From positions 124,001 to 188,000 of the forward strand of contig QQUE01000007.1 in assembly GCA_008501765.1 (NCBI GenBank): 64,000 bases of DNA, written 5' to 3'. Under the pieces are notes generated by a model. It was not told the DNA's origin. It did no database searches and saw only the letters and a program-made list of their open reading frames with translations. Source of the DNA: Calditrichota bacterium. GTDB taxonomy: Bacteria > Zhuqueibacterota > Zhuqueibacteria > Zhuqueibacterales > Geothermadaptataceae. Below are positions 1 through 64,000 of the stretch, in pieces (position 1 is the first letter of the stretch; every line of letters begins with the position of its first letter). A program made the position numbers and the translations under genes.

Positions 1-1
1 T

Positions 2-637
2 GCTGAGAAATCAGAATTGAAAATTCCGCTCATTTTCGCGGGCATGGCTGTCTACCTTTGCAGTAATCCAGATGATTTTCGACCCAATTGTGATAAACTT
101 TCCGGTGATATCGATTATGTAATTTCAAAAAAGGATATTCCTGTGTGGCAGGAAATTTTGCAAATAGAGTTTTCCCACGAACAAAATGTAAACTTTAACG
201 GACTGGTGGCAAAAACGAGAATAAACGGAATAGAGATGGATTTCCTGGCAGATGCGGTTATTAAAAAAGTTGTGAATGATGGCGGCCTGAGTTGCCGATT
301 TTTTTACGATGAATTGCAGCCATTTACCTCGCCGTGGCAGGCGTCATCATTTTATCACATCGATCCGGCCATTTTGCTTTATTTTAAATTGCTTCTCGGC
401 CGCGGGCGTGATGAAGGAAAATTTGATTTTGAAGATGCTGCGGCACTCATTTTGGGAGCGGAAATCGATGCGCAACACTTCTTTAAGGTAATTTTTGAGA
501 AGAACAAATTCTCCGTTCGCAAAGCGGAAATTATTGCAAGCCGCTTGCAGCGATGCGTTGAAATCAATAAAAAAACGAGTGGTTTTAGAAAGAGATATTT
601 GCGGATTGCTGATGAGTCAGATAAATGCAAGCAATGA
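2..637 (+). CDS. Nucleotidyltransferase-like protein (5' end outside window)
   Basis: The frame is open from base 2 (A-E-K-S-E before the first TTG at 17), so the true start probably lies upstream and this is a C-terminal portion of about 210 residues. Near its start, FAGMAVYL followed about 20 residues later by SGDIDYVI matches the GG-A / DID metal-binding pattern of small nucleotidyltransferases, and MDFLAD further on fits the third acidic residue. The later segment LLYFKLLLGRGRDEGK with FDFEDAAAL resembles the substrate-domain helix of AbiEii/MNT-like proteins. It may act as a toxin-type or antibiotic-type nucleotidyltransferase; no partner antitoxin is visible. It converges on the DUF262 protein on the other strand. 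The family call is by motif only. Confidence 0.6.
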   Translation, partial: AEKSELKIPLIFAGMAVYLCSNPDDFRPNCDKLSGDIDYVISKKDIPVWQEILQIEFSHEQNVNFNGLVAKTRINGIEMDFLADAVIKKVVNDGGLSCRFFYDELQPFTSPWQASSFYHIDPAILLYFKLLLGRGRDEGKFDFEDAAALILGAEIDAQHFFKVIFEKNKFSVRKAEIIASRLQRCVEINKKTSGFRKRYLRIADESDKCKQ

Positions 638-740
638 TGAAAATAACGACCAGCACCAGTGGCGCCAATGAGTCCGCCGCTACATCGCGGCCGCGATTCT
701 CGCCATCAGGTGAAGGCAATTGATATTTATATATCTCATC

Positions 741-2861
741 TTAGCCCCAATGCTCTTTTGCATAAGCACTTTGTTCTTCACGGCTTAATGGCTGGGAAGA
801 GCAACCAGAACGGACAAAGAAATCTTCCTTACCTTCAAAGCTGACAAAAACAGGCCTACTACTTTGGGATATTGATATGCGACAAATATTTTTTTTGTCG
901 TATTCTGGGAAGGTGATTTTTATATGGGAACTGAATTCTTTACCAATATACTTCTTGATAACTTCTATCAGTTGCAGTTCAAAGCCATCGATGTCTTGCT
1001 TTTTTAGAGTCCTTATATCATCGCTAAGTCCCAAAGCATTTTGATTGTCATCAACACCAAGAAAAAGATTACCGCCGTTACTATTCAAAAAGGCTGAAAT
1101 GGTCTTTGCAACCACATACTCCAATGTTTTATTTACTAGTTTCTGGCGCAGGTCATAACGGAGAGTTGATTTGAATTCAACCAATTCACCTTCCCCGCCA
1201 AGTATCAATTCCTCAATTTCCTCATTTGCCGGTTCTGTGTGGGTAAGATCAATGCGTGATTTCAGGTGAGTGAAAATCTTTTCCGCTCTTGAAGTTAAAA
1301 ATTGTTGATAATCGTCAGACTCAATACCGTGGCCTTTAATATCAATAAAATGAGAATTGAGAGCTGTATTGATTTCGCTATTTTGGTCTGCGAAATCTCT
1401 GATATATACAGAAGGAGCCTTAGCACCGATTTTTCGCTTGTTTAGATGGTCACTCACCAGAGTAATGTTCATCAGGCTGTTGCTGTCCAGAACAGTTTTT
1501 CCTTTGAGATATGCTTTTGGGAAAAAGTGGTGATAATTTTTACTGTTCGCTACCTTTAACCAAGAGTTGTCTAAAATAACTTTGCCGTTGTCCCGGAAAT
1601 CTTTCGGCTCCTGATAAGCCAATAAACATAAAACGGCCTTACAATAACTATTACCTGCACTGAAATTCGTGTCGATAAGCGCTTGCGGCGAGTCAAGGTA
1701 AACTTTGATGTCGTTGTATTCTGGGCGTTCGCCCGCAAGTATTTTGTCGATACGCTTTATATCCTGAGCCAATCGGGATTCAGCAGAACTTGAATAGCGA
1801 AACGAAAGGGACATGCGCCAAAAGAATTCCTCCAGATATTTGCGCTGATCTGCTTCTGGTCTATCTTGTTTGTGAAAAAAGAAGTAGGCAAGGGGAACCA
1901 GTAATGAGTCATAGGGCAGCAGATGAGATACTGGGATACGGTATGTGGTCCGGAAGTAATCGATACTGTCTTTCAAGGCAGAGACCACTTTGTCCCACGT
2001 ATCAATAATATCCTGTTTATCAAGGGCGATGATTGTTTTGCGCTTACACTCTCTGGTACGGCTTAAAACAAGGGACAATAGACTGAGAACAACGGTGCTG
2101 GAAATGCTTTCGTATTTAATTTCTTTGAGTTCTTTGATAAAATCCGCCCACTTTGTCTGCATATCAAAATGCTGTTTTTCGTCATAGGTTTTTGCCGATA
2201 TGATCTCAAACAAGGTCAAAGTCTGGCCACCCGTATTAATGCGGGTAAACACCTCTATGGCGGAATCAATATCCTCTTTGCGAAGAACTACCGTTGAGAA
2301 CTCATAGGTTTTAAAAGCCGTTGAGTAGCTATCAATTCTTTCAAGTTCCTCCTCGCTAAATTTATCTGACAGCGCTTTTGCTTTTCCAAAGGAAAAGTTG
2401 AGCACAGTATTCAGGGAAACATATTTCTCTCCGGTGGGTTCAGCGCTTATAGCCTGATCACCATTTTCGTTAATATCTGTATCGAGGTTCACCACAATAT
2501 CGCTGTAATTAGTGATCTTTTTTTCGCCTACTTTCTGAATATTTGCACCCAGGTAAGCAGCATAGAGTGAGGTGATGCGCTGTTGACCATCAAGCACATA
2601 TTGCACCTTGGTGCCATCCGGCGTGTGTGGAATTTCAAGATTGCCAACATTTTTAATGTCGTTAATGCGCTCATCGGTCTGCCATAAGATAAAGGTACCG
2701 ATAGGATAGCCTTTTAGAATACTGTCGAGTAGCTTGGCGGTTCTGTCGATGCTCCAAACAAAGTCTCGCTGAAACTTGGGGATTTTAATAATGCCTTTTT
2801 GGATTTCAGAAATGAGGTCAGAATATTTTTTTGAGTCTGGTTTTGGTTGCTCAAAGTTCAT
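741..2861 (-). CDS. DUF262 / HNH (DUF1524-like) / AlbA_2 fusion protein, probable antiphage factor
   Basis: A 706-residue protein with three recognisable parts. Residues 1-230 are a DUF262 (ParB/GmrS-like NTPase) domain: QRDFVW at 31-36, DGQQR at 91-95 and FTRINTGGQTL at 205-215. Residues about 440-490 carry an HNH-nuclease-like motif, HHFFPK at 444-449 followed by NITLVSDHLNKR, as in DUF1524/GmrD. Residues about 555-700 are an AlbA_2 (Schlafen-type) domain: EFKSTLR at 562-568, NGGNLFLGV at 595-603 and FFVRSG at 681-686. DUF262-DUF1524 proteins (GmrSD, BrxU, SspE) act in restriction of foreign DNA; the AlbA_2 addition is less usual. An AAGGGA Shine-Dalgarno precedes the ATG. It stands alone, with no methyltransferase nearby. 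The defence role is inferred. Confidence 0.85.
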   Translation of the reverse strand: MNFEQPKPDSKKYSDLISEIQKGIIKIPKFQRDFVWSIDRTAKLLDSILKGYPIGTFILWQTDERINDIKNVGNLEIPHTPDGTKVQYVLDGQQRITSLYAAYLGANIQKVGEKKITNYSDIVVNLDTDINENGDQAISAEPTGEKYVSLNTVLNFSFGKAKALSDKFSEEELERIDSYSTAFKTYEFSTVVLRKEDIDSAIEVFTRINTGGQTLTLFEIISAKTYDEKQHFDMQTKWADFIKELKEIKYESISSTVVLSLLSLVLSRTRECKRKTIIALDKQDIIDTWDKVVSALKDSIDYFRTTYRIPVSHLLPYDSLLVPLAYFFFHKQDRPEADQRKYLEEFFWRMSLSFRYSSSAESRLAQDIKRIDKILAGERPEYNDIKVYLDSPQALIDTNFSAGNSYCKAVLCLLAYQEPKDFRDNGKVILDNSWLKVANSKNYHHFFPKAYLKGKTVLDSNSLMNITLVSDHLNKRKIGAKAPSVYIRDFADQNSEINTALNSHFIDIKGHGIESDDYQQFLTSRAEKIFTHLKSRIDLTHTEPANEEIEELILGGEGELVEFKSTLRYDLRQKLVNKTLEYVVAKTISAFLNSNGGNLFLGVDDNQNALGLSDDIRTLKKQDIDGFELQLIEVIKKYIGKEFSSHIKITFPEYDKKNICRISISQSSRPVFVSFEGKEDFFVRSGCSSQPLSREEQSAYAKEHWG

Positions 2862-3156
2862 CGATTATTTCCCTTAGTTCCTTTCATACATATCTTATTC
2901 ATCTATGACTCATTCCTGAAAATTAAAGCTGATATAAATGCATTGTAACGGAGGATTTTATGATTATTGTCTTAAAAATAATGCTTTAAAGCAAGAAAAA
3001 TGTGAACAAGATTATGGTTCAGTTGCGATTCAAATATCATAACTTCCTTGCGGCTTAACATTTGTACTTCGGCTTTCACTTTTAAATTTTCTCTTTACCA
3101 TACAAGATATATTTATTGTGAAAAACTATTTCTCGAAAAAGGATCCTGCAAAAAGC

Positions 3157-4338
3157 TTATCTACCAAACTCCACATCCAACCAAATCAATCTGTGATCAG
3201 AAGCCTGCATAGCACGTTGGTGTAAAACAGGATTTTTCTGCGCATCCGGCCAGAAAACACCACCCTTTATAATTGCCACATTTTTTGAGGGCAGAATATA
3301 ATCTATTCGTCTTTTCATGCCTTTTCTAAACTCGGTGGTTGCTTGTTCGAAAAAATCCGGCGGTCCGGCGCTTATGCCTTTTCGAGCTCCACCCGAGGTC
3401 ATCGCAGGGCCCGAATCCTGAATACGGGGATGTTTGAGTAATTGCTCGATTGCTTTTTGCTGATCATATCTCGAGTCGGATTGAATCGAAGCATTTAAAT
3501 CCCCGATAATTGCAAATGCATCCTCGTTGGCATACCCACCGTTGTGCCCGGAATCATCATAAATTGCTGCAGAATTATTCAAATAGAGCTTCCAGAATTT
3601 GATTTCATCAAAATTGCGGCGGCCATTGCGGTCTTCCGGTCCATCAAAAACCGGGGGAGTCGGGTGGGAGACAAGCAAGTGAAAGGTGCTGCCGTCGATA
3701 CGAACAGGCACATCCCAGTGGGACTTGCTGGATAATCGCAAAATGGCGCGTTCTTCATTTGAATAAAAATCTTCCGGCATGTGGTGTCCGGGTAAATTGT
3801 GCCATAAAAATTTTTGAAATGTGCGCACCTCCTTGGTACTTATCGGATATTTCGACAAAACAGCCATGGAATATTGGCCGGGATATGTGCCCCAGCCATA
3901 GCAGTCATCGCCGTGTTCACGGCTGCCGATATCTGTTGTGCCCGCCGTGAGACCGTCATTGTTGAGATCAAAACCTGTTAAATGACCGGTGTTGCACGGA
4001 GCGGCAAATATATATTTATAATGAATATTTTTCAGATACGCCGATTCAAATCTGTTTATATTGACCAGATAAATATTCTCATTTTTTGACACCGAATAAT
4101 CATGGTCAATTTCGTTTAGCACAAGAATGTCGGCATTTATTACTTCGATAATGGCAGCAGCTGCTCGTAACTGTTCATTTTGACCAATTCCGTTTTTATC
4201 GATGTCTGATAGTTTTTCAGTAGACATTTCTTTGATGTTGAATAATGCCAGCCGAATATTTTGCGCATTTATTGAATTCAATAAAGAACAAATCGATAAT
4301 AAAATCAAAATAAGGGCTTTAATTATACTTTTTGTCAT
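3157..4338 (-). CDS. Secreted endonuclease/exonuclease/phosphatase family protein
   Basis: A 393-residue protein with a signal peptide (MTKSIIKALILILLSICSLL, cleavage likely near NAQ). Catalytic landmarks of the EEP superfamily are visible: N34 in ALFNIKE, E76 in LNEID, a GDLNAS motif, and the terminal S-D-H-R at 380-383. The fold uses Mg2+ to cleave phosphodiester or phosphomonoester bonds; extracytoplasmic members are often nucleases. The frame is open back to 4395, but that would overlap the helicase and place 19 residues before the signal peptide, so the ATG at 4338 is preferred. It lies 34 bases after the helicase gene and is probably co-transcribed. Substrate unknown. Confidence 0.85.
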   Translation of the reverse strand: MTKSIIKALILILLSICSLLNSINAQNIRLALFNIKEMSTEKLSDIDKNGIGQNEQLRAAAAIIEVINADILVLNEIDHDYSVSKNENIYLVNINRFESAYLKNIHYKYIFAAPCNTGHLTGFDLNNDGLTAGTTDIGSREHGDDCYGWGTYPGQYSMAVLSKYPISTKEVRTFQKFLWHNLPGHHMPEDFYSNEERAILRLSSKSHWDVPVRIDGSTFHLLVSHPTPPVFDGPEDRNGRRNFDEIKFWKLYLNNSAAIYDDSGHNGGYANEDAFAIIGDLNASIQSDSRYDQQKAIEQLLKHPRIQDSGPAMTSGGARKGISAGPPDFFEQATTEFRKGMKRRIDYILPSKNVAIIKGGVFWPDAQKNPVLHQRAMQASDHRLIWLDVEFGR

Positions 4339-4372
4339 TGTTTTCTTTGCCTTTTTATTAAGGAGCTGAAGG

Positions 4373-6661
4373 TTAAGAGCTTGTATTGCGTGCAAGTTCC
4401 AATAGCCTCAGCGCCGTCTTTTTCCCTTTCTCGCCAATTTCCAACATGGGGCCAACACAGCCGGGGCAACCGGCTTCGCAACCGCATTTTTGCAGCAGGA
4501 TTCGTGCAGTTTCCAGTAGTTGATCCAGCGAGTTAAACAGCTTTTGTGACAAGCCTACACCACCGGGGTAGCGTTCATAAATGTAAATGGTTGGTAGCTC
4601 AGTAAATGGACTGCGCACTTTCGGCAATGCGACAACATCTTTTGGATCAGCCATTACAAAGACCGGCGCGACATGACTCAGGATATTCGCCAAACCTTTC
4701 AACCCATCGCCCAGCTCTTCCTGTGAAACATCCAGTTTTTCGTTGGTCCCCGGCTCAAATTCCAGCCAAAATGCCGCTGTTTGCAATTCGATTTCCGGCA
4801 CATGAATTGGCCCAAATCCTACATTTTCATGGGTGCGAAAACGTATTTTTTTATACATCGTCGGTACGCTGGTCACCGCCACTTCACCATAAGCTTTACC
4901 GCCGAAAGGCATTTCAAATTTTTCAATTATATCCAACACTTTGAGATCGGATTTGACTTGTGCGTCGGTATAATAATCCGATTCAACGGCATGCACATAC
5001 GCTTTTTTTCGATCCCAATCGAGCCGGTCGACGTGATAGGTTTCTGTTCCGTGCATGTAAATTGCATCCTGATGCACATAAAGCGGGGCGGTAACAAAGT
5101 CAATTTCGCCGAGTACCCGCTCCTCTGCGGTACGATCGATAATAACCACATTTTCGTTTTCAGCACTGCGCAGGGAAACGGCTTCAGCAGGGTAGGTTTC
5201 CGCCATCCAATGCCATTTTTCTTCGGAATGGTGCAGCACCCCGTTTTCTTCCAGAAATTCCAGCATGTCCTGCGTGGCGTCGACTGCAAATTCACCATGC
5301 CCAAATTTTTCACTATCGTTAAAAGGAAGCTCAAAAGCAGCACATTTGAGATGGCTGATCATAATAAGCAAATTATTGGAATCGATAATGGCTTCCTCGA
5401 CTGCACGGCCAAAGAAAAAGTCCGGATTTGAAATAATATATTGATCCAGAGGTGCGCTTGAAGCGACAAGCACTGCTACGGAGGTCTCTTTTTTTCGTCC
5501 GGCGCGCCCGGCTTGTTGCCATGTACTGGCAATTCCACCCGGATAACCGCTCATAATGCAGGCATGCAGTTCTCCAATGTCGATTCCTAATTCGAGGGCA
5601 TTCGTGCTGACAACGCCGAGGATTTCTCCGGAGCGCAAACCTTTTTCAATGGCGCGCCGTTCCAAGGGCAGGTAGCCACCGCGGTATCCTTTTATCCGGC
5701 CTTTGAGTTTGCTGAATTTTCGCATGGCTTCTTGCAAATATTTTGTCAGGATTTCCACTCTGATGCGCGACCGTGCAAAAATGATGGTTTGCACATTGGA
5801 AGTGAGAAAATGGCGCGCTATTTTCTGGCTTTCTTTAACGGAACTTGCCCGAATTCCGAGTTCGGCATTGACGATAGGGGGATTGTAAAGTATAAAATGT
5901 TTTTCACCTCGCGGCGCGCCATTATCGTCGATTAGTGTAACGGGTGCCTCAATTATTTTTTGGGCGTGTTCGCGTGGATTCGCGATAGTGGCACTACTAC
6001 AAATAAACTGGGGGTTGCTGCCATAAAATGCACAAATTCGACGCAGCCGGCGAATGACATTGGCGAGATGGCTGCCAAAAACACCGCGATAATGATGAAT
6101 TTCGTCAAGAACAATGTATTGCAAATTTTCGAACAATTTAATCCACAACGTGTGGTGTGGCAGGATGCCCTGATGCAGCATATCGGGATTGCTGACGACG
6201 ATGTGACCCGCTGAACGAATTGCCTTGCGGGCTGATTGCGGCGTATCGCCATCGAAAGTGTAGACTTTGAGATCAACTTGCATATGCGTCACCAAATCAT
6301 GGATTTCATGCATTTGATCCTGTGATAATGCTTTCGTCGGAAAAAGATACAAAGCCCTGGCCTCAGGATTATGTAGAAGTGTGTTAATCACTGGAATATT
6401 GTAACACATTGTTTTTCCAGAGGCCGTTGGGGTCACGACAACCACATTTTCCCCGGCGAGAACTCTTTCGACAGCCTGCGCCTGGTGTGTGTATAATTTC
6501 TTTATACTATTTTCTTGCAATGCTCGCACAAGTCGCTTGTCGATAGATTGTGGAAATTCTTCGAATCGCGCTTCACAGGCGTGCTGCCGCTTCCACGCAG
6601 TGACATTACGCATAAATTTTTGGTCTTGTTTGAGGCGATCAAGCGTTTGAGGGAGATTCAT
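4373..6661 (-). CDS. mrfA: DEAD/DEAH-box helicase of the MrfA/YprA (Hrq1-like) family
   Basis: A 762-residue superfamily 2 helicase. Motif I TPTASGKT is at 77-84, motif II DEIH at 186-189, motif III SAT at 223-225, and motif VI QQAGRAGR follows in the second RecA lobe. The C-terminal DUF1998-type region carries the Cys cluster C726-x-C728-x3-C732-x2-C735 typical of MrfA, where it probably binds a metal. Bacillus MrfA is a 3'-5' helicase that helps excise mitomycin-type DNA adducts with the exonuclease MrfB. No MrfB homologue is present; a secreted EEP protein follows instead. An AGGATCTT Shine-Dalgarno precedes the ATG. The family is secure, the repair role is by homology. Confidence 0.9.
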   Translation of the reverse strand: MNLPQTLDRLKQDQKFMRNVTAWKRQHACEARFEEFPQSIDKRLVRALQENSIKKLYTHQAQAVERVLAGENVVVVTPTASGKTMCYNIPVINTLLHNPEARALYLFPTKALSQDQMHEIHDLVTHMQVDLKVYTFDGDTPQSARKAIRSAGHIVVSNPDMLHQGILPHHTLWIKLFENLQYIVLDEIHHYRGVFGSHLANVIRRLRRICAFYGSNPQFICSSATIANPREHAQKIIEAPVTLIDDNGAPRGEKHFILYNPPIVNAELGIRASSVKESQKIARHFLTSNVQTIIFARSRIRVEILTKYLQEAMRKFSKLKGRIKGYRGGYLPLERRAIEKGLRSGEILGVVSTNALELGIDIGELHACIMSGYPGGIASTWQQAGRAGRKKETSVAVLVASSAPLDQYIISNPDFFFGRAVEEAIIDSNNLLIMISHLKCAAFELPFNDSEKFGHGEFAVDATQDMLEFLEENGVLHHSEEKWHWMAETYPAEAVSLRSAENENVVIIDRTAEERVLGEIDFVTAPLYVHQDAIYMHGTETYHVDRLDWDRKKAYVHAVESDYYTDAQVKSDLKVLDIIEKFEMPFGGKAYGEVAVTSVPTMYKKIRFRTHENVGFGPIHVPEIELQTAAFWLEFEPGTNEKLDVSQEELGDGLKGLANILSHVAPVFVMADPKDVVALPKVRSPFTELPTIYIYERYPGGVGLSQKLFNSLDQLLETARILLQKCGCEAGCPGCVGPMLEIGEKGKKTALRLLELARNTSS

Positions 6662-6771
6662 AAGATCCTGAGCTGGTTAGTTCGGCAAAATATGTGGATG
6701 CATATTCACCTAAATTAATCAAGTTTGCTCTTAAAGTCAACACCGTGAAAATCTGTATCATCATCTGAAAA

Positions 6772-8010
6772 TTAAACCCGGACACCCCGTTTCCAAACTT
6801 TTTCAGGTTTTAATTTTCCCTGGTTGTAGAGTATTTCGCGGAAATCATCGCACGGGTAAGCCTGGAAATCTGCGAGTTTATTGGGAGCTAATGAGCCACG
6901 GTCCGGCAACTCCAACGCAGCGGCAGCACGTGTCGTTATTCCGGTGAAAATTTCAGCAGCAGAAAGCTTTTCGGCGGCGCCCAATATGGCTGCTTGCACC
7001 AACAAATCTCCCATGGGCGCTGAGCCTGGGTTCCAATCCGTCGAGACGACAACCGATGCACCGAAATCCAACAGTTTTCTCGCAGGCGCAAAATTCAACC
7101 CAAGGCCAAGCGAACATCCGGGCAGAACCACCGCAATCGTATTTGATTTTGCCAATGCAGTCATTTCACGTTCTGTACTGGCTTCGAGGTGATCGGCGCT
7201 AATTGCACCAAGTTCGCAGGCTAATAAACTGGAACCCGGTGTAAATTGATCAACATGAATTGCCAGAGAAAATCCCATATTCTGCGCAGATTGGAGAAAA
7301 GGCTGTGCTTCTTCCCGTGTAAAAGCACTTTCTTCGATAAATATATCAACCCGGTTGGCAAGTTTTTCCTTTTTAATTTGTGGCAGAAGTTCGTCCAGAA
7401 TCAGCTGTAAATATTCAGAAGATTTGTTGGTAAATTCAGGTGGAGGCATGTGGGCAGCGAGGCATGTGGGCACGAGATCGATGGCGTGCGATGAGTTTAC
7501 CTGGTTGATCACTCGCAGCATTTTTAGCTCAGATTCTACCGTCAGACCGTAACCACTTTTTACTTCGCAGGTTGTAATTCCTTCGCGAAGTTGTCGTGTG
7601 CAGCGTTGTGCCAATGTTTCAGTGAGGGTGTCGAATGAGGCTGCGCGTGTTTTACGCATTGTGTCGAGAATGCCTCCGCCAGCTTTGGCAATTTCGAGGT
7701 AAGACATCCCGCCAGTTCGCAGGGAATAATCACGTGCCCTGGTGCCTGCCCAACACATATGCGTATGCACATCTATAAAACCAGGCAGGCAAACAAACGG
7801 ATCTTCGAGTTTTTCGACTTCGGCGTTCGGATATTGTTTTAACAGTTTTTCAAAATCTGCCAGTGTGATAATTTTCTCATTTTCAATGAGTAGCGCACTG
7901 TCTTTCTTGATCTCAAGATCATCATCGCTCAATGGTCCTTTCATGGGATTTTGGCTGAGTGGCACTATTTCCTTAAAAGGCCCTATGAGTTTTACATGTT
8001 TTAATGGCAT
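6772..8010 (-). CDS. hutI: Imidazolonepropionase
   Basis: A 412-residue amidohydrolase close to the usual HutI length. It hydrolyses 4-imidazolone-5-propionate to N-formimino-L-glutamate, the third step of histidine degradation. The metal-binding HTH pair is H82/H84 in DVHTHMCWAGTRARDY, and the HutI signatures EVKSGYGL, HVDQF and STDWNPGSAP are all present. No hutH, hutU or formiminoglutamate hydrolase gene is in the window, so the pathway must be completed elsewhere. It is transcribed divergently from the gene at 8197. The ATG at 8010 fits the family N-terminus. Confidence 0.93.
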   Translation of the reverse strand: MPLKHVKLIGPFKEIVPLSQNPMKGPLSDDDLEIKKDSALLIENEKIITLADFEKLLKQYPNAEVEKLEDPFVCLPGFIDVHTHMCWAGTRARDYSLRTGGMSYLEIAKAGGGILDTMRKTRAASFDTLTETLAQRCTRQLREGITTCEVKSGYGLTVESELKMLRVINQVNSSHAIDLVPTCLAAHMPPPEFTNKSSEYLQLILDELLPQIKKEKLANRVDIFIEESAFTREEAQPFLQSAQNMGFSLAIHVDQFTPGSSLLACELGAISADHLEASTEREMTALAKSNTIAVVLPGCSLGLGLNFAPARKLLDFGASVVVSTDWNPGSAPMGDLLVQAAILGAAEKLSAAEIFTGITTRAAAALELPDRGSLAPNKLADFQAYPCDDFREILYNQGKLKPEKVWKRGVRV

Positions 8011-8196
8011 TTATTTCTCGAATGAGCAGTAAAATATATTGAGTGATAGTAGAATATGGTAACTTGACCCGACTTGATAATTTTTCCTGTGTGTTTTCAA
8101 GCGTAACATTATTTTAAATTAAATTCAACTTGATTTTAATAGGCCAGCCAATTAATTAGGACGATAGAAATATGAATTAAATAAAAGGAGTTGCTG

Positions 8197-9309
8197 GTGC
8201 CATATCCCCAATTTGATAGAAAAAAAATACGTGTAAAAACGTTATCAATGCGAGAAAACAAGGTCAATATAGAAAAAGATTATGTACGATTGAATCAAAA
8301 ATCTGAGAATTATAGCGAACTTTTTAATATTCGAGTAAACGAAGTCATTGCGCGGATTCAAAATGCGCGAAATAAAAATGCTCCGGTTATGTTGACTTTT
8401 GGAGCGCATTCGATAAAAAATGGTTTAGGACCCGTTATAATCAAATTGATGGAGCAGGGATGGCTCACCCATCTCGCAACAAATGGAGCGGGAATCATCC
8501 ATGATTGGGAGTTCGCTTTTCTGGGGGAGAGCAGCGAAGATGTTCGTGGAAATGTGGAACGAGGCGAATTTGGCATATGGCAGGAAACCGGGTATTTTAT
8601 TAATCTGGCTATTATTGTCGGAGCTTTTGAAGGAAAAGGCTATGGCGAGTCGGTCGGCAGCATGGTTGAAAAGGAAGGCGTTGAAATTCCATCGGAGAAA
8701 AAATTGCGCCAAATTGCTGAAAATTCAGATAAAAACATGCTGGATCAGGCTTCCGCCGCGCTCGATTTGTTAAACACGATGAAGCAGTTTGAAATTGAGC
8801 CCGGTTGGTTGAAAATACCATTTCCGATGAAAAAATATTGTGTTCAAGCTGCGGCCTTCAAACTTGGGATTCCGTTTACCGGACACCCAATGATCGGACA
8901 TGATATTATTTATACACATCCGCTTAATTCATGCAGTGCAATTGGCAGGACGGCACAACGCGATTTTTTAACTTTTGCCCATTCTGTGAACCGCCTGGAA
9001 AATGGTGTATATATGTCGGTCGGCTCAGCAGTGATGTCGCCAATGATTTTTGAAAAATCACTATCCATGGCGCAGAATTTACATATCCAACATGGAAAAC
9101 ACATTGATAATCATTATATGCTGATCGTTGATTTGGCAAAAAGTGAATGGGATTGGCAAAAAAATGGCGAGCCACCACCAAGTGATCCCGGATATTATTT
9201 ACGCTATTTAAAAACATTCAGTAGAATGGGCGGAACGATGAATTATTTATCCGCTGATAATAGAGATTTTCTTTTAGCGATTTACCATGGATTGAATGAT
9301 TTATCGTAG
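8197..9309 (+). CDS. Conserved protein with deoxyhypusine-synthase-like pattern
   Basis: A 370-residue cytoplasmic protein. I chose the GTG at 8197, six bases after AAAAGGAG; a TTG at 8191 lies against the Shine-Dalgarno. The segment reading GAHSIKNGLGP, then LMEQGWLTHLATNGAG and HDWEFAFLG, recalls the NAD-binding core of deoxyhypusine-synthase-like proteins (a loop after a strand, then THLATNGAG with an acidic residue downstream). The C-terminal half has GHPMIGHDI, SVGSAVMSPMIFEKSL and DPGYYLRYLKTF. Bacteria generally lack eIF5A, so a true deoxyhypusine synthase role is unlikely; a Rossmann-type enzyme acting on another substrate is more plausible. I do not recognise a specific function. Genes on both sides give no clear pathway. 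Confidence 0.6.
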   Translation: MPYPQFDRKKIRVKTLSMRENKVNIEKDYVRLNQKSENYSELFNIRVNEVIARIQNARNKNAPVMLTFGAHSIKNGLGPVIIKLMEQGWLTHLATNGAGIIHDWEFAFLGESSEDVRGNVERGEFGIWQETGYFINLAIIVGAFEGKGYGESVGSMVEKEGVEIPSEKKLRQIAENSDKNMLDQASAALDLLNTMKQFEIEPGWLKIPFPMKKYCVQAAAFKLGIPFTGHPMIGHDIIYTHPLNSCSAIGRTAQRDFLTFAHSVNRLENGVYMSVGSAVMSPMIFEKSLSMAQNLHIQHGKHIDNHYMLIVDLAKSEWDWQKNGEPPPSDPGYYLRYLKTFSRMGGTMNYLSADNRDFLLAIYHGLNDLS

Positions 9310-9381
9310 CCAGAAAAATGGCGGTTTGATTATCGATATGAAGGCTAACAAAATTAAACATTAAAGACTTGAGATCACATT

Positions 9382-10665
9382 TTGAAGTATAACATATCCA
9401 TGTTGGCCCGGTTTTGCGCCTACGGTTTTCTCAAGAACCAGCGATATTTCGAACCATTTATCGTGCTCGCATTGCTGGAAAAAAATCTATCTTTTTTCCA
9501 AGTTGGGACTCTTTTCGCCTTTCGTGAACTAATGGTTAATTTTGCCGAAATCCCTTCGGGCAGTATTGCAGATATTTATGGACGCCGCCGCTCAATGATC
9601 GTTTCGTTTGTGGCTTATATTCTTAGTTTCCTCGTGTTTGCTGTGAGCGTACGATATTCGGCGTTTTTTATCGCGATGTTGTTTTACGCCATCGGGGATG
9701 CATTTCGTACAGGGACACACAAGGCAATGATTTTCTCCTGGTTGCGCAGTCAGGGCAAAGAAAACGAACGGTTACGATATTATGGATTAACGCGTTCGTG
9801 GAGTAAACTTGGTTCCGCATTGTCGGCAATAATCTCTGGCTTTTTTGTCTTTTATTTCAAAGAATACACCGCCATTTTTTATTTTTCCTGCATTCCATAT
9901 ATTGTAAGTATTATAAACATAGCCAGTTATCCTGCAGAGCTTGATGGGAGCACGGACAATTTCAAATCCGTTCGCCAACTTTTTTTGCACACAAAAGACG
10001 GATTGGCCATGTCGTTAAAATCAAAATATTTGCGCCACCTCATTTTTGAATCCATGGGATTTGAGGGGGTCTTCAATTCAATGAAGGATTATTTGCAACC
10101 GGTATTGCAGACATTAGCTGCCGGCGTATTGATCCACTTTGCTTTTGCAAATGAACTAACTTCTGCGCAAAAATCGGTTATTTTTGTTGTGCCAACATAC
10201 ACAGTTTTGTTTATTATGTCTGCCGTAGTAAGCCGTAATGCGCAAAAAATCATCCAATTTTTGGGAGAAGAATATCAAGCTGCCTTTAAGTGTTGGGGAC
10301 TGTTTGCCGCGATTTCACTGATAATTACTATGGCAGGATTTTATCGATCTTTAGCACTTGTGGCTATTGCATTTATACTTTTGTTTATGCTGCAAAACCT
10401 GTGGCGCCCATTTTTGGTAAGCCGATTTGATTCACATTCTACGGAAGCACATGGCGCTACAATTCTCTCGATTGAATCTCAATCCAGACGTGTGGCAACC
10501 GTCGTTCTTGCACCAATTCTGGGGTTTATGGTGGATTATGTGCGTGAGAATCAACTGATCGGGGAGTACGGTTTAGTCGGGTTTATTGGTATTTTAAGTG
10601 CCGTGCTGTTTTTATATTTTAACCATCTGTTTTTAAACCGATTGAATAATGGAATACAGAATTAA
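9382..10665 (+). CDS. MFS-type membrane transporter
   Basis: A 427-residue, very hydrophobic protein with about 12 predicted membrane helices. The loop between helices 2 and 3 carries GSIADIYGRRRSM, the Major Facilitator Superfamily motif A, which supports a proton- or solute-driven transporter of the inner membrane. A second pore-lining half begins after a loop with the basic stretch near residues 195-215. The start is a TTG at 9382; an in-frame ATG at 9400 is possible. Substrate cannot be told from sequence; similar proteins are often annotated as drug or sugar exporters. It lies 72 bases after the deoxyhypusine-synthase-like gene. Confidence 0.8.
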   Translation: MKYNISMLARFCAYGFLKNQRYFEPFIVLALLEKNLSFFQVGTLFAFRELMVNFAEIPSGSIADIYGRRRSMIVSFVAYILSFLVFAVSVRYSAFFIAMLFYAIGDAFRTGTHKAMIFSWLRSQGKENERLRYYGLTRSWSKLGSALSAIISGFFVFYFKEYTAIFYFSCIPYIVSIINIASYPAELDGSTDNFKSVRQLFLHTKDGLAMSLKSKYLRHLIFESMGFEGVFNSMKDYLQPVLQTLAAGVLIHFAFANELTSAQKSVIFVVPTYTVLFIMSAVVSRNAQKIIQFLGEEYQAAFKCWGLFAAISLIITMAGFYRSLALVAIAFILLFMLQNLWRPFLVSRFDSHSTEAHGATILSIESQSRRVATVVLAPILGFMVDYVRENQLIGEYGLVGFIGILSAVLFLYFNHLFLNRLNNGIQN

Positions 10666-10697
10666 ATCGCATTGTTATTATTTTTTTTAAATTTATC

Positions 10698-10727
10698 TTG
10701 ATCAATTTTCACTTTAAATTGTATAAT
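10698..10727 (+). promoter_or_regulatory. Predicted sigma70-type promoter of the heme/TlpA operon
   Basis: TTGATC at 10698-10703 and a perfect TATAAT at 10722-10727 are separated by 18 bases, giving a start near 10734, about 33 bases before the lipoprotein ATG. The -10 is a consensus match in an otherwise AT-rich gap, so chance occurrence is possible. Confidence 0.5.
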
Positions 10728-10766
10728 TGAAACCAAAATCAAATAATGTTTTATAAAAGGATTGAA

Positions 10767-11075
10767 ATGGCAAGATTAAGTGGAATACTATTGGTATTGG
10801 TTTCATTGCTGGTTATGGCATGCGATCCACCATTTATGAGCGCAGAAAAGGTGGGCCCACCATCCGATCATAAAGTTAAAAAGGGCACGGCAAAACACAA
10901 AAGTGGCCTCGACGAACCGTTTTCAGTCAAGGCAGAATGCAGCAATGCAGAATGCCACGGACCTGAATTAAAAGGCGATATTGCTGTAACAGATCGAGGA
11001 TTGGTAAAAACACCGTCCTGTTATCAATGCCACGGGGAAAAATGGGATGATGACGATGAGGAAGAAGATGATTAA
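10767..11075 (+). CDS. Small lipoprotein with two c-type heme-binding motifs
   Basis: A 102-residue lipoprotein: hydrophobic N-terminus with lipobox LLVMAC, lipidated Cys 19. C85-x2-C88-H89 is a standard c-heme motif; C58-x4-C63-H64 is an expanded version. H35 and H44 could be distal ligands. The last ten residues after Trp93 are almost all Asp/Glu. It is probably a membrane-anchored periplasmic electron carrier. The ATG at 10767 has AAAGGA eight bases upstream; an upstream in-frame ATG at 10746 lacks one. The gene heads a four-gene operon and its end overlaps the thioredoxin gene. Heme attachment is predicted, not shown. Confidence 0.72.
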   Translation: MARLSGILLVLVSLLVMACDPPFMSAEKVGPPSDHKVKKGTAKHKSGLDEPFSVKAECSNAECHGPELKGDIAVTDRGLVKTPSCYQCHGEKWDDDDEEEDD

Positions 11076-11610
11076 GTCAATTTTAATGGATATGAATCCG
11101 TTTTTTAAAGCACACCTTTTTTTTAAAAAAACTTTTCGGGTTTTTCTGATAATTTCTTGCCCTTTGTATGCCCAAAACCCGGGAGAAATGGCTGTTCCAT
11201 TTACAGCAACAACGCTGGAAGGGGATAGCATTCGTTTAGCGGACTTCAAAGGTGAAATTGTGATTTTGGACTTTTGGGCCAGTTGGTGTGCGCCTTGTTT
11301 AAAAGAGATGCCATTTCTTATAGAAATTCAGGAAAAATATCGCGACCAAAATTTGGTGGTCATAGCTATCAATTTAGATAACAATAAAAAAAATGCGGTG
11401 AGATTCCTGAAGAAGATTGGCAAAGACATTCCCTTCCCAATAATTTTTGATAAAAACAAAGAATTGCCAAAATTATATATACCTGCTGCAATGCCAACCA
11501 CTATTTTTATTGATACAAAGGGCGCGATTCGATACCGGCATAATGGGTTTAAGGAAAGCGATAAATCCTCTTTTATCACTGAAATTGAAAAATTAGTTAA
11601 GGAGAAATAG
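11068..11610 (+). CDS. TlpA-like thioredoxin-fold thiol-disulfide oxidoreductase
   Basis: About 180 residues. The active site WCAPC is at 73-77 and the cis-Pro loop is in AAMPTTIFID. An N-terminal hydrophobic segment ends in LIISCPLYAQ, which could be either a lipobox (Cys 31) or a type I signal peptidase site, so the protein acts in the periplasm. TlpA/ResA-type proteins reduce disulfides, often on apocytochrome c heme motifs. I chose the ATG at 11068, where AGGAAG inside the acidic tail of the preceding gene acts as Shine-Dalgarno; upstream ATGs at 11047-11056 are alternatives. It overlaps the heme lipoprotein by 8 bases, consistent with translational coupling and a shared redox role. Confidence 0.88.
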   Translation: MIKSILMDMNPFFKAHLFFKKTFRVFLIISCPLYAQNPGEMAVPFTATTLEGDSIRLADFKGEIVILDFWASWCAPCLKEMPFLIEIQEKYRDQNLVVIAINLDNNKKNAVRFLKKIGKDIPFPIIFDKNKELPKLYIPAAMPTTIFIDTKGAIRYRHNGFKESDKSSFITEIEKLVKEK

Positions 11611-11820
11611 ATGTTGAAAGTTTTTGTTTTACTTGCACTTGCCATACTATTTTCCAGTTGTGCTGCCGTAAAACCCTGGGAAAGAGAAAAATTAGCAGAC
11701 CCGATTATGATATTTAATGAAAATCCGATCGATGCCGGAATTCAGGAACATTTTATTGAGCACAGGGAAGGTGCTGCGGGAGCAACCGGCGCGCAAAGTG
11801 GGGGCTGTGGTTGTGGATAA
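11611..11820 (+). CDS. DUF4266 small lipoprotein with Cys-rich C-terminus
   Basis: A 69-residue lipoprotein with lipobox FSSC (Cys 17). VKPWEREKLADPIM at 20-33 and a Gly/Ala-rich tail ending GGCGCG (Cys 66 and Cys 68) match the DUF4266 family. Function is unknown. In my recollection the family is usually found beside DUF3570 and TlpA-like genes, as here. The C-x-C tail could be a redox partner of the preceding thioredoxin or a metal-binding end; that is inference. It starts directly after the TlpA-like stop codon and its own stop overlaps the GTG of the next gene. Confidence 0.85.
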   Translation: MLKVFVLLALAILFSSCAAVKPWEREKLADPIMIFNENPIDAGIQEHFIEHREGAAGATGAQSGGCGCG

Positions 11821-12958
11821 AAACTGGTTTTTTACTCTTTTATTCGTGTTATGCCTACCAGGTCTAATTATCGCACAAGATGTTCCACAAAACGAAATTC
11901 AAGCAAATATGAGCGGATATGCTGATAATTTTGGTGTGGTGGTTTTATACCCGAACTTTTCGATTACACGCAAAGTTTCAGATGGAACATCATTCAACGG
12001 ACGTTTTCTCGTGGACGCAGTGAGTGCGGCTTCAACAAAAAGCCGTTTCGAGGTAGATGGTGTAACATCTGCGACTTCAAGAGAAAACGGCGGCGCGGAT
12101 AATACGCCTGATGATTTGCGATTTCAGTTTGGTGGCGGTGTGAATCATAATTTTGGTGACCGAACGGCGGTTCTCAATCTTTTATACAGTACTGAACATG
12201 ATTACACATCAACGACGATAACGGGAAATTTCATTCAGCCTCTCGCTCAAAATAATACAATCGTGCAAGTTGGATTTGTTCGCAGTATGGATAAGGTTTT
12301 CCCGCAAACACGCTTCTGGAAAAGAGATTTAAATGTGACCACTGCAACTTTTCAAATCACACAAAATCTTACACCACGAACTGTTGTGCAGGCCATTTAT
12401 TCGCACACAAAGAATTCAGGGCACTTGTCGGATAATTATCAGGTTGTAACAGTACCCACGACAACCGATGTCGTTTACATGGAGCCAATCCACCCGAATT
12501 CGCGTATTCGACGCGCGGCTGCGACCCGTTTAAATTACCACATTTTTACGCGATCATCCGTGCAACTGGGTTATCGTTATTATTGGGATGACTGGGAAGT
12601 CAAAGGGCATACAATTTCTACTCTTTTCCAAACTTATATTCGTGATGAAAGTATCATCGGTGTCGGTATCAGGACCCACCAGCAATCCAAAGCGGAATTC
12701 TTTAAAAAATCTTACACAATTGATGATGAGTTAAGGACAGTCGATCCAAAATTGGATGGTGCTTCGGCGGTAGATCTGCAATTGAAATTATCTTTTCCAA
12801 AATTTCCGTTTGTAAAATGGCTTCCAGCCAACGAAAATCTTAAATATCAATTTGCGCTGAATTGGTACCGGCGGGAGACAGATTCAGCCGATTGGCACAG
12901 CCGGTTAAAAACGCTATACGCTTACAATTTTAATTTTGGCGTACGCTATCATTATTAA
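11813..12958 (+). CDS. DUF3570 protein, probable outer-membrane beta-barrel
   Basis: A 381-residue protein. The GTG at 11813 gives a clean signal peptide (MDKNWFFTLLFVLCLPGLII, then AQ) and an 8-base overlap with the DUF4266 gene; the frame stays open upstream to 11717 but without a signal there. The mature part begins with a conserved YADN segment and continues in alternating polar/aromatic strands ending in NFGVRYHY, an aromatic C-terminus typical of outer-membrane barrels. DUF3570 has no established function. Its constant company with DUF4266 suggests a common envelope complex. It is the last gene of the operon; a hairpin follows at 12996-13037. Confidence 0.82.
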   Translation: MDKNWFFTLLFVLCLPGLIIAQDVPQNEIQANMSGYADNFGVVVLYPNFSITRKVSDGTSFNGRFLVDAVSAASTKSRFEVDGVTSATSRENGGADNTPDDLRFQFGGGVNHNFGDRTAVLNLLYSTEHDYTSTTITGNFIQPLAQNNTIVQVGFVRSMDKVFPQTRFWKRDLNVTTATFQITQNLTPRTVVQAIYSHTKNSGHLSDNYQVVTVPTTTDVVYMEPIHPNSRIRRAAATRLNYHIFTRSSVQLGYRYYWDDWEVKGHTISTLFQTYIRDESIIGVGIRTHQQSKAEFFKKSYTIDDELRTVDPKLDGASAVDLQLKLSFPKFPFVKWLPANENLKYQFALNWYRRETDSADWHSRLKTLYAYNFNFGVRYHY

Positions 12959-12995
12959 TGTTCCGGTTTAACAAGAATCTGGGGAAATTGTAAAT

Positions 12996-13037
12996 ATTCG
13001 CCAAAGGCTCCATTGTTTACTTCGTTTTTTGGCGAAT
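12996..13037. repeat. Perfect 10-bp inverted repeat after the DUF3570 gene
   Basis: ATTCGCCAAA at 12996-13005 is the exact reverse complement of TTTGGCGAAT at 13028-13037, with a 22-base loop. It lies 37 bases after the DUF3570 stop. There is no T-tract after the stem on the plus strand, so it is not a canonical terminator; mRNA 3'-end protection or a protein-binding site are possible. Confidence 0.5.
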
Positions 13038-13327
13038 CATATTACTTCATTCGACAAACAAATATTAATTTGCTTGTGTCTGAAAACTGCGGGCACTCCA
13101 TTTTTCTTTGCAGATGAAGTTTTCCACTAATTATCCACATTTACCTATAACTATTTTTCCTGCCAATTGGGAATCCCGGTTAGTACTTCTTTTTAAAAAA
13201 TATTTTATTCTTCAGAAATTGAATTCCATCTCAGGAGAAGGGTAAAAGATAAATTGTCCACATTTAATAAACAGTTAAAAATATGGATTTGTTGGCAGTC
13301 ATTCCTGTTGAATTTTTAGTAAAAGTA

Positions 13328-13376
13328 AGTAAAATTAAGTTTAACAACTCATCTAAAGCTTGTTACTTAATTTACT
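13328..13376. repeat. AT-rich imperfect hairpin in the gene-free gap
   Basis: AGTAAAATTAAGTTTAACAA (13328-13347) pairs imperfectly with TTGTTACTTAATTTACT (13360-13376) around a 12-base loop; about 16 of 17 bases of the short arm pair if a few bulges are allowed. Nothing identifies its role. Confidence 0.4.
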
Positions 13377-13897
13377 AAACTTTTGTTTTTTTAGAAATTT
13401 AGAGATGTTTAAAAATAAATAGGCAGAATGCGAAATGAAAGTAGTTAATTTTATTTTTAAGTTTAAAAACTATTAAATCGAACAACGGTGATTTATCAAT
13501 AATTCGATTTATAGAGGCGATGCAGCCTTGGCCAATTCAACTTTATAGCCTGAACAAATTTGTGTTTCGAGCAGATTTTTAATGAACTGATATTGATATT
13601 ATTCATTTAAATTTAAGAAGATATCCACATATTTTTTTTAGCCTGCAAATTATTAAGTCGGATGAGTATTACTGGAATTATACACCGTGGTAATTATCAA
13701 TTGTCTGGATTAATATATTTCATGCACTTCGTGGTAACAGGCAATTTGTTCTTAAAATTTATGAATATCCCAAATAAAGGTATAACACTAAAAAAAACCT
13801 TGTTTTCAACTCCATTATTTATGATATTCCATGTTTAGATTTTCAGCGAAAAATTAAACATTTTAAATGCAACTGCCAGATCAAAAAAGAGGTCGGG

Positions 13898-14584
13898 ATG
13901 TTAAAAGCAAAGAAGTCACTCAACCCAAAAGTGACGAAAAGACAACTAAAAGAGGATCAATTTATCACCAAGATTTTTGAATTGTATGATCTCGGACGAA
14001 AGTACCAGAAAGAAATTTCATATGTAATAATTGCAATAATCGCGGTGATCGCACTTTCATATTGGGTCCAACAGGATAAAGTTGTATCAGAACAAAATGC
14101 CGCCGTAGAATTATCTCGCGGTAAAGCCGCTTTTGAGTCTGGACAATTTGATGAAGCTATCGATATATTGACGGCCCTGTCGCAAAACTTTGATGGAACG
14201 ATGAATGCCGGAGCAGGTCTCATCTACCTTGGAAAAGCCTATGGAGCCAAGAATGATTATGTAAATCAGGAAAAATATTTTCAGATATATTTAGATGATT
14301 ACAATGACGACGACTTGTTATCCGTCGCAGCCATGCGAGGCTTGGCAGTAAGCTATGATGAGCGCGGTGATTTTGCAAAAGCTGCTCAAGTATATGCAGA
14401 TGCGGTGGACAAATTCCAGGATGGTTATAACGCGCCTCAATTTTTACTCGATGCAGCTAAATGTTACTTGTTAGCCGACAATTTGGATGCAGCTAAAAAA
14501 TGTCTTGAGAAAATTGTGGTAGATTACGAAAAAAGCCCCTCGTTATCCGAAGCAAAACGATTATTGGCGGAAAATAGTGATTAA
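13898..14584 (+). CDS. Membrane-anchored tetratricopeptide-repeat protein (YfgM-like)
   Basis: A 228-residue protein with a short basic cytoplasmic N-terminus, one membrane helix near residues 43-58 (ISYVIIAIIAVIALSYW) and a periplasmic TPR region. TPR-like helix pairs are seen at GKAAFESGQFDEAIDIL, GKAYGAKNDYVNQEKYF and AAQVYADAVDKF. The layout matches YfgM/UPF0070-type proteins, which assist secreted protein folding at the Sec translocon. AGAGGTCGGG just before the ATG is a usable Shine-Dalgarno. It is followed by a terminator-like hairpin. Confidence 0.75.
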   Translation: MLKAKKSLNPKVTKRQLKEDQFITKIFELYDLGRKYQKEISYVIIAIIAVIALSYWVQQDKVVSEQNAAVELSRGKAAFESGQFDEAIDILTALSQNFDGTMNAGAGLIYLGKAYGAKNDYVNQEKYFQIYLDDYNDDDLLSVAAMRGLAVSYDERGDFAKAAQVYADAVDKFQDGYNAPQFLLDAAKCYLLADNLDAAKKCLEKIVVDYEKSPSLSEAKRLLAENSD

Positions 14585-14613
14585 TATTAATACTTAAGTG
14601 CAAAACAAAATAC

Positions 14614-14642
14614 TTGCAATTAAATTAAATCTTCATTACATT
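14614..14642 (+). promoter_or_regulatory. Predicted promoter of the rimP-nusA-infB operon
   Basis: TTGCAA at 14614-14619 and TACATT at 14637-14642 are separated by exactly 17 bases. Initiation near 14649 would put the hairpin at 14650-14671 at the very 5' end of the transcript. Prediction rests on consensus match only. Confidence 0.4.
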
Positions 14643-14649
14643 TTGTGCT

Positions 14650-14676
14650 AAGTGGGCCCTAAAGCCCACTTTTTTA
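14650..14676 (+). terminator. Terminator-like hairpin directly before rimP
   Basis: AAGTGGGC (14650-14657) pairs perfectly with GCCCACTT (14664-14671) around CCTAAA, followed by a T-tract to 14675. It can end transcription of the TPR gene. Only 17 bases remain before the rimP ATG, too few for a promoter, so if rimP is transcribed from upstream the hairpin sits in its leader and could act as an attenuator or 5' stabiliser. Confidence 0.75.
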
Positions 14677-14692
14677 TTGCCTGAAAAAAATC

Positions 14693-15148
14693 ATGAAGCG
14701 TTTAAAAGACACATTACTCGAAATTGTTAAGCCTCTTATCGACAATAAAAACATAGAGTTCGTCGACCTTGAAATAAAAGGGAGTCAGAATAACCCTGTG
14801 ATTTGCATTTATGTCGATGAAGTTGGGGGGATACCAATAAAGAAATGCGTTTCGATCAGCAGAGAATTGAATCAAATTATAGAAACAGAGAATATCATAA
14901 AATCGGCTTATCGAATTGATGTTTCTTCTCCTGGAATGGATCGACCGCTGAAAACGGAGCGTGATTTTGCCAGAAATATTGGCCGATTCATCAAGATTGA
15001 TTATCAACTCAATGAGGTGAAGCACGAAAGAGACGGTGAAATCGTCAGTGCTGAATCTGAGTATGTTATCATAAAGAAAAATGAAGAAATTCATGAAATA
15101 TTTTACGAATCTATCGATAAAGCCTTAATTCAAATAAAATGGAAATAA
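14693..15148 (+). CDS. rimP: Ribosome maturation factor RimP
   Basis: A 151-residue cytoplasmic protein of normal family length, needed for 30S subunit assembly. The family signature VSSPGMDRPL is at 77-86, between an N-terminal alpha/beta domain and a C-terminal SH3-like barrel. It heads the rimP-nusA-infB-rbfA cluster found in most bacteria. No good Shine-Dalgarno is visible before the ATG (CCTGAAAAAAATC), and the terminator-like hairpin ends 17 bases upstream, which suggests unusual leader control. Confidence 0.95.
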   Translation: MKRLKDTLLEIVKPLIDNKNIEFVDLEIKGSQNNPVICIYVDEVGGIPIKKCVSISRELNQIIETENIIKSAYRIDVSSPGMDRPLKTERDFARNIGRFIKIDYQLNEVKHERDGEIVSAESEYVIIKKNEEIHEIFYESIDKALIQIKWK

Positions 15149-15202
15149 CAGTTTATACCACAATAAAAAGTTGCGACCTTCGCCTGGAGGATAGAGTTCA
15201 AA

Positions 15203-16435
15203 ATGAATAATGAAATTGCCAACGCTTTTAGTCAAATTGTCAAAGAAAAAAATATCGAAAAAGAACAGCTTAGTGAAATCATTGAGGGAATAGTCATTTC
15301 GATGATTAATAAGAAATACGGCTCTTCTGATAATTTCGAAATATTTGTCAATCTGGATAAAGGTGAAATCGAGATTTATCAAAGCAAAGTCATTGTTGAC
15401 AAAGTTGTTGATCCAGTCAATGAAATTGATCTTGAATCAGCCAGAAAGGTTGAATCATCGCTTGAAGTCGGGGATGATTTTATTGAAATATTGGATCCAA
15501 TGCTCTTCGGGCGCAGGCTGATTACAAGCGCAAAACAAAATCTGAATCAGCGAATTAAGGATGTTGAAAAAGAAGTTATTTATAGCGAATTCAACAATCG
15601 AATAGGTGAAATTATTTTAGGTGATATTCGACAAATTAATCGGAATGATATTTTTCTTCTCATCGATCGTACGGAAGCGTTGTTGCCTAAAAACGAGCAG
15701 ATTGAAAGTGAGCGGTATCACCGGGGAGAAAGTGTCCGCGTGCTTGTAAAAGAAGTGAGAAAAAGTGCTCGTGGTCCTGAAGTTATCGTATCTCGTGCGA
15801 ACCCTAAATTTCTGATCCGCCTTTTTGAACTTGAAGTGCCGGAGATTTATGATGGCATAATTGAAATTAAAAATGTTGCAAGACAGTCGGGAGAACGTTC
15901 AAAAATTGCTGTCTTTTCCAACGACAAACGTATTGATCCCGTCGGCGCTTGCGTTGGCATGAAGGGCATTCGAATTCAGGCGGTTAGCAAAGAGCTGAAT
16001 AATGAGAAAATAGATATCATTCCATTTAGTACCGATCCTGCCACATTTATCTCACGTGCATTAAGTCCTGCGAAGCCACTAAAAGTAATTATTGACGAAG
16101 ACAACAAGTCCGCTGTTGCAGTGATTGCCGATGAACAAGTTTCTATTTCTATAGGCAAGGGCGGCTTGAACCGGCGGCTCACCAGTCGATTGACAGGTTA
16201 TAATGTTGAGATTTTAAAAGAATCCGAATATACAGCAATGATTCAGGAAGAGAAAGAAAAAGAAGTTAGCCTGGAAGATTTAGAAGGGATTAGGCCATCG
16301 ATTATCCAAAAGTTACACCTTGCTGATGTTTATTCAGTTCATGATATCATGAGTCTGGGCAGGGATGGTTTATTGGCTATTGAAGGTATCGGTAAAAAAA
16401 CGGCTGATACGATATTTGAACAAATTGAAGAATAA
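15203..16435 (+). CDS. nusA: Transcription termination/antitermination factor NusA
   Basis: A 410-residue RNA polymerase-binding protein that promotes pausing and hairpin-dependent termination and takes part in antitermination. Order of domains: N-terminal polymerase-binding domain (1-125), S1 (about 130-200), two KH domains (about 200-345; VGACVGMKGIRIQAV and VSISIGKGGLNRRL), and a short C-terminal helix-hairpin-helix ending in EGIGKKTAD. A GGAGGA sequence precedes the ATG. It lies 54 bases after rimP. Because NusA stimulates hairpin termination, the hairpin before rimP is an obvious candidate for autoregulation, though that is inference. Confidence 0.97.
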   Translation: MNNEIANAFSQIVKEKNIEKEQLSEIIEGIVISMINKKYGSSDNFEIFVNLDKGEIEIYQSKVIVDKVVDPVNEIDLESARKVESSLEVGDDFIEILDPMLFGRRLITSAKQNLNQRIKDVEKEVIYSEFNNRIGEIILGDIRQINRNDIFLLIDRTEALLPKNEQIESERYHRGESVRVLVKEVRKSARGPEVIVSRANPKFLIRLFELEVPEIYDGIIEIKNVARQSGERSKIAVFSNDKRIDPVGACVGMKGIRIQAVSKELNNEKIDIIPFSTDPATFISRALSPAKPLKVIIDEDNKSAVAVIADEQVSISIGKGGLNRRLTSRLTGYNVEILKESEYTAMIQEEKEKEVSLEDLEGIRPSIIQKLHLADVYSVHDIMSLGRDGLLAIEGIGKKTADTIFEQIEE

Positions 16436-16458
16436 TTTATAAACAGGGTGATTTTAAC

Positions 16459-19083
16459 TTGGCTGCAAAACGAAGAATATTTCAGGTAGCAAAAGAATGC
16501 AATGTTTCCAACGAAGCTTTACTTGGTTTTTTAACGAAGCATAGTTTTTCAGTAAAAAACCATATGAGCCTGGTGACAGATGAAATGTATGGGATCGTCT
16601 CAAAAAAATATTTGGGTAAGGCCGTACGGGAGACATCAGGCGAAGCGGAATATGATTTTCGCAAGAAGCTGAAAGAAAAGAAGGCCGTTGAGCAAAAAAA
16701 GAAGGAGGTCGCACAGGAAGAACTGGATCAGCGACTTAAATTCGCCCGAGAAGTTGTCGTTAAAAAAACGAAGCGTAAAACTCCTTCAAAGGAAGAAGTT
16801 CTGAAAATTGCTGTGGATTCTGCAAAAGCAGAAGCTCTCGAGCAAATTAAAGAAGGGACGCATAAGAAGGTTGATGAGATTCAAAAACCGGTTCGTGAAC
16901 AACCCGCTAAAAGTGATGCTGTAGAGCCAGTCAGCGTTAATAAGAAAACTGCGGTTCCAGCCAAAGATATGCCCCCTGTAAAAGAGACAAAAGAAGAAAA
17001 GGGTAAGAGTGCTGGTGCAGAAAAAACTTCGGATGCCAAACCACGAAAGCCAAAATCGAAGGACGAAGTTGTCGCTACTGATAAACCTGCTAAAACCACA
17101 CCTTCCGATACAAATGGCGTGGAGGCTAAAGATAAAGCCGAATCCAAGGATGCTGGTGGCAAGAAAGGCAAGAAAAAACGCCGCAAGAAAAAACGTCAAA
17201 TTAGTGATGAAGAAATTTCTGCATCAATTAAGCAGACATTAGCCGCAATGGATGAGGGTAAGGGCCGCCGTAAGCACAAAAAAGCACGATCAGCCGATGA
17301 TGAAGAAATTGACGATATTGAAATTTCGACGATTAAAGTATCGGAATTTATTTCAGCTGCAGATTTGGCAAAACTGATGGAGATCGATGCATCATCGATT
17401 ATCAAAACATGCCTCGATTTGGGAATGATGATTTCGATAAACCAGCGGCTTGATATGGATACAATTACCATGCTTGCCGATGAATTTGGATTTAATGTTG
17501 AGCAAGAAAAAGAGTTTGCCTCTCTGGAAGAAGAAGATTTTGATGAAGTTGAAGATGAGGAAAATTTAAGACCACGTCCGCCCGTTGTAACGATTATGGG
17601 GCACGTGGATCATGGCAAGACTTCGCTGCTGGATTACATGCGTGAAAGTAATGTAATTGCTGGTGAATCGGGTGGTATTACCCAGCATATTGGTGCCTAT
17701 GAAGTAACGGTGAAAGAAGACAAGCATATTACATTTCTTGATACCCCAGGGCACGAAGCATTTACTGCTATGCGTGCTCGCGGTGCTCAAGCTACGGATA
17801 TAGTTATTTTGATAGTTTCGGCTGATGATGGTGTGCAGGAACAGACATTGGAAGCTTTAAATCATGCGAAAGCAGCGAATGTTCCGATTGTTATCGCGAT
17901 TAATAAAATTGACAAACCAAATGCCAACCCGGATCAAGTAAAACAACAATTATCGACCCATAATGTTTTAGTTGAAAGTTGGGGTGGTGGATATCAAGAT
18001 ACTGAAATATCTGCGAAGACAGGTATGGGCATCGATAAACTGCTCGACGGAATTTTACTCGAATCAGAAATGCTGGAATTAAAAGCAAATCCGAACCGGG
18101 CTGCACGGGGATTGGTAGTTGAAGCCGAATTGGACAAGGGTAAAGGACCGATTGCAACTGTGCTCGTCCAGGCTGGAACTCTGCGTGTTGGTGATATTTT
18201 TGTGGCCGGGTTAACTTACGGCCGGGTGCGGGCACTTCTCGATGAAAGAGGGAAGCGTGTTAAAGAAGCACCGCCATCAACACCAATACGGGTTATCGGT
18301 TTCTCTTCCGTGCCTCAATCCGGGGACAGACTCGTGGTTATGAATACCGAAAAAGAAACGCGGGATATTAGCATGAAACGCCAGCAACTTCGGCGTGAGC
18401 AGGAAATCCGTCAAGTGAAACACATGACGCTGGATCAAATATCCAAACAAATTAAAGAGGGCAGCGTTCGCGAATTAAATATTATCGTTAAAGCAGATGT
18501 GGATGGATCCGTGGAAGCCATTGCCGATAGCTTAATGAAATTATCGACAAGTGAAGTTGCGGTTAATGTGATTCACAAAGCGGTTGGCGGTATCTCCGAG
18601 ACCGATGTGAATCTCGCTGTGGCATCTGATGCAATTATTATAGGTTTTCACGTACGAGTTGCACTACAAGCACGCGATCTTGCCTCAAAGGAAGAGATCG
18701 ACATTCGGCTCTATCAAGTTATTTATGATGCTGTGAACGATGTAAAAGCAGCCCTTGAAGGGATGCTTTCTCCGGAAATTAAAGAGGAAACCAGCGGGAC
18801 AATTGAAGTTCGCGAAACATTCAAAGTCCCGAAAATTGGAACAATTGCAGGCTGCTATGTCACCTCCGGTAAGATTCATCGCAATGATCCTGTTCGACTT
18901 TATCGCGACAACAAGTTGGTTTATGAAGGCAAGATTTCTTCTTTGAAGCGTTTCAAGGATGATGTTAAAGAAGTGGCCACCGGGTTTGAGTGTGGAATAG
19001 GCATCGAAGGCTATGATGATATCCACGTTGATGATGTAATTGAAACTATTAAAATTGTTGAGATTAAACGTAAGTTAGCGTGA
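16459..19083 (+). CDS. infB: Translation initiation factor IF-2
   Basis: An 874-residue GTPase that positions initiator tRNA on the 30S subunit. The start is TTG, giving MAAKRRIFQVAKE, the normal IF2N domain start. Residues about 80-280 are Lys/Glu-rich low-complexity linker with the basic run KKGKKKRRKKKRQ. The G domain has G1 GHVDHGKT at 381-388, then DTPGHEAF and NKID; beta-barrel domains II and IV and domain III follow. The long linker is within the usual range for IF-2. The stop codon overlaps the next gene. Confidence 0.97.
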   Translation: MAAKRRIFQVAKECNVSNEALLGFLTKHSFSVKNHMSLVTDEMYGIVSKKYLGKAVRETSGEAEYDFRKKLKEKKAVEQKKKEVAQEELDQRLKFAREVVVKKTKRKTPSKEEVLKIAVDSAKAEALEQIKEGTHKKVDEIQKPVREQPAKSDAVEPVSVNKKTAVPAKDMPPVKETKEEKGKSAGAEKTSDAKPRKPKSKDEVVATDKPAKTTPSDTNGVEAKDKAESKDAGGKKGKKKRRKKKRQISDEEISASIKQTLAAMDEGKGRRKHKKARSADDEEIDDIEISTIKVSEFISAADLAKLMEIDASSIIKTCLDLGMMISINQRLDMDTITMLADEFGFNVEQEKEFASLEEEDFDEVEDEENLRPRPPVVTIMGHVDHGKTSLLDYMRESNVIAGESGGITQHIGAYEVTVKEDKHITFLDTPGHEAFTAMRARGAQATDIVILIVSADDGVQEQTLEALNHAKAANVPIVIAINKIDKPNANPDQVKQQLSTHNVLVESWGGGYQDTEISAKTGMGIDKLLDGILLESEMLELKANPNRAARGLVVEAELDKGKGPIATVLVQAGTLRVGDIFVAGLTYGRVRALLDERGKRVKEAPPSTPIRVIGFSSVPQSGDRLVVMNTEKETRDISMKRQQLRREQEIRQVKHMTLDQISKQIKEGSVRELNIIVKADVDGSVEAIADSLMKLSTSEVAVNVIHKAVGGISETDVNLAVASDAIIIGFHVRVALQARDLASKEEIDIRLYQVIYDAVNDVKAALEGMLSPEIKEETSGTIEVRETFKVPKIGTIAGCYVTSGKIHRNDPVRLYRDNKLVYEGKISSLKRFKDDVKEVATGFECGIGIEGYDDIHVDDVIETIKIVEIKRKLA

Positions 19084-19364
19084 TGTTGGTAGCAATTTGC
19101 CAAATAGAGATGTTAATCATTGATAGCCACTCTTTAAAAGATAAAAGATCCGTAGTTAAGAGTTTAAAAGAGAGAATCAGGCAGAAATTTAATGTGTCGA
19201 TTGCCGAAGTAGCTGAAAATGACCATCATAGTTTAGCATTGCTTGGCGTTGCAATTGTGTCGAATAATAAAAGACACCTCGAGCAAATTTTCACAAAAAT
19301 ATTAACTTTTATTGAACAGGATGGGCGAGTTGAAATAGTGCGGCAGCTTTTTGAACTCGGATAA
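19083..19364 (+). CDS. ylxP: YlxP/DUF503 family protein
   Basis: A 93-residue small protein of the DUF503 family, commonly placed between infB and rbfA. LKDKRSVVKSLKERI is the characteristic segment. The ATG at 19083 shares its A with the infB TGA stop; an extra in-frame GTG at 19080 lies inside infB. A role in ribosome assembly or RNA binding has been proposed for the family but no activity is established. Confidence 0.92.
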   Translation: MLVAICQIEMLIIDSHSLKDKRSVVKSLKERIRQKFNVSIAEVAENDHHSLALLGVAIVSNNKRHLEQIFTKILTFIEQDGRVEIVRQLFELG

Positions 19365-19369
19365 CATAA

Positions 19370-19708
19370 ATGAAAAAAAGAGCGGATCGCGTATCCCAGT
19401 TGTTGCGGCAAATTATTTCAGAAGCGATTACCTTTAGGTGGAAACACCCCCACGCGCAGCAAATTACTGTTCAACAAGTTAAAGTTACTGACAACATTCG
19501 AAGTGCGAAAGTGTATGTCGGCATAATGGGAGAAGAAGTTACAAAAGCAGAAGCACTGGAAGGTCTCCAGGATGCAGTCGGTTTTTTTAAGAATGAAATC
19601 AGCCAACAAACGAAACTGCAATTTATGCCTGAACTGAAGTTTATTTATGATGACACACTGGATCATGCTGATCGCATAAATAATTTGTTGAATTCAATTA
19701 AAAAGTAA
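19370..19708 (+). CDS. rbfA: Ribosome-binding factor A
   Basis: A 112-residue 30S maturation factor with a KH-type fold, of typical length. The N-terminal RADRVSQLLRQIISEAI and the C-terminal ELKFIYDDTLDHADRI match the family. It binds near the 16S rRNA 5' end and helps late 30S processing. It starts 5 bases after ylxP and its TAA is directly followed by the truB ATG. Confidence 0.96.
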   Translation: MKKRADRVSQLLRQIISEAITFRWKHPHAQQITVQQVKVTDNIRSAKVYVGIMGEEVTKAEALEGLQDAVGFFKNEISQQTKLQFMPELKFIYDDTLDHADRINNLLNSIKK

Positions 19709-20428
19709 ATGCATTCGATGAATATTAGCCGGGAGCATCTTTATTCGGGACAGATTGTTCCAATTGACAAGCCTGTTAACTGGACTTCATTTGATGTAGT
19801 CAATAAACTTCGTTCAGTCTCAAAAATTCGCAAAGTTGGGCACGCAGGTACGCTGGATCCGTTCGCAACCGGATTGTTGCTCGTCTGCTTTGCCAAAGCG
19901 ACGAAAAGCGTAGAAAAACTTATGGGTCTGCCCAAGGAATATATCGCTCGCTTTAAATTTGGTGTAGAAACAGATAGCCATGATATTACTGGAAAAGTTG
20001 TTCAAGAGTTCGCGCCAATCGATTTAACCATCGATCGTCTTGAAGCAGTTTTGAAGAATTACCGTGGTGAAATTGAGCAGATTCCACCCATGTATTCAGC
20101 CTTAAAAGTTCGAGGCAAGAAACTTTATGAATATGCCCGGGAAGGAAAAACGATAATCCGTGAACCGCGGCCAGTCACAATTTACGAATTGACTGTACTC
20201 GAATTAAATAATGATGAATGTGTTCTCAAAATTTGCTGTTCAAAAGGAACATATATACGCTCTCTCGCCCGTGATATTGGAAGAGACTTGAAAAGTGGTG
20301 CCTTTATTTCAGAACTTCGACGGACTCGAATTGGTGACTATCATATTGATTCAGCATTTAAAATTGAAGACTTTATTTCAGCTTTAAAGGAAAATAAACC
20401 ATCAAATGAATGTTTATCACGGGATTGA
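19709..20428 (+). CDS. truB: tRNA pseudouridine(55) synthase TruB
   Basis: A 239-residue enzyme that converts U55 of tRNA to pseudouridine. The catalytic Asp is D50 in HAGTLDPFATGLL; the YIRSLARDIG motif near the end of the catalytic domain is present. It lacks the C-terminal PUA domain of longer homologues, as is common. The ATG at 19709 directly follows rbfA; an in-frame ATG at 19718 (MNISREHL) is an alternative start. It overlaps ribF by 23 bases. Confidence 0.95.
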   Translation: MHSMNISREHLYSGQIVPIDKPVNWTSFDVVNKLRSVSKIRKVGHAGTLDPFATGLLLVCFAKATKSVEKLMGLPKEYIARFKFGVETDSHDITGKVVQEFAPIDLTIDRLEAVLKNYRGEIEQIPPMYSALKVRGKKLYEYAREGKTIIREPRPVTIYELTVLELNNDECVLKICCSKGTYIRSLARDIGRDLKSGAFISELRRTRIGDYHIDSAFKIEDFISALKENKPSNECLSRD

Positions 20429-21350
20429 TAATTTCCAATTTGAAGCTAAAAACATTCTGACTATTGGTACTTTTGATGGTGTCCACCTCGGTCATAAATA
20501 TTTATTGAACCGGGTAATTGTTCTTTCTAAAAAACTCGATGGCAAACCTGCAGTGGTTACTTTCGAACCGCATCCGCAGATGGTCGTAAATAGCAACCGG
20601 GAAATTCCGATTAAAATTATTACCACTCTCGATGAAAAACTTGAGATGCTAAAAGCAGCGGGCATTCAAAGTGTTTATGTGATAGAATTTAATAACCAAT
20701 TCGCCAAATTCACTTCTGTGGAATTCATCGAGAATTATTTGAAAACCAAAATTGGTTTAATGGGTATCGTTGTCGGGTTTGATCATAATTTTGGCAATGC
20801 GCGAAAGGGCGATTTCGAAACTTTAAACGCTGCCTTTTCCGATGAAGCGATAGAGGTCGAGAAACTTGATCGCTATGCGTTTAATGATGAAATAATAAGT
20901 TCATCAACCATTAGACGGCTAATCGCTAACGGTGAAATAGTGCGCGCTAACGAACTATTGGGTTATCCATACAGTATTGCCGGACCTATTGTTTTTGGGG
21001 ATAAACGCGGGCGTAACCTGGGTTTCCCGACGGCAAATCTCGATATTGCAAAATTGAACAAGATTATGCCGGAAATGGGGGTTTACGCAGTACGCGCATC
21101 TATCGGAAATGAATCATATTTTGGTATGGCAAATGTCGGAATTCGTCCAACTTTTGCACAAGAATCATTGAGTTTGGAAGTAAATATTTTCGATTTTTCA
21201 GAGAATATTTATGGTAAAATGGTGCGGGTCCATTTTTTAAAAAAAATACGCAATGAAGTTAAATTTTCTAATCCGCAAGCACTAATTAAACAGTTACAAA
21301 AAGATAAAACCGAAACAACTTTTTTTTTAAAATCAACTTATAAAACATAA
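20406..21350 (+). CDS. ribF: Bifunctional riboflavin kinase / FAD synthetase
   Basis: A 314-residue enzyme that phosphorylates riboflavin to FMN and adenylates FMN to FAD. The N-terminal nucleotidyltransferase half has GTFDGVHLGH at 21-30; the C-terminal riboflavin kinase half has GDKRGRNLGFPTANL near 198-212. It overlaps truB by 23 bases, so translation is probably coupled. The riboflavin pathway itself is at 52.6-56.1 kb; this enzyme makes the FMN that the riboswitch there senses. Confidence 0.96.
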   Translation: MNVYHGIDNFQFEAKNILTIGTFDGVHLGHKYLLNRVIVLSKKLDGKPAVVTFEPHPQMVVNSNREIPIKIITTLDEKLEMLKAAGIQSVYVIEFNNQFAKFTSVEFIENYLKTKIGLMGIVVGFDHNFGNARKGDFETLNAAFSDEAIEVEKLDRYAFNDEIISSSTIRRLIANGEIVRANELLGYPYSIAGPIVFGDKRGRNLGFPTANLDIAKLNKIMPEMGVYAVRASIGNESYFGMANVGIRPTFAQESLSLEVNIFDFSENIYGKMVRVHFLKKIRNEVKFSNPQALIKQLQKDKTETTFFLKSTYKT

Positions 21351-21383
21351 TTTAAAAAGCCAGAAAATAAGCGGAGATTTCAA

Positions 21384-21653
21384 ATGCCTCTTACAAAAGA
21401 AGTGAATCAGGAAATTATGAATGAATTTGGTAAGGATTCAAAAGATTCTGGAAGTGCAGAAGTACAAATTGCAATGCTAACGAAAAGAATTTCTGATTTA
21501 AAAGAGCATTTCCAGAAAAACAAAAAAGACCACCATTCCCGGCTTGGATTGCTAAAAATGGTTGGCAAGCGCCGTCGTCTTTTGAATTATCTGATTAAGA
21601 CAGATATCGAAGGCTACAGAGAAATTATCAAAAAACTAAATATTCGTCGCTAA
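21384..21653 (+). CDS. rpsO: 30S ribosomal protein S15
   Basis: An 89-residue protein, the standard length of S15, which binds the central domain of 16S rRNA. Characteristic segments [33 protein letters not shown] and Y-R-E-I are present. GCGGAGA precedes the ATG. The rpsO-pnp order is widely conserved. Confidence 0.97.
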
Positions 21654-21720
21654 ATATTTATACTAGTTAGTTCTAGGATTCGACGAAGTAAAGATTTTCC
21701 CTTTAAGGAGCGTCATTATA

Positions 21721-23799
21721 ATGACTATTAGTAAAGAAACAACGATTAACGACCAAAAGATCGTCTTTGAAACTGGCGAACTTGCGAAACAAGCCCATGG
21801 TGCCATACTGCTGAAAATGGGAGACACAAGTCTTCTCGCTACGGTAGTTGGATCGGATAAGGCATCCAATATGGGCTTCTTTCCGCTTAGTGTTGATTAT
21901 CGTGAAAAAGCGTATGCCGCAGGAAAAATTCCTGGTGGCTATATCAAACGCGAAGCAAGACCAAGTGAAAAAGAAATATTAAGTGCACGACTTACAGACC
22001 GTTGTTTACGTCCATTGTTTCCAGATGGATACATGAATGAAGTCCAGATCCAGATTCAAATTTTGTCCGTTGATAAAGAAAATGACGCCGATGTTTTAGG
22101 AATGTGCGCCGCTTCTGCTGCGTTGGCAATTTCGGATATTCCATGGGCAGGGCCGATTGCTGGCGTACGTGTTGGCCGGGTTAACGGTGAATTTGTCGCC
22201 AATCCAACTTATGAACAACTGGATGAAAGCGATATCGATCTGATGATAGGGGCGAGTGCTGATTCAATCATGATGGTTGAAGGTGAAGCATCAGAAGTTG
22301 CAGAAGCGGATATGCTGGCAGCAATCGAATTTGGAAGCAACGTTGCCAAAGAGATCGTTAAAACGATTGAAGAACTCGTCGAGTTGGCTGGGAAGACGAA
22401 ACGTGAATATGTTGTTGAGCCCATTGCCGGTGAACTTGTTGAGCGGATACGGACAGACGCAACCGAAAAACTGCAGGAATGTCTTAAACTCACGGTAAAA
22501 GAAGACCGAAAAAAAGCGTTAAACGATTTTAAAGAAGAATACATTCCTAGCCTTGAAGAAGCATTCCCTGACGCAACAGATGACATAAAATCCGTCATGC
22601 ATGATATCGAAAAAGAATATACACGCGCCATGATTATGAAAGATTCGCGCCGGCTTGATGGCCGCGATATGGACGATATTCGCCATATTGAGAGCAAAAC
22701 AAGTCTTCTTGCACGGACGCATGGTTCAAGCCTTTTTACCCGTGGTCAAACGCAAGCACTTGCTGTTGTAACCTTGGGAACAAAAGTTGATGAACAACGA
22801 ATGGACGCTCTGGAAGGTGAATACTTTAAATCTTATACGCTTCACTATAATTTTCCACCATTTTGTGTTGGCGAAGCACGCCCGATCCGGGGTGTGAGCC
22901 GCCGGGAAATTGGCCATGGAAATTTGGCTGAACGTGCATTGAAACCTATCATTCCATCCGATGTTATCTTTCCCTATACTATCAGAATCGTTTCCGAAAT
23001 TCTGGAATCGAATGGTTCTTCGTCGATGGCTTCTGTTTGTGCAGGGTCATTGGCCTTGATGGACGCCGGTGTTCCTGTTAAATCACCGGTAGCAGGCATC
23101 GCGATGGGATTGATAAAAGAAGAAAATGATTTTAAAGTTCTCACAGATATTCTCGGTGATGAAGATCATTTGGGTGATATGGATTTTAAAGTCGCAGGAA
23201 CAAAAGATGGAATTACTGCTTTCCAAATGGATATCAAAGTGCGGGGTATTTCCCGCGAAATCATGGAAATTGCACTCGACAAAGCCAAAACAGCGCGACT
23301 TTCTATTCTTGATTCGATGAACGCAGCATTACCCGAATCACGCGAATCGATGTCGAAATATGCACCACGTATCTTAACAATGAATATCAAGCCCGATCAA
23401 ATCGGCGCTGTTATTGGACCGGGCGGGAAGGTAATTCGTGATATTGTTGACCGGACCGGTGCAACAATCGATATCGAAGACGATGGTACAGTGAAAATTG
23501 CTTCAACTGAACCAGGGGCCGCTAAAATGGCAATCTCAATTATCGAGGGCCTGACTGCAACCCCGGAGGCTGGAAAAGTTTACAAAGGCAAGGTTAAAAA
23601 GATAACCAACTTCGGTGCATTTGTAGAAATTTTACCTGGCAAGGAAGGGTTGCTTCATATATCAGAAATTGATACGCAACGCGTCAATAAAGTTGAAGAT
23701 ATCCTTTCAGTAGGTCAGGAAATTGAGGTGAAACTTGTGCGTGTCGATGATTCTGGCAAAATGAATTTAAGCCGAAAAGCTTTGTTGCAGTCGGAATAG
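21721..23799 (+). CDS. pnp: Polyribonucleotide nucleotidyltransferase (PNPase)
   Basis: A 692-residue phosphorolytic 3'-5' exoribonuclease. Two RNase PH-like domains are separated by a helical domain; the active-site acidic cluster LGDEDHLGDMDF lies near 478-489. A KH domain (GAVIGPGGKVIRDI, about 563-576) and an S1 domain (VYKGKVKKI onward, about 620-690) follow. AAGGAG precedes the ATG by 10 bases. All catalytic parts look intact. This may matter here because RNase Y, encoded at 32.5-34.0 kb, looks degenerate. Confidence 0.97.
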   Translation: MTISKETTINDQKIVFETGELAKQAHGAILLKMGDTSLLATVVGSDKASNMGFFPLSVDYREKAYAAGKIPGGYIKREARPSEKEILSARLTDRCLRPLFPDGYMNEVQIQIQILSVDKENDADVLGMCAASAALAISDIPWAGPIAGVRVGRVNGEFVANPTYEQLDESDIDLMIGASADSIMMVEGEASEVAEADMLAAIEFGSNVAKEIVKTIEELVELAGKTKREYVVEPIAGELVERIRTDATEKLQECLKLTVKEDRKKALNDFKEEYIPSLEEAFPDATDDIKSVMHDIEKEYTRAMIMKDSRRLDGRDMDDIRHIESKTSLLARTHGSSLFTRGQTQALAVVTLGTKVDEQRMDALEGEYFKSYTLHYNFPPFCVGEARPIRGVSRREIGHGNLAERALKPIIPSDVIFPYTIRIVSEILESNGSSSMASVCAGSLALMDAGVPVKSPVAGIAMGLIKEENDFKVLTDILGDEDHLGDMDFKVAGTKDGITAFQMDIKVRGISREIMEIALDKAKTARLSILDSMNAALPESRESMSKYAPRILTMNIKPDQIGAVIGPGGKVIRDIVDRTGATIDIEDDGTVKIASTEPGAAKMAISIIEGLTATPEAGKVYKGKVKKITNFGAFVEILPGKEGLLHISEIDTQRVNKVEDILSVGQEIEVKLVRVDDSGKMNLSRKALLQSE

Positions 23800-23826
23800 T
23801 ATTCTCGTATTTTATCAAGAAAAAAT

Positions 23827-25068
23827 GTGGAACAAAAGCATACACACATTAATAAATCGATCCTGTCAAACGGAATAAGAATTGTCACCGAGAAAATACC
23901 TCATGTGCGTTCTGTTTCGTTTGGCATTTGGCTCGAAGTTGGTAGCCGGAACGAAAATTCAACAAATAATGGTGTTTCACATTTTATCGAACACATGCTC
24001 TTTAAGGGGACTAAAAAGCGCAGTGCCTTTCAAATTGCTGAAAGTATTGAAAATGTCGGGGGACATCTCAATGCTTTTACCAGCAAAGATCTAACCTGCT
24101 ACTACGCACATATTCTCGATGAACATCTTCCCTTGGCTATTGATGTTCTGGCAGATATCCTGCAAGAATCGCTTTTTAATGAATCAGAAATCAAAAAAGA
24201 ACAGGAAGTTGTGCTTGAAGAAATTCGTGCATCGGAGGAAGTTCCTGAAGAGCGCATTCATGATTATTTTTTTGCTGATTTATTCAGACCCCATCCACTC
24301 GGCTTTCCAACTCTTGGCACTGAACAAACTGTAAAAAGTTTTGATCAGAACATGCTCCTTGAATATTTCCATAAAAATTATACTGGCAATCGAATCGTTA
24401 TTGCAGCAGCTGGCAATCTGCATCATCCGGAAATATGCGATCTCATTGAAAAGAAGTTTAGTGCACTTGTCAAAGCACCAAAACTGCCTATGGCAAAGCC
24501 TCTGAAATCACAACAGATTAAGCAAAAATATATTGAGGATTCTCTGCAAGCTCATGTATGTCTTGGGACTACTACAATTGAGTATAGCAACAAAATGAAG
24601 TATCCGCTTCTGGTGCTTAATACATTATTAGGCGGAGGAATGTCATCGCGGTTGTTTCAAAAAGTGCGCGAAAAACACGGGCTCTGTTATAATATTTATT
24701 CATATTTGGAATTCTTCGTAGACTCTGGCGTTTTTTGCATCTACACTGGTACGGAGCAGGGAAAAGTTGCGAAAAGTTTGGAACTTATTATTAAAGAACT
24801 TGATAATCTGAAAGAAAATTCCATATTAGACGAAGAACTTGAGAGAACGAAATCGCAGCTAAAAGGCAATTTATTGTTATCCCTCGAAAGTACTTCAAAC
24901 AGAATGAATCGCCTGGCAAAAATGGAAATTTATATGAAAAAAAATATATCACTTGATGATATTTCTAAGGGGCTTAATAATGTGACTGCTCAAGAAATAC
25001 AGCTTCAGGCTAAGAAGCTGTTTGATTTTGAACGGTTGGTGCAATCTATTTTGTTGCCTGTAAATTAA
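23827..25068 (+). CDS. M16 family zinc peptidase (pitrilysin/processing-peptidase type)
   Basis: A 413-residue protease with a GTG start. The inverted zinc motif H52-x-x-E55-H56 is in SHFIEHMLFKGT, with the distal acidic ligand in the EVVLEEIRASEE helix. A second, inactive-type M16 domain follows in the C-terminal half (NTLLGGGMSSRLF). The family includes the mitochondrial processing peptidase beta-like YmxG proteins, which are often located downstream of pnp as here. No signal peptide, so it is probably cytoplasmic. Substrate unknown. Confidence 0.93.
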   Translation: MEQKHTHINKSILSNGIRIVTEKIPHVRSVSFGIWLEVGSRNENSTNNGVSHFIEHMLFKGTKKRSAFQIAESIENVGGHLNAFTSKDLTCYYAHILDEHLPLAIDVLADILQESLFNESEIKKEQEVVLEEIRASEEVPEERIHDYFFADLFRPHPLGFPTLGTEQTVKSFDQNMLLEYFHKNYTGNRIVIAAAGNLHHPEICDLIEKKFSALVKAPKLPMAKPLKSQQIKQKYIEDSLQAHVCLGTTTIEYSNKMKYPLLVLNTLLGGGMSSRLFQKVREKHGLCYNIYSYLEFFVDSGVFCIYTGTEQGKVAKSLELIIKELDNLKENSILDEELERTKSQLKGNLLLSLESTSNRMNRLAKMEIYMKKNISLDDISKGLNNVTAQEIQLQAKKLFDFERLVQSILLPVN

Positions 25069-25096
25069 TGAATTTCTTCAATGTATGGAGGTTGGG

Positions 25097-26212
25097 ATGA
25101 TCATTGGTGTTCCAAAAGAGATCAAAACCCTGGAAAACAGAGTTGCATTAGTTCCTGTTGGTGCAGAGTTGCTAACACAACAAAATCATAAAGTTTATGT
25201 CGAAAAAGATGCCGGAATTGGGAGTGGATTTACCGATGCGGATTATGTGGCCGCAGGTGCAACAATTCTTGACACACCGGATGATGTATTTGCTAAAGCA
25301 GAAATGATAATTAAAGTAAAAGAGCCTTTACCGCAAGAATACGGTTTGATTCGTAAAAATCAGATCGTCTTTACCTATTTTCATTTTGCAGCTTCCAGAG
25401 AATTAACCGACGGCATCTTGAAATCAAAATCAGTAGCGATTGCCTATGAAACCGTTGAAGCCCCGGACGGCTCATTGCCATTATTAATTCCAATGAGTGA
25501 AGTCGCCGGCAGAATGTCAATCCAGGAGGGTGCTCGTTGCCTGGAAAAAATCCATGGTGGCATCGGTGTGCTTTTAGGTGGTGTTCCCGGTACTGAGCCT
25601 GCAAATGTGGTAATCCTCGGCGGCGGAATTGTTGGGGTGAATGCTGCGAAAATGGCCGCGGGAATGGGCGCCCAAGTTTCCTTGCTGGATGTTAATTTAA
25701 AGCGTTTGCGCTATCTCGATGATGTAATGCCGAAGAATGTGCGTACAATTATGTCCAATCCTGAAAATATCCGCAATGCCATTCAACAAGCCGATTTAGT
25801 AGTTGGCGCCGTTCTCATTCCTGGTGCGAAAGCACCGCATTTGGTAACAAGAAGTATGTTATCATTGATGAAAAAAGGTTCAGTTATTGTCGACGTTGCC
25901 GTAGACCAAGGTGGTTGTGTTGAAACGATTCATGCAACAACACACGACAAACCAACCTACGAAATCGATGGTGTGGTACATTATGGAGTCGCAAACATGC
26001 CAGGTGCCGTTCCAAAAACTTCGACTATTGCCTTGACAAATGCCACATTACGCTATGCAATGGATATCGCTAATTATGGATTTCCAGGTTGTTTGAAAAA
26101 GAATCCGGAATTATTCAAAGGTGTAAATATGGTTGATGGCAAAGTCACGTATCGTGGCGTCGCCGAAGCTTTCGATTTGCCGTATCATGAATTGAACGAT
26201 ATACTGTCATAA
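25097..26212 (+). CDS. ald: Alanine dehydrogenase
   Basis: A 371-residue NAD-dependent enzyme that interconverts L-alanine and pyruvate plus ammonia. The ATG at 25097 is preferred because GGAGG lies 5 bases upstream and it gives the family start MIIGVPKEIK; an ATG at 25085 precedes the Shine-Dalgarno. Substrate-binding R-V-A-L near residue 15, the Rossmann motif GGGIVGVNAAKMAAGMGA, and the DVAVDQGGC segment are all present. Confidence 0.96.
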   Translation: MIIGVPKEIKTLENRVALVPVGAELLTQQNHKVYVEKDAGIGSGFTDADYVAAGATILDTPDDVFAKAEMIIKVKEPLPQEYGLIRKNQIVFTYFHFAASRELTDGILKSKSVAIAYETVEAPDGSLPLLIPMSEVAGRMSIQEGARCLEKIHGGIGVLLGGVPGTEPANVVILGGGIVGVNAAKMAAGMGAQVSLLDVNLKRLRYLDDVMPKNVRTIMSNPENIRNAIQQADLVVGAVLIPGAKAPHLVTRSMLSLMKKGSVIVDVAVDQGGCVETIHATTHDKPTYEIDGVVHYGVANMPGAVPKTSTIALTNATLRYAMDIANYGFPGCLKKNPELFKGVNMVDGKVTYRGVAEAFDLPYHELNDILS

Positions 26213-26220
26213 TTAAAAGA

Positions 26221-27009
26221 ATGGCCATTCCGATTCTCGCATATCATGCCGTTTCTAATGTAATTGGAGCGGGTATAGCCCGAACGACAATTTCACAATT
26301 CAGAAAACAAATGACATGGCTGTCTCAGAATGGCTTTTCGACAATAACCCTGCACGAATATTTTACCCGGCATCAAAACCAACTACCTGTTGGCGCAAAA
26401 TCTATAATTATCTCCTTCGACGATTCTTACGAATGCCTCGATGCTGCGGCTAAAATAATGAGTGAATTCAATTTTGTTGGCTGCTGTTTTGTTATAAGTG
26501 ATTATGTGGGAAAAACAAATGCTTGGGACTACCAATTTTTAAATCACCGCGCAATGCACGCGGATTATTCATTGCTGGAAAAGCTGCTCGAAACAGGGTG
26601 GGAGGTCGGATCGCACACAAAAACACATGCTTTTTTGCCTGATTTATCAATAAGTGAAGTTGAGCATGAATTATACGTATCAAAAGCAGTTCTTGAGAAA
26701 AATCTGGGTATACAAATTCGATCACTATCTTATCCGTTTGGAAAATGCAATGAGAGCGTAATTGCGGTTGCAAAAGAAGCGGGATATGTTTTAGGTGTCA
26801 ACCTTGGAATGCAACCCCAATCCACCATCAATTTTATGAAGCTGCCGAGAATTGGCATTTATTTATTTGACTTTCTCCCGGCTTTTTCAAAAAAAATAAA
26901 ATTGGCTTGTCAGGACTCTGATATTTTCCTTCATTTTCAAAGATATATTAGTATGTTTTCCTATGGATCCGTTGTTTTTAATAAAATAAAAACAAAATTG
27001 AGCGCCTAA
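26221..27009 (+). CDS. Polysaccharide deacetylase (NodB/CE4 domain)
   Basis: A 262-residue protein with a CE4 domain. Motif 1 SFDDSY has D67/D68, motif 2 is H132-x3-H136 in GSHTKTH, and motif 3 is SYPFGK at 170-175. These enzymes remove N- or O-acetyl groups from glycans by a metal-dependent mechanism. No signal peptide is obvious, so the substrate may be an intracellular lipid-linked sugar or the protein may be exported another way. It follows ald by 8 bases and its TAA overlaps the start of the MerR gene. Confidence 0.87.
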   Translation: MAIPILAYHAVSNVIGAGIARTTISQFRKQMTWLSQNGFSTITLHEYFTRHQNQLPVGAKSIIISFDDSYECLDAAAKIMSEFNFVGCCFVISDYVGKTNAWDYQFLNHRAMHADYSLLEKLLETGWEVGSHTKTHAFLPDLSISEVEHELYVSKAVLEKNLGIQIRSLSYPFGKCNESVIAVAKEAGYVLGVNLGMQPQSTINFMKLPRIGIYLFDFLPAFSKKIKLACQDSDIFLHFQRYISMFSYGSVVFNKIKTKLSA

Positions 27010-27380
27010 TGCAGCCACAAAAGATCAAAAAATTATATTATTCCATTAGCGAAGTTAGTGAAATAACTTCGTTAAAAAAATATGTGCTTCGTTATTGGGA
27101 AACGGAATTCAAGCAATTAAAACCTGGGAAAAATCGTGCGGGCAACAGAATTTACACCCTGGATGAAATAAAAACAATTTTTTTGCTCAAAAAACTATTG
27201 TATCAGGAAAAATACACAATTGAAGGTGCAAAAAACAAACTAAAGCAATTGCAAGCAACCGATTCGCAATTAAACTTATCATTCCAGGATATGCACCGGG
27301 AAGACACACTCCTTGAGCTTAAAAAACAGCTGCTCGAGCTGCAGGAATTCATTCAAAATACCGAGTCTAAAAATAAATAA
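27009..27380 (+). CDS. MerR family transcriptional regulator
   Basis: A 123-residue protein. The winged-helix segment YYSISEVSEITSL, then YVLRYWETEF and NRIYTLDEIKTIF, is the classical MerR DNA-binding domain. A short coiled coil follows (ELKKQLLELQEFIQ). There are no Cys residues for metal sensing and no ligand domain, so it resembles the short MerR-like regulators that sit in housekeeping operons. It overlaps the deacetylase by one base. Confidence 0.9.
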   Translation: MQPQKIKKLYYSISEVSEITSLKKYVLRYWETEFKQLKPGKNRAGNRIYTLDEIKTIFLLKKLLYQEKYTIEGAKNKLKQLQATDSQLNLSFQDMHREDTLLELKKQLLELQEFIQNTESKNK

Positions 27381-27384
27381 CCTA

Positions 27385-27413
27385 TTGCATAAGTCCTTTT
27401 TTTTATTTAAAAT
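27385..27413 (+). promoter_or_regulatory. Predicted promoter of tRNA-Pro(GGG)
   Basis: TTGCAT at 27385-27390 and TAAAAT at 27408-27413 are 17 bases apart; the tRNA begins 13 bases after the -10. Spacing suits a stable-RNA promoter. Confidence 0.5.
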
Positions 27414-27425
27414 TAGCACACAAAT

Positions 27426-27500
<75 letters not shown>

Positions 27501-27506
27501 TTGATT

Positions 27507-27546
27507 AGGCTGTATTCTGACATTAAATCAGGTGCAGCCTTTTTTA
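27507..27546 (+). terminator. Intrinsic terminator after tRNA-Pro(GGG)
   Basis: AGGCTG (27507-27512) pairs with CAGCCT (27535-27540), with an inner CTGA/TCAG stem, followed by a T-run at 27540-27545. Confidence 0.75.
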
Positions 27547-27624
27547 TTTCAGTAGCAAATTTGATTGTAGCAATCCTCAATATAATTTGTCTGAAAAATT
27601 GATTGGATTCCAATTTCAAAAATT

Positions 27625-28302
27625 ATGAAATCTAATTATATTATATTAATTCCTGCATATAACGCACAAAATTCAATCGAAGAATTACTCGCTCGAATTG
27701 ATTCTGTTTGTCCCGATGTCCAAATTATCGTCGTTGATGATGGATCCACAGATGACACGGCGATAGTGGTTAAAAATGTTGGAAGCCCTATCTATTTGGC
27801 GAATAAACGCAATCTTGGAAAAGGTGCAGCTTTGATTCGTGGCATCGATTATATAAAAAAATATTTTCCTGATTGTGCGGCAGTAATCTTTATCGATTCT
27901 GATTTACAGCATCTACCCGAGAAAATTCCAGAATTTATCGATGCATTTGAAAAGGGGCGAGGCACTTTTATTTTAGGAAAACGGGAGTTTGTTCTGCAAA
28001 AAATGCCAGTGGCACGTATCGTTAGCAACTTTATTACTTCCGCCATAGTTTCATTAAAGGTTAAAAAACGGATATTCGATTCGCAATGTGGGTTTCGTTT
28101 GGTTTCTTTGGAAATATTAAAATTGTCTGCTCCGTTTCAGTCTAAGAAATATGAATTTGAGACCGAAATACTAATAAAAGCTGCTAAAAATAGCGGCAAT
28201 TTTTATCATATTCCCATCCCGACTATTTATGACAATGAAGTAAGTTATATCAATGGATTTCGGGATACTATTGCTTTTGTTCGAACATTTTTTAAATATT
28301 AA
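27625..28302 (+). CDS. Family 2 glycosyltransferase
   Basis: A 225-residue GT-A fold protein. The nucleotide-sugar site is in VVDDGSTDDTA (about 36-46) and the metal-binding D-x-D-like motif is in FIDSDLQHLP. Q-C-G-F-R-L-V-S near residue 153 is typical of the dolichyl/polyprenyl-phosphate glycosyltransferase branch. There are no extra membrane helices, so it is probably a peripheral cytoplasmic enzyme transferring a sugar to a lipid carrier. It lies between the two tRNA-Pro genes and just before a DedA-like membrane protein. Confidence 0.88.
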   Translation: MKSNYIILIPAYNAQNSIEELLARIDSVCPDVQIIVVDDGSTDDTAIVVKNVGSPIYLANKRNLGKGAALIRGIDYIKKYFPDCAAVIFIDSDLQHLPEKIPEFIDAFEKGRGTFILGKREFVLQKMPVARIVSNFITSAIVSLKVKKRIFDSQCGFRLVSLEILKLSAPFQSKKYEFETEILIKAAKNSGNFYHIPIPTIYDNEVSYINGFRDTIAFVRTFFKY

Positions 28303-28314
28303 GGAGTTTGAAAA

Positions 28315-28977
28315 TTGGAGACCACAGGATCAGTGACAGGAATCACAGTGGAAAAGAGAAATATCATCCGTAGAAGCTATGACTGGGTACTGAGCTGGGC
28401 GGACACAAAATACGGAACTCTGGCGCTTGCTTTGATAGCATTTGCAGAGTCATCATTTTTTCCAATTCCGCCAGATGTTTTGTTAATAGCGCTGGTTTTG
28501 GGAGCGCGGCAGCGCGCATTTACATTCGCAGGCATCTGTACTGTGAGCTCACTTACGGGGGCAGTCGCAGGTTATTTGATTGGGTATTTTGTGTGGTGGA
28601 CAAATCCGGGTGAGTTTTCGAATATGGCTGTTTTTTTCTTCGATCATGTTCCCGGTTTTACCGAAATGCTTTTCTTTAAAATACAAGAAATGTATGACAC
28701 GTGGAATTTTTGGATTGTATTTACAGCCGGCTTTACGCCAATTCCCTACAAAATATTCACTGTTTCAGCCGGTGCTTTTAATATCAATTTTCCCATGTTT
28801 GTGATAGCGTCAATTATTAGCAGGGGAGCACGGTTTTTTCTAGTTGCTGGATTGCTGTGGAAATTTGGCGAACCAATTAAAAAGTTTATTGATAAATATT
28901 TTAATTTACTCGCTTTTATCTTTACTTTTTTATTGATCGGCGGGTTTTTAGTGATTAAATTCGCAATGCAGGATTAA
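28315..28977 (+). CDS. DedA/VTT-domain membrane protein (YqaA-like)
   Basis: A 220-residue inner-membrane protein with a TTG start; AAGGAG lies 8 bases upstream. Signature elements are FAESSFFPIPPDVLL near residues 43-57 and FTAGFTPIPYKIFTV (about 138-152), the two re-entrant loop motifs of the DedA/VTT superfamily. Members help polyprenyl-phosphate or phospholipid flipping and membrane homeostasis. The pairing with a lipid-glycosyltransferase fits a glycolipid role, by inference. It ends one base before the tRNA-Pro(CGG) gene. Confidence 0.88.
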   Translation: METTGSVTGITVEKRNIIRRSYDWVLSWADTKYGTLALALIAFAESSFFPIPPDVLLIALVLGARQRAFTFAGICTVSSLTGAVAGYLIGYFVWWTNPGEFSNMAVFFFDHVPGFTEMLFFKIQEMYDTWNFWIVFTAGFTPIPYKIFTVSAGAFNINFPMFVIASIISRGARFFLVAGLLWKFGEPIKKFIDKYFNLLAFIFTFLLIGGFLVIKFAMQD

Positions 28978-28978
28978 G

Positions 28979-29052
28979 CGGGGCGTAGCGCAGCTCGGTA
29001 GCGCGCATGCTTCGGGAGTATGAGGTCCCCGGTTCAAATCCGGGCGCCCCGA
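28979..29052 (+). tRNA. tRNA-Pro (anticodon CGG)
   Basis: A 74-base cloverleaf. Acceptor CGGGGCG/CGCCCCG, anticodon stem CATGC/GTATG with loop TTCGGGA giving CGG, T-arm CCCGGTTCAAATCCGGG. CCA is not encoded. It starts one base after the DedA-like stop and may be co-transcribed with it. Confidence 0.95.
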
Positions 29053-29064
29053 CTAGCAAAAAAT

Positions 29065-29092
29065 AAAAAGGCACCACATTAGGTGCCTTTTT
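29065..29092. terminator. Bidirectional intrinsic terminator
   Basis: AAAAAGGCACC (29065-29075) is the perfect reverse complement of GGTGCCTTTTT (29082-29092) around ACATTA, with A- and T-runs on both sides. It serves the tRNA-Pro(CGG) transcript on the plus strand and the TPR gene on the minus strand. Confidence 0.88.
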
Positions 29093-29125
29093 ATTTGAAA
29101 AATCTATAAGTTTACATAACATGTA

Positions 29126-30520
29126 TTATGATTCTTTTTTGATACTTGCGAGCAATTGATCAGCTTTTGCCTTTAATGGTGTTTTAAGTTTAGAATTCAT
29201 TATCCAATGTAAATGTTCGGCTGCCATGTCCGGCTGCTTTTGTGCTATATATGCCTCAGCTAAATGATATTCTGCGGCTATGTTTTGCTTATTACGTTTA
29301 AGCGCGGCAGTTAGCATTTCAACAGCTTTATCTGCTTTGTTATTTTTTAATAATGCTTTGCCATAAAGCGTCAAAAGCATGCTGTCATTTTTGCCCATTT
29401 CATGGGCTTTTTTAACGGCTTCCAAGGCTTCTTTGTATCGTTCGAGATAATCCAAACAAAGCGCAATTTGTTTGTAATACAACGCTTTTGATGAATTAAT
29501 TTCTGCTGCTTTCTGAAATGCATTTAAAGCCGTCTCAATGAATCCGCAGCGTAAACTGGCCTCACCCAATGAATACCAGGCCTGCTCATCATCTGATTTC
29601 GTGCTCACGTATTTTTTATATAAATTGGCTGCTAAATTGTAATCGTTGAATAAATAAGCGCTGTACGCTTCTGAAAACATTTCATCTAAATTGCTATAAT
29701 TTGAAATATTTATGTTGGTATTTGTTTTTAATTCCTTGGCGGCTGGCTTCTCGGCTATAATTAAACGCTTTGCATGTGGCGCTAACGGGCCTTTTGGATC
29801 GATTTCAAGCACTTTATGATAGCAGACATTCGCGTCCTGGATATTGTTTTGCAGACTGTAAATTTTCGCAAGCCCAAAAAATGCACGCACTTCTTTTGGA
29901 TTGATGGCGGTGATTTTTTTAAATAGTGCAATACCGGCATCGTATTTTTTAAGTACGCTTGTAGCGGTGGCTAAATTTAATAATGCTAATGTGTTAGTGT
30001 GGTTAAATGCAATGCTTTCACTCAGGTGTTGTTCTGCTTTCTCAAATTTTCTGAGTTTTAAGTAAACAGTGCCTAAGATTAAACGAGCTTTAAAGTAAAT
30101 TGGGCATAGTTGCAGTGCGTATTCGAGATTGTCGATAGCTTCCCGGTAATTTTTTTTCTCAAAAAATGCAATCCCGGCATTAAAATAATAATCCGGATCA
30201 ACCGCATTAATAGAAATGGCTTTGATCCACAGATGAATTGCGCCTGTGTAATCTTTCGCCTTTGCTTTCTTTAAGGCCTGTTTATGGAATTCTTCTGCTT
30301 CTTCCAACACGATTGGCAGAATCCATTTAAAATGAGCTTTCCGTTGCTCAATTTGTAGTGTTGTTTCACCGGCTTTTGTGCTGTTGAATTTCTCAGCCAG
30401 GTACTTATGAAGCTCTTCCTCATTTCCGGTCGTACTAAATTTGGGATCTGCATTTTCGGAAAATTCAAGAGCACTGTCCAAATCTAAAACGGCAGAAATG
30501 AGTTTTTTTGCTTGTGCCAA
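29126..30520 (-). CDS. Tetratricopeptide-repeat protein
   Basis: A 464-residue protein made almost wholly of TPRs; at least nine repeats can be read from about residue 75 to 460, for example YFNAGIAFFEKKNYREAIDN, ARLILGTVYLKLRKFEKAEQ and LALLNLATATSVLKKYDAGI. No signal peptide or membrane helix, so it is probably a cytoplasmic scaffold. The start is TTG with AAGAG upstream. No enzymatic domain is visible and I cannot assign a specific pathway. Confidence 0.85.
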   Translation of the reverse strand: MAQAKKLISAVLDLDSALEFSENADPKFSTTGNEEELHKYLAEKFNSTKAGETTLQIEQRKAHFKWILPIVLEEAEEFHKQALKKAKAKDYTGAIHLWIKAISINAVDPDYYFNAGIAFFEKKNYREAIDNLEYALQLCPIYFKARLILGTVYLKLRKFEKAEQHLSESIAFNHTNTLALLNLATATSVLKKYDAGIALFKKITAINPKEVRAFFGLAKIYSLQNNIQDANVCYHKVLEIDPKGPLAPHAKRLIIAEKPAAKELKTNTNINISNYSNLDEMFSEAYSAYLFNDYNLAANLYKKYVSTKSDDEQAWYSLGEASLRCGFIETALNAFQKAAEINSSKALYYKQIALCLDYLERYKEALEAVKKAHEMGKNDSMLLTLYGKALLKNNKADKAVEMLTAALKRNKQNIAAEYHLAEAYIAQKQPDMAAEHLHWIMNSKLKTPLKAKADQLLASIKKES

Positions 30521-30680
30521 AATTAACTCTTCCCTGATTTAATTTCTAAGTCTATTTTCTGGATTGAACAAAAAAAATCGTAAAAAGTTCAGTGATGTCA
30601 ATTTATGTTTTTCTTTAATTTAAACTAAGATACCATTAATTATATATCGCTGCGGATATAATTTTTATAACGTAAAAATG

Positions 30681-30708
30681 AAAAAGCCCTCTGTTAGGGA
30701 GGGCTTTT
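30681..30708 (-). terminator. Intrinsic terminator after tRNA-Arg
   Basis: On the minus strand AAAAGCCCTC (complement of 30699-30708) pairs with GAGGGCTTTT (complement of 30682-30691), followed by a U-run. It ends the folD/tRNA-Arg transcript. Confidence 0.85.
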
Positions 30709-30709
30709 G

Positions 30710-30783
<74 letters not shown>

Positions 30784-30801
30784 TTAAAACTTATTAGAAT
30801 G

Positions 30802-31671
30802 TCATTTTGCAGCTTTGACAGTATTATACATGAGCATAGCGATAGTCATTGGACCAACTCCGCCTGGAACTGGAGTTATCGCTCGAACCTTTTCTGAAAC
30901 TTCGTCAAATTTTACATCACCGACTAATTTGTAACCTTTTTCATTTTCTGGAGCATCCACCCTGTTGACGCCCACATCGATTACTACGGCTTTTTCAGAA
31001 ACCATGTCAGCGGTGATAAATTCTGGCTTGCCCAATGCAGCGATGACAATATCTGCATTTTTCGTATAAAAATCAATATTCTTCGTGCGTGAGTGGCAAA
31101 TAGTTACCGTAGCGTTTGCATTGTTTGCTTTTTGTGAAAGTAATAATGCCAATGGCATGCCGACAATTTGACTTCGTCCAACGATGGCGACACTCTTTCC
31201 ACTTACTTCGATATCGCTGTATTCGAGCATTTTTTGAACACCATAAGGAGTGCAAGGCATGAAGGTATCAAGCCCCGACTGTAATTTTCCTTTACTAATG
31301 GGATGAAAACCATCAACATCTTTTTCCGGTGAAATTCGTTCGATGACTTTCTCGGAATTCATGTGTCCCGGCAGTGGCATTTGAACAAGAATGCCGTGAA
31401 CTTCTTTATCTGCATTCAATTGATCAATCAAAGCCAGAATCGCTTCCTGAGTCATCAAACTTGGGTGAATCTGAGTGTCAGATTTAATTCCTAACTTTTC
31501 GCACGCTTTTGCTTTCATGCGAACATAGACTGCCGAAGCCGGATCGTCACCGACAAGTACGACCGTCAATTTAGGGATAATACCATCTTTTTTAAGCGAA
31601 GCAATATCGGAATGGAGCTCACTATAGATTTTTTCGGCAATTTTACGCCCGTCAATAATTTGTGCAGCCAT
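30802..31671 (-). CDS. folD: Methylenetetrahydrofolate dehydrogenase / methenyl-THF cyclohydrolase
   Basis: A 289-residue bifunctional NADP-dependent enzyme of one-carbon metabolism. The catalytic Tyr-Lys pair is in VYVRMKAKA, then KDVDGFHP, PCTPYGV, the Rossmann GRSQIVGMPLA, and the terminal PVPGGVGPMT signature. Length is normal. AAAGGA inside the end of ymdB serves as Shine-Dalgarno; the gap to ymdB is 3 bases. Confidence 0.97.
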   Translation of the reverse strand: MAAQIIDGRKIAEKIYSELHSDIASLKKDGIIPKLTVVLVGDDPASAVYVRMKAKACEKLGIKSDTQIHPSLMTQEAILALIDQLNADKEVHGILVQMPLPGHMNSEKVIERISPEKDVDGFHPISKGKLQSGLDTFMPCTPYGVQKMLEYSDIEVSGKSVAIVGRSQIVGMPLALLLSQKANNANATVTICHSRTKNIDFYTKNADIVIAALGKPEFITADMVSEKAVVIDVGVNRVDAPENEKGYKLVGDVKFDEVSEKVRAITPVPGGVGPMTIAMLMYNTVKAAK

Positions 31672-31674
31672 TTT

Positions 31675-32475
31675 TTAATCCTTTGGTAGTGACAATCTTT
31701 GAATAGATTTACTTTGTCCAGTATTTATATTGGTATCGATAATTATCGCATTAAATCGATTGTTTTCAGTTGCTAATTCGAATTTACGCGGGGTTTGTTT
31801 AAGAAATCGATGCAGGGCAATATCAATATTCATTCCGATTACGGAATCATGGGGGCCAGTCATTCCGGCATCTGTTATGTAGGCTGTCCCTTTTGGCAAA
31901 ATACGCTCATCTGCAGTCTGAACATGCGTGTGTGTGCCAATAATAGCGCTAACACGGCCATCGAGATACCAGCCCATGGCAATTTTTTCAGCCGTCGCTT
32001 CAGCATGAAAATCCACGAAAATTAGTGGTGATTCCTTTTGTAATTCTTCGATTAGCTTGTTTGCCGATTGGAACGGACAATCGATGGGATACATGAAAGT
32101 ACGGCCCTGCAGGTTCAAAACAGAAACTTTGAGATCATCTCTGATCTGAATAGTTTTTACACCGGTGCCAATATTGCTTTCGGGATAATTTGCCGGCCTT
32201 AAAATACGATCTTCCTTTTGAAAAAGCTCTTTCAGTTTCCAGTTTTCCCAAGTGTGGTTCCCCCCTGTTATCACATCCACGCCGAGTTTAAAAAAACGCT
32301 CGGCCTGACTTTCGGTAATTCCTTTCCCGTTGTTAGTATTTTCCCCATTTGCGATTACAAAATCAATTTTATATTTGTCGATGGTGGATGGCAAGATTTC
32401 GGTGAGCACTTCATACCCGGGTTTTCCGACCACGTCTGCGACAAAAAGGGTTCTTAATGTATTGTCTGATATCAA
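31675..32475 (-). CDS. ymdB: YmdB-type metallophosphoesterase
   Basis: A 266-residue calcineurin-like phosphoesterase of the YmdB/TIGR00282 family. Metal-site motifs are FVADVVGKPG, ANGENTNNGKG, GGNHTWEN, DFHAEATAEK and GTHTHVQT. Bacillus YmdB hydrolyses 2',3'-cAMP and affects biofilm versus motility decisions. The start is TTG. It follows rny by 12 bases, the same order as in Firmicutes, suggesting shared RNA-turnover function. Confidence 0.94.
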   Translation of the reverse strand: MISDNTLRTLFVADVVGKPGYEVLTEILPSTIDKYKIDFVIANGENTNNGKGITESQAERFFKLGVDVITGGNHTWENWKLKELFQKEDRILRPANYPESNIGTGVKTIQIRDDLKVSVLNLQGRTFMYPIDCPFQSANKLIEELQKESPLIFVDFHAEATAEKIAMGWYLDGRVSAIIGTHTHVQTADERILPKGTAYITDAGMTGPHDSVIGMNIDIALHRFLKQTPRKFELATENNRFNAIIIDTNINTGQSKSIQRLSLPKD

Positions 32476-32487
32476 TTTGTACTCTCT

Positions 32488-34050
32488 TTATTTTGCAAAA
32501 TCGACGGAACGGTACTCCCGAATTACAGTTACTTTTATCTGCCCGGGATATGTCAGGGAATTTTGAATTTTTGTCGAAATTGTCGACGCGAGCTGTTCGG
32601 CATGTGCATCATCAATTTCAGAACATTCTACCATTATGCGAATCTCCCGGCCTGCCTGAATGGCGAAAGAATTCGTAACACCCATAAACGAATTGGCTAT
32701 CTCTTCCAGGGAAGAAAGGCGTTTGAAATAATTTTGCAGCATCTCTTTTTTGGCGCCCAATCGCGCATTGCTGATTTCATTGGCAGCGGAAACAATCACA
32801 CTCAACGGGGATGATGCCTTTTCTGCATCTAGCGTGTGCACTGTAAGAATTGCGCTTTGTATTGCCTCCGATTCGTTGTGCTTTTTCGCTAAATCTGCTG
32901 AAATTTCAGGTGTTGTGCCAACAGTATAATTTTCCATGGCTAAACCCAGCTCATGCAACAGCCCGGCTTTTCTTGCAGAAAAAACATCCAGTTCCAGTTC
33001 TGCGGCCATGAGACCGGCAAGAATGGCTACTTCCAGGCAGTGTTGCAAAACGTTTGAACCCTGGTATGAAAAATATTTGAGTTTGCCCAGCAGTTTTAGC
33101 TGTTCGCGGCTGAGTCCATGAACTTCGGCGTCATGCATAGCCTGCTGGCCATTTTCATGAAATATATCATCGAATTCCTCACGTGCTTTTTCGATAACCT
33201 CTTCAATGCGCCCAGGATGAATTCGACCATCATGAATTAATTTTTCCAGAGCAAATTTGGCAATTTCTCTACGAATGGGATCGAACCCGGACAACATCAC
33301 AACTTCGGGCGTATCATCGATGAGAACTTCAATACCGGTGGCAGATTCGAAAGTTCGGATATTCCGCCCCTCCCTGCCGATAATCCGGCCTTTCATGTCA
33401 TCATTTGGAAGTTTAATAACGCTGACAGTTGTCTCCACAACGTGTGAAATAGCCGACCGCTGGATAGCTTGGATGACAATTTCTTTTGCTTTTTGATTCG
33501 CAGTTAGGCGGGCTTTATCTTTTATATCTTTAATCATGGCGGCCGCTTCCTGGCGTACAGATTCCATGATATTTTCCATCTGAATTTTTTGGGCTTCTTC
33601 GTTGGTTAAACCGGAAATCATTTCAAGGCGGGCATTTTGCTCCGACATTAATTTGTCGAGCTCTGTTTCTTTTGCTTGCAGGTTTTTTTCGCGGATTTTA
33701 CACTTCTGATCGAGCTTTGTGACTTCCTGGTCTTTCTTCGTTAAAATATCAACTTTTCTGTCGAGATTGACTTCTCTTTCGTTGAGCTGTTTTTCTAACT
33801 GTTTGTAATGTTGAAATTTTTGTTTCTCTGTGTTCTCAATAGCCTTTCGTTGCTGAAAGATATGTTCATCAGCTTCGAGAAGTTTCTCTTTCTTGATGTT
33901 CTCTGCTTCTTGTTTTGTATCTAAAATCAGCTCTTCACAATACTGTTCAGCTTTTGCGATTTTATCATGTCCCAACTTCTCTCTTAACAACCATCCTATG
34001 TAAAATGCTACTGGCAAAAGAAGTATAAGAAATACGACAAAGATATTCAT
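32488..34050 (-). CDS. rny: RNase Y homologue with degenerate HD active site
   Basis: A 520-residue protein with all RNase Y parts in order: N-terminal membrane helix (about 3-21), long coiled coil (30-200), KH domain (GRIIGREGRNIR at 221-232), HD-type domain (about 335-430) and C-terminal domain. RNase Y normally initiates mRNA decay as a membrane-bound endonuclease. Here the HD dyad in LLHDIGKA reads LLHELGLA (H366, E367), the usual GSH is GTT (378-380), the AHH pair is VH (404-405), and the AAD aspartate is N424; only H337, H366 and H405 remain. Catalysis is therefore doubtful. GGAGG precedes the ATG. The gene is otherwise intact, with no frameshift, so it is probably functional in some other way. 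Confidence 0.9.
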   Translation of the reverse strand: MNIFVVFLILLLPVAFYIGWLLREKLGHDKIAKAEQYCEELILDTKQEAENIKKEKLLEADEHIFQQRKAIENTEKQKFQHYKQLEKQLNEREVNLDRKVDILTKKDQEVTKLDQKCKIREKNLQAKETELDKLMSEQNARLEMISGLTNEEAQKIQMENIMESVRQEAAAMIKDIKDKARLTANQKAKEIVIQAIQRSAISHVVETTVSVIKLPNDDMKGRIIGREGRNIRTFESATGIEVLIDDTPEVVMLSGFDPIRREIAKFALEKLIHDGRIHPGRIEEVIEKAREEFDDIFHENGQQAMHDAEVHGLSREQLKLLGKLKYFSYQGSNVLQHCLEVAILAGLMAAELELDVFSARKAGLLHELGLAMENYTVGTTPEISADLAKKHNESEAIQSAILTVHTLDAEKASSPLSVIVSAANEISNARLGAKKEMLQNYFKRLSSLEEIANSFMGVTNSFAIQAGREIRIMVECSEIDDAHAEQLASTISTKIQNSLTYPGQIKVTVIREYRSVDFAK

Positions 34051-34118
34051 TTTGCCTCCAAAAGGAAATTCCCCTGAGTTCGTAAAACCGGTGGGGAAAA
34101 TCTATTCATTAAACACGT

Positions 34119-34418
34119 TTATTGTTGATCTTCAAATGTCATTACTAATTCGGTAAGTTTTGAAATCTTCTGCTCAAGTTCTGTCATCGCTTTCGCATTT
34201 AATTCACGTTCTCTGAATAATTCATCAACAATATTCAAAGCGGCCAATATTGCCACTTTTAAGGCAGGCTTCGTCGATGTGTTTTGCTGAATATCTTTCA
34301 TTTTTCGATCAATATAGGTCGCAATTTCTTGCATGTATTCTACATCACTATCCCCTTTGATGGAATATTCCGAACCATATATTTGAACTGTAATGTTATT
34401 TGCTTGTTCTTCAGTCAT
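34119..34418 (-). CDS. zapA: Cell division protein ZapA
   Basis: A 99-residue protein; the N-terminal beta segment with VQIYGSEYSIKGD, then YIDRKMKDI, and a C-terminal coiled coil match ZapA, which bundles and stabilises FtsZ filaments. AALNIVDEL is the conserved helix segment. It follows the pheT / coiled-coil protein pair, a common arrangement in several phyla. Confidence 0.88.
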   Translation of the reverse strand: MTEEQANNITVQIYGSEYSIKGDSDVEYMQEIATYIDRKMKDIQQNTSTKPALKVAILAALNIVDELFRERELNAKAMTELEQKISKLTELVMTFEDQQ

Positions 34419-34435
34419 TGTTGTTTCAGTGTGAA

Positions 34436-34705
34436 TTAAATTTGGATTTCAAGTGCTTCAATCTTTTTCAGCATTTCACTGATTTTATTACTGATATAAA
34501 TTTCTCTCTCGGTCAACTCTGATTCCGATTCAGAAGTTTGCCTAACTTCCGTTAATTCTGCAATTTGATTCTCTTTATTTTGTACACTTTTTTCAAGGGA
34601 TTGAATTCGCTCCAAAAGTTGACTATTCTCTGATTTGAGAGTTTTAATACGTTCTAACGCCTGCAGAATTTTATTCTCGAGCAATTTAAATTGATTAAAA
34701 TCCAT
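34436..34705 (-). CDS. Short coiled-coil protein between pheT and zapA
   Basis: An 89-residue protein that is heptad-rich from end to end (ENKILQALERIKTL, SQLLERIQSLEKSV, EREIYISNKISEML). It has no other domain. Its size, composition and position beside zapA suggest a ZapB-like or other divisome coiled coil, but I do not recognise a specific family. Confidence 0.75.
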   Translation of the reverse strand: MDFNQFKLLENKILQALERIKTLKSENSQLLERIQSLEKSVQNKENQIAELTEVRQTSESESELTEREIYISNKISEMLKKIEALEIQI

Positions 34706-34732
34706 CGATCACTACCCGGAAATTTAATAAAA

Positions 34733-37114
34733 TTAATCTCTTAACTCAGCATTAAATCTGCTTTTCAATAGTTTGAGAATTTTGTACATGACATCTGTGA
34801 CTTCATTCTCTTCCAAAGTTCGCGTTGGGGATTGAAATTCCAGTGAGTACGCGAGACTCTTCTTGTTTTTATCAATTCTCTCCCCCTCATAGATGTCAAA
34901 AAGTAGAACTTTTTTTAGTAATTTTCCAGCGGTATTTTCGATTGCTGATAATATATCGCCAGCCGAAATATTCTTATCGACAAGAAGTGCAATATCACGG
35001 TCAATTGCGGGAAATTTGGAGATGTCTTGAAATACTTTTCCGGCATTATAAAGAGAGTACAAATATTTCAAATCGAGCTCAAAATAGAAGACATCTTGCA
35101 AAATATCATACTCTTTCAAGGTTTTCTGCGACAATAATCCAAAATGGCCTATGTTCTCTTTCTTGTGCTGTAAGGTAATCCCGTACGAATACCATTTGGG
35201 GTGTTCAGCGCTATATTTTAGATTGTTGATATTCAATTCAGAAAATAAGAATTGCAGCATGCCTTTGACCGTGAAAATGGAAAATGATTCCGGAACCTGA
35301 TTTAACCATGATTTCGGCTGGACATGGCCAGTTAAAACACCGCCAAGTTGCACAGTTTCATTAATCTCCTTTTTGCCCTGGATGAAGGAGCTGCCAATTT
35401 CAAACAGGCGCACATTGCTGTTTTTGCGGTTTAAATTATAAGCCACACTGCCAAGCAAGGTCGAAGCGATTGCCGGCCTTAAAATGGACATCTCTTCACT
35501 CAGGGGATTGACTATTCGAGCTACATCTGTCTCATTTTCAATAAATGGAGCGCTCTGTTTTGCGGATGTCATGCTAACAGTAATCGCTTCCGAAATCCCA
35601 AGGGATGTCAGCATTATTTTTACTTTTTCAACAAAATCTATATAAGCATTTTTATGTCCGAGCACACCAATAGTGTTTTGCAGAGAATCTTCAATTTCAT
35701 TGTAGCCAAACAGCCGGGTAATTTCCTCGATGAGATCAATCTCACGCGTTAAGTCAGGCCGAAATGTCGGTGGCTGAACAGTGAAATTCATCCCTTCCTG
35801 TGAAACCTGGCATTCTAACGCTTCCAGATAGTTTCGAACAGTTTCAGAATTAAATTCTCTACCAATAATTTTTGCAATATGCGATGATCTTAATTGAATT
35901 GATACCGGCGTAATCGTTTTAGGATAGACATCAACAAACTCGGAACTTAATTGCCCGCCAGCCAATTCCAAAATTAACTTGATAGCGCGCTGGCTAACTT
36001 TTGCTGTATTGTTTGGATCGATCCCGCGCTCGAACCTTTTTGATGCATCTGTGGACAGGCCAAGCCGACTTGAGGTAGCTCTAATCGTGGTGGCATCAAA
36101 ATAAGCCACCTCCAGAAGCACATTTGTTGTTTGGTTTGTCACTTCAGAATCCAGGCCACCCATAACGCCAGCGATTGCGACGGGTTTTTCATCATCACAG
36201 ATCAGCAAATCGTTTTCGTTGAGGTTTCTTTCTTGCTCGTCAAGTGTGGTAAATTTCTCTCCGGCAACAGCATTCCGAACTTTTATTGTCGCCCCTGCGA
36301 TTTTATCGTAGTCAAAAGCATGCAATGGTTGGCCAGTCTCATACATTACATAATTTGTAATATCGACGATATTGGAGATGCTGCGCAATCCAAGATGTTC
36401 GAGTCTTGTCACCAACCATTGTGGAGAAGGTCCAACTTTGATTCCTTTTATGACGATACCAGTATATCGTGGGCATGAAATTTCATTGTGAATTTCAATA
36501 GAAAGAGGCGTTTCAGCGCTTGAATTTTCCTCTGGAGTTTCTTTAACAGGCGTTTGAAAAACCTTGTTCTCGCTGATGCACAACTCTCGGGCGATGCCGA
36601 TTGCTCCAAGGCAGTCTGGTCGATTTGGGGTAATAAATACATCAAATATGGTATCTGACTCATCCAGCAAATCGTTAATTGGCTGGCCAATTTGGGCCGT
36701 CTCCGGCAATACCATAATTCCTTCTGCTTCTGAGGAAATGGCCAATTCTTTTTCCGAGCAAATCATGCCGCTGGATTGAAGTCCGCGCAACTTTGCTTTT
36801 TTAATTTTAAAACCACCCGGCAAAACAGCGCCAACTGTGGCCACCGGAACCTTTTGTCCCGCAGCAACATTGGGCGCTCCACAAATAATTTGCAACTCTT
36901 CCGAACCGATGTCAACCTGGCAGCAGCTTAAATGGTCACTATTTTCAACAGAATAGGCCTGCAAAACCTTGCCAACGACGACGCCTTTTAAATCAGGCAC
37001 AGTCGGTATGGCTTCTTCAACTTCCAGCCCGAGCATCGTCAATTTATCATCAATTTGCTCATCCGATAAATTGAGTCCTGACAGATCATTAATCCAATTT
37101 CGTGTTATTTTCAC
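34733..37114 (-). CDS. pheT: Phenylalanyl-tRNA synthetase beta subunit
   Basis: A 793-residue subunit of the (alpha-beta)2 enzyme. The order is: N-terminal B1 domain, tRNA-binding OB domain (about 40-150, VVVGKVLQAY), B3/B4 editing domain, B5, a catalytic-like domain, and the C-terminal anticodon-binding FDX-ACB domain (about 700-793, FPAIDRDIALLVD). GTG start. It lies 12 bases after pheS. Confidence 0.97.
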   Translation of the reverse strand: MKITRNWINDLSGLNLSDEQIDDKLTMLGLEVEEAIPTVPDLKGVVVGKVLQAYSVENSDHLSCCQVDIGSEELQIICGAPNVAAGQKVPVATVGAVLPGGFKIKKAKLRGLQSSGMICSEKELAISSEAEGIMVLPETAQIGQPINDLLDESDTIFDVFITPNRPDCLGAIGIARELCISENKVFQTPVKETPEENSSAETPLSIEIHNEISCPRYTGIVIKGIKVGPSPQWLVTRLEHLGLRSISNIVDITNYVMYETGQPLHAFDYDKIAGATIKVRNAVAGEKFTTLDEQERNLNENDLLICDDEKPVAIAGVMGGLDSEVTNQTTNVLLEVAYFDATTIRATSSRLGLSTDASKRFERGIDPNNTAKVSQRAIKLILELAGGQLSSEFVDVYPKTITPVSIQLRSSHIAKIIGREFNSETVRNYLEALECQVSQEGMNFTVQPPTFRPDLTREIDLIEEITRLFGYNEIEDSLQNTIGVLGHKNAYIDFVEKVKIMLTSLGISEAITVSMTSAKQSAPFIENETDVARIVNPLSEEMSILRPAIASTLLGSVAYNLNRKNSNVRLFEIGSSFIQGKKEINETVQLGGVLTGHVQPKSWLNQVPESFSIFTVKGMLQFLFSELNINNLKYSAEHPKWYSYGITLQHKKENIGHFGLLSQKTLKEYDILQDVFYFELDLKYLYSLYNAGKVFQDISKFPAIDRDIALLVDKNISAGDILSAIENTAGKLLKKVLLFDIYEGERIDKNKKSLAYSLEFQSPTRTLEENEVTDVMYKILKLLKSRFNAELRD

Positions 37115-37126
37115 AGTGTATTATTT

Positions 37127-38128
37127 CTAAAATTGATTGAGAAATCTGATATCATTATTATAAAAAGTACGGATATCGCTAATTTTATATTTGAGCATAG
37201 CGATTCTTTCAATCCCCATCCCAAAAGCATAACCGCTGTATTTTTCCGGATCATAATTAATCGCTTCAAAAACAGCGGGATCAACCATACCACAGCCCAA
37301 TATTTCGAGCCATTTTCCGGTGCCTTTGTTTTTATCTTCCCACCAGATATCAACTTCAGCTGATGGTTCTGTAAAAGGGAAAAAACTTGGTCGAAAGCGG
37401 ATTTTAGTTTCCGGACCAAACATAGTGCGGGCGAAGGCGAGAAGAATGCCTTTTAATTCAGCAAAGGAAGTGTGCTCGTCAACGACCAGGCCTTCGACCT
37501 GATGAAACATGGGTGAATGGGTGGCATCAGGCGTATCTTTGCGAAAGCAACGCCCTGGCGCAAGCATGCGAATAGGCGGTTGCTGTTTTTCCATGGTCCG
37601 GATTTGCACGGGCGAAGTATGTGTACGCAGGAGCAAATCATCAGGCAGGTAAAAAGTATCCTGCATATCCCTGCTTGGATGGTCAGGCGGTATATTTAGC
37701 GCTTCAAAATTATAAAAATCATTCTCAGCCTCACGCCCTACTTCCACGGTAAAACCTAAACCTGTGAAAAAGTCCTTGATTTCTTCAAGGATTTGCATGA
37801 TTGGATGAATTTTGCCAACGAAATAGGTTTGGCCCGGTAGCGTTACATCGATGTCGATATCTGCTTGCGTTTGGTTGTCAAGTTCCTGCTTAACATAATC
37901 AAGCCGATCCTGGATTTCTTTTTTTAAAACATTGAGTTTCTGTCCTAAGATCGGCTTCTGATCATTGGGTAGCTTTCCCATAAACTGAAAGGCTTCGGTA
38001 ACACTACCTTTTCTACCCATGTATTTTATACGCAAGTTCTCTAAATCTTTTTCGTTATCAACTTCCCTGCTATCGGCCTCGAATTTCGCTTTAATATTAT
38101 CCAATTCTTTAATTATTTCGGATATCAC
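37127..38128 (-). CDS. pheS: Phenylalanyl-tRNA synthetase alpha subunit
   Basis: A 333-residue catalytic subunit. Class II motifs are FEALNIPPDHPSRD, LLRTHTSPVQIR, FHQVEGLVVD and GFAFGMGIER-like YAFGMGIERIAML. An N-terminal coiled coil precedes the catalytic core. GTG start; the nearest purine-rich stretch AGAAGG is 14 bases away, so initiation may be weak or coupled to rplT. Confidence 0.97.
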   Translation of the reverse strand: MISEIIKELDNIKAKFEADSREVDNEKDLENLRIKYMGRKGSVTEAFQFMGKLPNDQKPILGQKLNVLKKEIQDRLDYVKQELDNQTQADIDIDVTLPGQTYFVGKIHPIMQILEEIKDFFTGLGFTVEVGREAENDFYNFEALNIPPDHPSRDMQDTFYLPDDLLLRTHTSPVQIRTMEKQQPPIRMLAPGRCFRKDTPDATHSPMFHQVEGLVVDEHTSFAELKGILLAFARTMFGPETKIRFRPSFFPFTEPSAEVDIWWEDKNKGTGKWLEILGCGMVDPAVFEAINYDPEKYSGYAFGMGIERIAMLKYKISDIRTFYNNDIRFLNQF

Positions 38129-38145
38129 GCGAGTTCGCTACCTTC

Positions 38146-38493
38146 TTATGGTTTGGCTAATTCTACAAGTTTATTAAATGCGCCCTGATCTTTCACCGCT
38201 AATTCTGCAAGAATTTTCCGGTTGATTTCGATATTGTTCTTTTTAAGACCATTCATGAAAACAGAATAACTGACACCGCTAAGACGAGCGGCTGCATTAA
38301 TTCTGGTAATCCACAGACGTCGAATTTCACGTTTTTTGTTTCGACGGTCTCGATAAGCATATAGCATCGCTTTGTCGACAGCTTCTTTTGCCGAACGAAT
38401 TGCGCTGTTGCGCTTGCCAAAAAATCCTTTGGCCTGGTTAAGAATTTTTCGACGTCGTTGACGCGATGGTACAGCATTTTTGCTTCTAGGCAT
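38146..38493 (-). CDS. rplT: 50S ribosomal protein L20
   Basis: A 115-residue protein of standard length. [20 protein letters not shown] and [17 protein letters not shown] are the conserved segments. L20 binds 23S rRNA and, in enterobacteria, represses its own operon. AGGAG precedes the ATG. Confidence 0.97.
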
Positions 38494-38509
38494 TACAACT
38501 CCTGATTAT

Positions 38510-38710
38510 CTAAAGTGATGGTATAATTAATTTTTTCATTCGCTGATGGTCACCCTCGCTGACGAGCGTTCCCTGGCGCAAATTTCTTTTTCTCTTCGGT
38601 TTCTTTTTCGTGAGGATATGGCTTTTATTTGCTTTGCTGCGTTTGATCAATCCAGATGCAGTAATACGAAATCTTTTTGCAGCACCGCGATTGCTTTTCA
38701 TTTTTGGCAT
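38510..38710 (-). CDS. rpmI: 50S ribosomal protein L35
   Basis: A 66-residue, very basic protein with the L35 pattern [16 protein letters not shown], a Lys/Arg-rich centre, and KKLIPSL-like ending. GGAG precedes the ATG. It lies 16 bases after infC. Confidence 0.96.
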
Positions 38711-38726
38711 AAAACAACTCCAGTCT

Positions 38727-39242
38727 CTATTTTTTTATTAAATACATTGTCATAAATCGGCCTTCCATAGTTGGCGTACTCGCAACTTTGGAAATATCTG
38801 AAAGATCTTCAATCATTCTTTCAAGGACTTCACGCCCAAATTCTTTGTGCATCATTTCACGTCCGCGAAACATCACCGTGGCTTTAACTTTATTTCCTGC
38901 GTCGAGAAATTTGCGCGCATTTTTCATCTTAAAATCATAATCATGCGCTTCTATTTTTGGTCGTAGTCGTATTTCTTTAACAACGATTATAGTCTGTTTT
39001 TTCTTGGCTTGCTTTTCTTTTTTACTCAGTTCATATTTATATTTTCCAAAATCCATGATTCTGCAAACAGGAGGATTCGCATTGGCTGCGACTTCCACCA
39101 CGTCCAACCCCGTCTCTTGTGCCAATTCTATGGCTTTTTTTGTCGGAACAATTCCTAATTGCTCTCCTTTGTCACTTATTAAACGGACACTTTCAGCACG
39201 AATGCTCAGGTTGTAACGTGTTTCGGGTTTTTTCTTGCTAAT
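38727..39242 (-). CDS. infC: Translation initiation factor IF-3, starting at an AUU codon
   Basis: A 171-residue protein with both IF-3 domains. The N-terminal part reads [18 protein letters not shown] and continues without break into the conserved [21 protein letters not shown]; the C-terminal domain starts at [12 protein letters not shown]. No ATG, GTG or TTG gives this full N-terminus; the first TTG (39125) would remove 39 conserved residues. An ATT at 39240-39242 is preceded by CAGGAG with six bases between, so the start is AUU, as in E. coli infC. IF-3 discriminates against AUU, which gives autoregulation there. It follows thrS by 36 bases. Confidence 0.9.
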
Positions 39243-39278
39243 TGTAAACTCCTGTTTTTGGGTTCTTGAAGCTGATTT

Positions 39279-41183
39279 CTATGCTTTTTGCTGGATTTCG
39301 GATTTCATTTTTTCCAGTAATTGGGACAAATTCATTTGTCCCAAATCACCATCGGAATTTGTGCGCACAGATATTTGATTCGCTTCAACTTCTTTCCTGC
39401 CAGAAATGAGCATGTAAGGAATTTTACGCAGTTCAGCTTCCCTAATTTTATAGCCAATTTTTTCACTTCTGGAATCTATTTCGACATTTAATCCGCTTGC
39501 TTTTAATTTTTGATAAAGTTCCTCAGAATAATTCATTTGCTCATCAGACAAAGGCAATACAATTGCCTGAATTGGCGATAACCATAGCGGCAACCGGCCT
39601 CCATGATGCTCGATTAACTGGGCGATGAAGCGTTCAACAGAGCCAAAAATGGCCCGGTGAATCATCACAGGACGGTGACGTTCTCCATCGCTGCCGATAT
39701 ACTCCAGGTCAAATTTTTCCGGCATGGAAAAATCGAGTTGAATTGTTCCCAGTTGCCACGATCTTTTCAGGCTATCCCGGACATGAAAATCAATCTTGGG
39801 GCCGTAAAAAGCGCCATCGCCTGGATTCAGTTTAAAATCAATGTCGCTGTTTTTCAGCGCAGCTTCCAAATCATTTTCAGCCTTCTCCCAGATTTCGTCT
39901 GATCCGATGGATTTTTCTGGCCGTGTTGACAATTCAATATGGTATTCTGTAAATTGAAAATCTTTATAGACTTCCTCGATGAAACGAATACAAGCGATAA
40001 CCTCTTCCTGAATTTGTTCAGGCGTACAATAAATATGCGCATCGTCCTGTGTAAACTGACGAACCCGAAACAAGCCGTTAAGCACGCCGGAGCGTTCATG
40101 GCGATGCACATTGCCGAACTCAGCAAGACGCAGCGGCAAATCCCGATAGCTATGCATCGAGCTGTTGTAGATGAGACAGGCTCCGGGACAATTCATTGGT
40201 TTAATTGCGTAGTTGCTTTCATCAATGTCGACAAAGTACATATTTTCTTTGTAATTATCCCAGTGACCGCTTTTCTTCCACAAAGCATCATTTAAAATGA
40301 TGGGTGTTTTAACTTCACCGTAGCCATAGGAGTCAAGTTTATTAATGAGATAATTTTCAATCGTGCGGTATAATTTCATGCCCTTTGGATGCCAGAATAC
40401 AAATCCGGGACCTTCCGGATGAAAACTAAATAAATCGAGTTCTTTGCCCAATTTCCGATGATCTCTTTTTTTCGCTTCTTCGAGGTAGAAAAGATATTCT
40501 TCGAGCATGTTTTTCTTGGGAAAAGATATACCGTAAATTCTTTGCAGCATTTTATTGTTCTCATCACCGCGCCAATAAGCACCGGCGATACTCAACAATT
40601 TAAAAGCTTTTATCATACTGCTGGATGGAATATGCGGTCCGCGGCATAAATCTGTAAAATCGCCTTCATGATAAATGGAAGGCTCATCTTCAAGGCCATC
40701 TATCAATTCGAGTTTGTACTGATCTTTATTGGCTTCAAAAAACTGTACCGCTGCTTCTTTTGTCATTTCCTTGCGGACGAAAGAAGTATTCCCTTTGATT
40801 ATTGCTTGCATCTCTTTTTCGATGAGAGCGAGACTTTCCTGATTAAGTTTTGTGTCGATGTCAATATCATAATAAAAACCATTCTCAATGGCTGGCCCCA
40901 CTCCAAACTGTGCTTCTGGAAATATTTTTTTTACGGCGTGTGCCATAATGTGCGCCGTGCTATGCCAAAGAACTTGCATCCCCTCGTCGCTATCCAGCGT
41001 TAAAATCTCCAGTGCGCCATCATGTTTCAATTGCACATTAAGGTCGAGGAGTTTCTCATTAAATTTTGCCGCAACTGATTTTTTAAAGAGAGCGGGACTG
41101 ATCTGTTTTGCTATTTCACCAGATGAGATACCTACTGGGTAGGAATGATTTTTACCATCGGGGAAGGTAATAGTTATATTCAC
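39279..41183 (-). CDS. thrS: Threonyl-tRNA synthetase
   Basis: A 634-residue class II synthetase of normal length. It has the TGS domain (1-62), the editing domain (HSTAHIMAHAVK near 80), and the catalytic core with KPMNCPG and FTQDDAHIYC. The usual NCPGH reads NCPGA; I do not think this His is a zinc ligand, so activity is probably unaffected. The anticodon-binding domain is at the C-terminus. GTG start. It leads the thrS-infC-rpmI-rplT-pheS-pheT series, as in E. coli. Confidence 0.97.
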   Translation of the reverse strand: MNITITFPDGKNHSYPVGISSGEIAKQISPALFKKSVAAKFNEKLLDLNVQLKHDGALEILTLDSDEGMQVLWHSTAHIMAHAVKKIFPEAQFGVGPAIENGFYYDIDIDTKLNQESLALIEKEMQAIIKGNTSFVRKEMTKEAAVQFFEANKDQYKLELIDGLEDEPSIYHEGDFTDLCRGPHIPSSSMIKAFKLLSIAGAYWRGDENNKMLQRIYGISFPKKNMLEEYLFYLEEAKKRDHRKLGKELDLFSFHPEGPGFVFWHPKGMKLYRTIENYLINKLDSYGYGEVKTPIILNDALWKKSGHWDNYKENMYFVDIDESNYAIKPMNCPGACLIYNSSMHSYRDLPLRLAEFGNVHRHERSGVLNGLFRVRQFTQDDAHIYCTPEQIQEEVIACIRFIEEVYKDFQFTEYHIELSTRPEKSIGSDEIWEKAENDLEAALKNSDIDFKLNPGDGAFYGPKIDFHVRDSLKRSWQLGTIQLDFSMPEKFDLEYIGSDGERHRPVMIHRAIFGSVERFIAQLIEHHGGRLPLWLSPIQAIVLPLSDEQMNYSEELYQKLKASGLNVEIDSRSEKIGYKIREAELRKIPYMLISGRKEVEANQISVRTNSDGDLGQMNLSQLLEKMKSEIQQKA

Positions 41184-41234
41184 TTGCGAATGGTTTTATT
41201 GTTTTAATTATAAGTTTTCTATGAATTTATGTTG

Positions 41235-41308
41235 TGGGCGGTACTGGATTTGAACCAGCGACCTCTTGCATGTCAAGCAAGCACTCTAACCAACTGAGCT
41301 AACCGCCC
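41235..41308 (-). tRNA. tRNA-Val (anticodon GAC)
   Basis: A 74-base minus-strand cloverleaf. Acceptor GGGCGGT pairs with ACCGCCC, discriminator A; anticodon stem CTTGC/GCAAG with loop TTGACAT gives GAC; T-loop TTCAAAT is normal. CCA is not encoded. It lies 51 bases before the thrS start in the same direction and may share its promoter. Confidence 0.95.
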
Positions 41309-41492
41309 TAATCTGTTATAAAACAGGCACAAAAAGCGTTTTTTGTTCAAAAATAAGATCGGTAAATATACTATGCAAGCGATAGAAAGTCAAGATTTTT
41401 TTAAGACTTAACTCTTAAAAAAATATCAAAAGATAACTTAAAAAATGTTTAAATCTCATCATCAAAAAACAGGCCGATTGCTGTCTCAACGG

Positions 41493-41744
41493 CTAATTTA
41501 ATTTTTTTCGAAATATGCCAATAAGGAATTCGAAATCTCGGCCTTTAATCACTTCCCCACCTCGGATATTATCTTCAAGCCGCGCTATAATTTTGTCGTA
41601 AGTTTCTTCTTTATCTAACTTCTTATTTCTTTTGATTTCAGCGTAATTTTTTTTAACGATATTTATTACATTTTCCCGCTCTTCCGGCGATGCTGAACGG
41701 TAGTCGGCGGCTCGCTGCTCTTGGGCCATCTTTGGATTCTCCAT
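41493..41744 (-). CDS. Small hypothetical protein, charged
   Basis: An 83-residue protein rich in Lys, Glu and Arg, with predicted helices (SPEERENVINIVKKNY, DKEETYDKIIARLEDNI). No domain recognised. An in-frame ATG at residue 6 is an alternative start. The Shine-Dalgarno is weak. It stands alone between tRNA-Val and the divergent gene at 42130. The codon pattern looks like coding sequence, but the gene call is only moderate. Confidence 0.55.
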   Translation of the reverse strand: MENPKMAQEQRAADYRSASPEERENVINIVKKNYAEIKRNKKLDKEETYDKIIARLEDNIRGGEVIKGRDFEFLIGIFRKKLN

Positions 41745-42129
41745 TGTTATTAATGCTCATTCATCTCGTGCAAGATGCAACTTTTCAAAACATTGTGCAA
41801 CTGCTAATTATAATACCTGCAAATGAATTTTAGGGTGACTGCTCCCGATCTTTTGCAAATTTATTCAATTCCCCAAACAATAATCGGCTCCAATTACTTT
41901 TTTGTATAAAAACAACTGCAAATCAATTACGAAAATGTGAGTACCAACATTAATTTATATTAACTTATCTTTTTTAATTCATGTTTATACTTTTCCCATA
42001 ACTGAAATTACTGTCTGATTCCAGTAGTTGTTTATAGTTTTGTAAATTATGGAGGTAGTGGCATATTATTTGACTCATAACTTCTGACAGGAGAAGAAAC
42101 ACGATTCAAAATAGAAAGAGGATTTATTC
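41745..42129. other. 385-base gap between divergent small genes
   Basis: AT-rich with several T-runs. It must contain promoters for the two divergent genes, but I see no convincing -35/-10 pair, no hairpin terminator and no RNA gene. Confidence 0.4.
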
Positions 42130-42711
42130 ATGAAGGCGCATCTTATCGTCTCGACCAAAAGTATAGCTTTGTTTGTTCTATACATATTTTTTATTCCTGG
42201 GATAGTGCCGCTTGGTGCACAAATAAATGTCGAAACTCTGCAGATCACAGGGAAAGTTAACGATTTTTCATCGAATATCGTCTCAGTGGACGGGAAAAGT
42301 TTTTATATCCGGGCAAATTCAAGAGTTTATAGCCAGGCATATAGCAAGCTTCCCCTGAAGATGATTACAATCAATAGTCTTGTCGACATTTCATACTATA
42401 AAATTGGCAAGCTTTTTATAATCGATAAAATGAAGCTCCTTGACATGGTCGGCTCTGGTAACTATAAAATATTTACCGGGAAGATAAAAAAGACTGGAAA
42501 AAGAGGCGTGCAGATCGGAAACAAAAACTTTCTGTTAGATGATTTTACCATCAAAATTGGCTTAAAACTGCAAAAAACGGATATTGCTTACTGGCGAAAT
42601 TCTTATGTAACGATCACCGCTTTAAAAAATGAAGCCGGAAACTGGATTGCAGAAATTATCCGTGAAGGAATTACCCCAAGCCCGGCTTTAACTACCCGGC
42701 TGGCGGAATAA
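42130..42711 (+). CDS. Secreted protein of unknown function with two similar beta-rich repeats
   Basis: A 193-residue protein with an N-terminal hydrophobic signal segment (about 1-33, ending LGAQ). The rest contains repeated units of about 60 residues, ITGKVNDFSSNIVSVDGKSFYI and GKIKKTGKRGVQIGNKNFLL, each followed by a V-D-I-S/Y-V-T-I strand; these resemble small OB-like or DUF5666-type modules, which I infer only from pattern. AGAGGA precedes the ATG. It is followed by a 54-residue ORF in the same direction. Confidence 0.65.
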   Translation: MKAHLIVSTKSIALFVLYIFFIPGIVPLGAQINVETLQITGKVNDFSSNIVSVDGKSFYIRANSRVYSQAYSKLPLKMITINSLVDISYYKIGKLFIIDKMKLLDMVGSGNYKIFTGKIKKTGKRGVQIGNKNFLLDDFTIKIGLKLQKTDIAYWRNSYVTITALKNEAGNWIAEIIREGITPSPALTTRLAE

Positions 42712-42740
42712 ATAACCCATAAAAATCAAGGTGGAAGATT

Positions 42741-42905
42741 ATGGATGATCAAACGAATATTCTCATTGAACCTATCCTTTGCTCTCAAATCGTGGACAAG
42801 GATTATGATTTGTTTGCAGAGGTAAACTGGGAGGACCAACAGTTGCTTGGATTTCTATCTCTCTATTTACCTGAAATTGAACAAAAATTAAAAAAGGATG
42901 AATAA
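42741..42905 (+). CDS. Small ORF of 54 residues with good Shine-Dalgarno
   Basis: A small, acidic, non-membrane ORF starting MDDQTNILIEP and ending EIEQKLKKDE. AAGGTGG lies 6 bases before the ATG. It begins 29 bases after the preceding gene and could be co-transcribed. No homologue is known to me; it may be a real small protein. Confidence 0.5.
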   Translation: MDDQTNILIEPILCSQIVDKDYDLFAEVNWEDQQLLGFLSLYLPEIEQKLKKDE

Positions 42906-42925
42906 ATATGTAAATGTGTGTGAGT

Positions 42926-43519
42926 TCAAACAGGGAACGACCGCACAAATTCATTTAAAACAATTTCAAGGCCTATCCAGAATATTATCACCACACCACT
43001 CGCAACCACAGTAATGGTAAGCGCCTTATTACCAGCTTCATCCACAATTTCAATTACCCCCTGATACAAAATATAAATTGCGTACGCTGCACCAAATATT
43101 ACTAATTGGCTAAATCCGGGAAAAACGAAGAGAATTCCAGCGAGACAAACGGGTGTTGTGCTGAATGCTACTAATTTAAATGATTGATTTAATTCAATGT
43201 TAATTTCAAATTTTCTTATTATGTGTTTCATTAGTAGCGCTAACACATAAATAAATATGATTATTATTCCATAGGAGAGTACTAATTCTTTTAGTCCGTC
43301 CATGAAAGGTGTTCGGATCATACTGTTTGTGTGTGGAAGTGAATAACCTACCAGGGTGAATCCTATAAATTTACCAATGACAGGGAGCAGTAAAATGGGT
43401 AGTAGATAATTGGTATAAATTTCGGAAATTTTATCTTCGCTTTTAAAAATAGACTGCCAGGTAATTTGTGTATTTGTTAAAATTCCACTTGCATTCTCAA
43501 CGATGTAATTAATTTCCAT
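42926..43519 (-). CDS. Yip1-family integral membrane protein
   Basis: A 197-residue protein with about five membrane helices after an amphipathic N-terminus; the order of helices and the central P-V-C-L-A-G segment match the Yip1 domain seen in many bacteria. GGAG precedes the ATG. Bacterial function is unknown. It lies 15 bases after dnaE in the same direction and is probably in the same transcript. Confidence 0.75.
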   Translation of the reverse strand: MEINYIVENASGILTNTQITWQSIFKSEDKISEIYTNYLLPILLLPVIGKFIGFTLVGYSLPHTNSMIRTPFMDGLKELVLSYGIIIIFIYVLALLMKHIIRKFEINIELNQSFKLVAFSTTPVCLAGILFVFPGFSQLVIFGAAYAIYILYQGVIEIVDEAGNKALTITVVASGVVIIFWIGLEIVLNEFVRSFPV

Positions 43520-43534
43520 TGTTTACTCCACAAT

Positions 43535-46500
43535 TTATTTTCTCGGAAAAGATGGGGATGCATCAACCCAGACATTTTCATTGCCAACGATGCCTTCTAC
43601 CCTGTTCAATAAATCCTGGTTTGGCCGGATAGTATATTTTCTTGAACAGTAGAGCTGCTTTTGATTTTCGTCCAGCTTGACCTGGAAAAATAATTTGCAT
43701 TTGCCGGGATTGGCACGAAAAAGTTGATTAAGCTGTGTGCCATATTCTTCCCGAAGTTGATCAATATTGAAATTGATATAAAATCCTTTTGCCAGCTCCT
43801 GCCAGGCATCATTAAGATCAAGAATTCTGTCAACAATTATCTTAGGTTGCTCTTCTTCGCGTGCACTGATTTTTCCCTGCACGACAATGATTTTTTCAGG
43901 CTGAATCAAATCTCTAAATTGAGCATAGGCATCAGCAAAAGCAAGACATTCGATTGAACCGCTAAAATTTTCGAGAGTGATAAATGACATTGGACGGTTC
44001 CGCCGGTCATAGATTATTTTATCTCCGGAAACCATACCGCAAATTGAAACGTGCTGGCCATCTTTTCGGTTTTCTTCAATTTCATTAATCGATTGCGTGC
44101 TAAATGAACGGATCTCAATTCGATATGGATCCAATGGATGCCCTGAAATATAAAAACCGAGCAATTCTTTTTCCAACGCTAATTTTTCTGCTGGTTCCCA
44201 ATCTTCAAGGTTTTCCAACGACGGTGCGATATCATTTTGCATATCACCGTTATCAAATAAATTGGCTTGATTTTTTTCTTTTTCTTTCGCCAGCGAATTG
44301 GCATATGCGACCGCTTTTTCAATTGCATCTAACAATTGGTTGCGGTTGCCCTCTATTGAGTCCATAGCTCCTGATTTTACAAGACTTTCCAGTACTTTTT
44401 TATTGGAAGCGCGTAAGTCGATTCGCTGGGTGAAATCAAAAATATTTTTAAATGGTCCACCCTCTTCGCGTGCCGCAACAATCGATTCTATAGCGCCTTT
44501 GCCGACGTTTTTAATTGCACCCATACCAAAGCGAATTTTTCCTTTGACCACTGAAAATCGTGCGATACTGACATTGACGTCTGGCGGCAAAACATCAATC
44601 CCCATATTCTTACATTCGTTAATAAAAAATACGATCCGGTCGCTGTTTCCCATTTCAGAAGTCATCGTAGCGGCCATAAATTCTGCCGGATAATGGCTCT
44701 TCAAGTACGCTGTTTGATAGGCAACATATGAATAACAAACAGCATGGCTTTTATTAAAACCGTAATTTGCAAACTGCTCCATGGTGTTGAATATATTCTG
44801 AGCAATTTTCTTATTTATACCCCGCTCTTGCGCACCAGCTATAAATTCTTTTCCCATTTTAGCCATTAAATCGGCTTTTTTCTTGCCCATTGCGCGGCGA
44901 AGTAAATCCGCTTTTGCGAGGCTGAATCCGGCAAGTTCGCTGGCAATTTTCATGACCTGTTCTTGATATACGATAATGCCGTAGGTTTCTTTTAAAATGG
45001 GTTCAAGTTTTTCGTGCTGATACTCGATCTTTTTTCGTCCATTTTTGCGATCGATAAAATCATCGATGAAATCCATTGGGCCGGGCCGGTATAAAGCGTT
45101 CATCGCGACGATATCGGGAATCGTTTGCGGTTTGAGTTTCCGTAAATATTCCCGCATCCCATTACTTTCAAACTGAAATATGGCTGTAGTTTGGCCATCG
45201 CCAAAAACTTTGTAGGTTTCCGGATCATCGAGGGGAATATTGTCAATATCGATATCAATGTTTTCTTTTTTTAGAGCGTCCAGCGTGTGCTGGATCACTG
45301 TCAATGTGCGCAAGCCGAGGAAGTCCATTTTCAAAACGCCGGTTGCTTCGAGGCATTTCATATCAAACTGGGTCGTGATATCGTCTGAACCTGGTGGTTT
45401 GTAAAGCGGTGCGTAGTTTGTTAATGCTTTTGGAGTTATCACGACGCCCGCTGCATGCGTCGATGAGTGCCGTGCGAGTCCCTCGAGCACCTGGGAGTAT
45501 TCCATAAGCTGCTTGATGACGGGATCGGTATCTTGTAAATCTTGCAATTCTTGCACTTGGGCAATAGCATCCGGTAATTTTATACCCAATGTCGACGGGA
45601 TCAATTTTGCTATTCTGTCCACATCGGCATAGCGAATGCTTAAAACGCGTCCAACATCCCGGACTACGGCCCGCGCTGCCATCGTACCAAAGGTAATGAT
45701 CTGAGCAACGTTATTGCGTCCATACTTCTCCCGCACATAATCGATGACTTCTTCACGTCGCTCATAACAGAAATCGATGTCAATATCGGGCATAGAGACG
45801 CGTTCCGGGTTAAGAAATCGCTCGAAGAGCAAATCGTATTTCATCGGATCAATATTGGTTATTCTGAGGCAGTAAGCGACAAGGCTGCCAGCGGCTGAAC
45901 CTCGACCCGGGCCGACTGGAATTCCCATTTCGCGGGCGGCACGAATAAAATCCCATGTTATTAAAAAATAGCCTGCGTAGCCGGTTTTCTTAATGACATT
46001 AAGCTCAAAATCCAATCGCTCGATCAGTTTATCATCAATCTCATGCGGCGAATATCTCTCACGTAATAATTCATGACTAATTTTTTCGAGATATTCCTGC
46101 AGGTCCAGCTCCCTATCTTCCTCGGGCAATTCAAAATCTGGCAAGTGAATCGTATCGAAATCGATGGCAAAATCAACCTTATCGGCAATTTCCCGCGTCG
46201 TTGTCAGCAATTCCGGGTGATCAGGAAAGAGCGTGCTCATTTCCGCCTCAGATTTGAAGAAAATTTCATCGGTCGAATAACGCATTCGCTTTGGATCGTT
46301 TCTCTCTTTGCCGGTTTGCAGGCAAAGCAGGACATCGTGGGCATCGGAATGGCTGCGATTTATATAGTGAATATCATTGGTTAGAATGGCAGGAATACTC
46401 AGTTCTTTGCTGAGCTCCAATATTGTCTTTGCGGCAGCATCTTCTTTGTCAATGCCATGATTTTGAACTTCAAGATAGTAATCATCACCAAATATTTCCC

Positions 46501-46996
46501 GGTATTCCAGAGCGGCTTCGCGGGCGGCCTCGTATCCAAGGGCGTTGCTTTTAAACGATACTTCCCCTTTCAAACAGGCGGAAGTGCAAATCAAGCCTTC
46601 GCTATATTCGCGCAAAAGTTCTTTATCCATGCGTGGTTTGTAATAAAATCCTTCGAGAAATCCCATCGAAACGAGGTACATAAGGTTTTTATACCCACGT
46701 TCATTTTTTGCCAGTAGGATGAGGTGATTTGTGGTTTCCCCTCTTTTAAGGTGCAAGTTTGATTTATTTTTTCGATGTCCAGGAGCGACATACGCCTCTA
46801 CACCAATTATAGGTTTAACACCTGCTGCATCGCATTTTTGATAGAATTCTACGGCGCCAAACATAACCCCGTGATCGGTTAAGGCGATGGCGTCCATATT
46901 GTTTTCAACGGCTTTGTTTACCAGACCGTCAATGCGACTTGCTCCATCGAGAAGACTGTAATGTGAATGGTTGTGCAAGTGAACGTATTTAGACAT
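43535..46996 (-). CDS. dnaE: DNA polymerase III alpha subunit
   Basis: An 1153-residue replicative polymerase. The N-terminal PHP domain starts HLHNHSHYSLLDG; the palm carries PDIDIDF at 403-409 with catalytic Asp 404 and 406; fingers, tandem helix-hairpin-helix, OB and C-terminal tau-binding regions follow. No exonuclease domain is inserted, so this is the DnaE1 type and not PolC. AGAGG precedes the ATG. Confidence 0.97.
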   Translation of the reverse strand: MSKYVHLHNHSHYSLLDGASRIDGLVNKAVENNMDAIALTDHGVMFGAVEFYQKCDAAGVKPIIGVEAYVAPGHRKNKSNLHLKRGETTNHLILLAKNERGYKNLMYLVSMGFLEGFYYKPRMDKELLREYSEGLICTSACLKGEVSFKSNALGYEAAREAALEYREIFGDDYYLEVQNHGIDKEDAAAKTILELSKELSIPAILTNDIHYINRSHSDAHDVLLCLQTGKERNDPKRMRYSTDEIFFKSEAEMSTLFPDHPELLTTTREIADKVDFAIDFDTIHLPDFELPEEDRELDLQEYLEKISHELLRERYSPHEIDDKLIERLDFELNVIKKTGYAGYFLITWDFIRAAREMGIPVGPGRGSAAGSLVAYCLRITNIDPMKYDLLFERFLNPERVSMPDIDIDFCYERREEVIDYVREKYGRNNVAQIITFGTMAARAVVRDVGRVLSIRYADVDRIAKLIPSTLGIKLPDAIAQVQELQDLQDTDPVIKQLMEYSQVLEGLARHSSTHAAGVVITPKALTNYAPLYKPPGSDDITTQFDMKCLEATGVLKMDFLGLRTLTVIQHTLDALKKENIDIDIDNIPLDDPETYKVFGDGQTTAIFQFESNGMREYLRKLKPQTIPDIVAMNALYRPGPMDFIDDFIDRKNGRKKIEYQHEKLEPILKETYGIIVYQEQVMKIASELAGFSLAKADLLRRAMGKKKADLMAKMGKEFIAGAQERGINKKIAQNIFNTMEQFANYGFNKSHAVCYSYVAYQTAYLKSHYPAEFMAATMTSEMGNSDRIVFFINECKNMGIDVLPPDVNVSIARFSVVKGKIRFGMGAIKNVGKGAIESIVAAREEGGPFKNIFDFTQRIDLRASNKKVLESLVKSGAMDSIEGNRNQLLDAIEKAVAYANSLAKEKEKNQANLFDNGDMQNDIAPSLENLEDWEPAEKLALEKELLGFYISGHPLDPYRIEIRSFSTQSINEIEENRKDGQHVSICGMVSGDKIIYDRRNRPMSFITLENFSGSIECLAFADAYAQFRDLIQPEKIIVVQGKISAREEEQPKIIVDRILDLNDAWQELAKGFYINFNIDQLREEYGTQLNQLFRANPGKCKLFFQVKLDENQKQLYCSRKYTIRPNQDLLNRVEGIVGNENVWVDASPSFPRK

Positions 46997-47193
46997 TAAA
47001 ACCTCTTAATTGTCATATTGGGTAATGAGAAAACCTGTTATAAAAACAAGCTGTTGTCAGCTTTAAAAAGCAAATTGTCGAACAGTGAAAGTTAATTAAC
47101 AATGATAAAATAAATTAGTAAAAAAGAATACTATCAAAGGCAGGATATGTTAGATGGAATATAAAAACAATGAGAAGAAATGCAAATAAAAGG

Positions 47194-47233
47194 AAACAAA
47201 AAAAGGGCGGTCCGGTGGATGGACAGCCCTTTT
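47194..47233 (-). terminator. Intrinsic terminator after the acidic TPR gene
   Basis: On the minus strand AAAAGGGCTGTCC (complement of 47221-47233) pairs with GGACCGCCCTTTT (complement of 47201-47213) with one mismatch, followed by a U-rich tract from the A-run at 47194-47204. Confidence 0.75.
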
Positions 47234-47243
47234 GAAAAATAAT

Positions 47244-48434
47244 TTATGCTCGTGGTATTTCAGTTAAATATCGGCTCGCTTTTTGTGCGGCAGAGTTGTT
47301 TGGAGAAATTGTGATAATATCTGTAAATTCTCGCTCCGCTTGCTGATTTTCACCGATGCGTAAAAGCGCAATCCCAAGCATTAATTGTGCATCCAGCGAT
47401 TTATTTGATTTTGGAAATGCGTTCACTTTTTCAAATTCAACAATTGCTTTGATATATTCGCCTTTGGCAAAATATGCTTCCCCAATCCAATATTGACAAT
47501 TATCTGAAAGGTGGCCTGTATTCTGCCCAACCAACATTATTCGAAATTGGCTGATTGCTGTGTTGTAATTCCGGTCAATCAGAGAATTTCTGGCTTCGTC
47601 ATAGGCGATTTCGATGGCAGTGTTTGAACCATCGGCAGCGACGGTCGAGTATGCTGTTTTTGCTGCGGAATAATTGTTATCGGCAAATTCGGAATCGAAA
47701 CTTGCTGAATCCATAAAATCACTATCATCCAAATCACTGGTAATTGTGCCGTTTGTCGATGCAATATTTTCAGATGACTTTTCCGGCATCTCCCGCTTCA
47801 CCTGGCGTAAACTGTCAGCCGTTCTATTTTTATGATCAGCAATTTTCTCAAGATCTTCGATTTCTTTTTGCAAGCTTTCCATTAATTCCGGAGTAATCCA
47901 GCTTTCTTCGTCAGCCTGCTGTGTGTTATTCGCATCGGTCATAACAAAAGTGTCGGAATCCGATGCATCGTCAAAAGAATCGAAACCATCGTCGAAACTA
48001 TCGACTATTTGTTCTGACGAATTTTCTTGAAATTCTTCAGAAGTGGAGCCGTCGTCCCAATTGTCATCGGCCCAACCATCATCTCCCCAGCCGTCATCAC
48101 TCCATTCTGAATCATCTGCAGTTTCATTTGTAGCCGATGCGTCACCGATCAGATCCTGATTTTCGAAACTTTCGCTGGCTGCATTATCATTCGCTTCAGC
48201 GAAATCTGCGTCAGAGAAACCATCAGATTCTGCAAAGCCACCGTCACCATCCAGTGTTTCCAGGTTACTGAGAAGATCGTCCTGATATTCACCGTCTGTC
48301 TCGTCCATCATTGTTATGTCTTCCATACCGGGATCCAGGCGCTGCAGGCTAACACCGCACATCGGCAGCATTGTCATCGCGATAAAAAGTAGACTAACAA
48401 TGGCACTTCCAAGAATTTTTTGTGTTCTGTTCAT
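47244..48434 (-). CDS. Acidic envelope protein with Asp/Trp repeats and YbgF-like TPR domain
   Basis: A 396-residue protein. The ATG at 48434 (with AAGGAG upstream) gives a signal-like segment ending LPMC, a weak lipobox at Cys 26; an in-frame start at 48491 would add 19 residues before it. Residues about 35-180 are very acidic, with repeated DDGW, DDNW and FDDGFDSFDD units. The C-terminal 110 residues are CpoB/YbgF-like TPRs (CQYWIGEAYFAKGEYIKAI). It is probably a lipoprotein or periplasmic protein acting with the Tol-Pal or envelope-constriction machinery, by analogy only; no tol or pal genes are visible. Confidence 0.75.
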   Translation of the reverse strand: MNRTQKILGSAIVSLLFIAMTMLPMCGVSLQRLDPGMEDITMMDETDGEYQDDLLSNLETLDGDGGFAESDGFSDADFAEANDNAASESFENQDLIGDASATNETADDSEWSDDGWGDDGWADDNWDDGSTSEEFQENSSEQIVDSFDDGFDSFDDASDSDTFVMTDANNTQQADEESWITPELMESLQKEIEDLEKIADHKNRTADSLRQVKREMPEKSSENIASTNGTITSDLDDSDFMDSASFDSEFADNNYSAAKTAYSTVAADGSNTAIEIAYDEARNSLIDRNYNTAISQFRIMLVGQNTGHLSDNCQYWIGEAYFAKGEYIKAIVEFEKVNAFPKSNKSLDAQLMLGIALLRIGENQQAEREFTDIITISPNNSAAQKASRYLTEIPRA

Positions 48435-48582
48435 TTTGCATGTGCTCCTTTTGTTTGCACGTCCAAGCTGTAGTTCAATCCTTTCATCCATGAAGGTTTG
48501 TTAAGGACCACTAAGGGTATTCGATATATTTATACCTGCATACACTAAACACTGCGTGAAAAAAAGAGAGAAATCAATCTGA

Positions 48583-50277
48583 TTATTTTAGTAATTCTCT
48601 GGCGGTTGCGAGATGTGTTTCTGTGATCTCTTTTCCGGCTAATAATTGCGCGATGGCCTGTTCACGATCGACATCATTCAGGAGTCGGACCTGAGTACTC
48701 GTCTTGGAGTTATCGCTCGATTTCTCAACGAGAAAATGAAAATCACCAGCAGAGGCAATTTGAGGAAGGTGGGTAATGCAAATTATTTGGTGGGATTTGG
48801 CTAAAGCCTTCATTTTGAGCCCAACGGCATGGGCGATTCGGCCACTCACTCCGGTATCGATTTCATCAAAAAGAAGAACCGGAATTTTTACGGCATGCGC
48901 AATGACTGATTTTAACGCAAGCATAATTCGGGATACTTCACCCCCGGAGGCTATTTGTACAAGCGGGCGTTGAACCTGTCCCGGGTTTGTTTTGATAAAA
49001 AACTCGATGAGATCAATTCCATGAGCGGACGGTTTTATAAAGTGTGTTTCAAACTCAAACCAGCTTGTCGGCACTTCTTTTTTGGATAAAGAAACAAAAA
49101 ATTCTGTGTGTGGCATTCCCAAAGTGACTAAAATACCAGGTATTAACTTTTCAAGTTTTTTGGCTGAAACGGCGCGCGCTTCAGACAAGCTTACAGCTTT
49201 GTTTTTATATATGTTTATCGCATCATTCCATTGATTTTCTTTTGCCGCAATATCGGAATCCAGGGATTCGATATTACGCAAGGCTGCTGCAATTTCTTCT
49301 CTTCGGGCCAGCACATTGTCGATTGTCGGGCCAAATTTCTTTTTTAAGAATGAAAATTCGCCAAGGCGGGTGCGAATGTCCTCGAGCTGCTTTGGATCAG
49401 TATCAATTTTTGCGGCATAACTGCGCAGAGAACGTGTTATTTCCTCCAAAACAATGACGACAGATTCTGCTTCCTTTAAATGTTCCGCCAGTTTCGAATC
49501 AATTTCAGATAAAACCTGCAACGCGGAAATACTCTTCGAAATAGAGCTGACGGCCGATTTTTCATCATCGTATAATGTATCGCTTACTGTATTTATTTTA
49601 TCGAGAATTTCATGGGCACTGGCCAGCTTTTTTTCTTCTTTTAGTAGCTGTTCTTCCTCACCAGATAGAGGTGATACCGCGTTTATCTCATCCAGTTGAA
49701 ACTGCAGAAAATCTTGTTTCGAATGAAATTCCGCCTGCTGTTCTCGCAGCGCTTCAATTTCTTTGCGCAGTGTTTCAGCATTTTTGTACAAATCAACGAC
49801 TTCGTCGCGTAAGTCAACAGTATTGCCAAAAGAGTCGAGAAAATCGAGATGGGAAGAGACGTGCAACAAAGATTGGTGTTCGTGTTGGCCGTGCAGGTCA
49901 AGCAGTTGTTCGCTGAGTTCAGCCAGGTCATCGAGTTTTACCGGAGAATCGTTTACGAATGCACGGGACCGGCCACTTTTATTGATTTCACGGCGTAAAA
50001 TAAGGGAGCCATCTTCGACCGGCATGTCAGAATTTTTCAGGATTCTGTTGATGTGGCTGAGTTTTGAGATATCGAATTCACCTTCGATTATGGCTTTGTC
50101 GGCGCCATCACGAATGGCTGTAGCGGCAATTTTTTCGCCCAAAAGGGCGCTTATCGCACCGATAATTATGGATTTGCCGGCCCCTGTTTCACCCGTAAAA
50201 ACATTTAATCCAGTCTTAAAGTTGATGGAAATTTCATCAACAATTGCAAAGTTTTTAATTAATACATTTTTTAACAT
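48583..50277 (-). CDS. recN: DNA repair protein RecN
   Basis: A 564-residue SMC-like ATPase for double-strand break repair. Walker A GETGAGKS is at 29-36; a long central coiled coil follows; the ABC signature region contains ASGGEVSRIMLALK and the Walker B is LLFDEIDTGVSG. It starts 5 bases after the propeller gene end, with no strong Shine-Dalgarno, so translational coupling is likely. It may belong to the riboflavin-operon transcript. Confidence 0.96.
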   Translation of the reverse strand: MLKNVLIKNFAIVDEISINFKTGLNVFTGETGAGKSIIIGAISALLGEKIAATAIRDGADKAIIEGEFDISKLSHINRILKNSDMPVEDGSLILRREINKSGRSRAFVNDSPVKLDDLAELSEQLLDLHGQHEHQSLLHVSSHLDFLDSFGNTVDLRDEVVDLYKNAETLRKEIEALREQQAEFHSKQDFLQFQLDEINAVSPLSGEEEQLLKEEKKLASAHEILDKINTVSDTLYDDEKSAVSSISKSISALQVLSEIDSKLAEHLKEAESVVIVLEEITRSLRSYAAKIDTDPKQLEDIRTRLGEFSFLKKKFGPTIDNVLARREEIAAALRNIESLDSDIAAKENQWNDAINIYKNKAVSLSEARAVSAKKLEKLIPGILVTLGMPHTEFFVSLSKKEVPTSWFEFETHFIKPSAHGIDLIEFFIKTNPGQVQRPLVQIASGGEVSRIMLALKSVIAHAVKIPVLLFDEIDTGVSGRIAHAVGLKMKALAKSHQIICITHLPQIASAGDFHFLVEKSSDNSKTSTQVRLLNDVDREQAIAQLLAGKEITETHLATARELLK

Positions 50278-50282
50278 GATTC

Positions 50283-52601
50283 TTATTTTCGGATAACGGC
50301 AATTTTGCCAACGCCCGATTCCCCATTTTCAGTATAACCAACAAAAAAGTAAATACCACTACCCACAAGTTGATCGTCCTCATCCCGGCCATCCCATTCG
50401 GGAATGGTGCCTGAAAAATCACCCGGTTCGAAATCCCGTACAACTTCTCCGTTTGATGTAAATATTTTTATGCCCGAAAAAGCCATCAGGTTGCCAAATT
50501 TGAAAGTATTTCCGGATCCATCGAGGAGAAAAGGGTTGGGAAAACCGGATATTTGTGAGAAATCACTTTTAGGCGTGGAGAACGGTGTACTCAATATTGA
50601 GAGCCCTTGCGTCGTTGCAATGTAAACATCACCATTGACAGAATTAAAAGCAAAGTCTTTGATGTCATTGCTGACAATTGGACTGTTATCCGTGGTGTAA
50701 TGTGTTAACCGGTTGTTTTCCGGACCAATAACAGTAATGCCACTGCTGGTGCCGATCCATTTATTATTAGCGGCATCAATTTTGATAACTTTGATATCCG
50801 TGCTGATCAATTTATCCCCGCCCAAAATTCCAATAAATTGGTTAACATTGCCTGACAACCAAAAATTGAGGCCTTCCGGTGTGCCAAACCACATTGTCCC
50901 ATCCTGATCCTGGGCCACTGTTCGAACATCCAATGACAACAAACCCTCGTCGGTATTAAATCCCTGTGAATAATTGTCATCCGTTTTGTCTGTGAGTGTA
51001 TTGTTGTGAACGACGACACCAACGCCATTTCCAGGATGACCAGCATGCACTCCCCCGCTCCCGTACCAAATCCACCCCGGCCGTCGTAGATCATCGACAA
51101 TCGAATGTATATGCGGTGAGCGAATGCCTTCAGCGAGCGAAAAATAGGACCAGGAGTCCAGGGTTGAGTTCACCACTGCAAGCGGCCTGCCTGATGCGGG
51201 AATAAAATTTGATATCCATATATTTCCGGAAGCGTCTTGCATGATTTCATCAACAACGACAAAATCACTGCTTGCAGCCGTTGATATCGGCGATAATCTC
51301 TCGTTCTCGTGATTAAAAACCTGTGCGGAATAATTATCCGGATTACCGCTAACAACAAATATCCCGTCACCCCAGTGGCCAAACCAGACACGATTTTGCT
51401 GATCCACAATTACTTTCCGAAAATCACCCTTGCCGAACACATCCGAATCTTCGAAATTAAACCACCCTTTTTCTTCGTGGTACGCCATAATGCCCTGCGC
51501 AGCGACCCACAAATATCCTGAATCGATGTCATAGGCAATGCTATTAAAAGTTTTGGTTTTCGGTCCGTCCGGTGAATACGTAATCCATGTTTCTTCACCT
51601 TCGTTAAACTGAGCTAAAGCAAACGGGGATGTTCTTAAATCTTTGGCAACAAATCCAACCCATAAATCATTTTCAATGTGCTTTATTTTTTTAATAATAT
51701 TGTCGGAATCAATGACGGGTGGGATACGCGTCCAGGTTTGTAAATCACTGGTGAAATAAATGTCAGTTGCAGATGCAGCGTAGAGAACTTCACTTTCGGC
51801 TGTCTTTTTAACACTCAGCGAAATGATGTTTTTAGCTGGCAGCGGGCCACTAAAATCTATGAGCCCAGAACTATTTTCCTGCGCAATTCCAGCGTTTGTG
51901 GCGATCAAAATTTTATCATCAAAAACAGCCAAATCCTGAATTTTATTTGAAGGGAGACCATCGGCAGTTGTGTAGGATTGCCAACTTTGTGGCGCTTTTA
52001 AATTAGGTAAATTTCGATCTGCTTTTCCAAGCCCGTTATTGGTTGCTGCATATATAAAATTTTCGAATAAAAAAGTTTGTGTCACTGGAATTTCTTCGGG
52101 GATGTCTTCACCAAGCTGGCGGTAAATTTCCTTCGATTCCTGACGGTCGATGCGGTATTCACTTATGCCCACATTGAGCGAAACGAACATCGTGTCACCT
52201 GCCGATGTCATGTCGTAAATCTGATTTCCCTCAAATACAGCGATAATTTCAACAATTTCCCGGGAAGATACGTCAAAAATATGGATCAAACCATTTGTTT
52301 GCGCCACCCATACCCGGTTCGATTTATCAACGGCCACTGATGAAACGTCATTCGAAGATAAACCGCTCGTATTGGTAAAAGCCTGATATGCGTCGGATTC
52401 AAAATTGTAGAGGAGTAAACCGCCGGTTGTCGCCCCCCACAATGTACCATCGGCCTCTATAAACTGGATTACTTCCCGCATTGCAGTGAAAGTTTTCCAT
52501 TTATTCAACTGGCCGAGTAAAGTATTTGAAAATAGATTTAACAGAATAAACAGGAATAAAAATAGAGTGCCATTTTTTTTAACCAGAAAAAATTGTGACA
52601 T
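50283..52601 (-). CDS. Secreted two-component-propeller-type protein with C-terminal sorting domain
   Basis: A 772-residue exported protein. A signal peptide (about 12-31) is followed by many Reg_prop-like blades, with units such as DGTLWGATTGGLLLYN, KSNRVWVAQTNGLIHIFD and DGTMWFGTPEGLNFW. The C-terminal region (about 685-772) contains FPNPFLLDG, IKIFTSNGEVVRDF, WDGRDEDDQLVGSGIYFF: an FlgD-Ig/type IX-like sorting domain. It is therefore probably a cell-surface or secreted protein rather than a sensor kinase; no histidine kinase domain is attached. It starts 2 bases after ribH and ends 5 bases before recN. Confidence 0.85.
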   Translation of the reverse strand: MSQFFLVKKNGTLFLFLFILLNLFSNTLLGQLNKWKTFTAMREVIQFIEADGTLWGATTGGLLLYNFESDAYQAFTNTSGLSSNDVSSVAVDKSNRVWVAQTNGLIHIFDVSSREIVEIIAVFEGNQIYDMTSAGDTMFVSLNVGISEYRIDRQESKEIYRQLGEDIPEEIPVTQTFLFENFIYAATNNGLGKADRNLPNLKAPQSWQSYTTADGLPSNKIQDLAVFDDKILIATNAGIAQENSSGLIDFSGPLPAKNIISLSVKKTAESEVLYAASATDIYFTSDLQTWTRIPPVIDSDNIIKKIKHIENDLWVGFVAKDLRTSPFALAQFNEGEETWITYSPDGPKTKTFNSIAYDIDSGYLWVAAQGIMAYHEEKGWFNFEDSDVFGKGDFRKVIVDQQNRVWFGHWGDGIFVVSGNPDNYSAQVFNHENERLSPISTAASSDFVVVDEIMQDASGNIWISNFIPASGRPLAVVNSTLDSWSYFSLAEGIRSPHIHSIVDDLRRPGWIWYGSGGVHAGHPGNGVGVVVHNNTLTDKTDDNYSQGFNTDEGLLSLDVRTVAQDQDGTMWFGTPEGLNFWLSGNVNQFIGILGGDKLISTDIKVIKIDAANNKWIGTSSGITVIGPENNRLTHYTTDNSPIVSNDIKDFAFNSVNGDVYIATTQGLSILSTPFSTPKSDFSQISGFPNPFLLDGSGNTFKFGNLMAFSGIKIFTSNGEVVRDFEPGDFSGTIPEWDGRDEDDQLVGSGIYFFVGYTENGESGVGKIAVIRK

Positions 52602-52603
52602 AT

Positions 52604-53080
52604 TTATTTTGTTTTCCCTTCTATATTATCACACAAATTGACCATCTCAATGGCGGCTAACGCAGCATCCCATCCTTTGTTCCCGGCTTTTGTGCCTGCC
52701 CGTTCAATCGCTTGCTCGATGGTATCGGCTGTAATGATACCAAAAGTTACCGGGATGCCCGATTTCAGTGTAAGGTGCCCAATTCCCTTTGTGACTTCAG
52801 ATGCAATGTAATCGAAATGGGGTGTAGCTCCCCGAATCAGGACGCCTAAGGCGATCACAGCATCAAACTTGTTTGCATCAATCAATTTTGATACGGCGAG
52901 AGGTATTTCGAATGATCCCGGTACACGAGCCACCGATATATCGTCCATGTTAGCACCATGCCGCTTTAAACAATCCAGCGCACCGTTTAAAATTTGATCG
53001 CCTAAAAAATTGTTAAATCGCCCTATAACAATAGCATATTTTTTCCCTTTTGCAACAAGATTTCCTTCCAGAAATTTCAT
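52604..53080 (-). CDS. ribH: 6,7-dimethyl-8-ribityllumazine synthase
   Basis: A 158-residue enzyme of normal length that condenses 5-amino-6-ribitylaminouracil with 3,4-dihydroxybutanone phosphate. Conserved segments are [43 protein letters not shown] and the [13 protein letters not shown] end. AAGGAAG precedes the ATG. Confidence 0.97.
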
Positions 53081-53130
53081 CGTATGTTCTTCCTTTCATT
53101 AAAGTTGGCAAATTAACCCGAGTATAAAGA

Positions 53131-54336
53131 TTAAATCAAATGTCCCAATTTTTCTTTTTTGGTGCGCAAATAGTTTTGATTAAAATCAGTGGGCGGGATT
53201 TCAAGTGGCAGCCTCTCCGTGACTTCGACGCCGGCCGCTTGCAAACCACTTATTTTTTTGGGATTATTTGTGAGCAATTTCACTTTTTTAATACCGAGAT
53301 AAAATAAAACCTGGGCTGCAATACCATAATGGCGCAAATCGGCTTTAAAACCCAATTCTTCGTTCGCTTCAACCGTGTCAAGACCCTGTTCCTGCAATCG
53401 ATAAGCTTTGATTTTGTTTATCAACCCAATACCCCGCCCCTCCTGGCGCAGGTATAAAATGACACCCTTGCCTTCATTTTCAATTATTTCGAGCGCTTTT
53501 GCCAATTGTTGTCCACAATCACAGCGGCTGGAACCGAAAACATCGCCTGTCAGGCATTCCGAATGCAAGCGTACAACTGTTTCATCTTCCGAAGTGAACT
53601 CCCCTTTTGTAATTGCCACGAGTTCATCTTTGAATATTTTTGTTGTAAATAATTTCAGGGTGAACTGGCCAAATTTCGTTGGAAACTTGACTTCTTCCGC
53701 CAGTTGAATTAACAGTTCGGTACGTCTTCGGTACTCAATCAAATCCGCAATTGTGATCAATTTGAGATTGTGTTTTTCAGCAATTTGAAAAAGGCGGGGC
53801 AATCTGGCCATCGTACCGTCATCATCCATTATTTCACATAAAATTCCAGCTTGCGATGAAAATCCGGCAATTCGGGCGAGGTCTGTGACTGCCTCTGTAT
53901 GACCGCGGCGTTCCAGCACGCCCCCGGTCGCTGCACGTAATGGGAAAATATGCCCGGGTCGCGCCAAATCACCCGGTTTGGAGTTTTTGTCCACCAAAAC
54001 TTTTACAGTCTGTGCCCTGTCTGATGCCGAAATTCCAGTTGTTGTCTCTGCTACGGCATCTACTGAAACCGTGAAATTTGTGCCGAGAGACGCTGTGTTT
54101 TGCGACACCATCGATTGCAGATTAAGTTCATCGAGACGATCCGCCGTCATCGGTGTGCAAATGAGCCCGCGACCGTGTGTCGCCATGAAATTTATAGCTG
54201 CCGGTGTTACCTTTTCTGCAGCCATTATAAAATCACCCTCATTTTCCCTGTCCTCATCATCCACGACTATAATGATTCGTCCCTCGCGAAAATCATCGAT
54301 AGCTTCTTCAATTGTATTAAATGGCGCTGATTGCAC
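53131..54336 (-). CDS. ribBA: Bifunctional 3,4-dihydroxybutanone-4-phosphate synthase / GTP cyclohydrolase II
   Basis: A 401-residue fusion making both riboflavin precursors. The RibB half (1-200) has DDEDRENEGDF near 26-36 and RRGHTEAVTDLARIAG; the RibA half (about 205-401) has the zinc cluster C-L-T-G-D-V-F-G-S-S-R-C-D-C and RQEGRGIGLINKI. GTG start at 54336, directly after the ribE TGA; the Shine-Dalgarno GGAGGA lies inside ribE. The RibA half keeps all three Cys ligands. Confidence 0.97.
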   Translation of the reverse strand: MQSAPFNTIEEAIDDFREGRIIIVVDDEDRENEGDFIMAAEKVTPAAINFMATHGRGLICTPMTADRLDELNLQSMVSQNTASLGTNFTVSVDAVAETTTGISASDRAQTVKVLVDKNSKPGDLARPGHIFPLRAATGGVLERRGHTEAVTDLARIAGFSSQAGILCEIMDDDGTMARLPRLFQIAEKHNLKLITIADLIEYRRRTELLIQLAEEVKFPTKFGQFTLKLFTTKIFKDELVAITKGEFTSEDETVVRLHSECLTGDVFGSSRCDCGQQLAKALEIIENEGKGVILYLRQEGRGIGLINKIKAYRLQEQGLDTVEANEELGFKADLRHYGIAAQVLFYLGIKKVKLLTNNPKKISGLQAAGVEVTERLPLEIPPTDFNQNYLRTKKEKLGHLI

Positions 54337-54975
54337 TCAATCCTCCATTTTTATTTTAAATTGTGAAAAAAATTCCGGTTTGTTGATTGCCGGCTCCAGC
54401 AAATTACAGGCATATTTTCCCAGCATATCTGTCTCAATATTCACTTTGGCACCAATTTTTAAATGGCCCAATGTCGTGACCGCTAACGTATGTGGAATTA
54501 AGGCGATTTGAATTATCTCATTTTTAATCGTGGCAATCGTTAAACTACAACCATCAATGGAAATAGATCCTTTAGGAATAATATACTTGCGTAAATCAGG
54601 TGGGATTTTAATTGAAAGCCGTTTTCCGCCGTGCTGCTGTTCAAAGTTCGTGACCGTGCCCATGGCATCCACATGTCCCTGGACAAAATGCCCGCCAAGC
54701 CGGGAATCCGCCCGCAGTGCTCTTTCGAGATTTACTTTCTGTCCGACATAAAGTGAACCTAATGTTGTCACTTTTAATGTCTCTTCGACGGCCTCTACTT
54801 CAAAAGTTGAATTCTCAATATTGATCACAGTCAAGCATGTTCCGTTGATCGCTATGCTGTCATCTATTTTTAGTTGGCTGAAAACCAGGTTCGCGGCAAC
54901 TGATAGTCGTCGGGCTCCACGGCTTTGGCTGATGTTTTTTATTTCGCCGATTTCTTCGACAAGACCTGTGAACAT
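54337..54975 (-). CDS. ribE: Riboflavin synthase alpha chain
   Basis: A 212-residue enzyme that dismutates two lumazine molecules to give riboflavin. It has two similar lumazine-binding repeats, MFTGLVEEIGEI with NGTCLTV in the first, and GHFVQGHVDAMGTV with DGCSLTI in the second. Normal length. It starts 15 bases after ribD, with GGAAAAA upstream. Confidence 0.96.
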   Translation of the reverse strand: MFTGLVEEIGEIKNISQSRGARRLSVAANLVFSQLKIDDSIAINGTCLTVINIENSTFEVEAVEETLKVTTLGSLYVGQKVNLERALRADSRLGGHFVQGHVDAMGTVTNFEQQHGGKRLSIKIPPDLRKYIIPKGSISIDGCSLTIATIKNEIIQIALIPHTLAVTTLGHLKIGAKVNIETDMLGKYACNLLEPAINKPEFFSQFKIKMED

Positions 54976-54990
54976 AATTTTTCCTTAATT

Positions 54991-56067
54991 TTAATCCCAA
55001 TCAATTGTTGCCCTAAACAGCATATCATCGGCGCTTTGCGACCAGGTCTGATCGCGAAATCTGAGCGGAGCGCTGGCAGAATATCCCTCAATATCGAGTG
55101 CGGACAGGCCCTTGCCGAATAATTTTGGCGCGATAAAAAGGAGCAATTCATCCGCGCATTTTTGCTGCATAAACGAACTAAATATGCGGCTCCCCCCTTC
55201 AACCAGCACGTGCGCGATTTCCATTTCACCCAAATTTTTCAGCACTTCATTCAGTTCAAAATGCAGGTTTGGCTCGCAATCGCAAAAATAAAGATGAACT
55301 CCGTTCTTTTCCAGTTTAGAAATTGCATCGTCGTTTTTACGGCAAACGCTGGTAAAAACAATTGTTCGCTGCTTATTTTCATCAGTATAAAGTTGTGAAT
55401 CTACAGATGTTTGCAGCGCAGGATCGAGAACGATTCGCCATGGCTGCTGCATAACTTTACGATTACGTATCGTCAACTTCGGATCGTCTGAACAAACAGT
55501 GCCCGCACCGACGAGCACCGCACCTGCTGTAAATCGTAAATTTTGCACAGATTGCCGGGAAAAAGTGCCTGTTATCCATTGTGAGTTATTATTTGTATCA
55601 GCAATTTTACCATCCAAAGTTTGCGCAATTTTTACAGAGACATAGGGTAATCCAGTGGAAATATATTTTATAAATGCACGGTTCATTTTATGTGCTTCGT
55701 AATTCAATAGACCTGTTTTTACCTCGATTCCTGCAGCTGCTAATGCAGCGATTCCTTTGCCGGCAACTTTTGGATTTGGGTCTTCCATGGCGACAAAAAC
55801 TTTTTTAATTCCAGATTTAATAATTGCAGCCGTGCACGGCGGGGTTTTGCCATAATGAGCACAGGGTTCAAGCGTTACGTACATCGTGGAGTTTTCTGCC
55901 TTTGGCCCAGCCTCTCGCAATGCGTTGATTTCAGCATGGTCGGCACCAAATTTCTGGTGATAACCCTGGCCAATTTTTTGATTTTCTTTGACGATAACAC
56001 AACCGACCACCGGATTTGGCAGCACATTCCCTTCGCCGTTTTTTGCAAGATCGAGGGCGACTTGCAT
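54991..56067 (-). CDS. ribD: Bifunctional diaminohydroxyphosphoribosylaminopyrimidine deaminase / reductase
   Basis: A 358-residue fusion of deaminase and reductase for riboflavin synthesis. The deaminase zinc site is HAEINAL with PCAHYGKTPPC; the reductase half starts near VKIAQTLDGKIA. The frame is open to a TTG at 56169, but that stretch encodes the riboswitch terminator hairpin, so I prefer the ATG at 56067 (MQVALDLAKNG), with AGAGAAG upstream. A TTTTGGAG just after the terminator might instead serve a rare ATC start at 56079, which would give the usual E-K-F before the helix. First gene of the operon, controlled by the FMN riboswitch. Confidence 0.9.
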   Translation of the reverse strand: MQVALDLAKNGEGNVLPNPVVGCVIVKENQKIGQGYHQKFGADHAEINALREAGPKAENSTMYVTLEPCAHYGKTPPCTAAIIKSGIKKVFVAMEDPNPKVAGKGIAALAAAGIEVKTGLLNYEAHKMNRAFIKYISTGLPYVSVKIAQTLDGKIADTNNNSQWITGTFSRQSVQNLRFTAGAVLVGAGTVCSDDPKLTIRNRKVMQQPWRIVLDPALQTSVDSQLYTDENKQRTIVFTSVCRKNDDAISKLEKNGVHLYFCDCEPNLHFELNEVLKNLGEMEIAHVLVEGGSRIFSSFMQQKCADELLLFIAPKLFGKGLSALDIEGYSASAPLRFRDQTWSQSADDMLFRATIDWD

Positions 56068-56099
56068 AAATTTCTTCTCTAATTCGATTGGTTTGCTCC

Positions 56100-56133
56100 A
56101 AAAAAAATGCCCCGGAAAATTATCCAGGGCATT
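56100..56133 (-). terminator. Intrinsic terminator of the FMN riboswitch (expression platform)
   Basis: On the minus strand AATGCCCTGGA (complement of 56123-56133) pairs with TCCGGGGCATT (complement of 56106-56116), 11 bp with one G-U, loop TAATTT, then eight U at 56100-56107. It lies between the riboswitch and the ribD start. Ten bases of its 5' arm (complement of 56123-56132) are complementary to the riboswitch 5' segment at 56403-56412, so the two structures are mutually exclusive. Confidence 0.85.
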
Positions 56134-56289
56134 GAAATATTTTAAATAATATACTCTTAGTTTATGCAACAGGCAGATAACTAAACCTGATGCTTAATCT
56201 CAATATAATAAAGCATTTTATTAATTACTTATATTGATAAAAAACAATTAAAAATGAATTTGTTAACCATTTATTTTTAATATAAACTC

Positions 56290-56418
56290 TTGGTCTTCTC
56301 CCATCCGGGCTTTCACCGTCGGTGTCTGAATTACACAGACTCAACCTTTATTAAAATTCAATTAAGGGTCGTGGACTTTTACCACCGGCCTGGAATTTCA
56401 CCATGCCCTGAAGACGCT
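56290..56418 (-). promoter_or_regulatory. FMN riboswitch (RFN element)
   Basis: The minus strand contains, in order, GTCTTCAGGGCATGGTGAAA, TTCCAGGCCGGTGGTAAAAG, a variable hairpin, then ACCGACGGTGAAAGCCCGGA and TGGGAGAAGACC; these are the conserved strands of the RFN aptamer, with P1 closing as GTCTTC/GAAGAC. It is followed by the terminator at 56100-56133. FMN binding should favour the terminator and switch off ribD-ribE-ribBA-ribH and perhaps the two genes beyond. Confidence 0.95.
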
Positions 56419-56477
56419 CGAAATTTTATTTTAGCTTTTTAAATCATTCCCTTTCATTGATGCCTGTGATAAAACTA

Positions 56478-56927
56478 TCAAAATGGTTTAAGCACAATTA
56501 AAAAAATAATTATGAGAATAAATAAACCGCTGATTCGATAAAGTGCGATTAATTTTTTTTTGTTATTATTCACCGAAACCTCATCCATACCGGCAGAAGC
56601 GGCCGCGATAGTTTTCAGGCGCTTTGCAGACATGTGTGACAATCCGAGAAGAAAGACGACGAACAAAATTTTTATATGTAGTGCCATCCCGCCCTTTAGA
56701 AGCACGGGATTATAGATGAGAAGAAGGATGCCCGTAATGAACGCGAGCAGTAGCATTGGTTGTCCGATAATTTTACCGATTGCCAATGCAATACTTTCAC
56801 TGGCACGCCGGATGGTCGTATCCTCAGTGCGAAAATTTTTTTGAATTATGAAATACTGAACGCTAAATACACCGACGGCAAGAATAACAGAAAGAAGATG
56901 TGCAAATTTTATAAAACCGAAAGTCAT
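56478..56927 (-). CDS. CopD/HemJ-like four-helix membrane protein
   Basis: A 149-residue inner-membrane protein with four predicted helices. The ATG at 56927 has GGAG five bases upstream and gives the typical MTFGFIKFAHLLSVI start; the frame is open for 22 residues further. K-F-A-H in helix 1, the basic loop after helix 1, and K-I-L-F near helix 3 recall DUF2214/CopD and HemJ-type proteins, some of which bind heme. The family assignment is loose. Confidence 0.6.
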   Translation of the reverse strand: MTFGFIKFAHLLSVILAVGVFSVQYFIIQKNFRTEDTTIRRASESIALAIGKIIGQPMLLLAFITGILLLIYNPVLLKGGMALHIKILFVVFLLGLSHMSAKRLKTIAAASAGMDEVSVNNNKKKLIALYRISGLFILIIIFLIVLKPF

Positions 56928-57025
56928 TTTTACTCCTAAAAAATAATGTTTATGAACGAAAATAAGGAGCAAAATTAAGAGAAAAAAATTCAAAAAATCA
57001 AGTAGTAGTATTTTTTATATACTTT

Positions 57026-58009
57026 TTAGTTCTTCTCTTGGGTGATTTTCGCCAGCTCGATCATCAGCTTTTCAAGTTCATCATAATAATCGTCGACGTC
57101 CAGCGTATTTTTCTTTTTTTGCAAGGCTTTTATCATGATGAGAATATTCTGTTTACGGATATCGTCAACCGCGTTGGTCGATACCGGATTGAGAGATGCT
57201 GCTTTTTCGTCGATTACCTGGTTCAGAATAATATCATTTGCCAGCATTCCATCTCCTTCGAGCAGATCGGGCATTTCGGTGCCGAATCCATCCCCGTTAT
57301 CGTCAAGAACCGGGTGTTCGGGGCGCAGTTGTTTTTTAGAATCATAATAGCCCACTACCCTGTCCCGGGTTGATATAAATAATTCTGTCGCTGAGATGCG
57401 GCCATCTTTGTTTAAGTCGGAATTTTCACTATTGGATAAAGTTGACAAAAATTGTTCAGCAAATTGTGTTGCATTTTTCTCAAACCCGTCGCGTGTCGCG
57501 GTAATAACGACCCTGTTCTTCCGGCTGATTTTATCTAAAAATGGGCCGCTGGCGCTTGCCATATTTACGAAAAGAATTTTTCTGCTTTTTAATTGGGAGA
57601 GAAGTTGTGAATAATCAATATCGCGCAAATCAGTGCCAACGAGATTGAATTTCCCCCATTCGTTGTCATAGCTCCCATGCCCGATTAAAAAACAGAAAAA
57701 CGTACTTGCTGCGGTAAATTCACGGGCTTTTTCATCAAAGTATGCGGTAATGTTTTGTGCCGTACTTTCTGGATATTTCACCTCGATGGAATCTGGATTA
57801 TTCGCGACAAAAACTTGAATATCAGCCTGGCTGTAACCATAGTTATCGATTAACAAGCGTTGCAATTCTGTCGCCTGATTATAGAACTGAGATTTAAAAT
57901 TATCGAGTCCGCCAGCCCCGGCAATTATTAAGACTTTATTACTGGCAATAAGAAATTGTGGTGCGATTAAAATAAATAACCACAACAGCTTCAAATAATT
58001 ATTCTTCAT
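57026..58009 (-). CDS. Secreted caspase-like (C13/C14-type) protein with Ser at the Cys position
   Basis: A 327-residue exported protein. The ATG at 58009 gives a signal peptide (about 1-23) and overlaps the preceding gene as ATGA. The caspase-fold His is H111 in LIGHGSYD. At the place of the usual D-A-C-x-S-G it has M-A-S-A-S-G (150-155), so Ser152 replaces the catalytic Cys. Two calcium-type loops follow: DLNKDGRISATE (198-209) and DDNGDGFG. Proteolysis is doubtful; a binding or regulatory role in the envelope module is more likely. The same substitution may be usual in relatives next to vWA genes, from memory only. Confidence 0.75.
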   Translation of the reverse strand: MKNNYLKLLWLFILIAPQFLIASNKVLIIAGAGGLDNFKSQFYNQATELQRLLIDNYGYSQADIQVFVANNPDSIEVKYPESTAQNITAYFDEKAREFTAASTFFCFLIGHGSYDNEWGKFNLVGTDLRDIDYSQLLSQLKSRKILFVNMASASGPFLDKISRKNRVVITATRDGFEKNATQFAEQFLSTLSNSENSDLNKDGRISATELFISTRDRVVGYYDSKKQLRPEHPVLDDNGDGFGTEMPDLLEGDGMLANDIILNQVIDEKAASLNPVSTNAVDDIRKQNILIMIKALQKKKNTLDVDDYYDELEKLMIELAKITQEKN

Positions 58010-60351
58010 GATAATCCCTTTGCCCTTCTGATTGACCATTCGGTTGTCAGAAATATAAGCAACAAGAGGAAGAAAATTGGGGCATCCCACAATTCGCGGT
58101 CGACCACTTTTGAGTAGACAGACTCTGTGACAGCGATTTTATCCGGCAAGTCTGCTGCTTGTTCAATTGAATAATACATGCCGTTTGATAGTTTTGAGAT
58201 ACGTTTGAGATAACTCTCCTGCAATGCCGGATTGAGGAATTCCCGGTTGACTTCTTTTGCGATGAATGCACTTTCCGAATGACCGAGATATTGTCCGGAT
58301 TTCGAATGTGCCAGTGTTTCTGCATAATAAATACCCGGTTTCTCGGGTTTAAATTCAGCGATATAACGTCCGGGTTTCTGAATATCCGTGGTCGTTTTAA
58401 CGGTGATGCTTTCACCCACTGGTGGATCGCCGCGTGATTTATTCCGATCGAATCCATTGCCTGGCTGCTTGATTTGCAGTGAAATTTGTGCATCCTGAAT
58501 GGCCTGAAAGTGACTATCGAGCACGGTGACAAATAATTTTACATTTTCATTGAGTGAGTAAGATTCTTTCTCCGGTTCGACATTTATCGGCACGGGCGTA
58601 GACAGAGTTATCCAACGGGTGATTTGACGCCAGAATTGTTCATGACGTAAATCAGCAGATGGTAGTTGCATTTGCCAACGCCAAAATGAAGAAGTTGCCA
58701 TAACCATCGTTCGACCTCGCCCATATTGCTGCGAGGCAATTATTATGTGATCCTTTTTATCGCGGCTGTCGGGATGTGTCGCTAAGATGGTTGCACCGGA
58801 TTTGGCCTTACCCACGAGCTGGAAACCCAATAAAGTTGGCAACGATTCCCATTGCTTTTTGTTCTCTTTTGCATCTGTTGAAAATTCCAAAACAGGAGAA
58901 CGAAATCCTTCGGCAGTCAATGCCAATTTGAATGGCGTTCGGTAAATAGCTTGCCTGCTTTTTAGTTGCGCCATTTCATCATCGAACAAAGTCACTGGCA
59001 AAATATCGGCGATAACAGTGTTTTGCCAATCGCCTTGCGAAAAGGCTTTTGGGCCACCGAGAAGGAGTAAACCGCCCCCCCGAATTGAGACAAAATTACG
59101 AATTAGATTAAGTTGTGTTTTCGTGAAAGCAGATGAATGGATGCTTCCAATTATAATGGCATCATATTGAAAGAGTTCGGCTTTTTTCTGTGGAAATCCC
59201 TGCTCGAGTTCACGTGGCGAACGAATTCCCTGCCGGTAATAATCTTTGCCAGTTTTAACCATCGAAGTAAAATGGATTAACCGGTCGCGGTCCAGTGCTC
59301 TTTTAAGAAACTTGAATTCCCATGGATGCAACTCCTCAATATATAAAACACGGCCTGTTTTCTCTGCATTGTTGATCAAAAATGATTCGCTATTATTTTC
59401 CGTTACCAATTCGCTGTACTCGGGAATTATTTTAGCCGTATAATTGTGAAAGCCTTTTTCCGGAGTTTCAATGGTCGTTTTATACTGTGTGTAATTTTTG
59501 GAAAGCGCTAATTTTTCTGATTTCACCAGAAAATCTTCTTCCCAAATTTGCACAGTCGCGTTGGTATTTTCAGCTCCCTTTTTCTGAATGTAAGCTGTCA
59601 GGTTTGTCTCGTCAGCGCCTGTCACCGACGATTTCGCAGCAACAGAAACAAGACGGACATCGGATTCAATTTCTGAACCGACGCCAACTGTGAAAACTGG
59701 GACCTTTTGTTTTCCAAGCAGGGATGCCAGCTTTATGGGATCGGTATCGCCCCCTTTTGAAACATGATCAAAAAGAACATGCCCGCCATCGGTAACCAAG
59801 ATTACCGCAGAGATTGGCTGTGATTTTAATCGGGAAGAAGCAAAAGAAAGCGCTTGGGCAATATTAGTTATTTCGCCGTTGTTATGTAAATCGGGGATAC
59901 TATCCAAATGGACAATTTTATCACCGAACTCATAAGTGAGAACGTTAAAATCCTGTCTCAGTTTTTCCAAAAAGCTGGCTTGATCTCCAGCAAGAAAATT
60001 GATTATTTTTTCAGTTCGTGTCGTTGTTCGTTCATCTTTGATTTGCATACTTTTTGAAGAATCAACAAGGAGCAACACAGCGCTTTTTTTAGGCACGATC
60101 GTCGTCAGAGTTATGATTGGCTCAATTATTATAAAGAAGAGCAGTATAATAACCATGTAACGAAGCACGAGAAGTGTAGATTTTAGAAATCCCGGTAGAG
60201 GCGCTTGCGTTTTGCGATAACCAAATAAGATCAGAAAAAGACTTATCAGGAAGATCAGCCCGATTAACGGAGCATATTCCGGCAGGTTTCGAGCCGAGAG
60301 CTGGCCATCCTCAAAAACAATTCGTGAATATTTAAATAAAAATTCGAACAT
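58006..60351 (-). CDS. Membrane protein with vWA and glutamine-amidotransferase-like domains
   Basis: A 781-residue protein. Two membrane helices (about 28-45 and 60-82) precede a von Willebrand A domain with an intact MIDAS, D97-S-S99-K-S101, and a later VTDGG. A GATase1-like region follows around 395-460 (GGGLLLLGGPKAF with SQGDW), then an Ig-like part and a C-terminal membrane helix. The layout is that of vWA/GATase membrane proteins found beside DUF4175 and Bat genes. The glutamine amidotransferase Cys is not visible, so it is probably a binding module. It follows the DUF4175 gene and overlaps the caspase-like gene by 4 bases. Confidence 0.85.
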   Translation of the reverse strand: MFEFLFKYSRIVFEDGQLSARNLPEYAPLIGLIFLISLFLILFGYRKTQAPLPGFLKSTLLVLRYMVIILLFFIIIEPIITLTTIVPKKSAVLLLVDSSKSMQIKDERTTTRTEKIINFLAGDQASFLEKLRQDFNVLTYEFGDKIVHLDSIPDLHNNGEITNIAQALSFASSRLKSQPISAVILVTDGGHVLFDHVSKGGDTDPIKLASLLGKQKVPVFTVGVGSEIESDVRLVSVAAKSSVTGADETNLTAYIQKKGAENTNATVQIWEEDFLVKSEKLALSKNYTQYKTTIETPEKGFHNYTAKIIPEYSELVTENNSESFLINNAEKTGRVLYIEELHPWEFKFLKRALDRDRLIHFTSMVKTGKDYYRQGIRSPRELEQGFPQKKAELFQYDAIIIGSIHSSAFTKTQLNLIRNFVSIRGGGLLLLGGPKAFSQGDWQNTVIADILPVTLFDDEMAQLKSRQAIYRTPFKLALTAEGFRSPVLEFSTDAKENKKQWESLPTLLGFQLVGKAKSGATILATHPDSRDKKDHIIIASQQYGRGRTMVMATSSFWRWQMQLPSADLRHEQFWRQITRWITLSTPVPINVEPEKESYSLNENVKLFVTVLDSHFQAIQDAQISLQIKQPGNGFDRNKSRGDPPVGESITVKTTTDIQKPGRYIAEFKPEKPGIYYAETLAHSKSGQYLGHSESAFIAKEVNREFLNPALQESYLKRISKLSNGMYYSIEQAADLPDKIAVTESVYSKVVDRELWDAPIFFLLLLIFLTTEWSIRRAKGLS

Positions 60352-60368
60352 GCGTCATACCTGTATAT

Positions 60369-63300
60369 TTACTTTTTTCTCGCAGATGAAAGATTGCGAA
60401 AATATTCTTCAACAAGTTCGCGGTATTCTTGTGGAATTTTAACCGTTTCAAAACCCTGCGTAGCGTCGAGCCCTTCTTCGACGTGCAGTTGTGCCTGCAG
60501 CTCCGCTTCGATAAGTTTCATTTTATAAACCAGTTGTGCTTCGATTAAATCGAGGCGTTGTGAGCCGGGAACGGCATTGCGCACAATGCCGTTTGCAATA
60601 TTTTGCAAGTCCTTAAACTGGGAATGCATATCAGGAATTCCAGCGACAAGTTCGGATAACTTGCGGAAATTCTCGCGGGATTTCCAGATTGCTTCCTGCA
60701 GCTGCTGGTCAGTTTTGTCCGACTTTTCTTGTCCAGCGGAACCCTCATTTCCCTGCCGGTCTGGATTGGATTTTTGACTTTGAGAAAGAAACTCTTCCAA
60801 AGATTCACGCATTTTCCTGGTTTCTTTTAAGGCCTGGCCGATTTTCTCCTGATTCGAATCCTTAAATTTATCCAATACTTTTTTAAAGTCTGCATTCGCC
60901 GCGGTTAAATCCTGATGAATGGAGTTTTGCATTTTCTCTGCTTCTGAAAGCTGGCTCTTTTTAAGTGAAGCTTCGGCATCGCGCATGCGGCCATCGATAT
61001 TTTCCTGTTCGATTTTTCGCTCAACTTGCTGCAAATCCTGGTTCGCATCCTGCTTTTTGGTAGACTCGCGATGCGTCAACTGATTGAGTTCGTCCATCGC
61101 ATTTTCAAACGTCTCCCGCAGTTGATTTTGGCGCTCGATGTTTCGCGCAACAGCGGTGGAATCAGGTGATGATTCCTTTTTGAGCCTGCTTGTTTCCGCA
61201 GCAATTTCATTTTGTTTTTGTGCGATTGACCGCATTTCATTTTCGATATTCTTTAATTCTTTACTAATATCATCTTTTTGCGATTGCTGTAATTTTTGCT
61301 CCAACTTGCGCAATCGATCGAGGGCCTGTTGGCCGTTGGCAAGGGCATTTTGCGGTTGCGCCTGCTGCAATTTCTGTGTAGCCCGGTTCATTGCCTGACT
61401 GGCTTTACGCAATTCCTGGCTATTTTGCGCTGATTGCTGCGTATTTTCACGATTTTGAGCCGCCTTGTTTGCCATATCCTGCATTTGCTTCTGCGTGTCT
61501 CGATTGAGCTCCTCCTGCTGTCGTTGCAATTTTTTAATTTGCCGCTTATTTTCTTCTTCCGGAAGATTTTGCTGTGCTAACTGCCTGTTTGCCTGATTGA
61601 TCTGATTTTGTCGTCGCGCCAACTCCTGAATTTTTCGCAATGCTTCGTCTTGCTCTTGCTGGGCTTGTTTTGTATCGCCCTGCTGTAACGTTTCGTATTT
61701 ATTCTTTATTTTGTCGAGCTCATCCTGGAAAAGCCGTGTCAATTCCCGCTGATTTTGAGCACCACCCTGCCCCTGTGAACGGCTGTTCGATATCTGCCGT
61801 TCGCGCACCAACACATCGGCTTTTAAAAGATACCGGTAAGCCGAGCGCATGTCCGGCATGGCTGCTTTTAAGGAATCGTGCTCGATTTTCGGTTCAGCGA
61901 ATTTCATGGCTTTCACAGCATCTGCGAGTGCGTCAACAATTTGATTTTGTTGCTGTTGCAGCATCCGGCCACGCAATTTTGCCCTTTGAACGATGGATTC
62001 GATGCTTGTCCGAACGTCAGTTTGGGTTTTATAAAGGCTCTCGATATTTAATTTATATTCATTACCGGGCATGACTTTTTTATTTTGGATGAGCTTTGTA
62101 GCGGCGGTAATAATATCTTTTTGCAATTTTGCAAATTGTGGCGCATCGCCGCCCCCGCCGCCGCCCCCACCCGAGCTTGTTGCCACTCTATAAATATTGT
62201 CAAAGTTCGTAATTTCAATATAATACATATCAGAAACTGTCGAGCCGCTTTGCCCCTCATGGGCCTTAAAATAATAAGAAGCAAAATCACCGGGTTTCAG
62301 GTTTAAATCTTCAAGATAGAGCAGCGTCGAAAATTCGTGGGTTTGGTAGGTGAGCGCATCTTTTGTATTCACTCCCGACTTTTGCCGCAGTTGAAATTCC
62401 TTTTCCTTCTCGCTGTTCACCTGCACTACGAGAACAGCCTTATCAAGTCCGAAATCATCGCTGATTTCAGCTGAGACCGGAATTTCTTCCAGCATCGTCG
62501 CTTTAATATCCCTGTTTGGCTTTAAAACCGTGATCGAGGGCGGCTGATTTTGCAAGGCACGAATAAAGTATTCAGCCAGCGGTTTGTTATCCAATCCATC
62601 GGAGGTTGCGAGCCTGATTTTGTAGAATGAATCTTTTTCCACTTTGAACGACGCACGTGCTGTGCTGTCCGAGATTAAATTCATTGCCAATGATTTATTA
62701 TCCCCCAACAACAATTCTGCTTCAGTAACCACCACGGTACTGAGAACTTCAACCGTCACTTTCGTCCCAGCAGGCGCCCAGACATCCCCGGAATCTTTTT
62801 CTTTTCGTGGTTTTAACTGGGTGAATGCCGGATAACGGAAAGCTAGGTCGATCTGTTTTATTTGCGGCGCCTCAAAAACTGAAACATTGAAAACTTCACT
62901 GATTTCAGTGCCAGCTTTTACATAATATTGAAAGCCACTTTGAATATCGAATAACTCATAGCCGACATCGGCTTTTTTATCGCCTTGTGGTTGCATTGTG
63001 AAATTTTGCCAAACTGAATCGGGGCCACTAAAATAAAGCTGGACAGCATCGGGTATATAATTTTTTAAGGTGGCGGCAACCTGCAAACTTGCTCCACGTT
63101 TGACGCGTGAATCCCCTGGGGTAACGTAAAGCTCGGGCAGGGGCTGTGGAGCGGTAAAGTCAGAATTTATCATTGTAGCTATGTGTGGTTGCCATTCTGT
63201 TTTTGAAAAGAGAACAAAAATGAGAAGGGCTCCGGCAGCCACGGAAAGCAACGCCCAAAAAGGCGTTTTGCTGCTGGTGACTTCCTGTTCAAATGAAATT

Positions 63301-63716
63301 TTGCGTGTGTGAGCGTCGGCTTGATCTATTACTTTTGTGAGCCAGAAAATATCAAGACTGCCCCTGCGAATGGATGCGTCGAGGGCGGTCACCAAACGAT
63401 CTTCAAGCTCCGGATGTTCTGTTTCTAAAAATCGGGCTATTTTTTCCGGGGATATATCCTTGCGGAATGGTAAAATAATGTAGCGAATTAATGAATACAA
63501 AAAAGCGATTCCAGTTACAATGGCCACAGCCGGAATTAAGTAAGGGGCTGCGGTCCAATAGGCTGAAAACAAAGCCATAAATCCGAGGCCAAAAGCGAAA
63601 ATACTCAGCACAATCGCGACGCCTTTAACAGCCGTGTCGCGCCGCCAGCGGTGAATTGCCGCATTTATTTTTTCATAGAGCTGCGATTGTTGTCTGTAAA
63701 TATTTGGATTTCCCAT
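60369..63716 (-). CDS. DUF4175 family membrane protein with long Gln-rich coiled coil
   Basis: A 1115-residue protein. Start at the ATG at 63716 (GAGGT upstream); the frame is open 10 residues further. Two helices near 35-90 and one near 160-180 anchor it; an Ig-like extracytoplasmic region follows (to about 500), then a Gly stretch (SSGGGGGGGG) and some 450 residues of Gln/Asn/Glu-rich coiled coil with QQQNQ, RRQNQINQAN and RQQEELNRD type segments. This matches DUF4175 in Bacteroidota-like genomes. Function unknown; probably a structural envelope component that works with the vWA proteins beside it. Confidence 0.82.
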   Translation of the reverse strand: MGNPNIYRQQSQLYEKINAAIHRWRRDTAVKGVAIVLSIFAFGLGFMALFSAYWTAAPYLIPAVAIVTGIAFLYSLIRYIILPFRKDISPEKIARFLETEHPELEDRLVTALDASIRRGSLDIFWLTKVIDQADAHTRKISFEQEVTSSKTPFWALLSVAAGALLIFVLFSKTEWQPHIATMINSDFTAPQPLPELYVTPGDSRVKRGASLQVAATLKNYIPDAVQLYFSGPDSVWQNFTMQPQGDKKADVGYELFDIQSGFQYYVKAGTEISEVFNVSVFEAPQIKQIDLAFRYPAFTQLKPRKEKDSGDVWAPAGTKVTVEVLSTVVVTEAELLLGDNKSLAMNLISDSTARASFKVEKDSFYKIRLATSDGLDNKPLAEYFIRALQNQPPSITVLKPNRDIKATMLEEIPVSAEISDDFGLDKAVLVVQVNSEKEKEFQLRQKSGVNTKDALTYQTHEFSTLLYLEDLNLKPGDFASYYFKAHEGQSGSTVSDMYYIEITNFDNIYRVATSSGGGGGGGGDAPQFAKLQKDIITAATKLIQNKKVMPGNEYKLNIESLYKTQTDVRTSIESIVQRAKLRGRMLQQQQNQIVDALADAVKAMKFAEPKIEHDSLKAAMPDMRSAYRYLLKADVLVRERQISNSRSQGQGGAQNQRELTRLFQDELDKIKNKYETLQQGDTKQAQQEQDEALRKIQELARRQNQINQANRQLAQQNLPEEENKRQIKKLQRQQEELNRDTQKQMQDMANKAAQNRENTQQSAQNSQELRKASQAMNRATQKLQQAQPQNALANGQQALDRLRKLEQKLQQSQKDDISKELKNIENEMRSIAQKQNEIAAETSRLKKESSPDSTAVARNIERQNQLRETFENAMDELNQLTHRESTKKQDANQDLQQVERKIEQENIDGRMRDAEASLKKSQLSEAEKMQNSIHQDLTAANADFKKVLDKFKDSNQEKIGQALKETRKMRESLEEFLSQSQKSNPDRQGNEGSAGQEKSDKTDQQLQEAIWKSRENFRKLSELVAGIPDMHSQFKDLQNIANGIVRNAVPGSQRLDLIEAQLVYKMKLIEAELQAQLHVEEGLDATQGFETVKIPQEYRELVEEYFRNLSSARKK

Positions 63717-63723
63717 AGAAAAT

Positions 63724-64000
63724 TTACCTCGGAACACGGTTTGCAAAAACAGTTTCGGCGATTATGAGTAACAGAAGAGACAACAAAATGAAACGCCAGA
63801 GTTTTTGTTGCTGTTCAATGTCAATTTCTGAAAACTGGCCGGCGCGAAGCACTTGATTGTTGCTTGAAATTTCGCCATCTGTACTCAGGCGCGCCTGAAA
63901 ACTTTCGGCAGTGTAAAATTCAGTCTCACTTTCACGGCGGTCAACATTAACTGCGACTTGCATCTGTTTTCCGTTTTGTGAAAAGGAATACACGCCCGGT
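63724..64000 (-). CDS. BatA-like vWA-family protein, C-terminal part (gene runs out of the window)
   Basis: The frame is open to base 64000 without a start, so only the C-terminal 91 residues or so are seen. It begins P-G-V-Y-S-F, a segment usual near the end of BatA/aerotolerance-type membrane proteins, has VNVDRRESE with polar loops, and ends in a membrane helix (KLWRFILLSLLLLIIAE) and a short basic tail. It ends 7 bases before the DUF4175 ATG. The name is based on this tail and on context. Confidence 0.55.
   Translation of the reverse strand, partial: PGVYSFSQNGKQMQVAVNVDRRESETEFYTAESFQARLSTDGEISSNNQVLRAGQFSEIDIEQQQKLWRFILLSLLLLIIAETVFANRVPR

Follow-up and report, generated by a model that had tools for sequence, protein, structure and literature searches.

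Gene clusters that combine ApbE, DUF3570, thioredoxin-like and DUF4266 genes were described as "DsbD systems" by Méheust et al. (2021, PMC8238504). According to that paper, the DUF3570 protein of C. luteolum is covalently flavinylated by ApbE at two sites, VIT1 ferrous-iron transporters occur in 25 DUF3570-type clusters, and the role of DUF3570-based flavinylation "remains uncertain" as of 2021. This means that a sequence-only reading of the present DNA, according to which neither DUF4266 nor DUF3570 had an assigned role, was out of date. In the literature searched, the two families were named by this paper only, and its text nowhere mentions nusg, barrel or porin. In the parts consulted of a 2024 follow-up (PMC11334425), flavinylation substrates are placed in the outer membrane, among other locations, and DUF3570 is not named; its authors might thus conceivably have regarded DUF3570 as an outer-membrane protein already. 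Furthermore, in the Pcc/Mtr conduits (PMC4245776) an outer-membrane barrel and a c-type cytochrome are encoded in one operon, and transfer across the outer membrane is proposed.

The locus described here lies on the + strand of the window, that is, the whole stretch of 64,000 nucleotides that was analysed. It shares with the DsbD systems a DUF3570 protein with two motifs, a DUF4266 protein with a C-x-C tail, a thioredoxin-like partner, and the presence of ApbE and DsbD within one genome. It differs in that the first gene of the operon encodes a putative diheme lipoprotein, the thioredoxin is of the AhpC-TSA/TlpA type instead of Thioredoxin_7, and ApbE and DsbD are not clustered with the locus: three of the four components of a DsbD-type cluster are local, and ApbE is found in two copies elsewhere in the genome. 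What is new is the cytochrome-bearing version of the known DUF3570/DUF4266 cluster, which is undescribed within the literature searched. The features are as follows.

10746..11075, + strand: putative diheme c-type cytochrome lipoprotein (alternative ATG at 10767)
10821-10823, + strand: cytochrome lipobox Cys
10869-10871 and 10896-10898, + strand: presumed distal His codons of the cytochrome
10938-10958, + strand: C-x4-C-H of the cytochrome
11019-11033, + strand: C-x2-C-H of the cytochrome
11047..11610, + strand: TlpA/ResA-like exported thioredoxin (likely start ATG 11068)
11284-11298, + strand: W-C-A-P-C of the TlpA protein
11611..11820, + strand: DUF4266 small lipoprotein (DUF4266 profile match)
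11659-11661, + strand: DUF4266 lipobox Cys
11806-11808 and 11812-11814, + strand: Cys codons of the DUF4266 terminal C-G-C (tail SGGCGCG)
11807..12958, + strand: predicted DUF3570 outer-membrane beta-barrel (mature from about 11876)
12014..12034, + strand: predicted flavinylation motif 1, D-A-V-S-A-A-S (acceptor Ser codon 12032-12034)
12056..12076, + strand: predicted flavinylation motif 2, D-G-V-T-S-A-T (acceptor Thr codon 12074-12076)

The four open reading frames were listed as 10746-11075, 11047-11610, 11611-11820 and 11717-12958. The start of the DUF3570 gene is probably GTG 11807 or 11813 and not 11717; GTG 11807 is favoured, and with it a signal peptide lies directly behind the start. 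With ATG 11068 as the start of the TlpA gene, the cytochrome and TlpA genes overlap by 8 nt; the TlpA and DUF4266 genes touch end to end (11610/11611), and the DUF4266 and DUF3570 genes overlap by 14 nt if GTG 11807 is used. The reading frames and their joins thus confirm the earlier description of four exported genes that overlap or touch. The locus is flanked by genes for an MFS protein, a TPR protein and translation, and no recognisable electron acceptor or dehydrogenase gene was found near it.

The arrangement exceeds chance, since the order recurs in other phyla. Eighteen loci from KSB1/Calditrichota and several other phyla follow the order cytochrome–TlpA–DUF4266–DUF3570–NusG_II(Tat)–ApbE (type A). 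DUF3570 is present in all 18, the cytochrome in 16 of the 17 with upstream DNA in which it could be evaluated, and TlpA in 15/17. In addition, a NusG_II protein with a Tat-like signal, which the DsbD systems do not share, accompanies 15/18. Co-occurrence in other genomes, on which the sequence-only reading had staked its proposal, was therefore observed, together with ApbE in the cluster (13 of 17 evaluable loci) and, in one locus only (L055), with multiheme neighbours. A search for the cytochrome among 82 genomes gave matches in 13. All seven strong matches (E < 1e-40) adjoin a type-A DUF4266 gene; five of the six weaker ones come from genomes in which DUF4266 has no match, and the sixth is on a different contig from DUF4266. 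Most DUF4266/DUF3570 clusters of the Bacteroidota-like sample have no cytochrome at all, so the cytochrome is an accessory and not a core part of the DUF4266/DUF3570 system.

The mature window cytochrome contains exactly five Cys and four His residues. The lipobox Cys, the four heme Cys and the four His are invariant in 13/13 aligned relatives; that is, besides the His of the heme motifs, exactly two more His are invariant. The protein at the same operon position in L125 and the stand-alone relatives have two canonical CxxCH motifs. The C-x4-C-H of the window protein is considered to be a credible heme site because exactly two extra His are invariant and relatives have C-x2-C-H at this place. 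Judged from its sequence, this exported protein, with two heme-binding motifs, proximal His and candidate distal ligands, would be a diheme c-type cytochrome: two hemes are well supported, and their attachment to the lipoprotein seems likely. This assignment is independent of curated models, all of which score below their cut-offs (Cytochrome_C7, 15.3 bits against 24.8; TIGR01904 CxxxxCH/CxxCH, 19.6 bits against 27, which leaves the protein outside the latter family). When solved structures were searched with a profile of the aligned cytochromes, nothing was found up to E 5; the AlphaFold model, with a mean pLDDT of 65.5, was poor as well, so that the cytochrome was given no fold assignment.

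The DUF3570 protein matches PF12094 with 116 bits (Pfam gathering cut-off 25). Its AlphaFold2 model (pLDDT 82.1) consists of 16 long strands forming a barrel. Among the VIA-align matches listed are BcsC (6tzk; Z 19.7, rmsd 3.9, 292 aligned), PelB (9h80; Z 19.6, rmsd 3.2, 255 aligned) and a PgaA-type protein (4y25; Z 19.6, rmsd 3.2, 253 aligned); OmpG is also among the matches. The model thus has the even strand number and the fold match to solved barrels that define an outer-membrane beta-barrel, and the earlier proposal of such a barrel is borne out at the level of prediction. No MtrB-type porin-cytochrome barrel is among the 50 VIA-align matches listed, which is not evidence of its absence.

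The two predicted flavinylation motifs of DUF3570, which the sequence-only reading did not notice, are the mechanistic core of the system. Both D-x-x-[ST]-[AS]-A-[ST] motifs, the form of which was taken from an ApbE review (PMC12052999), are present in all 16 type-A DUF3570 proteins tested. The window motifs read SAAS and TSAT against [S/T]GA[S/T]; a Gly to Ala change in the motif lowers flavinylation according to the same review. In the model, both motifs are in one loop between strands 3 and 4 of the predicted barrel. Loop lengths and the usual porin topology would place this loop on the extracellular side. Most of it is modelled at pLDDT < 50, so the model is compatible with a loop in the lumen as well as at the surface.

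The DUF4266 protein matches PF14086 with 72.2 bits (cut-off 27) and ends in the C-x-C tail of this family, which was found in 71/71 distinct C-termini. The TlpA protein matches AhpC-TSA with 84.4 bits. Its top NCBIfam match is ResA (107 bits, below the cut-off of 170) and its gene is directly behind that of the cytochrome; it might accordingly be a dedicated ResA/CcmG-like apocytochrome reductase for the heme cysteines, in a cytochrome-TlpA module only loosely tied to DUF4266/DUF3570. However, 27 of 30 Chlorobia-like DUF4266 loci have a TlpA-type gene but lack a heme motif in the surrounding 1.5 kb or so, and the type-A locus L141 keeps the cytochrome without TlpA. Reduction of heme motifs by the thioredoxin, as suggested before, is therefore possible but is not the general role of TlpA, and the dedicated-reductase explanation is improbable. 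Acquisition of iron, in which a surface flavin would reduce Fe(III), the barrel would admit Fe(II) and the heme and thiol proteins would give electrons, is less so, although still rather unlikely: the VIT1 genes reported by Méheust et al. and the channel-sized predicted barrel are consistent with it, whereas the window locus has neither a metal transporter gene nor a siderophore gene next to it, and none stood out by eye among the neighbours in the type-A loci listed.

It should also be considered that the system is decaying or unflavinylated in the window's genus and that the four genes do a simpler thiol/heme task. NusG_II was not found anywhere in the window's genome, and neither the window locus nor that of its congener L030 has an ApbE gene next to it. 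Against this, neither acceptor motif is lost in the window, L030 or L056, where the remainder of DUF3570 is intact as well. ApbE genes are present in the window's genome (the two copies mentioned above), and each of the four other genomes checked, among them those with L030, L027 and L055, has ApbE too. Decay seems the least probable of these explanations, and in this genus DUF3570 may well be flavinylated in trans. The best ApbE of the genome, confirmed by Pfam, is behind genes that we take to be NqrA-F-like. Joint relocation of NusG_II and ApbE was rejected on account of this position and of the lack of NusG_II in the genome.

The best explanation, to which we give a probability of roughly 60%, is a hybrid heme/thiol/flavin envelope electron-transfer path, namely a form of the DUF3570/DUF4266 flavinylation system that includes a cytochrome. 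The electron path of the sequence-only reading is retained in it; its alternative, a metal path, has nothing direct in its favour beyond the VIT1 remark of Méheust et al. The gene order, its conservation, the conserved motifs, the predicted barrel and the ApbE, DsbD and cytochrome-assembly genes of the genome were computed here, and the flow of electrons, its direction and its acceptor are inferred. Reducing power would enter the periplasm via DsbD and the TlpA protein, and/or come from the quinone pool via other cytochromes. A full DsbD (DsbD_N, DsbD_TM and Thioredoxin_7 in one protein) is encoded on another contig of the genome. The same genome has three Cytochrom_C_asm matches and 25 cytochrome-c7-like stretches. 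Two presumably lipid-anchored proteins would pass electrons to DUF3570: the diheme lipoprotein and the DUF4266 lipoprotein, whose Gly-rich tail carries the terminal C-x-C. The strand 3-4 loop of DUF3570 in the 16-strand barrel would bear two FMNs attached by ApbE. From these flavins electrons might reach an acceptor located at the outer membrane or beyond it; they might also move in the reverse direction.

The conserved operon thus pairs a protein of a flavinylated family with a dedicated cytochrome, and the barrel prediction places the two predicted flavin sites together in a single long loop. The question of what DUF3570-based flavinylation does can hence be addressed directly, through the location of the flavins and their reduction by heme or thiol proteins. 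If surface flavins were confirmed, KSB1, Calditrichota and other poorly cultured groups would gain a trans-outer-membrane electron route that heme-based surveys miss.

A bolder version, which we regard as quite unlikely, is a new type of outer-membrane conduit. Two covalent FMNs would be on an outward DUF3570 loop, modified by ApbE before barrel insertion, and the C-x-C tail of DUF4266 would be a swinging thiol arm threaded into the barrel, linking the periplasmic TlpA and diheme lipoprotein to the surface flavins. In such a conduit flavins and thiols would do what hemes do in the multiheme porin-cytochrome wires. The favoured path, a variant of the flavinylation system, resembles the Pcc/Mtr conduits in architecture. 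A large multiheme cytochrome fills the barrel there, whereas the window cytochrome is a small lipoprotein with two heme motifs, and the window barrel is itself a predicted carrier of covalent flavins.

The C-x4-C-H motif had been called unusual in the sequence-only reading. The motif is not exotic: it is present twice in Desulfovibrio cytochrome c3 (PMC10454114), and the NCBIfam domain TIGR01904 takes its name from CxxxxCH/CxxCH. The window protein has C-x4-C-H followed by C-x2-C-H in common with TIGR01904 and the class III cytochromes, differing in its score below the TIGR01904 cut-off. Tandem copies are found there, whereas type-A cytochromes have a single module; the exception is L066, a 392-aa form in which the same module is repeated, with 11 CxxCH.

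The exported four-gene cluster proposed in a sequence-only reading is present in the window, as follows.

10746-12958, + strand: four exported genes (lipoprotein with two heme motifs, TlpA-like thioredoxin, DUF4266 lipoprotein, DUF3570 protein), every join overlapping or abutting
11807 (GTG), or 11813, + strand: the better start of DUF3570

The TlpA protein (AhpC-TSA, 84.4 bits), the DUF4266 protein (72.2 bits) and the DUF3570 protein (116 bits) matched their Pfam models above the cut-off; the first protein matched cytochrome models below the cut-off only. The longest ORF of DUF3570 starts at 11717, within DUF4266. The GTG at 11807 (or the start at 11813) is the better one, because the signal peptide comes directly after it; the mature part begins at about 11876. 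On the 5' side of the locus are an MFS protein and a bacterial protein (8191-9309) with weak matches only, to deoxyhypusine synthase. On the 3' side is a TPR protein, followed by what we take, from the usual gene order and the sequence, to be rimP-nusA-infB. The genome assembly is 5.9 Mb, and its relatives carry the labels candidate division KSB1, Calditrichota or Caldithrix.

This locus probably (about 0.6) encodes a variant, with a cytochrome, of the electron path based on DUF3570 flavinylation. DUF3570 and DUF4266 had been said to have no assigned role. This does not hold after Méheust et al. (2021; PMC8238504): ApbE attaches flavin to a DUF3570 protein at two sites, and DUF4266 belongs to described clusters with ApbE, DUF3570 and a thioredoxin-like protein (PF13899). 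Of such clusters, 285 included DsbD, and 316 had the other four components and no DsbD nearby; their function was left open. NusG, barrel and porin are absent from the text of PMC8238504, and the available part names no cytochrome for these clusters. The system itself is known, and its cytochrome version is new as far as the literature searched goes.

In the window's phylum, DUF4266 was found at 22 places in 17 of 82 genomes, and the surroundings of all 22 (the window and 21 loci) were inspected. Seven are of the window's kind, here called type A (cytochrome-TlpA-DUF4266-DUF3570, usually with a NusG_II protein and ApbE). Twelve (L034, L036-L043, L045-L047) have instead a cytochrome of 625-660 residues with two heme motifs and constitute a second cytochrome-bearing cluster type. 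The middle domain of hydrazine synthase alpha was matched in L037 (7108-9033; 74.5 bits) and L043 (7189-9066; 73.9 bits), the two run against Pfam; similar proteins occur in the other ten. TlpA-DUF4266-DUF3570 adjoin these genes, often with a T9SS-tailed NHL-repeat protein, and their DUF3570 retains one flavin motif only. L035 has the canonical Thioredoxin_7-ApbE-DUF4266-DUF3570 arrangement; in L032, where DUF4266 lies at the contig end, and in L044 no heme-motif ORF was seen.

In a second scan, the alignment of type-A DUF4266 was run against contigs from one genome per species and gave 15 loci. Six of them have contigs as long as those of earlier loci and were taken as the same places; nine are new: Calditrichota (two), Kapabacteria, Gemmatimonadetes, Ignavibacteriaceae (two), Eisenbacteria, Chloroherpetonaceae and Latescibacterota. 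The phylum of L066, another scanned locus, contributed two further type-A loci, L125 and L141. The cytochrome is present in 16 of the 17 type-A loci with upstream DNA (18 in all; absent from L062, L067 truncated). This count is not circular, because the scan chose type-A DUF4266 tails and not the cytochrome. TlpA is found in 15/17 (absent from L062 and L141), DUF3570 in 18/18, and NusG_II in 15/18 (absent from the window, L030 and L055). The expected co-occurrence with ApbE was borne out in 13 of 17 (absent from the window, L027, L030 and L055; the contig of L062 ends). The NusG_II protein (L028:7389-8075 and 14 other loci; PF07009 in the three tested) has a twin-arginine-like signal and is encoded 3' of DUF3570, usually before ApbE. 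A profile of seven whole type-A cytochromes matched 13 of the same 82 genomes. Those with E < 1e-40 coincide exactly with the seven type-A loci. Six matches are weaker, and regions were fetched for four of them: five fall in genomes in which DUF4266 was not matched, and the sixth (in genome G080) is not on the contig of DUF4266.

In contrast, most of the DUF4266 loci inspected from the phylum of L066 (82 of 296 genomes drawn have DUF4266) are without a cytochrome. Fifty were inspected, the best-scoring 30 (short) and 20 longer ones picked among lower scores. A TlpA-type gene adjoins DUF4266 in 27 of the 30 short loci, and none has a heme-motif ORF within the ≤3 kb covered. Most of the longer loci are Thioredoxin_7-ApbE-DUF4266-DUF3570; besides the two of type A, L144 has a hydrazine-synthase-alpha-like cytochrome, and L138 has a Haem_bd protein (PF14376; 3101-3562) near such a cluster. 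The core therefore consists of DUF4266 and DUF3570 plus a thiol protein and ApbE, and the cytochrome is a lineage-specific addition outside it.

All 13 aligned cytochromes keep the lipobox Cys, both heme motifs (C-x4-C-H and C-x2-C-H) and exactly two His besides. They are the window's and those of the 12 second-scan loci that fit a search pattern which itself required these residues (L066 does not fit; in L062 and L067 the gene or the DNA is missing). The same invariants appear in the unbiased alignment of the seven whole proteins. The mature window lipoprotein has five Cys and four His, which can all be assigned: one Cys to the lipid and four to heme, two His as proximal and two as presumed distal ligands. 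It is likely to carry two hemes. C-x4-C-H had been called unusual; it is already known from cytochrome c3 (PMC10454114). The operon cytochrome of L125 has two C-x2-C-H, and the operon head of L066 (6221-7399) encodes a 392-residue multiheme version, with 11 C-x2-C-H in repeats of the same module. The window's genome has three matches to Cytochrom_C_asm and 25 cytochrome-c7-like stretches.

The question posed for DUF3570 was whether or not it is a FLAVINYLATED barrel. The AlphaFold model from 16 sequences has 16 long strands (mean pLDDT 82.1) and matches solved outer-membrane barrels full-length (PelB, PgaA-type, BcsC, OmpG; Foldseek, VIA-align), and thus the model supports the outer-membrane barrel suggested earlier. 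Both flavinylation motifs lie within residues 47-67, where strand 3 ends and the loop towards strand 4 follows; pLDDT there is mostly below 50. In outer-membrane barrels the extracellular loops are usually longer than the periplasmic turns. Here the motif-side loops total 111 residues versus 33 on the opposite side, with the N-terminus counted as periplasmic; by this asymmetry, the flavins would lie on the outer face or reach into the lumen from that side. Both motifs are present in 16/16 type-A proteins tested (a set without L125 and L141), as D-x-[VIL]-[ST]-A-A-S and D-G-[VI]-[ST]-S-A-[ST]; the window has DAVSAAS as the first and DGVTSAT as the second. In the published form of the motif, D-x-x-[S/T]-G-A-[S/T], Gly-to-Ala is reported to reduce modification (PMC12052999). 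The DUF3570 protein of PMC8238504 was obtained from an insoluble pellet, which is weak evidence for a membrane protein.

The mature DUF4266 protein is about 50 residues long; it has a lipobox, and its tail is rich in Gly. A C-x-C tail closes each of the 71 distinct C-termini gathered (41 GGCGCN, 17 GGCGCG, 12 GGCACN, 1 GCGCAK). Its gene is immediately 5' of DUF3570 in most loci inspected; exceptions include L041-L043, L046 and L109, with DUF3570 upstream. The protein may serve the barrel as a redox arm or as a partner in its assembly.

Next to the cluster there is neither NusG_II nor ApbE, in the window as in its congener L030; nor does NusG_II occur anywhere else in the window's genome. ApbE is present there in two copies, and in at least one copy in 4/4 further genomes checked (G028, G082, G069, G068). 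A DsbD that has the N-terminal, the membrane and the Thioredoxin_7 domain is encoded on another contig. With ApbE and DsbD encoded elsewhere, flavinylation of the window DUF3570 in trans is possible. DsbD/TlpA, the cytochrome network or both would supply electrons to the lipid-anchored DUF4266 and diheme lipoprotein; these would pass them to the flavins of the barrel, and the flavins to an acceptor at the outer face. The carrier order, direction and acceptor are clearly less certain than the assignment of the locus, and a surface-flavin conduit is the bolder reading.

In the Calditrichota locus L055 (12742-15988), two proteins with about 20 CxxCH each are encoded a few kb 3' of the type-A cluster. 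The cytochrome module also occurs, with two canonical CxxCH, in small stand-alone lipoproteins (L093:6166-6408, L094:1874-2137), and the gene in L093 adjoins glycosyltransferase-like genes.

What the first reader, a model, noticed from the sequence alone, without database searches (positions are those of the whole stretch)
56100..56418. FMN riboswitch with a readable terminator/antiterminator switch
The RFN aptamer is clear. Downstream is an 11-bp terminator with eight U. Its 5' arm (56123-56132) is complementary over 10 bases to the aptamer 5' strand (56403-56412), so without FMN the aptamer strand can pair with the terminator arm and let transcription pass. This is the same logic as in Bacillus ribD but with P1/P2-strand bases taken directly. 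The terminator also disproves the long N-terminus of ribD.
Basis: partly seen in the sequence, partly recalled or inferred. Interest (0 to 1): 0.6.

Follow-up and report, generated by a model that had tools for sequence, protein, structure and literature searches.

The report
Ordinary FMN riboswitch controlling riboflavin genes

Summary
There is a strong FMN aptamer at 56419-56289(-) (RF00050, 106.4 bits). A terminator hairpin follows at 56133-56106 with a run of eight U, and there is a gapless 10-pair match between aptamer strand 56412-56403 and terminator 5' arm 56132-56123. Folding supports a kinetic switch. When the transcript ends at the 5' arm, the antiterminator is formed (P=1.00). Once the 3' arm is made, the terminator is favoured. 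Downstream lie ribD-ribE-ribBA-ribH.

The pairing is supported by evolution. In a genus-mate with unalignable spacer DNA, the aptamer strand and the terminator 5' arm are unchanged. Across 48 distinct loci, aptamer A always faces U (12/12), while G faces C (28) or U (7).

The claimed contrast with Bacillus is not supported. The same aptamer strand (P1 end plus J1/2) is the published FMN 'switching sequence', and a Halanaerobiales leader has the same pairing. This is a new member of a known kind, in candidate division KSB1.

The long ribD N-terminus is indeed unlikely. In both genus members, however, the best-placed start is an Ile codon (AUC/AUU) behind GGAG, not an AUG: a modest open lead. 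Nothing was tested experimentally.

The parts
56428..56457 (-). Possible promoter: ATGAAA - 18 nt - TAAAAT, ending 8 nt before the aptamer
   Evidence: Consensus scan, 9 of 12 matches; 3 sites found against 3.9 expected by chance, so weak on its own. Several relatives show TATATT-type boxes in the same place just upstream of the aptamer (sequences).
56289..56419 (-). FMN riboswitch aptamer (RFN element, RF00050)
   Evidence: cmscan 106.4 bits, full model length. Outer two P1 positions are not standard pairs (G56417-A56291, C56416-C56292), leaving a 6-bp P1.
56403..56412 (-). Switching strand UUCAGGGCAU (3 nt P1, 6 nt J1/2, 1 nt P2) that forms the antiterminator with the terminator 5' arm
   Evidence: 10 pairs, -15.1 kcal/mol; position within the aptamer from the alignment; unchanged in G001; covariation.
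56134..56288 (-). 155-nt AT-rich spacer between aptamer and terminator
   Evidence: Length; own fold not better than shuffles (z -1.03); not meaningfully alignable with the 235-nt spacer of G001.
56106..56133 (-). Intrinsic terminator hairpin, 11 pairs, 6-nt loop; 5' arm 56132-56123 is the antiterminator partner
   Evidence: 5' arm unchanged and 3' arm changed between window and G001.
56100..56107 (-). U tract of the terminator (8 U, two of them also paired in the stem when U56106-56107 are counted in it)
   Evidence: Sequence.
56096..56099 (-). GGAG, probable ribosome binding site of ribD
   Evidence: Sequence; kept in G001 as GGGAG while the surroundings diverged.
56086..56088 (-). AUC codon, candidate non-AUG start of ribD, 7 nt after GGAG; the next in-frame AUG is 56067-56065
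   Evidence: same codon position (-25 from PxVG) and same distance (17 nt) from the terminator stem as AUU in G001. Inference, not shown.
54991..56088 (-). ribD (bifunctional deaminase/reductase)
   Evidence: TIGR00326, 356.7 bits; B. subtilis-type RibD structure 2b3z, E 1.7e-91.
54337..54975 (-). ribE (riboflavin synthase)
   Evidence: NF006767/TIGR00187.
53131..54336 (-). ribBA (DHBP synthase / GTP cyclohydrolase II)
   Evidence: NF006803, 592.2 bits, cut-off 569.
52604..53080 (-). ribH (lumazine synthase)
   Evidence: TIGR00114, 184.9 bits.

Best explanation
It is an FMN riboswitch that turns the ribD-ribE-ribBA-ribH operon off by transcription termination. Without FMN, the 5' strand of the aptamer (end of P1 plus J1/2) pairs with the terminator 5' arm as it is transcribed, so the polymerase passes before the terminator can form. 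With FMN bound, P1 and J1/2 are locked in the aptamer, the 5' arm is free, the hairpin forms and transcription stops at the U tract. The decision is kinetic, because at equilibrium the terminator wins even without ligand. Shown here: aptamer, terminator, complementarity, conservation and covariation of the long-range pair, predicted folds of both states, and the operon. Inferred: FMN binding, direction of control, kinetic control, the promoter.
For: Aptamer. Folding of the growing RNA: with the transcript ending at 56123 the antiterminator fold is the overall minimum (-70.6 kcal/mol); with the terminator complete, -80.4 (free) against -73.5 (antiterminator). The same two-step behaviour is predicted for most leaders tested: antiterminator P>0.5 in 33 of 36 cut at the 5' arm, terminator P>0.5 in 28 of 36 at full length. 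Genus-mate G001 keeps aptamer strand and 5' arm (TTCAATGCCCTGGAT) while the spacer is unrelated and RibD is only 55% identical. Covariation at the position before GGG: A faces U in 12 of 12, G faces C in 28 and U in 7, other 1; Fisher p about 1e-6, not corrected for relatedness. Own aptamer-terminator pairs score 19.7 against 17.05 +/- 0.32 when terminators are permuted among aptamers. Operon identity.
Against: In the equilibrium fold of the full leader the terminator has P=1.00 without ligand, so the switch works only if kinetics protect the antiterminator; not tested. The 155-nt spacer makes the two strands meet late. The Vienna model leaves out aptamer tertiary structure and FMN. The covariation p-value ignores phylogeny.
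Confidence: 0.93

Rival explanations
1. Dual control: the same hairpin also limits translation in transcripts that escape termination, because the ribosome binding site lies in or right next to it.
For: In many genomes of the phylum the ribD AUG starts 5-9 nt after the terminator stem, with AGGG or GGGG in the 3' arm; in the window GGAG begins directly after the U tract. Dual platforms are a named category in Barrick and Breaker 2007 (PMC2258182).
Against: In the window the GGAG itself is outside the hairpin, so any effect would be by crowding only.
Confidence: 0.3
2. The aptamer and the terminator are independent: the terminator ends upstream transcription and the 10-base match is chance or a side effect of GC-rich arms.
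For: Runs of 10 pairs including G-U are found in 58 of 1000 shuffles.
Against: Covariation, permutation test, island of conservation in G001, and the same arrangement in dozens of leaders.
Confidence: 0.03
3. A decayed riboswitch that no longer responds to FMN.
For: P1 has two non-standard outer positions and the spacer is unusually long.
Against: Aptamer scores 106 bits over the full model; terminator and antiterminator intact and conserved in G001.
Confidence: 0.04

Closest known systems
FMN riboswitch of Fusobacterium nucleatum (PMC7573352; organism from memory of PDB 3F2Q)
   Same: Switching sequence at the P1/J1-2 boundary (residues 6-11) forms a competing stem in the apo state; FMN stabilises P1.
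   Different: Different phylum; sequence and spacer differ. Its expression platform was not compared here base by base.
Bacillus subtilis ribD FMN riboswitch
   Same: FMN-dependent, kinetically driven termination upstream of the riboflavin operon (PMC11476745). From memory: aptamer UUCGGGGC also matches the terminator arm GCCCCGAA; I could not fetch that sequence here.
   Different: Window has CAGGGCAU instead of CGGGGCA, and a longer spacer.
FMN leader of a Halanaerobiales genome (L087)
   Same: Aptamer UCUUCAGGGCAUGG and terminator AAUGCCCUG, almost letter for letter the window's switch.
   Different: Bacillota, other spacer and terminator loop.
ribD leaders of other genomes of the window's phylum (G001, G003, G005, G015, G064 and others)
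   Same: Same aptamer strand to terminator arm pairing upstream of ribD.
   Different: Spacers 12-110 nt (G001: 235); many place the likely ribosome site in the terminator 3' arm.

Membership tests
FMN riboswitch (RF00050) | Covariance-model match above gathering score | tested here: met
   106.4 bits against 66.2, full length
FMN riboswitch (RF00050) | Controls riboflavin synthesis or transport genes | tested here: met
   ribD-ribE-ribBA-ribH directly downstream; position only, control itself not tested
FMN riboswitch (RF00050) | Binds FMN | not testable with these tools
   Needs in-line probing or ITC
Transcription-attenuating (terminator/antiterminator) riboswitch | Intrinsic terminator between aptamer and gene | tested here: met
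Transcription-attenuating (terminator/antiterminator) riboswitch | Alternative pairing that excludes both P1 and the terminator, conserved in evolution | tested here: met
Transcription-attenuating (terminator/antiterminator) riboswitch | Ligand-dependent change in termination | not testable with these tools
   Needs in vitro transcription
[quoted passage not shown]
   Window GGAG 56099-56096 lies just outside the hairpin; appears met in several relatives

The most novel reading that the evidence does not exclude
In this genus ribD starts at an isoleucine codon (AUC in the window at 56088-56086, AUU in G001) behind a GGAG placed right after the terminator U tract, so that the operon's first enzyme has a built-in weak, non-AUG start in addition to the riboswitch.
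Probability: 0.4. Interest if true: 0.4.

Novelty: new member of a known kind. Interest (0 to 1): 0.2.

Why it matters
It extends FMN-controlled transcription attenuation to an uncultured phylum; an earlier survey had found transcription attenuation dominant in Firmicutes and translation control more common elsewhere (PMC2258182). It also gives clear covariation evidence that FMN aptamer strands pair directly with terminator arms. For specialists this confirms expectation rather than surprises. The possible Ile-codon start of ribD would be a minor oddity worth one test.

Tried and rejected
A species search with the window RibD in genome contigs found nothing; the organism was placed instead through an aptamer DNA pattern. 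Vitreschak 2002 and Winkler 2002 are not held in the library, so the B. subtilis arrangement rests on reviews, the F. nucleatum paper and memory. Idea that the long spacer is a structured domain: rejected for the window (z -1.03); G001's different spacer gives z -2.78, but the two do not align. Idea of an internal promoter in the spacer: not supported; the one further minus-strand hit lies across the terminator's 5' arm and loop (56146-56119), and the site count is at chance level. An extension of the antiterminator by 6 pairs into the aptamer's P2 loop (UGAAAU with AUUUCA) is possible in the window but imperfect in G001 and absent in G003/G005, so it was not claimed. SD statistics on the window were modest: 10 of 36 first ATGs against 17 of 286 internal ones. 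Terminators of L086, L089 and L092-L094 found by my simple hairpin scan did not match the aptamer; whether those use another platform was not followed.

Full report
WHAT IS THERE. On the minus strand, Rfam's FMN model matches 56419-56289 over its whole length with 106.4 bits; it is the only FMN riboswitch in the 5.9-Mb genome. The first two P1 positions are not standard pairs, leaving a 6-bp P1. After a 155-nt AT-rich spacer comes a hairpin of 11 pairs (56133-56123 with 56116-56106, -18.6 kcal/mol) and U8 at 56107-56100; the last two stem pairs use two of those U. Then come GGAG (56099-56096), ribD, ribE, ribBA and ribH.

THE SWITCH PAIR. Aptamer UUCAGGGCAU (56412-56403) pairs without a gap with AUGCCCUGGA (56132-56123): 9 Watson-Crick pairs and one G-U, -15.1 kcal/mol. 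By the Rfam alignment these ten bases are three of P1, six of J1/2 and one of P2. By shuffling, the score is rare (1 of 1000), but a 10-pair run with G-U is not (58 of 1000), so the sequence alone does not settle it.

BOTH STATES FOLDED. With the transcript ending at 56123 the unconstrained minimum contains the antiterminator (-70.6 kcal/mol). When the 3' arm is complete the terminator fold wins (-80.4 against -73.5). Pairing probabilities give antiterminator 1.00 at the 5'-arm stage and terminator 1.00 at full length. Of 36 leaders (this one and 35 from other genomes), 33 show P>0.5 for the antiterminator at the 5'-arm stage, and 28 P>0.5 for the terminator at full length. The equilibrium preference for the terminator without ligand means that the mechanism must be kinetic, which is how the B. 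subtilis ribD switch is described (PMC11476745).

EVOLUTIONARY TEST. In the genus-mate G001 (RibD 55% identical), the spacer is unrelated and 80 nt longer, but TTCAATGCCCTGGAT with its hairpin, and the aptamer strand, are kept; the 3' arm changed while the 5' arm did not, as expected if the 5' arm has two partners. In 48 distinct aptamer-terminator pairs from many bacteria, the base before GGG in the aptamer and the facing base of the terminator arm go together: A-U 12, G-C 28, G-U 7, other 1, and A-C none. The sister genus (G003, G005) has the G-U intermediate. Permuting terminators among aptamers lowers the mean score from 19.7 to 17.05 (sd 0.32). The register was set on the CCC run, and the p-value (1e-6) ignores relatedness.

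HOW ORDINARY IT IS. The same pairing occurs in nearly all leaders with a strong terminator in the first sample, and, over a shorter stretch, in most of the second sample of relatives of G132. A named Halanaerobiales genome has practically the same letters (L087). A structural paper on the FMN riboswitch names residues 6-11, including J1/2, as the switching sequence of the competing stem (PMC7573352). Transcription attenuation was reported as dominant in Firmicutes and less common in most other groups (PMC2258182), so its presence here is a range extension.

THE START OF ribD. The TTG at 56169 would put the terminator inside the gene. G001 has an in-frame TGA nine codons before the conserved Met, relatives mostly start 24-27 codons before the PxVG motif, and TIGR00326 matches from Met 56067, so the long form is unlikely. 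However, the acidic residue four before, and the aromatic residue just before, that Met are shared by the window, G001 and most RibD sequences, and RibD of 2b3z aligns from two residues after the window's Ile, which suggests that translation begins upstream of it. In both genus members the only codon at the usual place is Ile (AUC in the window, AUU in G001), 17 nt after the terminator stem and 6-7 nt after GGAG. This is an inference from two genomes.

VERDICT. Observation confirmed; mechanism very likely as described; the claim of a departure from the Gram-positive scheme is not supported; ordinary member of a known class.

Noticed in passing
window 56099-56065 (-) and L030 (G001): ribD seems to lack a usual start codon at the usual place; GGAG is followed 6-7 nt later by AUC (window) or AUU (G001), and the next AUG is the conserved internal Met.
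   Followed up: partly
G003, G005, G065, G067, G069, G078, G079, G081 leaders: ribD AUG lies only 5-9 nt after the terminator stem and the best SD-like motif (AGGG/GGGG) is in the terminator 3' arm: likely combined transcription and translation control.
   Followed up: partly
window 56288-56134; G001 spacer; G003/G005 spacers: Aptamer-to-terminator spacer is 155, 235 and 107-110 nt in this family against 12-78 nt in nearly all other leaders with a matching terminator; cause unknown.
   Followed up: partly
L031 (G004), aptamer 212 nt: Same-family FMN aptamer has an insertion near P2, and no terminator was found downstream; possibly decayed or translational.
   Followed up: no
family f2 (G007-G014): The sister family in the same order has no FMN riboswitch in 8 genomes, most of high completeness; the element is patchy in the class (11 of 63 genomes).
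   Followed up: no
L016 (G038): FMN riboswitch with a terminator lies upstream of an ABC-transporter ATPase-like gene, not ribD; perhaps a riboflavin transporter (judged by eye from the sequence).
   Followed up: no
window 50283-52601 (-): Protein matches NCBIfam PorZ (type IX secretion, NF052228) just above the cut-off (271.6 against 260), directly after ribH.
   Followed up: no
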